Below, one piece after another: positions 1 to 39,545 of a stretch of 39,545 bases of DNA. Below the pieces are notes generated by a model. The model did no database searches, was not told where the DNA came from, and saw only the letters and a program-made list of their open reading frames with translations. Position numbers and translations under genes: made by a program. The DNA is from Aquificaceae bacterium (GTDB taxonomy: Bacteria; Aquificota; Aquificia; Aquificales; Aquificaceae): NCBI GenBank assembly GCA_026414575.1, contig JAOAIS010000005.1:1-39545 (forward strand), in the 5' to 3' direction. Position 1 is the first letter of the stretch; each line of letters opens with the position of its first letter.

Positions 1-140
1 AAAAGCTCTTACAATTTTCATGGCAGTTTAGCCTTCATCATAATCATTTTTAGAACCTTTTTCTGGTGGGTCCCGTATGTAAACTGCAAAATAATAAATA
101 ATAACTTGCTGTATGTAAACCGAAAGTGGTATAAGACAAA

Positions 141-171
141 GTTGGTAAGAAGAAGACAAGTGCTTACCAAC
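141..171. repeat. 9-bp perfect inverted repeat
   Basis: GTTGGTAAG at 141-149 is repeated in inverted orientation as CTTACCAAC at 163-171, with a 13-base loop. No run of T follows on either strand, so it is not a typical terminator. It could be a regulator site, an RNA hairpin, or the remnant of an element end; nothing in the sequence decides between these. Confidence 0.4.
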
Positions 172-320
172 CCATGGATATTCAAGCTACACACTTAATA
201 AAGGAAAAACAAAAACCGCGCAAGCGCCAGAAGCTCTTATCTTGTCTCCCCTTTCATCAAACACGCCACCAGAAGACAGCCACCGCAAGACTAAGGATTA
301 TATTATGACAGTGTTCTTGA

Positions 321-614
321 CCTAAGAATTCTGCTGAAAACACATCACACAGGACTTCTAACTTGATACCTTTCTGCAAGACCCACAAGGCCTGCCAATT
401 TATAACGGCCTTTGGTTCCACAGGTATAAGGTTTACAGACAGAGAAGACTTATTAATTAGAAAACTCGTAGAAGATAGGGTAAAAGTCTGCATAAAGTTC
501 CATGTAGCGCCGGACATAAAGAAGGGAAAAGCCGTGAACATAAAGGTAGCATGTGGCGGTGTGTGGCCATTGGAGTATTGCACAGCTTATAGACACGGCC
601 GTAGACGAGACTGA
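321..614 (+). pseudogene. Possible remnant coding frame, unrecognised
   Basis: The plus frame is open from just after a stop at 318-320 to a stop at 612-614, and a TTG at 363 gives 83 residues. Codon choice (ATA, AGG, AAG, GTA) resembles the real genes nearby, and the product has alternating charged and hydrophobic residues with several cysteines. It has no ATG, no clear ribosome binding site and no motif I recognise. The opposite strand is also open here (583-257), but its translation looks like an antisense shadow. It may be a fragment of a decayed gene or chance. Confidence 0.25.
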
Positions 615-1017
615 AGTTTTAGGTTGAAGGGCTAAGGAATTTACGGCGGAGGCTTGACATGATATAAAGACGGTATTTATACCTTTTTATCTTTGAAGTT
701 GTGGTTTGGATATTATGTGATTGCGTGATGTCAGAAAACACACAGAAAGGACTCAATTCTAATGTAATGCTTGAGAGCGTGCTTTTGAGGACGGCTCAGC
801 TATTGGGGTTAGCCAATGTAGGGTGACCATAGGGGCTAGAGCGTAGTTTGAGGGCTTAGAGGATGATGGGTTGGTTATGGGACGGGGCAATAGAATCAAC
901 TTAACTTTCTTGATTTTAATTTTTTGAGAGTTCATTACTTAGGCTAATGTGCCTTTGGAAGATGGGGGCAGGTTTTCTACTGCTTTTCAGTCTGCGTTTT
1001 TAGCCCTTCTACCATAC

Positions 1018-1078
1018 TTGAGTTAAAAAGTTCTAGAATCACAGTATAATAAAAACACCTGAATAAAAGGAGGTGTAT
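1018..1078 (+). promoter_or_regulatory. Promoter and ribosome binding site of the dapL operon
   Basis: A perfect -10 hexamer TATAAT lies at 1045-1050. The upstream -35 is weak: GTTAAA at 1022-1027 gives a 17-bp spacer, while TTGAGT at 1018-1023 would need 21 bp. A strong Shine-Dalgarno sequence, AAGGAGGTG, sits a few bases before the ATG at 1081, leaving a leader of about 25 bases. Confidence 0.6.
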
Positions 1079-1080
1079 GT

Positions 1081-2244
1081 ATGCTTGAATACGCCCAGAG
1101 GATAAGGAGCCTTCCTCCATACCTTTTTGCCCAGATTGACCAAAAAAAGAGGGAAAAGCTGGCTCAGGGTGTTGACCTTATTGACCTTGGCGTAGGAGAC
1201 CCAGACCTTCCAACGCCAACACCCATAGTAGAGGCCATGAAAAGGGCGGTAGAAAAACCAGAACATCATAGATACCCTTCCTACGAGGGCATGCTTTCCT
1301 TCAGACAGGCGGTAGCGGACTGGTATAAAAGGCGTTTTGGCGTAGAGCTTGACCCAGCTTTGGAGGTGGTCACCCTAATAGGTTCAAAGGAAGGCATAGC
1401 TCACTTCCCTCTTGCCTTTATTGACCCGGGGGACGTTGTTCTTTGTCCAGACCCTGCATACCCCGTCTACAAGATAGGAACATTGTTTGCTGGGGGCGAG
1501 CCTTACATCTTGCCCCTGAAGGAAGAAAACGCCTTCTTGCCAGACTTTAGGAAGGTTCCGCAGGATGTGCTAAAGAGGGCAAAGATTATATGGATAAACT
1601 ATCCCAACAACCCTACCTCTGCGACGGCCGATGAAGCCTTCTACAGAGAGTTAATAGACTGGGCAAGGGAGCACAGTATAATAGTGGCTTCTGACCTTGC
1701 CTACTCGGAGGTGTACTTTGGTGACAAAAAACCCATGTCTATACTCCAGATAGAGGGGGCCAAGGAGGTGGCCATAGAGTTCCACTCCCTATCCAAAACC
1801 TTTAACATGACGGGCTGGCGTCTTGGTATGGCGGTGGGCAATAAAAACCTGATAGCGGGCTTGGGAAAGGTAAAGACAAATGTGGATTCGGGACAGTTTC
1901 AGGCTATTCAGGAAGCCGGCATTACAGCCCTGAAGCTTCCTGAGGAGGAACTGCATAAGATAAGGGATGTTTACGGAGAGAGGAGAAGGGTTATGGTGGA
2001 GGCTCTGGATAGGGTCGGACTCGAAGTCTTTAAATCTGATGCCACCTTCTACTTATGGGTGAAGGTGCCAAAGGGCTACAGCTCTGCAAGTTTTGTTTCA
2101 ATGCTTTTGGATGAGTGCGGTATAGTATGCACTCCCGGCAACGGCTTTGGTGAGCATGGAGAGGGTTACTTCAGGATTTCTTTGACTGTCCCCACCAGTA
2201 GGCTTCTTGAGGCGGTAGACAGAATCGGATCTCTGAAGCTATGA
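1081..2244 (+). CDS. dapL: LL-diaminopimelate aminotransferase (PLP class I/II)
   Basis: This 387-residue protein is a fold-type I, PLP-dependent class I/II aminotransferase. The Schiff-base lysine is Lys239 in SLSKTFNMTGWRLG, and the IWINYPNNPT segment supplies the usual PLP-contacting Asn/Pro residues. The N-terminus, with IDLGVGDPDLPTP and YPSYEGMLSFRQAVA, matches the DapL branch, which transfers an amino group from glutamate to tetrahydrodipicolinate to make LL-diaminopimelate for lysine and peptidoglycan. The closest alternatives are other aspartate/alanine-type aminotransferases of the same family, so substrate is inferred. It is the first gene of an operon: its stop overlaps the start of the transporter gene (ATGA). 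The ATG is well supported by an AAGGAGGTG site. Confidence 0.8.
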   Translation: MLEYAQRIRSLPPYLFAQIDQKKREKLAQGVDLIDLGVGDPDLPTPTPIVEAMKRAVEKPEHHRYPSYEGMLSFRQAVADWYKRRFGVELDPALEVVTLIGSKEGIAHFPLAFIDPGDVVLCPDPAYPVYKIGTLFAGGEPYILPLKEENAFLPDFRKVPQDVLKRAKIIWINYPNNPTSATADEAFYRELIDWAREHSIIVASDLAYSEVYFGDKKPMSILQIEGAKEVAIEFHSLSKTFNMTGWRLGMAVGNKNLIAGLGKVKTNVDSGQFQAIQEAGITALKLPEEELHKIRDVYGERRRVMVEALDRVGLEVFKSDATFYLWVKVPKGYSSASFVSMLLDECGIVCTPGNGFGEHGEGYFRISLTVPTSRLLEAVDRIGSLKL

Positions 2245-3746
2245 AGAAGAGGGAAATTTGGGCTTCGAGGGTAGGACTTATCTTCGCAGCCGCGGGCAAC
2301 GCGGTGGGACTTGGTAATCTATTAAGGTTTCCTTCCAAGGTTGCCCTCTATGGCGGTGGTGCTTTCATGGTGCCTTACTTTGTGGCTCTTTTCCTTCTTG
2401 GCATACCTCTGATGATACTCGAGTGGGTCATAGGGAGATATGCAGGTGCAAGGGGACACGGCTCCATGACGGGCATAATGGGTTCTCTGTTCCACCATGC
2501 CAACTGGGCAAGGGTTCTGGGCTCCTTGGGCGTCGCCATACCTTTTCTTATAGTATGCTACTATATCTACATAGAGTCCTGGACTCTGGGTTTCGCCTTC
2601 TTTTCTCTCCTTGGCCAGATACCAGAACCAGTAGCAAGCAGCGACCCAAAGACGGCCATGACACCCTATGTGGAGTTTTTTAAGAGCTATACCGCTCCAT
2701 CTCCCGTCGCCATATTTTTTCTTCTTGTTACCCTCTTAATAAACTGGTACATACTCCAGAGGGGCGTCGTAAAGGGCATAGAGTTTACAGCCAAGCTCGG
2801 TATACCTGCCCTACTTTTAATGGGTATTTTTCTGGCGGTTGTATCCCTTTCCATAAGGGGGGGCAAGGGTTTTGAGGGTTTACTTTACATATACACTCCA
2901 GATTTTAGCAGAATATGGGACCCACATGTGTGGCTCGAAGCCTCTGGTCAGATATTCTTTACCCTCTCTCTGGGCATGGGTGCTATAGCTACTTACGCAA
3001 GTTATGTAAAGGCAAGGGAAGATGTGCTAAAGGCTGGACTCTGGACTGCTGGCATAAACGAGTTTGTTGAAGTGGTAATAGGTGCCAGCATAGCCATACC
3101 TGCCGCCTTCGCCATGTTCGGCGCTCTTGCGGTGCCAGAGCTTGCCAAAGAGGGCACCTTTAGGCTTGGTTTTATGTCCATGCCCGCAGTCCTCATGGCT
3201 CTGCCCTTTGATTGGCTTCTTTCGGCCCTTTGGTTTTTACTGCTTTTCATAGCAGCATTAACATCCTCCCTTGCTCTTATACAACCCCTCATATCCCTCT
3301 TTGAGGATGAAATGAGATGGAAGCATTCTAAGGCTGTGAATGTTTCCATGCTTATGGTAAGCGTAGGCGCTTTTCTCTCTGCCTTCTTACCTGGCTTTAT
3401 TGATGAGCTGGACTTCTGGGCTGGAACCTTTATGCTTGTCTTTTTTGCTCTTGTGGAGATAATAGTATTCGTGTGGATATTCGGTGTTCACAAGTTCCAT
3501 CATGAGCTAACAAGGGATGTTTTTATGAAGGTGCCCAAGGGGTTTGTTTATTTCTTTGCAATCACATCCCCCATATTCCTCGTTGCCCTGCTCTATCAGT
3601 GGGGTGTTTTGCAACTGCCTAAAGTTGTTGCCAGTGCGGACTCTACCGTGGTAATAGCAAGGCTCTTTATCCTATCTACTCTGGTTTTTCTTGCCTTTGT
3701 TGCGGTTGATAGCAGAAGAAGATATCTCTCTGGACCCCATCTATGA
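2241..3746 (+). CDS. Sodium-dependent symporter, NSS (SNF) family
   Basis: This 501-residue, very hydrophobic protein has about twelve predicted membrane segments. Its first helix carries the NSS signature (GNAVGLGNLLRFP, then YGGGAFMVPY), which in the Aquifex homologue LeuT lines the sodium and amino-acid sites. NSS transporters couple sodium entry to uptake of amino acids or amines across the inner membrane; the substrate here cannot be read from the sequence. It overlaps dapL by four bases at its start and the CBS/Cache gene at its end, so the three are very likely cotranscribed and probably handle a related small molecule. It lacks the large extracellular loops of animal neurotransmitter transporters, as expected for bacterial members. 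Confidence 0.88.
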   Translation: MKKREIWASRVGLIFAAAGNAVGLGNLLRFPSKVALYGGGAFMVPYFVALFLLGIPLMILEWVIGRYAGARGHGSMTGIMGSLFHHANWARVLGSLGVAIPFLIVCYYIYIESWTLGFAFFSLLGQIPEPVASSDPKTAMTPYVEFFKSYTAPSPVAIFFLLVTLLINWYILQRGVVKGIEFTAKLGIPALLLMGIFLAVVSLSIRGGKGFEGLLYIYTPDFSRIWDPHVWLEASGQIFFTLSLGMGAIATYASYVKAREDVLKAGLWTAGINEFVEVVIGASIAIPAAFAMFGALAVPELAKEGTFRLGFMSMPAVLMALPFDWLLSALWFLLLFIAALTSSLALIQPLISLFEDEMRWKHSKAVNVSMLMVSVGAFLSAFLPGFIDELDFWAGTFMLVFFALVEIIVFVWIFGVHKFHHELTRDVFMKVPKGFVYFFAITSPIFLVALLYQWGVLQLPKVVASADSTVVIARLFILSTLVFLAFVAVDSRRRYLSGPHL

Positions 3747-5023
3747 AGGAGTTCGAACTTTCACACTTAGCCACTGGTGTTCCGGGAATAGATTTCAACC
3801 TAAGTGTAATGGAAGCTCTAAGAGCTTTTGAAGAGTACGGCATATACGATTTCCTTGTGGTGGTGAGAGAAAACATACCCATAGGTATAGTTAACAAACT
3901 TGACCTCATAAAGGCTCAACATAAAGACTACCTCACCGTTGGAGATTTGGCACGTCCACTCATGAAGCTAAAAGTCTCGAACATAAAAAGTGAAGAGCTT
4001 GCCTATCTTTTGGATTTTTTTAATTCTTCAAAAAACCCCATAATAATCGTGGATAGGAAAGGAGCCTACATGGGTGTTCTTTTTTACCATGTGGTCCTTC
4101 ACCATATAAGCCTTTTCAAGGAGATTACTATACCCGTGTTTCAAAAACTTAGGTCCATGTTTGGTCAGGAATACTACTTCTACTGCTTCTACATAAGCGG
4201 TGCTAAAGAATTTGGTTCATCGGGCAGGGAGAGCCTTCAGAGAATACTCTATGAGGGCGTAAAAAACAGCATACCTGGCGATGTTGGCATTTCTTACGAG
4301 GAGGGTGAAATATACGCCCTATCCAAGGTCAGAATGAAAGAAGAAGAGCTAAAGGCTTTTTATGAGGAGTTCCATAGGGAATTTACGCTTCTCTATTCTG
4401 AGGCAAGACCTGTGTACTTGTATGGCTATTGTTTTTCTCTTAAGGAGGTGCAGAACTTTGAGGAGTTTTTTAGATTGAGCTCGGACCTTAAGAAGAGGAT
4501 GGAGGATGTGCATGATGCCTCCTTTTTCATATTTCAAGGCGATAAGTCTTCCGTTGTGCTGTGCGAATACGAAAGGAGGGAGTTTATAAACCAGATAAAG
4601 CTAAAGATAAAACAGGAATTTGAAAAAATCGTGGAAGGTCTGAAAAGGATAGACAGAGACCTCTGGGAAATAGCCCTCTATGACTTTTTTAAGAACTATC
4701 CCTACTTTGAGCTTTTTTACATCATAGGAGAGAGCGGTCTACAGGTTTCCAACAATGTGGTCAACCCAAAGCTAACCTATCCTGTCAAGGTGGGCAAAAA
4801 GGGTGCAGACAGGTCTGAAAAAGAATACTTTAAAAAAGCAGGCTACGAGGATGTCTTTATTTCTAACATATACATATCTCAGGCCACTGACGACTTTTGC
4901 ATAACAGTTTCAAAAAAGTTCAGCTACGGTGGGAAGTCTTATGTGCTTGCGGGCGACATAAACTACAGAGAAATCCACAAGTTGGTGAAAGGTTATGCCA
5001 GTGCAGGCAAGGCTGATAGGTAG
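3743..5023 (+). CDS. CBS-pair / degenerate GGDEF-like / C-terminal Cache (PDC) sensor
   Basis: This 426-residue protein has no signal peptide or membrane helix, so it should be cytoplasmic. Residues 10-125 look like two CBS modules (for example FLVVVRENIPIGIVNKLDL and PIIIVDRKGAYMGVLFYHVV), which usually bind adenine nucleotides. Residues about 145-268 have the strand/helix rhythm of a GGDEF domain, but YEEGE (185-189) replaces the catalytic GGDEF and the metal aspartates are missing, so it should not make c-di-GMP. Residues about 282-418 resemble a Cache/PDC ligand-binding domain (YIIGESGLQVSN, DRSEKEYF, ISNIYISQATDDFCITVS). Cache domains are usually extracytoplasmic, so an intracellular one is unusual, although YkuI-type proteins give a precedent. 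It sits between a transporter gene and a deacetylase gene, overlapping both. The GGDEF-like assignment is my inference. Confidence 0.65.
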   Translation: MKEFELSHLATGVPGIDFNLSVMEALRAFEEYGIYDFLVVVRENIPIGIVNKLDLIKAQHKDYLTVGDLARPLMKLKVSNIKSEELAYLLDFFNSSKNPIIIVDRKGAYMGVLFYHVVLHHISLFKEITIPVFQKLRSMFGQEYYFYCFYISGAKEFGSSGRESLQRILYEGVKNSIPGDVGISYEEGEIYALSKVRMKEEELKAFYEEFHREFTLLYSEARPVYLYGYCFSLKEVQNFEEFFRLSSDLKKRMEDVHDASFFIFQGDKSSVVLCEYERREFINQIKLKIKQEFEKIVEGLKRIDRDLWEIALYDFFKNYPYFELFYIIGESGLQVSNNVVNPKLTYPVKVGKKGADRSEKEYFKKAGYEDVFISNIYISQATDDFCITVSKKFSYGGKSYVLAGDINYREIHKLVKGYASAGKADR

Positions 5024-6128
5024 TTTTAACTACAAGAGCCTTAGGTATACAAAAAACCATCCCTTAAGGATTCCAAGGGTTTCTTTGCTTTTGGAGCTTC
5101 TCTTCTCCCTTGGGCTTTTGGAGGAGGGGGAGCTGGTAGAGAGTAGACCTGCCCTATGGGATGAGCTGATTCTCTTTCATGAGGAAGAATACCTGAAGGC
5201 TCTCGAAGAGTGCGACCGCTGTATGTGTGTGAAGGACGGATACAGAGAGAGGTTTAATATAGGCACCTACGAAAACCCTATCTCCCCAGCTATGTGGAAG
5301 GGGTCTCTTCTTGCCACGGGTTCTTCTATTCAGGTGGTGGAGATGTTTCTTGGAGGCTCTATAGCCTTTAACCCTGCAGGAGGTATGCACCACGCCTACC
5401 CCTCAAGGGCAAGGGGTTTTTGCTTCATAAACGACCCGGGCATAGCTATCCAGTATCTTCTTGAAAGAGGCTTTAAGAGAGTGCTTTATGTGGATTTGGA
5501 TGCTCATCACTGCGATGGTGTGCAGGACTTTTTCTATGAAGAGGATAGGGTTTTTGTGCTTTCCTTGCATCAATCTCCCGATTATGCCTTCCCCTTTAAC
5601 AAGGGTTACCTGCAGGAGAGGGGCTCTGGCAGAGGTAAGGGCTACAATCTGAACCTACCCCTACCCCCAGGCATAAAAGATGGAGAACTCCTTTATGTTC
5701 TTGAGAGAACTCTCCCCCTTGTCAGGGATGTGTTCAAACCAGAGGTCTATGTGCTACAGCTCGGCACTGACATGCTTAGAGAAGACTACCTTTCCAAGTT
5801 TGAGGTCTCCAACGGTGGCTTTCTCAGGGCCTTTGACCTTGTAAGGGAGGTGCTTGGTGAAGGCATTTATCTTGGCGGTGGTGGGTACCATCCCGTAGCT
5901 CTGGCAAGAGCATGGGCTCTTCTGTGGTGTAGGATGAGCAACAGACCCATACAGGACAGGCTTACACCCGAGGCAAGAAAGGTGCTCCTGTCAGTGGACT
6001 TTGAAGAGTTTGAAGAGGATGCAAGCAGGTGCTACATGTACGAGAAACTCCTTGACCCACCAAACTACGGCGAAGTTCGGGAAAAAGTAAAAGGCTTAGT
6101 GGATGAGGCGCTGAGCTATTATCTCTGA
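4995..6128 (+). CDS. acuC: Histone-deacetylase-like amidohydrolase (HDLP/AcuC family)
   Basis: This 377-residue protein is a class I HDAC-superfamily zinc amidohydrolase and a clear relative of Aquifex aeolicus HDLP, with the same length, the same N-terminal KNHPLxIPRVSLLL and the same catalytic blocks. The visible active site is complete: tandem His132-His133, the charge-relay and zinc-ligand stretch Asp167/Asp169/His171 (DLDAHHCDGVQ), Asp259 (LGTD) and Tyr298 (GGGGY). It should remove acyl groups from lysine-like or polyamine amides; the natural bacterial substrate is not established. The gene overlaps the upstream sensor gene by 29 bases, so the two are translationally linked. The ATG at 4995 is kept because it aligns with the HDLP start. 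Confidence 0.93.
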   Translation: MPVQARLIGSFNYKSLRYTKNHPLRIPRVSLLLELLFSLGLLEEGELVESRPALWDELILFHEEEYLKALEECDRCMCVKDGYRERFNIGTYENPISPAMWKGSLLATGSSIQVVEMFLGGSIAFNPAGGMHHAYPSRARGFCFINDPGIAIQYLLERGFKRVLYVDLDAHHCDGVQDFFYEEDRVFVLSLHQSPDYAFPFNKGYLQERGSGRGKGYNLNLPLPPGIKDGELLYVLERTLPLVRDVFKPEVYVLQLGTDMLREDYLSKFEVSNGGFLRAFDLVREVLGEGIYLGGGGYHPVALARAWALLWCRMSNRPIQDRLTPEARKVLLSVDFEEFEEDASRCYMYEKLLDPPNYGEVREKVKGLVDEALSYYL

Positions 6129-6229
6129 CTCGGGCTCTTCTTACATCTGAAAGATTTTTTCCGTAAGGGTTTTGTTCCGAGAAGCCCAGTCTCCAGAAAA
6201 GATACATAAGCTTGAAGAAGCCCCTAGCT

Positions 6230-6252
6230 ACCAAGAAGGACCTCTTGGTTTT
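6230..6252 (+). terminator. Possible rho-independent terminator after the dapL-acuC operon
   Basis: ACCAAGA (6230-6236) pairs with TCTTGGT (6243-6249) around a six-base loop, and a short run of T follows. The U tract is short. A second small hairpin with a longer T run occurs at about 6146-6160, nearer the stop codon. Either could end the plus-strand operon before it runs into the converging cyclase gene. Confidence 0.4.
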
Positions 6253-6327
6253 ACAAGGCTGGCTGTGGTTTTAGGTTCTCATGTTGGCGGTTCTTTTGGT
6301 TATCTTGTGTGGATTCCATGCGGAGCT

Positions 6328-8349
6328 TTATAGAGGGCGCTCAGCCTTATCTTCCTCTCCTTCAAGCATGTCTTCAGAAACAACCCTATTCTTACCTAAT
6401 TTCTTTGCCATGTATAGGGCTTTATCCGCCCTGTTGATAAGACTTTCTATGCTCTCCCCTCTTCTGTAATATGCCACACCCGAACTCAGAGTTATCTTTG
6501 GGACTTCACCCACCTTGAGCCTTTCCGCCTCAAGCCTTATCCTCTCTGCCACAAACCTTGCTTCCTCAAGCCCCGTATATGGTAGTATCACCAAGAATTC
6601 TTCACCGCCCCATCTTGCAGGTATGTCCGCAGACCTAATGTTGCCCTTTATAACTTCTGCCACAGCCTTGAGGACCTTGTCACCCACCTCATGTCCGTAT
6701 GTGTCGTTTACTTTTTTGAAGTTATCCGCATCCATTAGTATGAGGCTAAACTCCTCCCCGTACCTGTCTGACCTTTCCTTCGCCTTCTTGAACTCTTCCA
6801 TGGCATGGCTTCTGTTGTATAGTCCCGTAAGGGTATCGGTGGTCGCCATGCGATATAGCTCCATTTCCATTATCTTGCGCTCGGTGATGTCGGTTACTAC
6901 TACGACAGTTCCCTCGTAGAGGTTTTTCTGAAGTATATGTCTTATGCTCACATGCACGTCCACCTTCCTTCCATCCTTTGCTACAAAAACTTCGTCTATG
7001 GATAGCTCCTCCCTTCTCTTTATAGCTTTGTATATGGGGCAATCCTCAATGGGGCCTGAATGATAGTGAACCAGTTGGTGCATTACCTGACCCAGCATCT
7101 CCTCCTTAGTGTATCCAAGCATGGCTGCCCCAGCTTCGTTCACAAACTTTATCCTGCCCTCCTCGTCCAGCAAAAAGAGACCACTTCCCATGCTCGCGGA
7201 TATAGTATAAATACGCCTGTAGGCAAAGGTGGTCTCCCTGACCTGTTTTATGTAGAGGAATACGAGAAAGGCAAAAAGCCCCGCTCCAAAGAAGGAAAGC
7301 ATGCTAAGGAAGTAAAACTCCCTCTGAACTGCCTCCATGTCTTTGGCCCTTGAGAAGGTAAGCATGAGCCCAGCTGGCTCCTTGCCTTCATATTCATAGA
7401 GTTTTACAACTCCTACCACATATAGCCTACCTTCCTTTTCAAGGAGCAAAGAGGTGTTACCTTCTTTAGAAAGGACGCTTCTTAGGCGCTCTTTCAGAAG
7501 TGGTAAAAGTCCTCTGAATTCTTCCGTAAGGGGTAGCTTTTCCGAAAGGTTCATCAGACCGTTGGTAAGCGGACAGGTGGTGATTAGCTCCCCTACATCC
7601 TCGTCGGGCTTTGGCTCTTCTTTCTCGAAATACCAACCTTCAAGACCTGGGACTGGGGCGTAGTAACGTAGCGCAAGCTCTTTTTCTGTCCTTTCCTCAA
7701 GAAGCTTACCGTTTAACAGTAATACGAGGTCTCCGTGAGGTGCAACCCTGAGAAACCCCTTCCTGAAAATGTTTACGGGCCTTGACATTTCAACCGCACC
7801 CAGATGCCTACCCTCGGGTGTGATGATGGGGTAGGCAAACCTAAGCCCGCTGAAAATTCTACCAACCGCAAAGCCAGCGGCAGGTTTTTTCTCCCTGTTA
7901 GCAAGAACTATTGGCAATTTCAAACTACTTAGGTCATCCCCGTGCATACTGGGCGCATGTAATCTCAAGAAGCTTCTGTTGTCCGGAAGAGCAAATTGGA
8001 ATTCCCATATGGTCTCTGTCCCTTTGAGGTCTTCATACTCTCTGTAAAGCTTTCTAAAGAGCAAGGTCCTTGCTTCTTCTTCTTTGCCCCGAAGGGCAAG
8101 CTCAAGAATTTCGTATATTTCCCTCTTGGATACATGCTCTCTAAAAATGCGGTCAAAAACCTCCTGACTGGATGACTGAAGTAGTCGGTAGGTAGCTTCC
8201 GCATTTAGCAAGTTTTTGTGGAGAATTGCTTCCTGAATTTGGTCTCTAAAGAATTTAAAAATGTAAAGAGCCGGCAGAAGGAGAATGAAAAAAACAAAAA
8301 CCGCCGTCCAATAACTCAAAAAAATCCGGCCCAATCCGTAGCTTTTCAT
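6328..8349 (-). CDS. Diguanylate cyclase: dCache-PAS-GGDEF membrane sensor
   Basis: This 673-residue protein should convert two GTP to cyclic di-GMP in response to an external signal. Residues 12-32 and 346-367 are membrane helices flanking a periplasmic region (about 45-335) resembling the dCache_3 type (LRLHAPSMHGDDLS, then VGRIFSGLRFAYPI and GRHLGAVEMS). A PAS domain follows (383-490), then a GGDEF domain (504-665). The active-site motif is intact as GGEEF at 581-585, and the inhibitory I-site RxxD is present as RSAD at 572-575, so the enzyme is probably active and product-inhibited. Its start overlaps the stop of the upstream binding-protein gene (ATGA), so that periplasmic protein may feed it a ligand. 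No effector gene lies nearby. Confidence 0.9.
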   Translation of the reverse strand: MKSYGLGRIFLSYWTAVFVFFILLLPALYIFKFFRDQIQEAILHKNLLNAEATYRLLQSSSQEVFDRIFREHVSKREIYEILELALRGKEEEARTLLFRKLYREYEDLKGTETIWEFQFALPDNRSFLRLHAPSMHGDDLSSLKLPIVLANREKKPAAGFAVGRIFSGLRFAYPIITPEGRHLGAVEMSRPVNIFRKGFLRVAPHGDLVLLLNGKLLEERTEKELALRYYAPVPGLEGWYFEKEEPKPDEDVGELITTCPLTNGLMNLSEKLPLTEEFRGLLPLLKERLRSVLSKEGNTSLLLEKEGRLYVVGVVKLYEYEGKEPAGLMLTFSRAKDMEAVQREFYFLSMLSFFGAGLFAFLVFLYIKQVRETTFAYRRIYTISASMGSGLFLLDEEGRIKFVNEAGAAMLGYTKEEMLGQVMHQLVHYHSGPIEDCPIYKAIKRREELSIDEVFVAKDGRKVDVHVSIRHILQKNLYEGTVVVVTDITERKIMEMELYRMATTDTLTGLYNRSHAMEEFKKAKERSDRYGEEFSLILMDADNFKKVNDTYGHEVGDKVLKAVAEVIKGNIRSADIPARWGGEEFLVILPYTGLEEARFVAERIRLEAERLKVGEVPKITLSSGVAYYRRGESIESLINRADKALYMAKKLGKNRVVSEDMLEGEEDKAERPL

Positions 8350-9158
8350 TTGGGTATATGTCTTTTGTATTTTTCCACTATATTAAAGTCCTCGTCACTA
8401 ACCTTGGAAAAGCCGTATCTACCCTCCGCGAGCTTTTTTTGCTCCTCGGGTGTTAGGGAAAAGAGAGCTTCCTCTATCTTTCTTATAACCTCCGGCGGAA
8501 GGGTTTTTGTGTTTGCTACCAAAGGAAGGCTGGGCCAGCGCGGAGACTCTCCAAGGGGTCTAAGACCAAAGCCTTTGTATTTTTCAAAAACCTTTCTGGA
8601 AACCATACCCGCCCCATATTCTCGAGCTAACACCGCCTTAACCACATCCTCATGGGTTGGCAAAAACCTGTAACCCAGTTTTTCAAGGCTTATGTTTTTT
8701 TCTGAAAGTATTATGCTGGCACTGAAATATCCGCAGGTGCTCATCTTCTGGGGAAGGGCAATGGGTCCCACCATATCCTTTAACCTGTGTGGACCATCCA
8801 CGGCACTAAAGAGTATGCAGGAGTAAGAGGCACCCTTGGGGTCTCTATTGAAGGAGGCTATGGCTTTTGCGTGCTGGTATTTTTCTTTAAGTTGGTAGTA
8901 GGTAAGTGTACACATGGTTATGAGGTCAATCTCACCCTTCATAAACTTTTCAAAGAGCTCTTCATAGCTTCTGTAGTGGTACATCTCAAAGGTAAATCCC
9001 GTCTTTTTTTCAAGAAGCTTAAGCAGGGGAGAGTATGCCCTTATGAGTTCTTCTCTGTATGCACCCGGAAGGGGCGCAAACCTGATCGTTTCAGATAGAG
9101 CTAAATCTATAGAAAGGAATACCAAGAGCAAAAGACATAAACGACTTTTTAAAACCAC
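8346..9158 (-). CDS. PhnD-like periplasmic substrate-binding protein (orphan)
   Basis: This 270-residue protein begins with a signal peptide (hydrophobic LCLLLLVFLSIDLALS, likely cleaved near residue 22) and then shows the fold of phosphate/phosphonate-binding PhnD proteins (TIRFAPLP, then the helix-rich YSPLLKLLEKKTG, and EGRYGF near the end). PhnD proteins normally hand phosphonate or phosphite to an ABC importer. No permease or ATPase gene is next to this one. Instead it is the first gene of a two-gene operon with a membrane diguanylate cyclase, so a sensory role is more likely than transport. The ligand is unknown. It starts with GTG at 9158, only six bases downstream of a TATAAT, so its mRNA is probably leaderless. 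Confidence 0.8.
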   Translation of the reverse strand: MVLKSRLCLLLLVFLSIDLALSETIRFAPLPGAYREELIRAYSPLLKLLEKKTGFTFEMYHYRSYEELFEKFMKGEIDLITMCTLTYYQLKEKYQHAKAIASFNRDPKGASYSCILFSAVDGPHRLKDMVGPIALPQKMSTCGYFSASIILSEKNISLEKLGYRFLPTHEDVVKAVLAREYGAGMVSRKVFEKYKGFGLRPLGESPRWPSLPLVANTKTLPPEVIRKIEEALFSLTPEEQKKLAEGRYGFSKVSDEDFNIVEKYKRHIPK

Positions 9159-9164
9159 ATCAAG

Positions 9165-9194
9165 ATTATAACATTATAAAAAAGAGCTTGTCTA
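9165..9194 (-). promoter_or_regulatory. Promoter of phnD-like/cyclase operon, leaderless type
   Basis: On the minus strand TAGACA (9194-9189) is followed after 18 bases by TATAAT (9170-9165). A second TATAAT is present at 9179-9174. The GTG start lies six bases beyond the proximal box, so transcription should begin at or next to the start codon. Confidence 0.6.
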
Positions 9195-9222
9195 CGGTCT
9201 GGGGCATGCTTTTGAAAGATGC

Positions 9223-9253
9223 TTGACAAAAGCCGTCCCGTAGGGCATATATT
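9223..9253 (+). promoter_or_regulatory. Promoter of thiS-thiG-hemG
   Basis: A perfect TTGACA at 9223-9228 precedes TATATT at 9248-9253 (19-bp spacer; the alternative CATATA at 17 bp is poorer). The thiS ATG at 9267 follows after 13 bases, leaving a leader of about 7 bases with no Shine-Dalgarno sequence and no room for a TPP riboswitch. Confidence 0.5.
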
Positions 9254-9266
9254 TAATCTTTGGGTT

Positions 9267-9473
9267 ATGAAGGTTGTAGTAAACGGCGAGGAACTAAAGC
9301 TCCAAGAGGGCGCAACCCTTGAACAACTCCTGAAAATAATGAACATCCCCGTAAAGCCCTTAGGACTTGCGGTGGCAGTAAACGAGGAGGTCATCCCCAA
9401 AAGCAAGTATTCTGAGTGCAAGCTAAAAGAGGGCGACAAGGTTGAAATAGTGAACATAGTAGGAGGTGGATAG
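9267..9473 (+). CDS. thiS: Thiazole sulfur-carrier protein ThiS
   Basis: This 68-residue ubiquitin-fold protein ends in glycines (IVGGG). In this family the C-terminal glycine is adenylated and converted to a thiocarboxylate that donates sulfur to ThiG during thiamin thiazole synthesis. I place the start at the ATG at 9267 rather than 9219, because ThiS proteins begin at the MKVVVNGEEL strand and because 9219 lies upstream of the promoter's TTGACA. Its stop codon directly abuts the thiG start, which fits the one-to-one partnership of the two proteins. No ThiF-type activating enzyme is in the window. Confidence 0.9.
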   Translation: MKVVVNGEELKLQEGATLEQLLKIMNIPVKPLGLAVAVNEEVIPKSKYSECKLKEGDKVEIVNIVGGG

Positions 9474-10277
9474 ATGCTGGATTGTGAAAGGCTTCTGGAA
9501 GAGGACTTTTTTGAGATAGCGGGAAGACGCTTTCGCTCAAGGCTAATAATAGGCTCGGGTAAATTCAGGAGCTTTCAGGAAAATAAGGAAGTCCTCGAGG
9601 CTTCAGGTGCAGAAATCATTACGGTGGCGGTCAGAAGAGTAAACATCACAGACAGGTCAAAGGAAAACCTCTTAGACTATATAGACCCGAATAAATATCA
9701 AATACTTCCCAACACTGCAGGCTGTTACACTGGGGAAGAAGCCATAAAAACCGCCATGCTCGCCAGGGAAGCTACTGGTATAAACTGGGTCAAGCTGGAG
9801 GTCATAGGTGACCAAAAGACCCTACTGCCCGATATGGAAGAAACTCTCAAGGCGGCAAGGTTTTTGGTAAAGGAGGGTTTTGTGGTTCTTCCCTATGTTT
9901 TTGACGACCCGGTGTATGCCAAAAAGTTTGAGGACGCGGGCTGTGCGGCGGTCATGCCCCTTGCGGCACCAATAGGCTCCGGTCTTGGTATGCAGAACCC
10001 CTACAACCTTATCTTTATAAAGGAAGCGGTGTCTGTCCCTGTCATAGTGGATGCAGGTATAGGCAGTGCTGGAGACATTCCACCGGTTATGGAGCTGGGA
10101 GTGGATGGGATACTTACCAACACAGCCCTTGCGGAAGCCAAAGACCCTATAAAAATGGCGGTGGCTATGAAACATGCGGTGATTGCGGGAAGGCTCTCTT
10201 ACCTTGCGGGCAGGATGCCCAAAAGAACCTACGCAGTGCCATCTTCGCCCCTCAAGGGCATACCCTACAAGACATGA
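9474..10277 (+). CDS. thiG: Thiazole synthase ThiG
   Basis: This 267-residue TIM-barrel enzyme makes the thiazole phosphate of thiamin from 1-deoxy-D-xylulose 5-phosphate, the ThiS thiocarboxylate and a glycine-derived imine. Visible family features are LIIGSGKF near the N-terminus, the imine-forming Lys107 in WVKLEVIGD, and the phosphate-binding glycine-rich segments [10 protein letters not shown] and [10 protein letters not shown]. Length is normal. The ATG follows the thiS stop without a gap and has GGAGGTGG just upstream, inside the end of thiS. Its stop overlaps the start of hemG. Confidence 0.96.
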
Positions 10278-11584
10278 TGGATGTGGCGGTCATAGGCGCC
10301 GGTATATCGGGCCTTTCCGTAGCTTGGCACCTTTCTGAGAAGGGTTTTCATGTTCAGGTTTTTGAAAAGGAAGAAACCCCGGGAGGCAACATACAGACTC
10401 TTAAAAAGGATGGCTATATCCTGGAGCTTGGTCCACAGACGGTGCTGGCGGACAAAAAGGTTGAGGAGTTTCTGAAAAACGCGGGTATAGAGCCTGAGTA
10501 TGCCAGCGAGAAGGCGAAGATAAGATACATTTACAAGAAGGGTAGGCTCATACCACTACCCATGTCACCCCTTGCCTTTTTCCGCTCTCCCCTGCTGTCC
10601 TTCGGGGCTAAGCTAAGGGTCCTGAAAGAACCCCTTGTGCCACCCTCTGTAAAGAGCGAAGAGAGCATAGGAGAGTTTGTAAGAAGAAGGCTTGGTGGGG
10701 AGTTTCTTGACTATGTGGTGGCCCCTTTTGTATCTGGTGTCTACGCAGGTGACCCAGAAGAGCTCTCAGTCAAGTATGCGGTAAGAAGGGTTTACGAGCT
10801 GGAGCAAAAGTTTGGCAGCCTAATAAAGGGTGCTATAAAGCTTAAAGCTCTTGGTCCTGGTGGAAGGCTCATATCCTTTAAAGGTGGGAACCACAACCTT
10901 ATAGAGCATATTTCTTCCAAGCTTAATGTGGAAAAGGATAACGTGGTTCTTAGAGTAAGGCGGAAGGAAGACAGATTTATCATAGATACCAAGAGGGGCA
11001 AGCACGAGACAAGAAGCGTAGTAATAACCGCACCTGCCACCTCTGCCGGCTATCTTCTAAGGGACATATCTTGGAGTGCATCCGAAGAGTTTGACAAAGT
11101 ATACTATGCACCTGTGGTGGTAGTTCATGTGGTAGTAGATAGGGGGTCAGTTCCACCGGGTTTTGGCTTTCTTGTGCCAAGGGTGGAGGGCAGGAGAGTG
11201 TTAGGAGTTCTTTTCTCCTCCCAGCTCTTTGAGGGCAGGTCTTCAAAGAATAAGGAGCTTCTTACCCTATACTTAGGAGGCGCCAAGGATCCTGAGGTAA
11301 TAGACTATCAGGAGGATATGCTTTATTCCATAGTGGACAAGGAAATAAGGGAGATGCTCGGAATTCAAAAGCTTGAGTTTCTCAACCTAACAAGATGGAA
11401 AAGGGCAATTCCCCAGTACACCCTTGGCTACGGCAAGTACCTGGAGCTTGCTCAAACCATTGAAAAGGAAAACCCAGGTCTTTTCTTGGCTGGAAACTAT
11501 CTGCATGGTGTTTCTGTGGCCGATTGTATAAGAGCCTCTTACCAGGTGGCAGAAAAGGTAGAGAGATATCTAACAGCAAGCTAA
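10274..11584 (+). CDS. hemG: Oxygen-dependent-type protoporphyrinogen oxidase (HemG/HemY family)
   Basis: This 436-residue FAD-dependent oxidase should convert protoporphyrinogen IX, or coproporphyrinogen III in the Gram-positive-like route, to the porphyrin. The dinucleotide-binding [13 protein letters not shown] is at residues 8-20, followed by PGGNIQT and ELGPQT, typical of HemY enzymes. The C-terminal FAD-contact stretch is [17 protein letters not shown]. The four-base overlap with thiG places heme and thiamin genes in one transcript with no obvious metabolic link. A second in-frame ATG follows at once, so the start could be 10274 or 10277. Its last 15 bases overlap the convergent Mut7-C gene. 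Which porphyrinogen it prefers cannot be read here. Confidence 0.9.
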
Positions 11585-12028
11585 AATTTCCTTCAAAGTT
11601 TGTCTTAACGCATCGTGGTGAGAACCTTTCCAGTAAACCTTTCCGCAGTTGGGGCAAAGGGTAAAGTCCTGTCCAAAAATATAAACTGCAGGCGGTATTC
11701 TATCTTTCACCTCTTCCCTATCAACGGGGTTTAGCTCGGAGTTGCAGTGGTAGCACCTGTTTAGCTTGAGTGCTGGCTCTATACGAAAGTGTTTAACAAT
11801 CAAGCATAGCTGGGCCTTCCATTCGTCCTTTGGTAGCAAGAGATAGCTTATACCCCAGGCCTTGAAGTGTCCTTCTAACTTTTTAGAGGTGGTTATAAAG
11901 ACCCTATCGTAATGCTTTATAACCTCCGCCTTGTTTATGGGACCTTTTAGGAGCAAAACATCCTGCCCTAACAGCCTGAGCCATTGGGCAAGTCTGTGAA
12001 GGTCTGCCTCAAGCAAGAACCCCTTCAA
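11570..12028 (-). CDS. Mut7-C RNase-like (PIN-fold) zinc-ribbon protein
   Basis: This 152-residue protein matches the Mut7-C family: an N-terminal PIN-like nuclease region (FLLEADLHRLAQWLRLLGQD with candidate acidic residues Asp9 and Asp23) and a C-terminal zinc ribbon formed by Cys92/Cys95 (CYHC) and Cys125/Cys128 (CPNC). The family is named after the exonuclease Mut7, and bacterial members are presumed RNases of unknown target. It is the last gene of a six-gene minus-strand operon, overlapping the end of leuC by 20 bases. Its own end overlaps hemG on the other strand. Confidence 0.8.
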   Translation of the reverse strand: MKGFLLEADLHRLAQWLRLLGQDVLLLKGPINKAEVIKHYDRVFITTSKKLEGHFKAWGISYLLLPKDEWKAQLCLIVKHFRIEPALKLNRCYHCNSELNPVDREEVKDRIPPAVYIFGQDFTLCPNCGKVYWKGSHHDALRQTLKEILACC

Positions 12029-13298
12029 GCTCTTCCTTCTTGACCACCTCCTCTGGGTGAGCTATTCTTCCGAGGATTGCGCTGGCGGCAACCACCGCAG
12101 GGTTTGCCAGATAGGCTTCGCTCTTTGGATGACCCATCCTGCCCGGGAAGTTTCTGTTGGAGGTGGATATACAGCGTTCACCTTCTGCAAGAATGCCCAT
12201 ATGACCACCCAGACAAGGACCGCATGTAGAAACTGAAACTGCGCAACCCGCCTCAAGAAAGATATCAATAAGACCTTCTTTTAGAGCCTGCATGTACACC
12301 TGCTTGGAGGCGGGTATTACTATGCACCTCACATAGGGATGGACCTTCTTACCTTTGAGTATGCTCGCCGCAATTCTGAGGTCTTCTAACCTACCGTTGG
12401 TGCAAGAACCTATAAAGGCTTGGTCTATGTTTATGTGGGTGGATTCGGACACGGGGTGAACATTGGATGGTAGGTAGGGCCAGGCAACAAGAGGTTCTAT
12501 TTCGCCGGCGTTCCATTCGTAGACCACATCATAGCTAGCATCCGGGTCGCTTTGGTAGACCTTCCAAGGTTTTTTGGCCCTCTGGGAGACATACTCTATG
12601 GTTTTCTCGTCGGGCGCTATGATACCGCTTTTACCACCCGCCTCTATGGCCATGTTGGCTATGGTAAGCCTTTGTTCTACCGAAAGGCTCCTTATGGCTT
12701 CGCCTTCAAACTCCATAGCCTTGTATAGGGCTCCGTCCACCCCTATATGACCTATGGTGTGGAGTATAAGGTCTTTTCCAGATACCCAAGGCTGGAGCTT
12801 TCCATAAAAGATAAACTTCATGGTGGGCGGGACCTTGAGCCAGGTTTCGCCCGTTGCCATGGCGTAGGCTATGTCCGTAGAACCCATGCCAGTGGCAAAG
12901 GCACCTATACCACCGTAAGTGCAGGTGTGGGAATCTGCCCCTACCACCAGGTCTCCTGGCACCACTATACCCTGCTCGGGTAGTATGGTGTGCTCTATGC
13001 CTTCACCTTCCTGAAAGAACCATTTTATACGGTATTTTTTTGCAAAATCTCTTACTATCTTTGCCTGTTCTGCGGACTTTATGTCCTTGGCAGGAACAAA
13101 GTGAGAAAGCACAAGGGCTATCTTTTCAGTGTCAAAAACCTTGTTTATACCGTATTTCTCCAAGGTCTTTATGGCTAAGGGCGCAGTCACATCATTGGCC
13201 ATGGCAAGGTCTACCTTTACGGTAATGAGCTCGCCAGGGTAAACTTCCCCTTTTCCTGCGTGGTCCGCCAGTATCTTTTCTGTAATGGTCATGCCCAT
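12009..13298 (-). CDS. leuC: 3-isopropylmalate dehydratase large subunit (LeuC/HACN family)
   Basis: This 429-residue protein is the large subunit of an aconitase-type isomerase, in the short LeuC form found in archaea and thermophiles. It should interconvert 2- and 3-isopropylmalate in leucine synthesis, together with a small LeuD subunit not in this window. The 4Fe-4S ligands are Cys299 (SCTNGR), Cys359 and Cys362 (CGPCLGGH). Substrate loops such as VVGADSHTCTYGGIGAFATG and the late SNRNFPGRMGH are conserved. Homoaconitase is an alternative in this family; the small subunit would decide. The start ATG has GGAGGTAAAGGT before it. It lies 20 bases after ftsH. Confidence 0.88.
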   Translation of the reverse strand: MGMTITEKILADHAGKGEVYPGELITVKVDLAMANDVTAPLAIKTLEKYGINKVFDTEKIALVLSHFVPAKDIKSAEQAKIVRDFAKKYRIKWFFQEGEGIEHTILPEQGIVVPGDLVVGADSHTCTYGGIGAFATGMGSTDIAYAMATGETWLKVPPTMKFIFYGKLQPWVSGKDLILHTIGHIGVDGALYKAMEFEGEAIRSLSVEQRLTIANMAIEAGGKSGIIAPDEKTIEYVSQRAKKPWKVYQSDPDASYDVVYEWNAGEIEPLVAWPYLPSNVHPVSESTHINIDQAFIGSCTNGRLEDLRIAASILKGKKVHPYVRCIVIPASKQVYMQALKEGLIDIFLEAGCAVSVSTCGPCLGGHMGILAEGERCISTSNRNFPGRMGHPKSEAYLANPAVVAASAILGRIAHPEEVVKKEELEGVLA

Positions 13299-13318
13299 AC
13301 CTTTACCTCCATAAGGTT

Positions 13319-15199
13319 TTAGGTGACTATCTCTTGCTCAAGTTTTTCTTCCTTTTTATCCATCTTAAACTCTTCCTTTTTGCACTCGTTCCTTACCTCT
13401 ACTCCATGGAGTTTTAGTATTTCCACCCCCTCGTCGCAGGACATGGTTTCCTTCTCTAAGAGCTTCTTAACTACCGCCTGTATGGCTTCCTTGTGTTCTA
13501 AGACTACCCTTTTTGTATCCTCGTAAGCCTTTGTAAGTATGTGCTTTACCTCTTCGTCTATCTCTCTTCTTAACTCTTCGCTCACATCTACGGAGGTGGT
13601 CATACCGCCTAAAAAGGGATTGGCATTTCTTCTGATGGCTATGGGGCCTATCTTCTCGCTCATACCCCACATGGAAACCATTCTGTAGGCAAGCTCTGTA
13701 GCTCTTTGTAGGTCGTTCTCCGCACCGGTGGTTATGCCCTCCCTTCCGTAGAAGATTTCTTCCGCCGCGCGCCCGCCCATCAAGGAAAGTATCTTTCCAT
13801 AAAGGTCTTGTCTGTCGTACATGTGCTTGTCGTCGATGGGTAGCTGTTGTGTCACTCCAAGGGCCATTCCTCTGGGAATTATGGATACCTTATGTAGAGG
13901 GTCAGCGCCTACCACCATAAGGCTCATGATGGCGTGTCCCATTTCGTGATAGGCTATCTTCTCCTTTTCCTTGGGTGGTATGACCATGCCTTTTCTTTCA
14001 AGACCCATGGTAATCCTGTCTATGGCTTCTTCTATGTCTTCCATCTCTACAGCTTCCTTCCCTTTTCTTGCGGCAAGAAGAGCGGCCTCGTTCATCACAT
14101 TTTCCAGGTCTGCACCAGTAAAGCCTGGCGTTGCCCTTGCTACTATTTCAAGGTCCACATTCTGCGCCAGTTTTTTGTCCTTGGCGTGGACTTTTAGTAT
14201 TTCAAACCTACCCTTCACATCAGGTCTTGGTATGTATATTTGTCTGTCAAACCTGCCCGGTCTTAGAAGGGCTGGGTCGAGTATGTCTGGTCTGTTGGTA
14301 GCTGCTATTACGATTATGCCCTCTGATGTATCAAAGCCATCCATCTCAACCAAAAGCTGGTTAAGGGTCTGCTCCCTCTCGTCGTGCCCACCACCTAAGT
14401 TTAGAGCTCCCCTTGAGCGACCCACCGCATCTATCTCATCTATGAATATGATGCAAGGTGCATGTTTCTTTGCTGTGTCAAAGAGGTCTCTAACCCTTGC
14501 GGCGCCCACACCAACGAACATCTCCACAAAATCAGAACCAGAGACAGAAATGAAGGGCACATGGGCCTCCCCTGCGATGGCCTTTGCAAGAAGGGTTTTA
14601 CCAACTCCAGGCTCTCCATAGAAAAGCACACCCTTTGGAGGTCTCCCCCCAAGCCTTTGGAACTTAACAGGGTCCTTGAGGTATTCTATGATTTCTTTGA
14701 CCTCTTCCTTTACCTCTTCCATACCTGCCACATTTTGAAGGGTAACCTTTGGCCTCTCGTCTATGTAAACCTTTGCCCTACTTTTACCAAAGCTAAAGGC
14801 TCTTGAAGTGGGGTTTCCCCCACCGCTGACCTGTCTCATCATGTATATCCATATGCCTATGAATAGTAAAATGGGTAGCCATGAGACAAGAAAGGGCACG
14901 AGCCAGCCACCTTCTTGCACCGCTACTTCTACCTTTACTCCCTTTTCTACGAGTTTGTTTACCAAATCTGAGCCCGGAGGTATGCCGGTTTCTATCTTTT
15001 GGCCTTCGGTGGTTATGCCAGTAAGCATGTTATCTTTCACTTTTGCCTCTTTGAGTTTGCCCTCCTCCGCAAGCTCCAAGACCGTGTTTATTGGAGTTTT
15101 TGTTGATGAACTATTTCTATTGCCCTCAAAAAGGTTGAAGGCAAGAACCATAAAGCCCAAAAGCACAGCCCATATAAAAAGACTCTTCATCCACTGCAT
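13319..15199 (-). CDS. ftsH: ATP-dependent zinc metalloprotease FtsH
   Basis: This 626-residue inner-membrane AAA+ protease degrades misfolded membrane proteins and regulatory proteins. Two membrane helices (about 5-22 and 100-120) enclose a small periplasmic domain. The AAA module has Walker A GEPGVGKT (195-202), pore-loop FVGVG, Walker [10 protein letters not shown] and a second-region-of-homology segment ending [10 protein letters not shown]. The protease zinc motif is HEMGH at 418-422, where HEAGH is commoner, and [10 protein letters not shown] supplies the third ligand. The C-terminus is charged and rich in Lys and Glu. It follows tilS in the same operon, an arrangement also seen in many Firmicutes, which supports both calls. 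Confidence 0.98.
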
Positions 15200-15232
15200 C
15201 TGCTACCTCCACACTTAGGGATTTAATAATAA

Positions 15233-16126
15233 TCAAGCGTCATGGCTTTTCAAGTGTGAATCTTTCTCTAAGCTTCTTATAGTCCTCTCTATCTCCCCAA
15301 GATTTCTCAAGCCGTAAAGGTGGTAAACTACACGCCTCTTTATTGCCTCTGGAAGTTTCAAAAAGGCTTTCCTGTCTATTTCTCCCTCTTTGAGAAGCTT
15401 TCTTATGGCTTCTTCAGTAAGGGATTTTAAAAACTCCTCCTCTTGCTTGAGTATGCTCCTGAGCCTTAAAAAGCTATCTTCAAGTCTTGGGTTTATCTTC
15501 TTGAGTTCTGGAATGACCCTGTGCCTTATGAGGTTTCTTGGCACATCAAGGTTGTGGTTGGTGGAGTCTTCTACCCAGGCTTCACCCCTTATCCTTACAA
15601 AATCTTCGACTTCTTCCCTCCTTGCAAGATATAGGGGTCTTATTACGGCGCCTTCCCTTTCTTCAAAGCCCAAAAGTCCTTCCCTGCCAGAACCCCTCGT
15701 TATCCAAAGGAGAGCTGTTTCCACAAGGTCGTTAAGATGGTGGGCGGTGGCTATCAGGTCAAAGTTTCCCCTTTCCTTTATTCTGTAAAGGCTTTTGTAC
15801 CTTAGCTCCCTTGCCTTTGCTTCTAAGTTGGAGCTTTTTGGGCTAATCTTGAGCCTTTCTACAAATATTTCAATTGCCTTATCCTTTGCAAAATCTCTGC
15901 AGAAGCTCTCGTCCCTTTCTGCCTCCTCTCCTCTGATACCATGGTTTATGTGGGCAAGGGCTAATCTTTTGAGCTTAAGAAAATCTCTCAGCTCTAACAT
16001 ACACAAGGCAAGGGCAACAGAATCAACACCGCCAGAAAAGGCAATCAAAAGACTTGAGCCCGCAGGTATTAATCCTTTGCTTCTTTGGAGGCTTACCACC
16101 TTTCTTAGTAGCCTGTGGTATTTCAT
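15233..16126 (-). CDS. tilS: tRNA(Ile)-lysidine synthase TilS
   Basis: This 297-residue N-type ATP pyrophosphatase should modify C34 of tRNA-Ile2 to lysidine, so that the tRNA reads AUA. That matters in a genome that uses ATA heavily. The PP-loop SGGVDS is at residues 31-36, followed by AHINHGIRG, and TAHHLNDLVETALLWITRGSG, both hallmarks of TilS. The protein is much shorter than E. coli TilS because the C-terminal domains are reduced, as in the Aquifex enzyme. Its start overlaps the preceding gene by four bases, and ftsH begins 33 bases after its end. Confidence 0.94.
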   Translation of the reverse strand: MKYHRLLRKVVSLQRSKGLIPAGSSLLIAFSGGVDSVALALCMLELRDFLKLKRLALAHINHGIRGEEAERDESFCRDFAKDKAIEIFVERLKISPKSSNLEAKARELRYKSLYRIKERGNFDLIATAHHLNDLVETALLWITRGSGREGLLGFEEREGAVIRPLYLARREEVEDFVRIRGEAWVEDSTNHNLDVPRNLIRHRVIPELKKINPRLEDSFLRLRSILKQEEEFLKSLTEEAIRKLLKEGEIDRKAFLKLPEAIKRRVVYHLYGLRNLGEIERTIRSLEKDSHLKSHDA

Positions 16127-16746
16127 TTCTTTAGCCTGTTTTTGACCTCCTCGTAGAAGGGGTGAGGGACTCCCTCTGTGCGCAGTTTTTCAAGCAGTTC
16201 TAAGGCCCTTTCCCTCTCTCCCTTCTTTTCCAGAAGATACACCATAAGCTCGTAAGAATTTAACTGTGGCATGATGCCACCTTTTTTTTCTTTCAGTCTT
16301 TCCTTGTATTCTTCAAAGAGTTCTAAATCCATAAGGGCGTACTTCTCCATCTTTTCAAGGTCGCGAATTTTCTGATAGAGCAGTAAAAGGTCGTTTAGGA
16401 TAAGATGCTTTTCATAGGCGTCTTCTGCAAACTCAAGGGCTTTTAGGTAAAGCCATTCCGCATCTTGGTGCTTACCCTCGAGAAGGGCAGTCTGTGCAAG
16501 TGTTCCCAAAAAGGTAGCCCTTGTGTAGTCCATGCTTGAAACATCCCCAGCATCAAAGTGTTTGGCTCTGAAGGGAAAGCGCATGTCCTTAATGCTTTTG
16601 AGAGAAAAGTAATACTTGATTCTTTTTTGTTCTGACGGCTCGAGGGACTCGTACCATGCCCACAGGTCAAGGGCTTTTAGGACCCCACCCTTATCCCTGA
16701 ATATGCGGAATACTCTACCAATCATAGGTGCTTCCAACACCCTCAA
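16123..16746 (-). CDS. Helical-repeat (TPR-like) protein, unknown function
   Basis: This 207-residue soluble protein is mostly helical. The segment from about residue 80 onward ([21 protein letters not shown], then [19 protein letters not shown]) looks like two or three degenerate tetratricopeptide repeats, so it may be a protein-binding adaptor. I recognise no specific family. It overlaps panD upstream by 32 bases if the first ATG is used; the second methionine (start at 16725) would reduce that to 11 bases and is equally plausible. It overlaps tilS by four bases downstream. Confidence 0.6.
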
Positions 16747-17113
16747 TGACCATATCCCTTCTTACCTCCCTAATCTGATTGTTTTCATCTACATACACAA
16801 GATAGGGCCTGTAGCTTTCAAGCTCCCTTTCATTGTAGAGGGCGTAAGAAGCTATTATGATTATGTCTCCAACCGCTCCAAGCCTTGCGGCTGCACCGTT
16901 TAGCCTAACCTCACCAGAGTAGCGGGGCGCCGGTATTACATAGGTTGAAAAGCGGGCGCCGTTGTTTACATTGTAAACTTCTATCTTTTCAAAGGGCATT
17001 AAGTCTGCCGATTCCATGAGGGCTATGTCGAGGGATAGGCTGCCCTCGTAATGAATTTCTACACCTGTTATCCTTGCCCTGTGTACCTTTGACTTGAGCA
17101 TAAACCTCTGCAT
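16715..17113 (-). CDS. panD: Aspartate 1-decarboxylase PanD
   Basis: This 132-residue proenzyme makes beta-alanine from aspartate for pantothenate and coenzyme A. The self-cleavage site is exactly where expected, Gly24-Ser25 in HYEGSLSLD; cleavage yields the pyruvoyl group on Ser25. Other conserved segments are [12 protein letters not shown] at the N-terminus, [10 protein letters not shown], and the NGAAARL loop. The ATG has GGAGGTAGGC before it. It is the first gene of a six-gene operon (panD, TPR-like, tilS, ftsH, leuC, Mut7-C), with its promoter just upstream. Confidence 0.96.
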
Positions 17114-17135
17114 GCCTACCTCCAGCGGATATAAA

Positions 17136-17163
17136 AATATAGTTTAAGTCTAATTAACTTCAA
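17136..17163 (-). promoter_or_regulatory. Promoter of the panD-tilS-ftsH-leuC operon
   Basis: On the minus strand TTGAAG (17163-17158) and TATATT (17141-17136) are separated by 16 bases, both close to the consensus. A leader of about 15-20 bases with a GGAGG site then leads to the panD ATG at 17113. Confidence 0.5.
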
Positions 17164-17371
17164 GCTCAAGCTTACAAAAAAGCATAAAAACTTAGCTTCA
17201 AAAGCACCATAACAAAAAGCTTAACAAGCTCCTACATCCCAGTCCTGCCCCTTACCAACTTCCCGCATGTCTTCACAAATTCTTGCTTTACTATTACTTA
17301 TCAAAACTGCACACTTTACTGAACTGTTTTCAAAACACTCTATAGACTTCGCGTTTGAGTAGTATCAAAAT

Positions 17372-17548
17372 ATGCTGAGCCTTAAAGTGGTTAACTTTCT
17401 GATTAATTCTAAGGAAAAAGCTAAATCTTTATTGCTGATATACTTCATTTGTGCCACTTTTGGGACATGGCTTTTTGGGATGTGTAGCTATAGCTTTCTT
17501 GCCCTGTTTGGATTTAGAACAATTTTAGCTAAGGCTGGTTTGCATTAA
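17372..17548 (+). CDS. Possible small membrane protein (58 aa)
   Basis: An ATG at 17372 opens a 58-codon frame ending in TAA at 17546-17548. The translation has a basic N-terminus (KEKAK around residues 14-18), a hydrophobic stretch from about residue 19 to 50 rich in Leu, Phe and Trp, and a short basic tail. That is the plan of a one- or two-helix membrane peptide. There is no convincing Shine-Dalgarno sequence and I do not recognise a family. It could be a chance frame or a fragment of a larger lost gene. Confidence 0.25.
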   Translation: MLSLKVVNFLINSKEKAKSLLLIYFICATFGTWLFGMCSYSFLALFGFRTILAKAGLH

Positions 17549-17673
17549 GAAGGAAGTTGATGAAAGCATTCTTAAGCAAAAAAGAAGAAACTGAAGTTGT
17601 TTTTATTTGAAAGGAATTGAAAGGAAATGAGCGGGTTATTTATTTCCTTGTCAAGCCATTTAGAGATTGGTTC

Positions 17674-17682
17674 TGCTATAAT
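17674..17682 (+). promoter_or_regulatory. Extended -10 promoter of ilvE, leaderless type
   Basis: TGCTATAAT at 17674-17682 is an extended -10 element with a perfect hexamer; no good -35 is present at 16-18 bp. The ilvE ATG follows eight bases after the hexamer with no Shine-Dalgarno sequence, so the mRNA should begin at or within a base or two of the start codon. Confidence 0.6.
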
Positions 17683-17690
17683 TATTAGGC

Positions 17691-18608
17691 ATGGAATATG
17701 CGTTCTTTGAGGGAAAATATGTTCCAGCAGAAGAAGCCAAGATAAATATAAAAACCAACTCCTTTCATTACGGAACCGCAGTCTTTGAGGGTATAAGGGC
17801 CTATTGGAACGAAGAGCATCAACAGCTTTATATACTCTTTGCAAGAGAGCATTACCACAGGCTTTTAAAAAACTGCAAAGCCATGTTCATGGAGATACCC
17901 TATGATTTAGAGGAGCTTGTGGAAATAACTGTTGAGCTTCTGAGAAAGAATCAGATAAGGGAGGATGTTTACATAAGGCCTGTAGCCTATTTTAAGGACC
18001 TCAAGCTCACACCCAAGCTCATAGATTACACACCTGAGATAGCCATATACACTTACAACTTTGGTAGATATCTGGATACCTCCAAGGGTATAAGGGTAAA
18101 AGTTTCCTCTTGGAGAAGGAACGACGACAACTCCATACCTTCAAGATGGAAAGTGGCGGGCGCTTATGTTAACAGCGCTCTGGCAAAAACGGAAGCATTG
18201 ATTTCGGGCTACGACGAGGCTATAATGCTAAACCAACAAGGTTTTGTGGCGGAGGGTTCGGGAGAAAACCTTTTCATAGTAAGGGGCGGAAAGGTCATAA
18301 CTCCGGCTTACTCGGAACATATATTGGAAGGCATAACAAGGAGTGCCGTTAAAAAACTGCTGAAGAATGAACTCGTGATGGAGGTGGAGGAGCGGGCCTT
18401 GGCTCGTAGCGAGCTTTACATAGCGGATGAGATATTTATGACGGGCACCGCCGCCGAGATAACGCCCGTGGTGGAAGTGGATAACAGGAAGATAGGGGAC
18501 GGCAATATAGGAGCCATAACAAAAGAACTTCAGGACCTTTACTTTAGGGCAGTTAGAGGAAAGATAGACAGATATATGGGTTGGCTCACATCCGTTTATG
18601 AAAAGTGA
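17691..18608 (+). CDS. ilvE: Branched-chain amino acid aminotransferase IlvE
   Basis: This 305-residue fold-type IV PLP enzyme performs the last step of valine, leucine and isoleucine synthesis. The PLP lysine is Lys154 in SRWKVAGAYVNSALAK, and EGSGENLF and TGTAAEITPV are the usual cofactor-phosphate and substrate loops. The N-terminal NSFHYGTAVFEGIRAY is typical of IlvE rather than D-amino-acid transaminase. It is the first gene of a four-gene run and overlaps the next gene by 11 bases. The promoter is so close that translation probably starts without a leader. Confidence 0.95.
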   Translation: MEYAFFEGKYVPAEEAKINIKTNSFHYGTAVFEGIRAYWNEEHQQLYILFAREHYHRLLKNCKAMFMEIPYDLEELVEITVELLRKNQIREDVYIRPVAYFKDLKLTPKLIDYTPEIAIYTYNFGRYLDTSKGIRVKVSSWRRNDDNSIPSRWKVAGAYVNSALAKTEALISGYDEAIMLNQQGFVAEGSGENLFIVRGGKVITPAYSEHILEGITRSAVKKLLKNELVMEVEERALARSELYIADEIFMTGTAAEITPVVEVDNRKIGDGNIGAITKELQDLYFRAVRGKIDRYMGWLTSVYEK

Positions 18609-19683
18609 CAGACTGGAGTTTTTCAAAGAATTTGCCTATAAAGTCCTTAGCTACAACAGGTTAGCCTCTACCGACGGTCACAGGAAAGCCCATAGGCTCA
18701 TAGAATACTTTCTCGAGCATACTTCGTGTAACTATACTAAAGAGAGCTTTGTGGTAAACAGGTTTATACCAAAGGAAGCCTGGTTGAAGGTAAAGGAAGA
18801 AAAGATAAAAGCGGTTGCTTACTTAGGAACTAAAAGGGTCGAAAAGAAGGCTTACATAAAAAGAGACTACATGGAGGGTGACATAGCCCTTCTGCCAGAT
18901 GTTACCAAAAGCAAAGCCCTCGAGGCCCAGGAAAAAGGGGCTGTTGCCATAGTGACTTACAGAGAGAAGTTCAAGCTGAAAGGGTATGTTTACGGAGACT
19001 ACATGGGCGTTGACATTCCTATTCTCTGCGTGGACAGAGAGGACGTAGAGAAGATAGAAGATTTCAATGTAGAGCTCTTTGTTAATTCTTCCGAAAGGTC
19101 CATATACTGCACGAACTTTTTGATGGAGCTCGGAAGAGGACCAGTCTTATATTTGGTGGCCAATATGGATACAGTGCATGAGATTTATGGAGCTATAAAA
19201 GGTGGAGTTGGCTTTTTGATGCTGCTGTTTCTTTACGAGGACCTTAAGGATACATATAATGCACCCTACAGGCTTAGGTTTCTTATAACCGATGGTAGGG
19301 AACTTGGCTTAGAGGGCGCAAGGTTTCACTTAAGTAAGAACCCAAAGCATGTTTTTTACTGTATAAACCTTGAGGGTATAGGTTGGCACAATCCCTGTGT
19401 TGTATATGAGGATGCTGGTGGCTACAGCGGAGATAGAATAAACGAGCTCTTTTACAAACATTTGGAGGACCTTAAGGTTAGTCTGGATTTTTGCAAGGCA
19501 AAGGAAAGGGATGGTGACCACATACCCTTCAAGGAAAGGGGTGTTCAGGCCCTTTACCTGAGCTCTTATCCTTTACACATTGAGCACACCATATACGATA
19601 ACTACGATGCCATAAGCTGGGATCATGTGGTCATGTGGTACGAGGTTTTAACATCCTTTTTGAGGAGGTTCCACAAGCTATGA
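18598..19683 (+). CDS. M28-family aminopeptidase-like protein with degraded metal site
   Basis: This 361-residue protein has the layout of an M28 zinc peptidase with an inserted PA-like domain (about residues 65-160). The family's metal-binding positions are largely altered. The usual HxD reads NMD (Asn189, Asp191). The bridging Asp of the DNxSG motif is Lys201 in AIKGGVG. The general-base Glu is Arg234 in GRELGLEG, and the LDM aspartate is Glu259. The late DGDHIPF and EHTIYDNYD segments (His330) remain. It is therefore probably not a working two-zinc peptidase and may bind a peptide or a partner. There is no signal peptide. It overlaps ilvE and lolA, so it is cotranscribed with both. Confidence 0.7.
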   Translation: MKSDRLEFFKEFAYKVLSYNRLASTDGHRKAHRLIEYFLEHTSCNYTKESFVVNRFIPKEAWLKVKEEKIKAVAYLGTKRVEKKAYIKRDYMEGDIALLPDVTKSKALEAQEKGAVAIVTYREKFKLKGYVYGDYMGVDIPILCVDREDVEKIEDFNVELFVNSSERSIYCTNFLMELGRGPVLYLVANMDTVHEIYGAIKGGVGFLMLLFLYEDLKDTYNAPYRLRFLITDGRELGLEGARFHLSKNPKHVFYCINLEGIGWHNPCVVYEDAGGYSGDRINELFYKHLEDLKVSLDFCKAKERDGDHIPFKERGVQALYLSSYPLHIEHTIYDNYDAISWDHVVMWYEVLTSFLRRFHKL

Positions 19684-20285
19684 AGGCTTTTACACTTTTT
19701 TTATTTTTGGCCTGCTTCGCCTTTTCCCAAACCTTTGAAGACCTGAGGAAAAGGCTGGAAGACATAAAAACCCTAAGGGTTGTCTTTGTACAGACTGTCC
19801 AGTATTCATGGGCTTCGAAGCCGGAGGTTTCAAAAGGAATCTTCTATGCTCAAAAGGGTGGTAGGTTCAGGATAGAATACGAACAGCCCGAGAAGATGCT
19901 CATAGTGTCAGATGGTTTTCAGGTTATGGTCTACTCGCAAAAGGACAGGACCGCAATCATTGACCGCGTAGACAGGAATACCTCACCTGTGGTTGAAGCC
20001 CTATTTCTAATCTCAAAACCTATATCGGAAGTCTTTGATTTTATAGGGGAGATGGAGACCTCAAAGGGTAAAGTTTTTATACTCAAGCCTAAGGTAAAAG
20101 ACAACTATTTTTCAAGGGTTTTTCTCGAGGTATCCCATAGGGGCGAAATGAAAAGCATCAAGGTTGAGGAGAAGGAGGGCATAACCACCATTATAGACTT
20201 TATAAGTATGTTCTCCAACTTTACACCTTCAGAAAACCTTTTCCAAGTAAAAGCACCAGAAGGTTCAAAAATAATAAAGCCATGA
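19680..20285 (+). CDS. lolA: Outer-membrane lipoprotein carrier protein LolA-like
   Basis: This 201-residue protein has a signal peptide (MKAFTLFLFLACFAFSQ, cleaved near residue 17) and the LolA strand pattern (LRVVFVQTVQYSW, GIFYAQKGGRFRIEYEQP, VSDGFQVMVYSQK). LolA shuttles lipoproteins through the periplasm to the outer membrane; this indicates a two-membrane cell. I place the start at 19680, not at the upstream methionine at 19635, because it gives a proper signal peptide, a GAGGAGG site upstream and the ATGA overlap with the previous gene seen throughout this window. No LolB or LolCDE gene is in the window. Confidence 0.88.
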   Translation: MKAFTLFLFLACFAFSQTFEDLRKRLEDIKTLRVVFVQTVQYSWASKPEVSKGIFYAQKGGRFRIEYEQPEKMLIVSDGFQVMVYSQKDRTAIIDRVDRNTSPVVEALFLISKPISEVFDFIGEMETSKGKVFILKPKVKDNYFSRVFLEVSHRGEMKSIKVEEKEGITTIIDFISMFSNFTPSENLFQVKAPEGSKIIKP

Positions 20286-20743
20286 AGCTTCGTAGGGCGG
20301 AGGAAAAGGATATAAAGGACCTTATACATGTCTACTTGGGTGGCTACAAGGGTCTTGAGGAATATTCCTATACACATCCAGATGATGTGCAGGCTTATCT
20401 GAACTGGCTTTTTAGGAGGGATGTGGCCGGCATATGGCTGGCAGAGGAGAAGGGTTCAGTTGTGGGTTTTGTTGCAAGCGATGGCAACTGGTTTAGCAAG
20501 AGGGAGGGTAAGGTAGTGGGTGCTATTCATGAGCTTGTGGTATTGCCCGATTATAGAAACATGGGTATAGGAAAGGCGCTTGTAGAAAAGGCGATTGAAT
20601 ACTTCAAAAGCAGAGGTCTTGATACGGCAGAGCTTTGGGTAGGCGATGAAAACCTTCAGGCTCTTGCCTTTTACAAGGAGCTTGGCTTTCAAGAGAAGGA
20701 CAGGTTTAACTACTGGGTCAGGATGACAAAATCCTTGAGTTGA
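20282..20743 (+). CDS. GNAT-family N-acetyltransferase
   Basis: This 153-residue protein has the GNAT fold: an N-terminal strand and helix (MKLRRAEEKDIKDLIHVYLGG), the central strand and acetyl-CoA loop (HELVVLPDYRNMGIGKALV, the R/QxxGxG/A motif), and the terminal NLQALAFYKELGFQEKDR. It transfers acetyl from acetyl-CoA to an unidentified amine; RimI-like or small-molecule acetylation are both possible. Its start overlaps the lolA stop (ATGA) and its last 26 bases overlap the convergent ttuA gene. Confidence 0.88.
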   Translation: MKLRRAEEKDIKDLIHVYLGGYKGLEEYSYTHPDDVQAYLNWLFRRDVAGIWLAEEKGSVVGFVASDGNWFSKREGKVVGAIHELVVLPDYRNMGIGKALVEKAIEYFKSRGLDTAELWVGDENLQALAFYKELGFQEKDRFNYWVRMTKSLS

Positions 20744-21623
20744 GCCTTTGCCTTAGTTTGCATACGGAACAGAGCTCCGCTATTGTTGGTTCACCGCATG
20801 CTTGACAGGCCCTGAGATCTATCTCTTTAGCTCCAAGCAGTGGTCGGCATTTTCTAAGAAAATCCATATAAAACCTTAACTTGGTTCCTGGGCTTCTTTC
20901 CTCAAGCTGAGATAGTATCTTTTTGTATTCTATGGAGTTGGCACCTTCCGAGAAAGGACACTCTTCCTCTACGAAATCTATGCCAGAAAGAAAGGCATAC
21001 AAGGCGTTTTCCTTCTCGGTAAACTTAAAAAGCGGTTTTACTTTTCGCACAAAGCCCTCACCACCCTTTAGCACTGGCGATTGTCTTTCAAGATATTCCA
21101 TATTCCAGTTGATTATGTTGGAAAAAAGGGTGGCACTCTCGTCATCGAGGTTGTGTCCGGTAGCAATTACCGTGTATCCCTTATCCTTTGCCAGCTTGTT
21201 CATATAGTATCTCTTTAGCTGACCGCAATAGGAGCAGGCTGGTCTTTTTTCTATGGACTTTATCTGTGGTATTGTGGCTATCTCAAGACCTAAGTGAAGT
21301 ATGTGAAGCTTTAGCCCTCTTGCTTTGGCAAATTCCTCACATAACCTTCTTGATTTTTCCGAATACTCTCCTATGCCAAGGTCTATGTAAAAACCGTCCG
21401 CTTTATAACCCAACTTTTTAAGAGCATCCCAGAGGGATAGGCTGTCCTTACCTCCAGAAACTGCCACAAGCACCCTGTCTTCCCTCGAAAACATCCCAAA
21501 TTCTTTTATGGTCTCGTCTAACCTTTTTAAATACCACTCTAAATAATGTTCTCTACAAAAGGCTGCTCTGTGCTGGAACAGGTAAAGGCTTGCCCTTTTC
21601 CCACACTTGAAACACCTTCTCAT
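20718..21623 (-). CDS. ttuA: tRNA 2-thiouridine-54 synthetase TtuA (TtcA/TtuA family)
   Basis: This 301-residue enzyme should insert sulfur into ribothymidine at position 54 of tRNAs, a modification that stabilises tRNA in thermophiles. The ATP-pyrophosphatase loop SGGKDS is at 56-61. Cys130, Cys133 and Cys222 stand exactly at the 4Fe-4S ligand positions of Thermus TtuA. Two zinc sites are visible: Cys4/Cys7 with Cys23/His26, and Cys273/Cys276 with Cys285/Cys288. I take the ATG at 21623, since the open frame upstream to 21779 looks non-coding and the family starts at the first zinc site. The sulfur-carrier gene ttuB lies about 300 bases upstream on the same strand. Confidence 0.92.
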   Translation of the reverse strand: MRRCFKCGKRASLYLFQHRAAFCREHYLEWYLKRLDETIKEFGMFSREDRVLVAVSGGKDSLSLWDALKKLGYKADGFYIDLGIGEYSEKSRRLCEEFAKARGLKLHILHLGLEIATIPQIKSIEKRPACSYCGQLKRYYMNKLAKDKGYTVIATGHNLDDESATLFSNIINWNMEYLERQSPVLKGGEGFVRKVKPLFKFTEKENALYAFLSGIDFVEEECPFSEGANSIEYKKILSQLEERSPGTKLRFYMDFLRKCRPLLGAKEIDLRACQACGEPTIAELCSVCKLRQRLNSRILSS

Positions 21624-21930
21624 TCCTATAAAGATATCTCTTAGTTTTTCTTTTTGCGCTTTGTGCATACAGTCCTCGATTGGTAGGCCAAAGACTTGTG
21701 TAAAACTCGTCGCAATTACCATTGTCGCCAAAAAACTAAAGTTATGCCGTTTTTGCCTTTCAAACCACTCTAGTAGCATCCTTGAGCTTAAGCTGGCCTT
21801 AATAAAAGCAAGTCAAGCTTTTCTAAGCAAAATCCGCCATCAATCCATGGGGGATTTACAAAAAAGGGAAAGTCCATAAGCTTTAAGTTTTTGAAAAGGC
21901 AGGGCAAAACAGGCTTTGAATAATCAAAGG
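21624..21930 (-). other. Spacer between ttuB and ttuA
   Basis: This 307-base stretch is open in the ttuA frame for about 50 codons before the ttuA ATG, but codon choice (CGG, GCG, ACG, TTT) differs from neighbouring genes and no homology is apparent, so I treat it as non-coding. A small hairpin, CTTTGA paired with TCAAAG (21914-21929), lies directly after ttuB and may terminate or attenuate the upstream operon. TTGACT occurs on the minus strand near 21815 without a convincing -10. A TATCTT lies seven bases before the ttuA ATG. Confidence 0.4.
21914..21929 (-). terminator. Small hairpin after ttuB, possible terminator
   Basis: A six-base stem (CTTTGA with TCAAAG) and a four-base loop lie immediately after the ttuB stop codon; CCTGTTTT follows on the minus strand. 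The stem is AT-rich and the T tract is short, so termination would be weak at best. Confidence 0.3.
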
Positions 21931-22134
21931 CTATCCACCAGATATGGCATTTATAACCCTGACCTCTTCCCCATCCCCTATGAACTGTTTTTCTTCAAGG
22001 ATTTCGTCCCTTTTTATTACAAAGGCATGGTCCCTTGAAAGACCAAGGGCTTTTAAAAGGTCAACAACTCTAATCTTTTCACCATCAAACTCAAGCTCTT
22101 TTATCTGGCTTCTGTAGATAACTCTTACTTTCAT
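21931..22134 (-). CDS. ttuB: ThiS/MoaD-like sulfur carrier, probable TtuB
   Basis: This 67-residue beta-grasp protein ends in Gly-Gly (INAISGG), the mark of sulfur carriers that are activated as a C-terminal thiocarboxylate. It is distinct from the ThiS encoded at 9267. Because ttuA is the next gene on the same strand, I infer it is TtuB, which supplies sulfur for 2-thiouridine-54 in tRNA; a second ThiS or a MoaD is the alternative. The ATG at 22134 overlaps the metF stop (ATGA) and starts at the expected first strand, so the longer frame extending to 22344 is not used. Confidence 0.78.
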
Positions 22135-23012
22135 GCTCTTATAGATGTCCTTATGCCTTCGTAGACCAAAAGGGTGGCCTTTGATTTGTTGAGGGTATAA
22201 AAGTGCAGTCCTGGCACATTGTTTTCTATCAGGTCGAGACACTGCTCTATGGCAAAGTCCACACCTATTTTGAGAGTTTCTTCTGGGCTGTCTGCGTAAG
22301 GTTCTAGCTTCTCTATGAGTCTTTGGGGTATGGTGGTACCGCACATACTGGCAAACTTCTGCACTTGTCTGAAGTTGGTTATGGGCATTATGCCCGGGAT
22401 TATGGGTATATTTATGTCAGCCTCTTGGCATAACTCCAAGAACTTGTAATAGTAACTGTTTTCGAAAAACATTTGGGTTATGGAAAAGTCCGCACCAGAC
22501 TCCACCTTTTTCTTAAAATACCTTATTTCCCAATCCATGTTGGGGGATTCGGGATGACCCTCCGGGTATGAGGCAACACCTATGGAAAACCAATCGCCAA
22601 AATTAGCTCTTATTAGGCTTACGAGCTGGTTGGCGTAGGTGCATGCATCTTCTGGTGGTTTGAAGTTCTGGAGATTGGCAGGTTTATCACCTCTGAGAGC
22701 CAGTATGTTTTTTATTCCCACTTCTTTGTATTCCCTCAGTATTTCCAGTAGTTCCTCTTTGCTGTGGGCTATGCAAGTAAGATGAGCCATTGTAATAAGC
22801 CCTGTTTCCTCGTGAATCCTCTTCACTACCCTTTTTGTCCTTTCTCTGGTACTTCCTCCAGCGCCGTAAGTTACAGAGACGAAGGTGGGTCCAAGCTCCT
22901 GAAGGTTTTTAATGGTGTGGAAAAGCTCGTCCTCCCCTTCCTGCGTCTTTGGAGGGAAAAACTCAAAGGATATGCTAAACTGACCCTTTTTGAGGAGCTC
23001 TCCTATCTTCAA
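22131..23012 (-). CDS. metF: Methylenetetrahydrofolate reductase MetF
   Basis: This roughly 293-residue flavoprotein reduces 5,10-methylenetetrahydrofolate to 5-methyltetrahydrofolate for methionine synthesis. In acetogen-like metabolism it can also run in one-carbon assimilation. Family features are SFEFFPPKT with the conserved glutamate, [17 protein letters not shown], and the [11 protein letters not shown] segment. I choose a TTG start at 23012, because GGAGG lies six bases before it and it gives the usual KIGELL beginning; a TTG at 23027 is possible but has no such site. It overlaps the preceding gene by about 38 bases and ttuB by four. Confidence 0.94.
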
Positions 23013-23322
23013 GCAATACCTCCGCAAAGCTTATTAGCCTAATTTTGCAGGGTGCGGGCGATTTTATGAACATGCCCAACAGTTCTATGAGCCTTTCCAC
23101 CTCTCTGGGATTTTCTTTGACAAAATTGTGCATATACTCCACCATGTCCTCTATCTCAAAACTAAGCTCCTTTAGACTCTTTATCTCTTCTACGCTTCTA
23201 CCCTCTTTAAGGGCTTTTAGGACCTTTATGCTTTTGCTAATTAGGTCGTCCCTTGTCTTTGCCCACCTTAGATCCGTATACCTTCTGGTCACATCAAAAA
23301 AGGCTTTGAGAGCAGGAAGCAT
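22975..23322 (-). CDS. Small helical protein, unknown
   Basis: This 115-residue soluble protein is predicted to be almost entirely alpha-helical, with a charged, heptad-like middle section ([20 protein letters not shown]). I do not recognise its family. It starts three bases after the GYD-protein stop and overlaps the start of metF, so it is expressed with both. Its position in a folate/sulfur-carrier operon gives no firm clue to function. Confidence 0.6.
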
Positions 23323-23325
23323 AAA

Positions 23326-23622
23326 CTAAGCAATTTCTTTCAGGTCCTTTATGAGCTGTTCCACATCAAGAGCTGGCATTGTAAGGGTTTTTATGGTCCC
23401 TCTTGAGCCAAGCTCTATGGCCATTTTTACTATGGTATCGTTGTCTGGCGCTTCAAGAATGTTTACAAAATCGTAGGGACCCATGACCGCATACTGGGCT
23501 ATAATCTTGACACCAAAGCGCTCCATGACTTCCCTGTCCACCTCCTTTATCCTCTCGGGTTTGTGCTTGAGAGTTTTCATGCCTTCGTCGGTGAGAGTAG
23601 TAAGCATTACATAAACTGGCAT
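23326..23622 (-). CDS. GYD-domain protein
   Basis: This 98-residue ferredoxin-like-fold protein matches the GYD family (MPVYVMLTTLTDEGMKTL and YAVMGPYDFVNILEAPDN, with the family's GxYD-like turn in MGPYD). The function of the family is not known; members are small dimeric alpha/beta proteins. I set the start at 23622, where the ATG lies after a good AAGGAGG site, instead of a GTG at 23631 that overlaps that site. A TATAAT on the minus strand at 23664-23659 is its likely promoter. Confidence 0.8.
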   Translation of the reverse strand: MPVYVMLTTLTDEGMKTLKHKPERIKEVDREVMERFGVKIIAQYAVMGPYDFVNILEAPDNDTIVKMAIELGSRGTIKTLTMPALDVEQLIKDLKEIA

Positions 23623-23658
23623 GGTTACCACCTCCTTTCCTTGTTAATATGCCCTTAA

Positions 23659-23664
23659 ATTATA
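23659..23664 (-). promoter_or_regulatory. -10 box upstream of the GYD-metF-ttuB operon
   Basis: TATAAT is present on the minus strand, about 37 bases before the GYD-protein ATG and followed by an AAGGAGG ribosome binding site. No good -35 is seen at 16-18 bp. Confidence 0.45.
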
Positions 23665-23797
23665 TAACAGTTTGCCTATGTTACATAGATTAAAGGGCGG
23701 AAGCTTAACTCCTAAGAATTCTGCATACTATCTTGATTGTTTTTTATTTGTATAGGTTCCGACCACCTTTTGTAGTCAAGAATTCATCTTATAGAAC

Positions 23798-23826
23798 CTT
23801 ACATACATCCCGGCATATACTATAAT
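23798..23826 (+). promoter_or_regulatory. Promoter of pilT-pilC
   Basis: CTTACA (23798-23803) and a perfect TATAAT (23821-23826) are spaced by 17 bp. The pilT ATG at 23846 follows with an AAAGGAGGG ribosome binding site, a conventional short leader. Confidence 0.6.
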
Positions 23827-23845
23827 TACATAAAGGAGGGATTAT

Positions 23846-24949
23846 ATGACACCGGCAGAGAGAGTGGCGGGCGTATCTACAGAAGTGAAGCTAACGGATA
23901 TAATCCAGAAGGCTATTCAATTCAATGCGTCGGATATCCATATAACCGCAGGCGCGCGCCCGGTCCTACGGGTGGATGGAAAAATAATGCAGCTGATGGA
24001 GTGGCCGGTGATTACTCCCGAGATAGCGCAGAGGCTCGCCTATTCGGTCATGTCTGAAAAACATAGAAAGATATTGGAAGAGAGAAATCAGGTAGACTTC
24101 TCCTTTGGTGTTAAAGACCTCGGAAGGTTTAGGGCGAATGTCTTTTTCCAGAGAGGTTCTATCGCTGCCGTTTTAAGGAGATTACCCAACAAAATAATGG
24201 ATATAAAAGAGCTTGGCCTTACCGAGAAAGTTTTAGACCTTTGTCATAAGAGTATGGGCTTAGTTCTTGTGACTGGACCCACTGGTTCTGGAAAAACTTC
24301 CACGCTTGCCTCTCTCATCAATTACATAAATCAGAATTTTCCACACCACATAATAACCATAGAAGACCCAATAGAATATGTTTTTCAACACAGAAAGAGC
24401 ATAGTAAACCAAAGAGAGGTTGGAGAGGATGTTCACAGCTTCGCAGATGCCCTAAGGGCGGCCTTGAGGGAAGACCCAGATGTTATCTTGGTGGGTGAGA
24501 TGAGAGATTTAGAAACCATTGAAATAGCCCTGCGTGCTGCGGAGACTGGACACCTTGTCTTTGGAACCTTACACACAAATACGGCCATATCTACGATTAC
24601 ACGAATAATTGATGTTTTCCCTCCAGAACAACAAGAGCAGGTAAGAATTCAACTTTCCTTTGTGCTTCAAGGTGTTATATCCCAAAGGCTCGTGCCAAAA
24701 ATAGGCGGCGGTAAAGTCCTTGCCTATGAGCTTATGATACCCAATACGGCCATAAGGAATCTAATAAGGGAGAACAAGCTACAGCAGATATACTCCATAA
24801 TGCAAGCTGGACAGGCCCAGACGGGCATGCAAACCATGAACCAGTCCCTGTACTCCCATTACAAAGCTGGTCTTATATCCTTAGAGGATGCCTACAAGCT
24901 ATCTCCGGATGTAAAAGAACTCGAAAGAATGTTAGGAAGAGGGGGGTGA
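23846..24949 (+). CDS. pilT: Type IV pilus retraction ATPase PilT
   Basis: This 367-residue hexameric ATPase powers pilus retraction for twitching and DNA uptake. Features in order: an N-terminal PAS-like domain, Walker A GPTGSGKT (144-151), the Asp box (TIEDPIEY), Walker B ILVGEMRD (214-221), the His box (GHLVFGTLHT) and the PilT-specific AIRNLIRE motif (302-309), which separates it from the extension ATPase PilB. Its length equals that of the structurally known Aquifex PilT. It is followed three bases later by pilC, so motor and inner-membrane platform are coexpressed. A strong AAAGGAGGG site supports the start. Confidence 0.98.
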   Translation: MTPAERVAGVSTEVKLTDIIQKAIQFNASDIHITAGARPVLRVDGKIMQLMEWPVITPEIAQRLAYSVMSEKHRKILEERNQVDFSFGVKDLGRFRANVFFQRGSIAAVLRRLPNKIMDIKELGLTEKVLDLCHKSMGLVLVTGPTGSGKTSTLASLINYINQNFPHHIITIEDPIEYVFQHRKSIVNQREVGEDVHSFADALRAALREDPDVILVGEMRDLETIEIALRAAETGHLVFGTLHTNTAISTITRIIDVFPPEQQEQVRIQLSFVLQGVISQRLVPKIGGGKVLAYELMIPNTAIRNLIRENKLQQIYSIMQAGQAQTGMQTMNQSLYSHYKAGLISLEDAYKLSPDVKELERMLGRGG

Positions 24950-24952
24950 ACC

Positions 24953-26188
24953 ATGCCAAGGTTTAGATACAGAGCCTTTGACGAAAGTGGTTCCTTTGTG
25001 GAAAATGAAGCAAGCTATCCAACGCAAGAAACTCTTATAGCTGAGCTTCAGCAGAAAGGTTTGAACATAATAGAAATAATAAAGGTTGAGAGAGAAGAGG
25101 GCGCAGAAAAGGAAAAAAAGGCCTTCAAGTTACCCTTCCTCTCTGGTGGCAAGGTAAGCGATAGGGACATTTCCATATTTTCCAGACAGCTTGGCACCAT
25201 GATAAACGCAGGTCTAAACCTCATAGATGCCCTAAACATACTTGGAGAACAGCTCCCCAACAAAAAACTTGCAGAATCTTGTAAGAAGGTGGCTCAAATG
25301 GTAAGTGAGGGAAAGCCCGTATCTAACTCTATGGGTGAATTTCCAGATGTATTTCCTGAGTTTGTAATTAACTTAGTCAAAGTGGGCGAGGAAACGGGTA
25401 ACCTTGATGTAGCTTTGATAAGGGCTGCAGATTACTATGAAAAAATGGCAATGATAAAGAGTAAGATAAAAAGCGCCGCCTTTTATCCCACCTTCGTAGT
25501 TATAGTAGCAACCGCCATTATATCTGGAATACTCTACTTTCTTGTGCCTACATTTGCTGAAATATATGCATCTCTCGGCGGACAACTTCCTCTCCCTACG
25601 CAAATGCTCATTTCGGCCTCCAACGCCCTAAGGAATAACCTGCCCATTATTCTGGCTTCCATAGTAGGTTTTTCCTTTATTTTTAAACTGTTGATGAGCA
25701 GAAACTATCAATTCAGGAAGTCAGTACACTCTTTTATGCTAAGGGCTCCAAAAATGGGAGATCTGGTTACCAAAAGCACCATGGCAAAGTTTGCAAGAAC
25801 GATGGCAACTCTATTTTCCAGCGGTGTTGCCTTAGAAAGGTCCTTTGAGATAGCCGGACAAGTTACCGGCAATGTAATAATTAGAGAAGCCCTTGAATCT
25901 GCTAAGAAAAATGTCATAGAGGGACAGCCCATGCACAAAGCCCTCGAAAAGACCGGCATGTTTCCCAAACTTGTTGTGGCTATGGTAAGGGTCGGAGAGG
26001 ACACGGGTAGGTTAGATGATATGCTCGACACCATAGCTAGGTTTTATGAGGATGAGTTTGACAAGGCAGTGGAGGGAATGATAAAGCTCATAGAGCCCAT
26101 GCTAATAGTTTTCATAGGCGGTGCGGTTGGCATGATTCTGATAGCTCTTTACATGCCCATCTTCAAGATGGGAGAGTTGATAAGGTAG
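24953..26188 (+). CDS. pilC: Type IV pilus inner-membrane platform protein PilC
   Basis: This 411-residue protein has two type II secretion F domains, each with FSRQLGTMINAGLNL-like or FARTMATLFSSGVAL-like helices, and three membrane segments, the last near the C-terminus (MLIVFIGGAVGMILIALYMPI). PilC links the cytoplasmic motors to the pilus. A soluble N-terminal region begins PRFRYRAFDESG, as is typical. It is encoded directly after pilT. No pilin, pilB or secretin gene is in the window, so the rest of the machine lies elsewhere. Confidence 0.96.
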   Translation: MPRFRYRAFDESGSFVENEASYPTQETLIAELQQKGLNIIEIIKVEREEGAEKEKKAFKLPFLSGGKVSDRDISIFSRQLGTMINAGLNLIDALNILGEQLPNKKLAESCKKVAQMVSEGKPVSNSMGEFPDVFPEFVINLVKVGEETGNLDVALIRAADYYEKMAMIKSKIKSAAFYPTFVVIVATAIISGILYFLVPTFAEIYASLGGQLPLPTQMLISASNALRNNLPIILASIVGFSFIFKLLMSRNYQFRKSVHSFMLRAPKMGDLVTKSTMAKFARTMATLFSSGVALERSFEIAGQVTGNVIIREALESAKKNVIEGQPMHKALEKTGMFPKLVVAMVRVGEDTGRLDDMLDTIARFYEDEFDKAVEGMIKLIEPMLIVFIGGAVGMILIALYMPIFKMGELIR

Positions 26189-26205
26189 GTCTAAAAGATT
26201 ATAAT
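26177..26205 (+). promoter_or_regulatory. Promoter of ychF, leaderless type
   Basis: TTGATA (26177-26182), overlapping the end of pilC, and TATAAT (26200-26205) are separated by exactly 17 bp. The ychF ATG at 26215 follows nine bases after the -10 box with no Shine-Dalgarno sequence. Transcription should therefore start within about three bases of the start codon. Confidence 0.7.
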
Positions 26206-26214
26206 TAAAAGCTT

Positions 26215-27321
26215 ATGGCTTTGAGTGTAGGCATAGTAGGATTGCCCAATGTGGGCAAATCTACGCTTTTTAACGCCCTTCTCCAATCCGCCAAAGCAAG
26301 CGCCGCCAATTATCCCTTCTGCACCATAGATCCCAACATTGGCGTTGTAGAAGTTCCCGACGATAGGCTCTACGAGATAGCTAAGTTAGAAAAGTCCAGA
26401 AAGATAACGCCCACCTTTATAGAGTTTGTGGACATAGCAGGACTTGTGCGCAATGCAAGCAAGGGTGAAGGTCTTGGAAACCAGTTTTTATCTCACATCA
26501 GGGAAGTGGATGCCATAGCGATGGTGCTTAGGTGTTTTGAAAATGCCGATGTGGTTCATGTGGAGGGCTCTGTAGACCCGATCAGGGACGCCCAGATAAT
26601 AGACCTTGAGCTCATAGCCAAGGATTTGGAAACAATAGACAAAAGGCTTGAGAAAGTGGAAAAGATGGCAAGGCTTGGAGACAAGAAGGTTAGAGAAGAA
26701 TTAGAATTCCTCATGCACATAAAATCAATACTGGAAAACATGGAACCTCTGAGGAGGTGTTCAGAAAGACTACCCTCCGAGCTTTTAGAGTATGCCAAGA
26801 AAAACCTATTCTTGCTAAGTCTTAAACCACTCCTCTATGTAGCAAATGTTGGCGATGGGGACTTACCCTCGGGAAACTCCATGAGTGAGAAGGTTTTCGA
26901 ATACGCAAGGGAGGAAGGCTCCCCTGCGGTTCTTATATGCGCCAAGTTAGAGGAAGAGCTCATAGGGCTTGAAGCTCATGAGAAGGAAGAGCTCCTTAAA
27001 TCCTACGGACTTCAAGAACCTGGACTAAACAAGCTTATAAGAGAGGCCTATAAACTTCTTAACCTTATTACCTTTTTTACCGCAGGGGAAAAGGAGACAA
27101 GGGCATGGACCATAAAGAGAGGGGCAAAGGCTCCGCAGGCAGCCGGAAAGATACACTCGGATTTTGAAAGGGGTTTTATAGCCGCCGAAGTTATAAACTA
27201 TCAGGAATATGCAAAAGTCGGCTCCATAAACAGGGCAAAAGAATTAGGGCTTATAAGGCTTGAAGGCAAAGATTATGTGGTAAAAGATGGTGACATTGTT
27301 TACTTTAGGTTTAATGTCTGA
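26215..27321 (+). CDS. ychF: Redox-regulated ribosome-binding ATPase YchF (Obg family)
   Basis: This 368-residue universally conserved P-loop protein of the Obg family binds ATP rather than GTP and associates with ribosomes. The G1 loop GLPNVGKST is at residues 8-16, followed by the G3 segment DIAGLVRNASKGEGLGNQFL. A coiled-coil helical insert lies in the middle, and a TGS-like C-terminal domain ends the protein (RGFIAAEVINYQEYAKVGS). Length is standard. It stands alone with its own promoter inside the end of pilC. Confidence 0.97.
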   Translation: MALSVGIVGLPNVGKSTLFNALLQSAKASAANYPFCTIDPNIGVVEVPDDRLYEIAKLEKSRKITPTFIEFVDIAGLVRNASKGEGLGNQFLSHIREVDAIAMVLRCFENADVVHVEGSVDPIRDAQIIDLELIAKDLETIDKRLEKVEKMARLGDKKVREELEFLMHIKSILENMEPLRRCSERLPSELLEYAKKNLFLLSLKPLLYVANVGDGDLPSGNSMSEKVFEYAREEGSPAVLICAKLEEELIGLEAHEKEELLKSYGLQEPGLNKLIREAYKLLNLITFFTAGEKETRAWTIKRGAKAPQAAGKIHSDFERGFIAAEVINYQEYAKVGSINRAKELGLIRLEGKDYVVKDGDIVYFRFNV

Positions 27322-27882
27322 TTATCTCTATAACCTAAACATAGAGCAAGAAATTACACCTACCATAGTTCTCTTCTGAAAAAGCCGTAGGTAATGTCAT
27401 AGCCACAAAGGTAGGCAAGCAGAGTTATACCTTTACGCCAGCGGTTTACAACGCTGAAGCTCTTCACATATTCCACATACCTGCATCTTATATCTCCATA
27501 TACATCGGCCCCTCTATTAAATGTCTGAACAATAAACTTTTTATCTTCTTCAGTCTGTGTGCTTTTACCCTATGAATGCTACCAATTATGAGGCTTGCCA
27601 GAAAGCCTTCTCATACTCCTGAACTTTGCAGGGTGTGATCTGTCTGAGCTTTTTAAACTCTTTTCTGAATATTTGGCGGTATTTTATGCTTGAGTCTACG
27701 GGGGCTTTGGCAAGGCAAGGACTGTGGTGTTCGTCTGGTTAGACAAACCCATAAAAGGCTTCCCCTTCCGATATTGCTTTTAGAATGATACAGAACTTAG
27801 TATTATTATGCCATCTTAATGGGGACTTTTTATCCTTTTTAAATTCACCATCCTAAGCATGCTTGAATTATCTTTATAACCT
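27322..27882. other. Intergenic region with decayed minus-strand coding sequence
   Basis: This 560-base gap has no intact gene. About 430 bases of it read as the remains of a protein gene on the minus strand (described separately). The right end holds TATAAC (27875-27880) just two bases before the Hsp33 ATG. No tRNA or riboswitch-like structure is evident. Confidence 0.5.
27360..27792 (-). pseudogene. Decayed gene, possibly a transposase or other lost protein
   Basis: Two blocks translate into protein-like sequence in different minus-strand frames. The first (27792-27586) is interrupted by a TAA at 27741-27739 and ends in TAA; it contains KYRQIFRKEFKKLRQITPC and YEKAFWQAS. The second (27569-27360) is open for 69 codons with no start codon, contains DIRCRYVEYVKSF and RWRKGITLLAYLCGYDITYG, and ends in a proper stop. 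A frameshift and a TAG lie between them. The rich aromatic and basic composition is reminiscent of transposases, but I cannot name a family and see no flanking inverted repeats. Confidence 0.5.
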
Positions 27883-28734
27883 ATGTACAAGGATTTAGAC
27901 CTTTGCACGAAAAAGGAGCTGGAAAAGTATTTTCAGGATAAGGATTACATGGTCATAGCTGTGCCGAAGGATGAACTAATAAGAGTTTATGCCTTAAAGG
28001 CTGGAAAAACTCTGGAGACTGCCAGAAGGCTGCATGGGCTCTGTGGGAAAACTGCAGAAATGTTAGGCTATTCCATTCTCTCCGCCCTTTTACTTACCTC
28101 CTTAGTAAAACATGCCACCTCCCAAAAGGTGCTCATAAAGGTGCAGAACGATTGCGGCGTGGTAGCTGCAGAGGCAGACGGCAAGGGTAGGGTCAGGGGT
28201 TTTATAGAAGAGCATCCAGAGGATTGTTGGAATGCTGGCACTCTTAGCGTAGTTAAGGAGCTGAAACTTGGCACACCATACACAAGCATAGTGCCCATAG
28301 TCGGCAGGGACCTTCAGGAGGCGCTCTCCTTTTATTTTGAACAGTCGGAGCAAACGAAAAGCTACATAAAGATGGATCTGAAGCTCGGGGATGACGGTTT
28401 CGTAGAAGAAGCAAGCGGGTATTTAATACAGGCGCTTTCTAGCGTTCCTCAGACAATTATGGAACGCATAGAGGGCAACATAAAAGGCATCTTCCTTAGA
28501 GGCAGAAGACCAGAAGAACTTGCGACCGCAATACTTGATGGGATGGAGCCAAGGCTTATAGGGCTAAAGGAGGTGGAATACTATTGCCCCTGCAGTGAGG
28601 AAATAGCACGCTCAAGCCTCATGCTACTTGAGCGGGAGGAGCTGGAAGATATATTAAGCGAAGGCCCTGCGGAGGTTGTTTGTAAGTTCTGCAAGAGGAT
28701 ATACCGCTTCAGCAGGGAACAGCTTATGCTATAA
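27883..28734 (+). CDS. hslO: Redox-switched chaperone Hsp33
   Basis: This protein of up to 283 residues is Hsp33, a holdase chaperone activated when oxidation releases zinc from a four-cysteine centre. The centre is present as CPC and CKFC near the C-terminus. The core [18 protein letters not shown] and the GRVRGFIEE loop are typical. The start is uncertain: the ATG at 27883 lies two bases after a TATAAC box, whereas the in-frame ATG at 27946 has AAGGA just upstream and matches where most Hsp33 proteins begin (DYMVIAV). The stop codon overlaps the rpsB promoter. Confidence 0.92.
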
Positions 28735-28735
28735 T
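28727..28735 (+). promoter_or_regulatory. Extended -10 promoter of the rpsB-tsf-pyrH-frr operon
   Basis: TGCTATAAT at 28727-28735 is an extended -10 element identical to that of ilvE, and it overlaps the hslO stop codon. Start of transcription is expected near 28742, giving a leader of about 72 bases that begins just before the stem described next. Confidence 0.65.
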
Positions 28736-28748
28736 TTTAGCAAGACCG

Positions 28749-28808
28749 CACCTTTCCCTTTGGGTTGCCCCTCGTGGGTTCGGGAAAGGGTGGCAAAACC
28801 CAAGGAGG
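28749..28808 (+). promoter_or_regulatory. Candidate pseudoknot autoregulatory leader of rpsB
   Basis: The leader can form a ten-pair stem: 28749-28758 (CACCTTTCCC) pairs with 28782-28792, with one bulged G at 28788. The 23-base loop contains TTGGGTT (28760-28766), which is perfectly complementary to AACCCAA (28797-28803) downstream of the stem; together they would form an H-type pseudoknot. The downstream strand runs into the ribosome binding site AAGGAGG (28802-28808). A mini-hairpin (CCC TCGT GGG, 28769-28778) fits inside the loop. In gammaproteobacteria, ribosomal protein S2 represses its own rpsB-tsf operon through a structured leader; I infer a similar role here. The pairing was found by eye, without an energy calculation. 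Confidence 0.5.
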
Positions 28809-28813
28809 AAAAA

Positions 28814-29638
28814 ATGGCAGTAATATCCATGAGAGACCTTTTGGAGGCTGGTGTCCACTTTGGACATTCAAAGGGTAGGTGGAATCCCAAGATGGCACCA
28901 TACCTGTACGGTGTGCGCAACGGCATACACATAGTGGACCTTAACAAAACGGTGGTTTATTTAGAGCAGGCTTACCACTTTGTGGCTGACAGCGTAACCC
29001 AGGGTGCAGAGGTGCTCTTTGTAGGCACAAAAAAGCAGGCCAAGGATGTGATAAAGGAAGAGGCGGAAAGGGCAGGAGTGCCATATGTGAATGAAAGGTG
29101 GGTAGGTGGGCTTCTTACTAATTTCCGCACCGTCCGCAAGAGCATACTCAAGCTCCACACCCTTGATAGGATGGAGGCAGAAGGTGTTTTTGAGGTACTT
29201 CCCAAAAAGGAAGTAAGAGAACTAAGAAGAAGGATGGAAAAACTCAGAAAGCTCTATGGAGGCATTGTGAATATGGAAAGGCTTCCCACAATCCTTTGGG
29301 TTGTGGATACGGTGAGAGAAGCCATAGCCTTGCAGGAAGCCAAAAAGTTGGGACTGACGGTGGTTGCTATAGCGGACTCTAACTGCGACCCAGACCTGAT
29401 AGATTACCCTATACCTGGAAACGACGATGCCATTAAGTCTATCAAGCTTCTCACTTCAAAGATTGCGGATGCGGTGCTGGAAGGCAAACAAAGGAGGGAA
29501 AGTCTTGGAGAAGCCGTGGTTGAGGTGCCCAAGAGAAGGGTCATTGCGGTGGAAGAAGAAGAAAAGGTGCTATTTGAAAAGGCCATGGAAATGTCCGAAA
29601 AGTACGAGTACATTGACAAGGGTATAGAAGAGGAATAA
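28814..29638 (+). CDS. rpsB: Small ribosomal subunit protein S2
   Basis: This 274-residue protein is ribosomal protein S2, with the family beginning [20 protein letters not shown] and the blocks [25 protein letters not shown] and [20 protein letters not shown]. The start is the ATG at 28814, five bases after AAGGAGG; upstream codons that stay open belong to the structured leader, not to the protein. The C-terminus has a short acidic extension. It heads the conserved order rpsB, tsf, pyrH, frr. Confidence 0.98.
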
Positions 29639-29649
29639 GGAGGTAGAGA

Positions 29650-31232
<1,583 letters not shown>

Positions 31233-31259
31233 CTTCATTCCCATAGAGGAGGTCTTTTC

Positions 31260-31805
31260 ATGATGGAGGATATATTCAGAAGTACGGAAGAGGACATGAA
31301 AAAAGCCCTCAACTATTTCAAGGGTGAGATATCAGGACTGCGTACTGGCAGGGCAAGCACCTCCCTCGTGGAAGAGTTAAAGGTGGAATATTACGGCTCA
31401 AAGGTGCCACTGAAACAGCTTGGCACTATAAGCGTCACAGATGTAAACCAGATAACTATACAAATATGGGACAATAGCGCAGTAACAAGCGTAGAAAAAG
31501 CCATCATGGAAAACCTGAACCTGACACCCCAAAGGCAGGGCAACCTGCTCCGCATAACCCTACCACCCTTGACCCAAGAGAGGAGAAAAGAGCTAACCAA
31601 AATGCTCCATAAGATGGCGGAAGAGGCAAGGGTAGCAATAAGGAACATAAGAAGAGATGCAAAGGAGCTAATAGAGGAAGCGGAAGGCATATCTGAAGAT
31701 GAGATAAAGAGGTCCCTCGAAAGACTCCAAAAGCTAACGGATAAGTACATAGAGGAAGTTAACCATCTTGTGGAAGCAAAGGAAAAGGAGATAATGGGAG
31801 GATGA
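31260..31805 (+). CDS. frr: Ribosome recycling factor
   Basis: This 181-residue protein splits post-termination ribosomes together with EF-G. It has the three-helix domain (LNYFKGEISGLRTGRAS at the start, VRI-like RNIRRDAKELI at the end) and the small beta domain (YYGSKVPLKQLGTI, QIWDNSAV). The start has an AGGAGG site and two adjacent ATG codons (31260 and 31263). It closes the rpsB-tsf-pyrH-frr block. Confidence 0.98.
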   Translation: MMEDIFRSTEEDMKKALNYFKGEISGLRTGRASTSLVEELKVEYYGSKVPLKQLGTISVTDVNQITIQIWDNSAVTSVEKAIMENLNLTPQRQGNLLRITLPPLTQERRKELTKMLHKMAEEARVAIRNIRRDAKELIEEAEGISEDEIKRSLERLQKLTDKYIEEVNHLVEAKEKEIMGG

Positions 31806-32074
31806 TTGCCCTATTCATGATGGTTAGCCCCCTTTTAAGTAAGTTTGTTTTTACCGCCTTAGGACTTTTAGTCCCTTTTCCAAAAGATTTATTGCACAAA
31901 AAAGGACTAAGCAATGTAGGTTTTGCCGACTTTTATCCTTCATTTTCAAACATGTTAGCGATGATTTTTTTTAGACTTCTTGTAAAGAGAAGGATAGCCT
32001 CAGAATGTTTTAGATTTTCTAATGACAGCCAGCCTATTGTGGCGGATGTTATATTAATAAATGCAGGAGGTTAG
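31802..32074 (+). CDS. Doubtful 90-aa open frame after frr
   Basis: An ATG overlapping the frr stop (ATGA) opens 90 codons. The translation starts with a hydrophobic segment (about residues 3-25) and then has a basic, aromatic-rich part, with no family I recognise. The purine-rich GGGAGG directly touches the ATG, so initiation would be poor. The frame may be chance or a decayed gene. Confidence 0.2.
   Translation: MIALFMMVSPLLSKFVFTALGLLVPFPKDLLHKKGLSNVGFADFYPSFSNMLAMIFFRLLVKRRIASECFRFSNDSQPIVADVILINAGG
31862..31879 (+). terminator. Possible weak terminator after frr
   Basis: GGACT and AGTCC enclose a TTT loop and are followed by CTTTT. The stem is only five pairs and lies inside the doubtful open frame. 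Confidence 0.35.
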
Positions 32075-32081
32075 AATAGTC

Positions 32082-32109
32082 TTGATTAACATAAGCCCTA
32101 TTCTATACT
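32082..32109 (+). promoter_or_regulatory. Promoter of the tat operon
   Basis: TTGATT (32082-32087) and TATACT (32104-32109) are separated by 16 bp, both close to consensus. The TatA/B ATG lies about 60 bases past the expected start site. Confidence 0.5.
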
Positions 32110-32175
32110 TTTGTGAAAGCTGGCTTGGCCATACGAGCCATAAGCACAAGCCATTTTCGTGGAAGAGTAAGAACC

Positions 32176-32508
32176 ATGGACTTTCCTGAACTTTTGGTGA
32201 TACTGGCGGTAGCTTTTATATTTCTTGGACCTGAAAGGATGGTGGAGGTGGCCACTAAGCTGGGAGAATTTTTGAGAAAGATAAGGGAAACCTGGGACGA
32301 GCTAAGATACCAACTTTACATGGAGAACATAAACAAAAAAATAATGGAAGAGGGCAAAGATGCAGGCTTGCAAGAAGAACCCGCAGAAAGCGTATACCTG
32401 ACGGAAGAGGTCAAGCCTCAGGAGGTAATAGAAGAGCATGGAGAAGCAAGAACTTCCCAGGATGCCCCTGACCGAGCATCTGAGGGAACTCAGAAGCAGA
32501 CTGATTAA
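32176..32508 (+). CDS. Twin-arginine translocase subunit, TatA/TatB family
   Basis: This 110-residue protein has one N-terminal membrane helix (LLVILAVAFIFLGPERM, with the family's FxGP-like hinge), an amphipathic helix (EVATKLGEFLRKIRETWDEL) and a charged tail. The GPERM context and long second helix favour TatB over TatA, but I cannot exclude a single TatA/B. Together with TatC it exports folded, cofactor-bearing proteins. I set the start at 32176, just before the helix, rather than 32113. The next gene overlaps it by about 70 bases. Confidence 0.85.
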   Translation: MDFPELLVILAVAFIFLGPERMVEVATKLGEFLRKIRETWDELRYQLYMENINKKIMEEGKDAGLQEEPAESVYLTEEVKPQEVIEEHGEARTSQDAPDRASEGTQKQTD

Positions 32509-33196
32509 ATCTATACTTGCTTTCATCCTTGGAGCGGGCGTAGCCTTCTACTTTGCCAGCTATATTTTTGAAATCCTAAAGGATCCCGTGAAGAGGTCAT
32601 ATCCACAGGTAGAGCTGGTGACCCTCTCTCCCACAGAGCCTCTTTTTATACTCCTGAAAATATCCCTGGTTTTCGGCTTCATAATATCACTCCCAGTAAT
32701 ACTCTATCAGCTATGGAGGTTTGTGGAACCTGCTCTGTACCCTAACGAAAAAAGGCTCATCCTTCCACTTACCTTCTTTTCCATACTTCTTTTCCTCTCT
32801 GGAGGCGCTTTTTCTTACTTTGTGGCCCTGCCCATGGCTTTAAAATTTCTACTGGGTATAGGTCTCTCCCAACTACAGGCTACTCCCTTTCTCTCGGTGA
32901 ACCTTTACATATCCTTTCTTCTTAAGATGATTGTAGGCTTTGGCGTTGCCTTTGAGCTTCCCGTGTTCATCTTTTTACTGCAGAGGGCTGGAATTGTAAC
33001 CGAGCAACAGCTCAAAGCCTTTAGAAAGTACTTTATAGTTATAGCCTTTGTGGCGGGCGCCCTTATAGCTCCCGATGTTACCACGCAGGTGCTTATGGCA
33101 ATTCCTCTAATAATCCTCTACGAAATATCACTTATGGCTGGCAAACTTGGCAGGAGAAAGCAGAGGGATAAGGCAATCGTGGAGGTTGAAAAGTGA
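32438..33196 (+). CDS. tatC: Twin-arginine translocase subunit TatC
   Basis: This 252-residue protein has six predicted membrane helices and the TatC signatures LTEHLRELRSRLIKSI at the N-terminus and the conserved PxLYPxEK-like EPALYPNEKRL. TatC recognises twin-arginine signal peptides. The start may be 32438, or 32462 at the methionine next to LTEHL; either way it overlaps the TatA/B gene out of frame by at least 47 bases, longer than usual. The stop overlaps the following GTG start. Confidence 0.95.
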   Translation: MEKQELPRMPLTEHLRELRSRLIKSILAFILGAGVAFYFASYIFEILKDPVKRSYPQVELVTLSPTEPLFILLKISLVFGFIISLPVILYQLWRFVEPALYPNEKRLILPLTFFSILLFLSGGAFSYFVALPMALKFLLGIGLSQLQATPFLSVNLYISFLLKMIVGFGVAFELPVFIFLLQRAGIVTEQQLKAFRKYFIVIAFVAGALIAPDVTTQVLMAIPLIILYEISLMAGKLGRRKQRDKAIVEVEK

Positions 33197-34137
33197 GGGT
33201 TCTACTAACTGGAGCTACAGGCTTTGTTGGAAGCCATATGGTCAAAAAGCTCCTATTGGAGGGCTATGAGGTGGGTTGTCTTGTAAGGGATGTGGCAAAG
33301 GCATCGCAAGTTCTTGGGTCAGAGGTTAAGGTTTACAGGGTGGATTTTGAAGACAAGAAGTCTTTGAAAAAGGCTTTTGAGGAGTTTGAGCCAGAGGCTT
33401 TAGTGCACCTTGTGGGCATATTGCTGGAGGACAAAAGGCGTGGACAAACCTTCATGAGGGTGCATTACCTCTACTCAAAGCACCTTTATGAAGTGGCGAG
33501 AGACTACGGAAGATTAAAAAGAGTTGCCCATATGAGTTCTCTTGGCACCCACAAAAACGCACCTTCTTTGTACCACCGCACCAAGTATATGGCAGAAGAG
33601 GAGCTTAGAAAATCTGGGGCTAGTTACTGTATAATGAGACCCTCTCTCATACTGGGACCTGAGCAAAAGCTTTTTTACGACCTTTGGAACATAACAAAGT
33701 ATATAAGAATCATGGCTTTACCCGATGGTGGAAGGTATCTCTTCCAACCGGTGGATGTAAGGGATGTAGCCTGCGCTTTTGTAAAAGCCCTTGAGGTAAA
33801 AGAGAGCGAAGGGAAAACCTACGAACTCTGCGGAAGCAAGAGAGTAAGCTTTAGAGAGCTTCTTGAGGATATTTTTGAAAGCTGGAAAAGGCGTATGGTT
33901 TTTTTACCCCTTCCTAAAAGGCTCATGTATCTTGGTGGTCTATTTGTTGAGAGGTTGATGCACCATCCACCCTTTACTTCAGACCAAATGCTCATGATGT
34001 GGAGGGATAATGTGTGCGGATTGGATGAGGATGTGGAGAAGGAGGGCATTAACAAACTGTGCGGTAGGGAGCCCATATCCTACGAGGAATCCTTACGCTG
34101 GAGCCTTGAAGAGTTCAGGAGGCGTTTAAATGCCTAA
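33193..34137 (+). CDS. NAD(P)-binding epimerase/NDUFA9-like protein
   Basis: This 314-residue protein is an atypical short-chain dehydrogenase with the Rossmann signature LLTGATGFVGSHMVKKLL at its N-terminus and an active-site-like YHRTKYMAEEELRKSG (YxxxK). The overall pattern is like the complex I assembly/NDUFA9 and nucleoside-sugar epimerase group, whose substrates vary. GTG is the start, overlapping the tatC stop (GTGA). It ends by overlapping pyrD by eight bases. Substrate is not inferable. Confidence 0.8.
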   Translation: MRVLLTGATGFVGSHMVKKLLLEGYEVGCLVRDVAKASQVLGSEVKVYRVDFEDKKSLKKAFEEFEPEALVHLVGILLEDKRRGQTFMRVHYLYSKHLYEVARDYGRLKRVAHMSSLGTHKNAPSLYHRTKYMAEEELRKSGASYCIMRPSLILGPEQKLFYDLWNITKYIRIMALPDGGRYLFQPVDVRDVACAFVKALEVKESEGKTYELCGSKRVSFRELLEDIFESWKRRMVFLPLPKRLMYLGGLFVERLMHHPPFTSDQMLMMWRDNVCGLDEDVEKEGINKLCGREPISYEESLRWSLEEFRRRLNA

Positions 34138-35062
34138 TCTTACGGTGGAAATATTCGGAGTGAAGTTTAAAAACCCCGTATGGGTGGCTTCAGGGACCTT
34201 TGGCTACGGTATTGAGGCTTTGGAGCTTTACGATGTATCAAGGCTTGGTGCTGTGGTAACAAAGGGCATATCCCTAAAGCCAAGGGAGGGAAACATGCCC
34301 GAAAGGATAGCGGAGACCCCCTGCGGCATGCTCAACTCCATAGGTTTGCAAAACCCCGGAGTGGATGATTTTCTCAAGAAAATATACCCTCAGATAAAAA
34401 ATGTAGACACCCACTTTATAGCCAACATCTTTGGAGAAGATGAAGAAGAATATGTAGAGGTCTGCTCCGCTTTAGAAGAAGCGGATAAGATAGTGGCTTA
34501 TGAACTCAACGTATCCTGCCCAAATGTGAAGAGGGGGGGCATGCTCTTTGGGCATGATGAGTCTGTCCTTGGAAGGCTTGTGGAAAGGGTCAAAGCCTCC
34601 GTCAAAAAACCCGTCCTTGTAAAGCTATCTCCCAACACTGGCGACCTACGACCCTTTGCAAGGGTATGTATGGATGCGGGTGCGGATGCTCTCGTGCTCA
34701 TTAACACGCTCCTTGGCATGAAGATAGACATAAAAACCCAAAAACCTGAACTGTCTACCTTTATGGGTGGCTTGTCTGGTCCTGCAATACTCCCCATTGC
34801 GGTGAGGATGGTGTGGGAAGTCTTCTCTCAACTTGGCTCTGGCTTACCCATCATAGGGGTAGGAGGTATATACGATGCGGACTCTGCCCTTCAGCATGTG
34901 CTGGCAGGTGCAGTATGCGTGCAGGTGGGAACTGCAAACTTTTTTGACCCTTACGCCCCCATTAAAATTCTCGAAAGTATAGAGTCTTACATGTCGGAAA
35001 AGCGAATAGAAAACTTTACTGACCTTGTGGGAAGGGCCCACCAACTCTTCGTTCGCCCCTGA
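34130..35062 (+). CDS. pyrD: Dihydroorotate dehydrogenase, class 1B catalytic subunit
   Basis: This 310-residue FMN enzyme oxidises dihydroorotate to orotate in pyrimidine synthesis. The catalytic base is Cys130 in ELNVSCPNVK, which marks class 1 enzymes. Other segments are VWVASGTFGYG, NSIGLQNPGV, VKLSPNTGD and GVGGIYDADSALQHVLAGA. The 1B type normally partners with PyrK, which carries FAD and an iron-sulfur cluster; no pyrK gene is adjacent. The last 47 bases overlap the convergent membrane protein gene. Confidence 0.94.
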   Translation: MPNLTVEIFGVKFKNPVWVASGTFGYGIEALELYDVSRLGAVVTKGISLKPREGNMPERIAETPCGMLNSIGLQNPGVDDFLKKIYPQIKNVDTHFIANIFGEDEEEYVEVCSALEEADKIVAYELNVSCPNVKRGGMLFGHDESVLGRLVERVKASVKKPVLVKLSPNTGDLRPFARVCMDAGADALVLINTLLGMKIDIKTQKPELSTFMGGLSGPAILPIAVRMVWEVFSQLGSGLPIIGVGGIYDADSALQHVLAGAVCVQVGTANFFDPYAPIKILESIESYMSEKRIENFTDLVGRAHQLFVRP

Positions 35063-36173
35063 CCCTTTCTACGAGGCTAAAGAGTATTAGGTATAGAGGG
35101 AGCATGGCATCCCAGAAAAAGGTGAATATGGCACCAACAAGATGAGCTCCAAGGGCGAGAAGAAAGGACATCAAGAGGTAATCCTCCTTGCTATAAATCC
35201 TGAAGCTTAAGAGAAAACGCCCGTAAAGTATGTAGACCCAGATAACTGTTAAAAACCCCAAAAGCCCCTTTTCTATAAATTCGGAGATAGGCAGTATGGA
35301 CTCGTAGATGCCCCCCACAGGACTTCTGGGTTCCAGATAAAAGCCGGCGTTTATGCCATGACCCACAAGCATATTAAACCAGTTACTCCTTTCTATGTCC
35401 TTACTTACCACCTCTATGCCCTTTTTTGCTATTTCCCATCTGTAACTGGATACAGTGTTCAGGGTCTCTTCGTCTAAGCTCCTCTGCTGCGCTAAGACCT
35501 CGTAAAGAGCCCTGTACCTATGGTCTTTGTCCACAAGTATTATGGTGCTTACAGAAAAACCAAATAAAAGGGTAAGAAGGATACCAAAAAAAGCTTTTCT
35601 AGATTTACTTTTCCCTACTATTAGGGCAAAAGCCAAGAGAGAAAAGCCAAGCCCAAGCATGGTTGACCTTCTTAATGTGAAAAACACAATTCCTGCAAAA
35701 AGCATAAAGGATATAAGATAAAGGAATCTGTTGGAATAGAAGAATAGAGAAAGGCTTGCTACAGCAAAGATGGTGTAAAAGGAGCCAACCTCAAACCAAC
35801 CACCCCAAAACATGGCAGGTTGGCCCGTTTTGTAAAACTTGTAAAAAACGACAGGCATCAGCAAAAGTCCTGAAAAAACCAAAAGAAGGTTAAAGGTATA
35901 AAGACTTTTTTTGTCTACTTTTAAGAAGCCCCCTAAGACATAAGCAAGCAAAAATGGCCCCCTCTCTACAGCCTTCCCTAATTGAGATGGATGATACAGC
36001 GCAGTAGATAGCATAACCACAAAGGCGTGCAGCAAAAGGGGCAAAAAAAGTGCTCCGGTCCTTTTCAAATCTCCTTTGAGGGTGCGGTAAAGTATATAGA
36101 TCAGGAGCACGATAATTAGACCTTCAAAGAGGGTTATGGACAAAAGGGCGGAGGTAAAGAGTGCTATCAACAT
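35016..36173 (-). CDS. O-antigen ligase/polymerase-like membrane protein
   Basis: This 385-residue inner-membrane protein has about ten to twelve hydrophobic helices and the Wzy_C/O-antigen ligase pattern: a large periplasmic loop with arginines (DKDHRYRALYE, SSYRWEIAKKGIEVV) and MLVGHGINAGFYLEPRSPVG, which contains the conserved HGxN. It either joins O-polysaccharide to lipid A (WaaL) or polymerises repeat units (Wzy); the sequence does not separate these. No other glycan genes lie next to it. Its start is 14 bases from a minus-strand TATAAT, and its end overlaps pyrD. Confidence 0.8.
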   Translation of the reverse strand: MLIALFTSALLSITLFEGLIIVLLIYILYRTLKGDLKRTGALFLPLLLHAFVVMLSTALYHPSQLGKAVERGPFLLAYVLGGFLKVDKKSLYTFNLLLVFSGLLLMPVVFYKFYKTGQPAMFWGGWFEVGSFYTIFAVASLSLFFYSNRFLYLISFMLFAGIVFFTLRRSTMLGLGFSLLAFALIVGKSKSRKAFFGILLTLLFGFSVSTIILVDKDHRYRALYEVLAQQRSLDEETLNTVSSYRWEIAKKGIEVVSKDIERSNWFNMLVGHGINAGFYLEPRSPVGGIYESILPISEFIEKGLLGFLTVIWVYILYGRFLLSFRIYSKEDYLLMSFLLALGAHLVGAIFTFFWDAMLPLYLILFSLVERVRGERRVGGPFPQGQ

Positions 36174-36183
36174 GGAATGGTCT

Positions 36184-36193
36184 TATAATTATA
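36184..36193. promoter_or_regulatory. Palindromic divergent -10 element, tRNA-Ser and O-antigen ligase
   Basis: TATAATTATA is a perfect palindrome. On the plus strand it gives TATAAT (36184-36189), nine bases before the tRNA-Ser gene. On the minus strand it gives TATAAT (36193-36188), 14 bases before the ATG of the O-antigen ligase-like gene. Both -35 regions are weak. The two promoters cannot be occupied at once. Confidence 0.55.
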
Positions 36194-36198
36194 CAGGA

Positions 36199-36286
36199 GG
36201 CGAGGTGCCGGAGTGGTCGAACGGGGCGGTCTCGAAAATCGCTGTGGGTTCAGGGCCCACCGGGGGTTCGAATCCCTCCCTCGCCG
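36199..36286 (+). tRNA. tRNA-Ser (anticodon CGA)
   Basis: This 88-base gene folds as a class II tRNA. The acceptor stem is GGCGAGG with CCTCGCC and a G discriminator. The anticodon stem GCGGT/ATCGC holds the loop CTCGAAA, giving anticodon CGA, which reads UCG. The variable arm is long (GTGGG with CCCAC), and the T arm carries GTTCGAAT. The 3' CCA is not encoded. The phosphatidyltransferase gene begins 12 bases after its end, so the tRNA is probably processed from a shared transcript. Confidence 0.97.
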
Positions 36287-36298
36287 TAGGAGGTAGTT

Positions 36299-36874
36299 GT
36301 GAGCTATCTTGTAAGGGAGCTAAAGCCTGCCTTTGAAAGGTTTGTAGAGCCCCTTGTAAATTTACTGCAGAAGCTTGGTGTAACACCAAACCTGATAACA
36401 GTTGCTGGCCTTATCCTTACAGCCCTTGGCTCCCTCGCACTATACTACGGAAGTAATCTTTTTAGTTTTTTACTACTGCTGGCTGGTGCCCTCTCTGACG
36501 CCTTTGACGGAAGTCTTGCAAGAAGGCTTGGAAAAACATCTTCTTTCGGGGCCCTCCTTGATTCTCTTTCCGATAGGATTTCTGATGCTATGCCCTTTAT
36601 AGCCATAGCTCTATCATCCCAGGACAGGACGCTTTCTCTTGTCGCCCTGTTAGCCCTTCTCTTTTCCTACACAGTTAGCTACACCAAAGCGAGGGCGGAG
36701 GGTCTTGGCTACGAGATGAAGGTGGGTCTTTTTGAAAGACCAGAAAGGTGGATTCTTTTGCTTGTGGGTATTTTCTTTGATATGTTGTTTTTAGTCTTAA
36801 CTATCATAGCCTTTGGTTCCTTATTGACAACTATTCAAAGGGTTTACGTTTTTAAAAAACTTGCAAGGAGGTAA
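36299..36874 (+). CDS. CDP-alcohol phosphatidyltransferase
   Basis: This 191-residue membrane enzyme carries the complete CDP-alcohol phosphotransferase signature: Asp67, Asp70, Gly71, Ala74, Arg75, Gly84, Asp88 and Asp92 (DAFDGSLARR ... GALLDSLSD). It joins a CDP-linked lipid to an alcohol phosphate or inositol-type headgroup. The short LVRELKPAFERF lead and overall pattern resemble the inositol-phosphate/archaetidylinositol-like group as much as PgsA, so the headgroup is open. GTG is the start, with AGGAGG before it. It is directly downstream of the tRNA gene. Confidence 0.85.
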   Translation: MSYLVRELKPAFERFVEPLVNLLQKLGVTPNLITVAGLILTALGSLALYYGSNLFSFLLLLAGALSDAFDGSLARRLGKTSSFGALLDSLSDRISDAMPFIAIALSSQDRTLSLVALLALLFSYTVSYTKARAEGLGYEMKVGLFERPERWILLLVGIFFDMLFLVLTIIAFGSLLTTIQRVYVFKKLARR

Positions 36875-36877
36875 GAC

Positions 36878-37315
36878 ATGATACCCAAAGACCTTTTCGA
36901 GCTTATGCGCAAGGTAGGTGTATTTCCCGCAGTTTTGGCCACGGCAGATAAAGATGGCAATGTCCACCTTACATTTGTAACTTGGATTTATCCCATAGAT
37001 GAGAAAACCATAAGGGTTGCTCTTAGCTCCAACGCCAAAAGCTCAAAGAATCTACTACAGACAGGGCGGGCATGTCTTATGCTCATGGCGCAGAACACTT
37101 CCTTGGCTTGCTGCGGAAAAGCCGCGTTGTTTCAAGACAGAATAGAAGAGGTAAAGTTTCCTGTTTCTGTTTTTGAAATAAGACTGGAAAGTGTAGAGGA
37201 TGCCCTTTTCCCCGGTGGCACTATTACTGGTACCATACCCTTTATGCACACGGGTGACCTGCAAAAAGCTGGGGAGCTTGACCAGATGGTGTTGGAAGCC
37301 CTAAGGAGCCTATGA
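36878..37315 (+). CDS. Pyridoxamine 5'-phosphate oxidase-like flavin split-barrel protein
   Basis: This 145-residue protein has the split-barrel flavin fold (VFPAVLATADKDGNVHLTFV, then TIRVALSSNAKSSKNLLQTG, where the serines and lysine would bind FMN phosphate). Members of this family reduce or bind flavins or heme. It is too short and different to be a true PdxH. It begins four bases after the previous gene, with a GGAGG site, and overlaps the ATPase gene (ATGA). Confidence 0.75.
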   Translation: MIPKDLFELMRKVGVFPAVLATADKDGNVHLTFVTWIYPIDEKTIRVALSSNAKSSKNLLQTGRACLMLMAQNTSLACCGKAALFQDRIEEVKFPVSVFEIRLESVEDALFPGGTITGTIPFMHTGDLQKAGELDQMVLEALRSL

Positions 37316-38076
37316 GTACTGTAGTAGATATAAAGGGTATTAGCTTAAGCATAGGTGGAAGGGATATTCTAAAAGATATAAACTTTGAAGTTTATGAGGG
37401 GGAGATTTTTACCATACTGGGAGGTAGTGGGAGTGGAAAGACTACAATAACCAAGTGTATAGTGGGTCTTTACAAACCAACCTCTGGAAGTATAAAGCTT
37501 TTCAACAGGGACATATCAACGTTGAGTCAGATAGAGCTTGACAATATAAGGAAGGATGTGGGTTATGTCTTTCAGGGTGCTGCTCTTTTTGACAGTCTCA
37601 GAGTTTGGGAAAATGTAATGTTCTACCATCTTGAACATAACAGGATTGAAGAAAGGAAGCTAAAATCTATGGCTATTAGGTACTTGGAAATGGTTGGTCT
37701 TGCAGAGGAACACCTCGACCTTTACCCCTCTGAGCTCTCGGGGGGTATGAAAAAAAGGGTAGGCATAGCCAGAGCCATCGCCACAGACCCAAAACTCATC
37801 ATCTACGACGAGCCCACATCTGGTCTGGACCCTATAACCAGCAGGCTTATAGACGAGCTTATCCTAGACCTCAGAAATAGGACAGGCTCTACCGCCATAG
37901 TGGTATCTCACGATCTTGTGTCCGCCTTTTCCATATCGGACAGAATCCTCATTCTTAGAGAGGGGGAGGTGCTTCAGATAGGCTCAAAGGGAGAAATTCT
38001 TAACTCCTCACTGCCCTTTGTCAGAGAGTTTTTAAAAAAGGGGCTTGGTGACCTTTATGAAGCAAGAAGAGCCTGA
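37312..38076 (+). CDS. mlaF: MlaF-like ABC transporter ATPase
   Basis: This 254-residue ATPase has Walker A GGSGSGKT (37-44), signature LSGGM (142-146), Walker B IIYDEP (163-168) and the MlaF/Ttg2A-type ending with SISDRILILREGEVLQ. In the Mla system it powers phospholipid movement between the two membranes, with MlaE permease and MlaD. Neither partner gene is adjacent, so they must be elsewhere. It follows lipid-related genes and overlaps the convergent cyclopropane synthase gene by 22 bases. Confidence 0.85.
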   Translation: MSTVVDIKGISLSIGGRDILKDINFEVYEGEIFTILGGSGSGKTTITKCIVGLYKPTSGSIKLFNRDISTLSQIELDNIRKDVGYVFQGAALFDSLRVWENVMFYHLEHNRIEERKLKSMAIRYLEMVGLAEEHLDLYPSELSGGMKKRVGIARAIATDPKLIIYDEPTSGLDPITSRLIDELILDLRNRTGSTAIVVSHDLVSAFSISDRILILREGEVLQIGSKGEILNSSLPFVREFLKKGLGDLYEARRA

Positions 38077-39248
38077 CCTAAATATCTTCTCATTATTGGA
38101 TAGCTGTTAACCACGCCCTTAGAAAGGAGAAACTGAAAGAGGTGATTACTACCTATTCGGAAAGACACCGCCGATGCGACAAGGTATAGCTCCCACATCC
38201 TGAAGAATTCTTCACCATATTTTTCCAAAATCCAGTCCTTAGCTTTGTAGAATCTCCTGAGCCACTCTTTTAGGGTAAGATAGTAATGTATCCTCCAATC
38301 ATCTATATCTATAAGGTTGAAATCAAAACCTTTGATAGCTCCAAGCACCTCCTCTATGGATGGTAAGTAGCCTCCAGGGAAGATGTACTTTCTTATCCAT
38401 CTGCTCTGGCTTGATTTATGTACTTTACCTATTGTATGAAGAAGAAAAAGCCCACCCCTTTCAATAACACTGTTAACTATGTCAAAAAACTTTCTGTGCC
38501 GTCCTTTGCCCACATGCTCAAACATGCCTACAGAAACCACCTTGTTGAAGCTCCTGCCGAGGGAAGGTAAATCTTCGTAGTGCATAAGGTAAACATCCGC
38601 CAACCTTTCCAAACCAAGCTCCTTTATCCTTTTCTTTACCCATTCATACTGATTTCTGGATAGTGTAATGCCTATAGACCTTGTCCTGTATAGGTGGGCT
38701 GTCTCGACAACTATGGAGCCCCAACCACAGCCTATGTCTAAAAGCCTATCTCCTTCCTTTAATTGGAGCTTCTCGTAGATTATTCTTCTTTTTTCTCTTT
38801 GGGCTTCTTCAAGGGTCATGTTTGGTTCCAAGAAAAAAGCGCATGAATAAGTCATGGATTCATCCAGCCAAAGTTTGTAGAAGTCGTTCCCAAGGTCGTA
38901 ATGCTTTCTAACTTCTCTACCCTCAATATGCTTAATGAAGCTAATGGCTTTGAGAATAGACCTAACAAAGTAGCCCAATGCGTCCTTAATGTGTTTCACC
39001 TCTTGGCCTTTCATATACTCCATGCAAGAAGTTATTATCTCTTCAAGGTCACCTTCTACTATGATGTCTCCTCTCATGTAAGCCTCTCCAAAACCCATTT
39101 CTGGATCTCTGAAAACTTCTCTCAGGACCCTATGATTCAAAACTTTTATTCTATGCTTACCACCACCTATACATGAACCGTCTGGGAGTTCAACCCCTAA
39201 CCCTTCACCAAAGTTTTGGTTTATATGTTCTATGACTTTTTCTATCAT
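38055..39248 (-). CDS. cfa: Cyclopropane-fatty-acyl-phospholipid synthase
   Basis: This 397-residue enzyme methylates the double bond of membrane fatty acids using S-adenosylmethionine. The motif I loop LLDIGCGWGS is at about 169-178, and HYDLGNDFY with MTYSCAFF at 117-138 is the classic Cfa substrate segment; SVGMFEHVG follows later. Aquificales are known for cyclopropane C21 fatty acids, so this fits the organism. Its promoter, TTGACA-17-TATACT, is the best in the window. A GAGGAGG site precedes the ATG. Confidence 0.95.
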   Translation of the reverse strand: MIEKVIEHINQNFGEGLGVELPDGSCIGGGKHRIKVLNHRVLREVFRDPEMGFGEAYMRGDIIVEGDLEEIITSCMEYMKGQEVKHIKDALGYFVRSILKAISFIKHIEGREVRKHYDLGNDFYKLWLDESMTYSCAFFLEPNMTLEEAQREKRRIIYEKLQLKEGDRLLDIGCGWGSIVVETAHLYRTRSIGITLSRNQYEWVKKRIKELGLERLADVYLMHYEDLPSLGRSFNKVVSVGMFEHVGKGRHRKFFDIVNSVIERGGLFLLHTIGKVHKSSQSRWIRKYIFPGGYLPSIEEVLGAIKGFDFNLIDIDDWRIHYYLTLKEWLRRFYKAKDWILEKYGEEFFRMWELYLVASAVSFRIGSNHLFQFLLSKGVVNSYPIMRRYLGQALLAS

Positions 39249-39270
39249 TTGCTAATCCTCCTCAATCCTA

Positions 39271-39299
39271 AGTATAAAGACATTAAGCTATTGTGTCAA
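39271..39299 (-). promoter_or_regulatory. Promoter of cfa
   Basis: On the minus strand a perfect TTGACA (39299-39294) is followed after 17 bp by TATACT (39276-39271). It lies back to back with the guaA promoter. Confidence 0.75.
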
Positions 39300-39306
39300 G
39301 CTGGTT

Positions 39307-39312
39307 TATAAT
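39307..39312 (+). promoter_or_regulatory. -10 box of guaA
   Basis: TATAAT ends ten bases before the GTG start of guaA, so the leader would be about three bases. There is no convincing -35 and no clear Shine-Dalgarno sequence. Confidence 0.5.
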
Positions 39313-39322
39313 TATCCTGAAA

Positions 39323-39545
39323 GTGATTAAAAGGTCTGTTCTGGTTCTAAATTTTGGCTCACAGTATGTGCAGTTAATAGCAAGGAGAATAAGGGAGCTT
39401 GGGGAATACAGTGAGATAGTCCCCTACAACCTATCCGCCGAGGAAATAAAGAATAAAAATCCTTACTGCATCATACTCTCGGGTGGTCCTGCCTCCGTTT
39501 ATGAAAAGGATGCACCAAAGCCTGACCCTGAAATATACAACTTAG
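39323..39545 (+). CDS. guaA: GMP synthase GuaA, N-terminal part (cut by window end)
   Basis: The last 223 bases encode the start of the glutamine amidotransferase domain of GMP synthase, which makes GMP from XMP. Visible family features are [20 protein letters not shown] at the beginning and [16 protein letters not shown]; the catalytic cysteine lies beyond the window. GTG at 39323 is the start. It is divergent from cfa. Confidence 0.93.

Follow-up and report, generated by a model that had tools for sequence, protein, structure and literature searches.

What would bring an ortholog of HDLP, the structural model for human HDACs, into the same operon as a gene for lysine biosynthesis, a relative of LeuT, the model for neurotransmitter transporters, and a soluble sensor protein? 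This question is raised by a contig of 39,545 nucleotides from a hot-spring bacterium of the family Aquificaceae (JAOAIS010000005.1, hereafter called the window), and no paper linking LeuT, HDLP and DapL in one operon was found in the literature. An earlier note, made from the letters of this DNA, had described four genes with overlapping ends and had interpreted them as a system that takes up, senses and deacylates an N-acylated lysine-like compound or an acetylpolyamine, with the aminotransferase recovering nitrogen. The gene assignments in that note were confirmed and in places refined by the analysis presented here, but the catabolic interpretation was not supported. Overall, the locus is a partly ancestral operon of known parts combined with one undescribed sensor family.

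The four open reading frames are all open and co-directional on the forward strand (Table 1), and the overlapping ends reported previously are indeed present, measuring 4, 4 and 29 bp in the window. The gene that follows HDLP lies on the opposite strand. No lysine riboswitch or other Rfam structured RNA was matched upstream of dapL. The approximately 1 kb located 5' of this gene (positions 1-1080) contains no convincing gene, although a short ORF at 363-614 might be a remnant. Convergent with the operon, the reverse strand at 6328-9158 encodes a GGDEF/PAS-type membrane protein and a PhnD-like binding protein with a 4-bp overlap, and this pair, judged by eye, is likely a ligand-sensing diguanylate cyclase pair.

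Table 1. Features of the operon and of the region immediately upstream, numbered by position in the window.
Feature	Position	Strand	Remarks
Promoter-like TTAAAA-16-TATAAT, upstream of operon	1023..1050	+	10/12 matches; such sites no more numerous than in shuffles
Shine-Dalgarno GGAGGTG of dapL (strong)	1069..1075	+	Direct sequence reading
dapL, LL-diaminopimelate aminotransferase, 387 aa	1081..2244	+	TIGR03540 equivalog above cut-off; DapD/DapH absent, DapF present in relatives
LeuT-subfamily Na+ symporter, 501 aa	2241..3746	+	SNF family; LeuT best PDB match
CBS-CBS / dead GGDEF-like palm / cytosolic Cache protein (sensor), 426 aa	3743..5023	+	Aquificaceae-specific family
Sensor CBS pair, residues 1-125	3743..4117	+	Canonical nucleotide-binding S/T, D not conserved
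Sensor degenerate GGDEF-like palm, residues ~131-274	4133..4564	+	Without catalytic residues
Sensor Cache (YkuI_C/dCache_1-like), residues ~305-417	4655..4993	+	Most conserved part; amino-acid-receptor-like pocket
HDLP ortholog, class-I Zn lysine deacetylase, 377 aa	4995..6128	+	Catalytic residues intact

The product of the first gene scores 651 bits against the DapC_direct/LL-DAP aminotransferase model TIGR03540 (cut-off 593), in agreement with the aminotransferase type named earlier. In a survey of 10 near-complete Aquificaceae relatives, from which the window genome (75% complete) was left out, DapF was present, whereas DapD was found in none of the 10 and DapH in none above its cut-off. 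The equivalog match and the lack of DapD and DapH resemble established DapL-type lysine biosynthesis, and DapL is likely the biosynthetic step to DAP and lysine by the only DAP route found. The difference here is that dapL is clustered with genes for a sensor and a deacetylase. Given this DapL route, with DapF present and DapD and DapH absent, no acylated DAP would be expected.

The second gene product, previously noted only as a sodium symporter, matches the SNF family and is specifically a relative of LeuT, which is its best PDB match (E about 1e-131) and, in the form of the Aquifex aeolicus protein (2a65), about 46% identical to it. The gates and most of the pocket are retained, including the residues of the Na1 and Na2 sites, R30, Y108, F253, D404 and E290, and the substitutions that have occurred in the pocket (V104I, F259M and I359L in LeuT numbering) all preserve hydrophobic character. 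The V104 position determines how large the pocket of a LeuT-fold carrier is (PMC5809530), and the transporters form two subclades, one with V104/F259 (Aquifex-type) and the other with I104/M259 (window type). Thus, the window transporter differs from 2a65 by its membership in a separate subclade (I104, M259, L359) and by its operon position. Its substrate, as suggested by the pocket residues, is likely a hydrophobic alpha-amino acid. Two further observations concern this transporter family. In the ortholog of one genome (G039, locus L076), two Na+-site positions differ, with D replacing Gly20 and I replacing Thr254, so that either the transporter is altered or the sequence is in error. Also, in a distinct genus (g6; G035:C134 175-2750, locus L035), an HDLP gene is immediately preceded by a window-type LeuT gene at a locus without dapL and with no detectable sensor, representing a second LeuT-HDLP association.

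The fourth gene was correctly described as a relative of HDLP. It yields a Hist_deacetyl match, its best PDB match is HDLP itself (1c3p, E 2.5e-163), and it is about 61% identical to that Aquifex aeolicus protein, with identical catalytic residues. Because the zinc ligands, the His pair, Asp173 and Tyr297 (HDLP numbering) are all kept, the active site is intact, and the gene product is a predicted protein-lysine deacetylase of class I and AcuC type. Bacterial polyamine deacetylases sit in another cluster than these enzymes (PMC11532494).

Taken together, these features make the catabolic interpretation very improbable. In its favor, one operon combines genes for a transporter, a ligand sensor, an amidohydrolase and an aminotransferase. 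However, it is unsupported because DapL appears to be anabolic and its pathway without acyl-DAP intermediates, because the LeuT pocket retains contacts for an alpha-amino group, a carboxylate and a hydrophobic side chain, because the transporter gene is a genus-level insertion that other genera keep elsewhere or, in several cases, lack, and because the class-I HDLP site carries Asp173 and bacterial polyamine deacetylases cluster separately.

The third gene encodes the sensor. The CBS/Cache ligand sensor proposed for it was upheld, in that the window protein gives a CBS match just below the Pfam cut-off and a weak dCache_1 match, and it is cytosolic. Across 37 family members, matches were recovered for CBS in 37/37, for dCache_1 in 33/37 and for YkuI_C in 26/37. 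A third, palm-like domain between the CBS pair and the Cache domain had been missed. In an AlphaFold2 model (mean pLDDT 87), Foldseek ranked CBS pairs first, including that of Geobacillus AcuB, and retrieved one Cache sensor, KinD; beyond the CBS pair, the fit to AcuB is poor (rmsd about 9). The canonical CBS nucleotide-binding S/T and D residues are not conserved over the 37 sensors, a comparison that covers the canonical positions, as distinct from the AcuB-specific Arg33/His34. When folded alone, the middle domain resembles GGDEF domains and further palm cyclases with a probability near 1.0, but at an E of about 0.003. A functional GGDEF diguanylate cyclase was nevertheless rejected, since catalytic residues are missing and the sequence-profile match is not significant: the position of the GGDEF motif reads E-x-G-E-(V/I), and there is no longer an Asp to bind the metal. 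The middle domain is therefore at most a dead palm. No NCBIfam family names the sensor, whose full-length form occurs only in Aquificaceae, where each of 42/42 good genomes carries one copy. It is therefore an undescribed family restricted to Aquificaceae.

Clues to the ligand come from the Cache domain, which is the best-conserved part of the sensor (mean column identity of 71%, compared with 53% for the palm). Among PDB profiles it matches two amino-acid receptors best, Tlp3 and PctA, although weakly (E 0.2-0.9 for PctA). Tyr and Asp at PctA positions Y144 and D173 correspond to the invariant Y377 and D405 of the sensors, W128 and Y129 to Y362 and F363, and R126, which in PctA touches the ligand carboxylate (PMC10104139), to K/R360 in 32/37. 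Position Y121 is occupied by the non-aromatic residues A, S or T. The dCache_1AA signature (Y121, R126, W128, Y129, Y144, D173) is therefore incomplete, with 5/6 positions matched in kind. Because the PctA match is weak and the Y121 position lacks an aromatic residue, the ligand class is uncertain. The sensor shares the Cache fold with YkuI, which joins an EAL domain to a YkuI_C Cache, and with PctA and Tlp3, but it differs from these proteins in being cytosolic and in combining the Cache domain with a CBS pair and a palm that is catalytically dead, without EAL. The sister family has an isolated Cache domain of the same kind on a membrane protein beside amtB (L193 3481-4386, L194 3980-4888). 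These Cache-only proteins were considered as a ligand clue and dropped, as membrane proteins by amtB provide too little information.

A useful precedent is available in Bacillus, where the CBS protein AcuB is encoded beside the deacetylase AcuC, which it binds and inhibits (PMC13121692, PMC13039410). AcuB uses its ACT domain for this and responds to adenine nucleotides, namely AMP (PMC13121692) and Ap4A (PMC13039410), although the two reports, both from 2026, disagree on the effect of Ap4A. As in acuABC, the window carries a gene for a CBS-domain regulator, with an N-terminal CBS (Bateman) pair like that of AcuB, directly before a gene for a class-I HDAC-like deacetylase, and the genome encodes an Acs with the target-lysine motif. 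Unlike acuABC, the unit lacks acuA and is linked to dapL and LeuT, and the sensor has the palm and Cache domains instead of a C-terminal ACT domain. By this comparison, the sensor and HDLP appear to form an independent counterpart of AcuB-AcuC. An AcuB-like response to adenylates is doubtful, given the missing ACT domain and the lack of conservation at the canonical CBS nucleotide positions.

These parallels favor a biosynthetic and regulatory operon rather than a catabolic one, in which the sensor would gate HDLP according to amino-acid supply as AcuB gates AcuC, a reading to which we give a probability of roughly 0.4. It is proposed because both the gene placement and the deacetylase class are AcuB-like, with palm and Cache replacing ACT. 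The sensor would be a soluble adaptor whose Cache domain binds a small amino-acid-type ligand, for example one that LeuT imports or one made through DapL, and whose CBS pair and dead palm might serve as dimerization and output modules. The sensor would then bind co-expressed partners, the likeliest output being the gating of HDLP, such that the acetylation of proteins, acetyl-CoA synthetase possibly among them, would follow amino-acid supply, and DapL made at the same time would lead to lysine and peptidoglycan precursors. A bolder version, in which the CBS-palm-Cache protein founds a new class of cytosolic sensors for amino acids and acts as a direct switch of HDLP, perhaps also of DapL, seems rather unlikely at present.

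The arrangement of these genes in relatives of the window bacterium allows competing explanations to be weighed. Among 64 Aquificaceae genomes, 56 were informative for dapL and the sensor and 54 for the sensor and HDLP. The first two genes directly adjoin in 31/56 and are separated only by LeuT in 12 more, giving 43/56 with dapL-(leuT)-sensor, and HDLP directly follows the sensor in 32/54. The note's own ground for refutation, genes that are not neighbors in related genomes, thus applies only in part: dapL-leuT-sensor-HDLP occurs in the window's genus and the dapL-sensor-HDLP trio without LeuT in three other genera (g3, g4 (Hydrogenobacter) and one genome of g8 (Thermocrinis)), but LeuT is a genus-level insertion, separating dapL from the sensor in no genus but that of the window (and missing in G045), and the genes lie apart from one another in Aquifex aeolicus and Hydrogenobaculum (g5). 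The HDLP gene of Aquifex aeolicus, unlike that of the window, lies outside any operon with dapL, LeuT or the sensor. The operon of the window's genus also turns up on a contig titled 'Acidobacteria bacterium' (L115, RFFP01000035.1), which probably derives from a mislabeled Aquificaceae MAG.

One alternative is that the shared promoter merely serves dosage and that the products have no physical or signaling link. The dispersed genes of Aquifex and Hydrogenobaculum agree with such simple co-expression, in that linkage must be dispensable there. However, the overlapping order recurs from genus to genus although the genes flanking the unit change; because the flanks differ in this way, the retained overlaps appear meaningful, and the persistence of the dapL-sensor overlap over many genera makes this alternative rather unlikely. 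The sensor tree has two large clades, each containing both the dapL-sensor pair and the trio, and therefore the dapL-sensor-HDLP unit, as traced by this tree, was probably ancestral and later broken up.

A different alternative is that the sensor partners or regulates DapL only, thereby controlling lysine and peptidoglycan flux, and that HDLP is a general deacetylase sharing the transcript. The pair of dapL and sensor stands alone in most of g8 and also in g9, g10 and g11; HDLP has been lost in G018 and g10 and relocated in most of g8, g9 and g11, with the sensor still beside dapL. Because the sensor stays with dapL under these circumstances, its primary partner may be DapL. This link is the most persistent one, being kept even where HDLP is absent (G018, G058, G060, G061) or elsewhere, and none of the 64 genomes was seen to keep sensor-HDLP with dapL located elsewhere. 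An amino-acid-type Cache domain would also suit feedback by lysine or DAP. Against this stand the sensor-HDLP adjacency, kept in four genera over both clades, and the common family-restricted range of the two proteins, although their co-distribution may reflect one shared origin rather than a functional link. Regulation of DapL only is a close competitor, if somewhat doubtful, and the gating of HDLP by amino-acid supply is retained as the preferred reading.

In either case, an inherited operon connects the HDLP ortholog with both lysine biosynthesis and a conserved cytosolic sensor, which makes the role of HDLP testable and would be an instance of a CBS protein paired with a deacetylase outside the AcuB family. 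If the bolder version with a direct switch is true, the historic HDLP structure would gain a physiological regulator, and amino-acid supply would be linked to protein acetylation. Acs is a possible target of HDLP: it is present in 40/42 good genomes, with the acetylatable-lysine motif PKTRSGKIMRR in 12/12 copies checked, a motif that is general for Acs and hence no proof.

HDLP orthologs occur in 38/42 good Aquificaceae genomes and are confined to this family, being absent as orthologs from the other two families of the order. Those families and most Aquificaceae have a shorter HDAC paralog, about 35% identical. Complementarity between HDLP and SIR2 was considered and set aside: no good genome lacks both, but the chance probability is about 0.37 and the HDAC paralog is widespread. 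The proximity of the second HDAC paralog to Acs in A. aeolicus was likewise judged a coincidence, since the two are apart in the other complete genomes compared. This second paralog (about 310 aa; for example, G001:C1:1486862-1487617) is found in most Aquificota genomes searched, and both copies aligned carry Asn at the position of HDLP Asp173.
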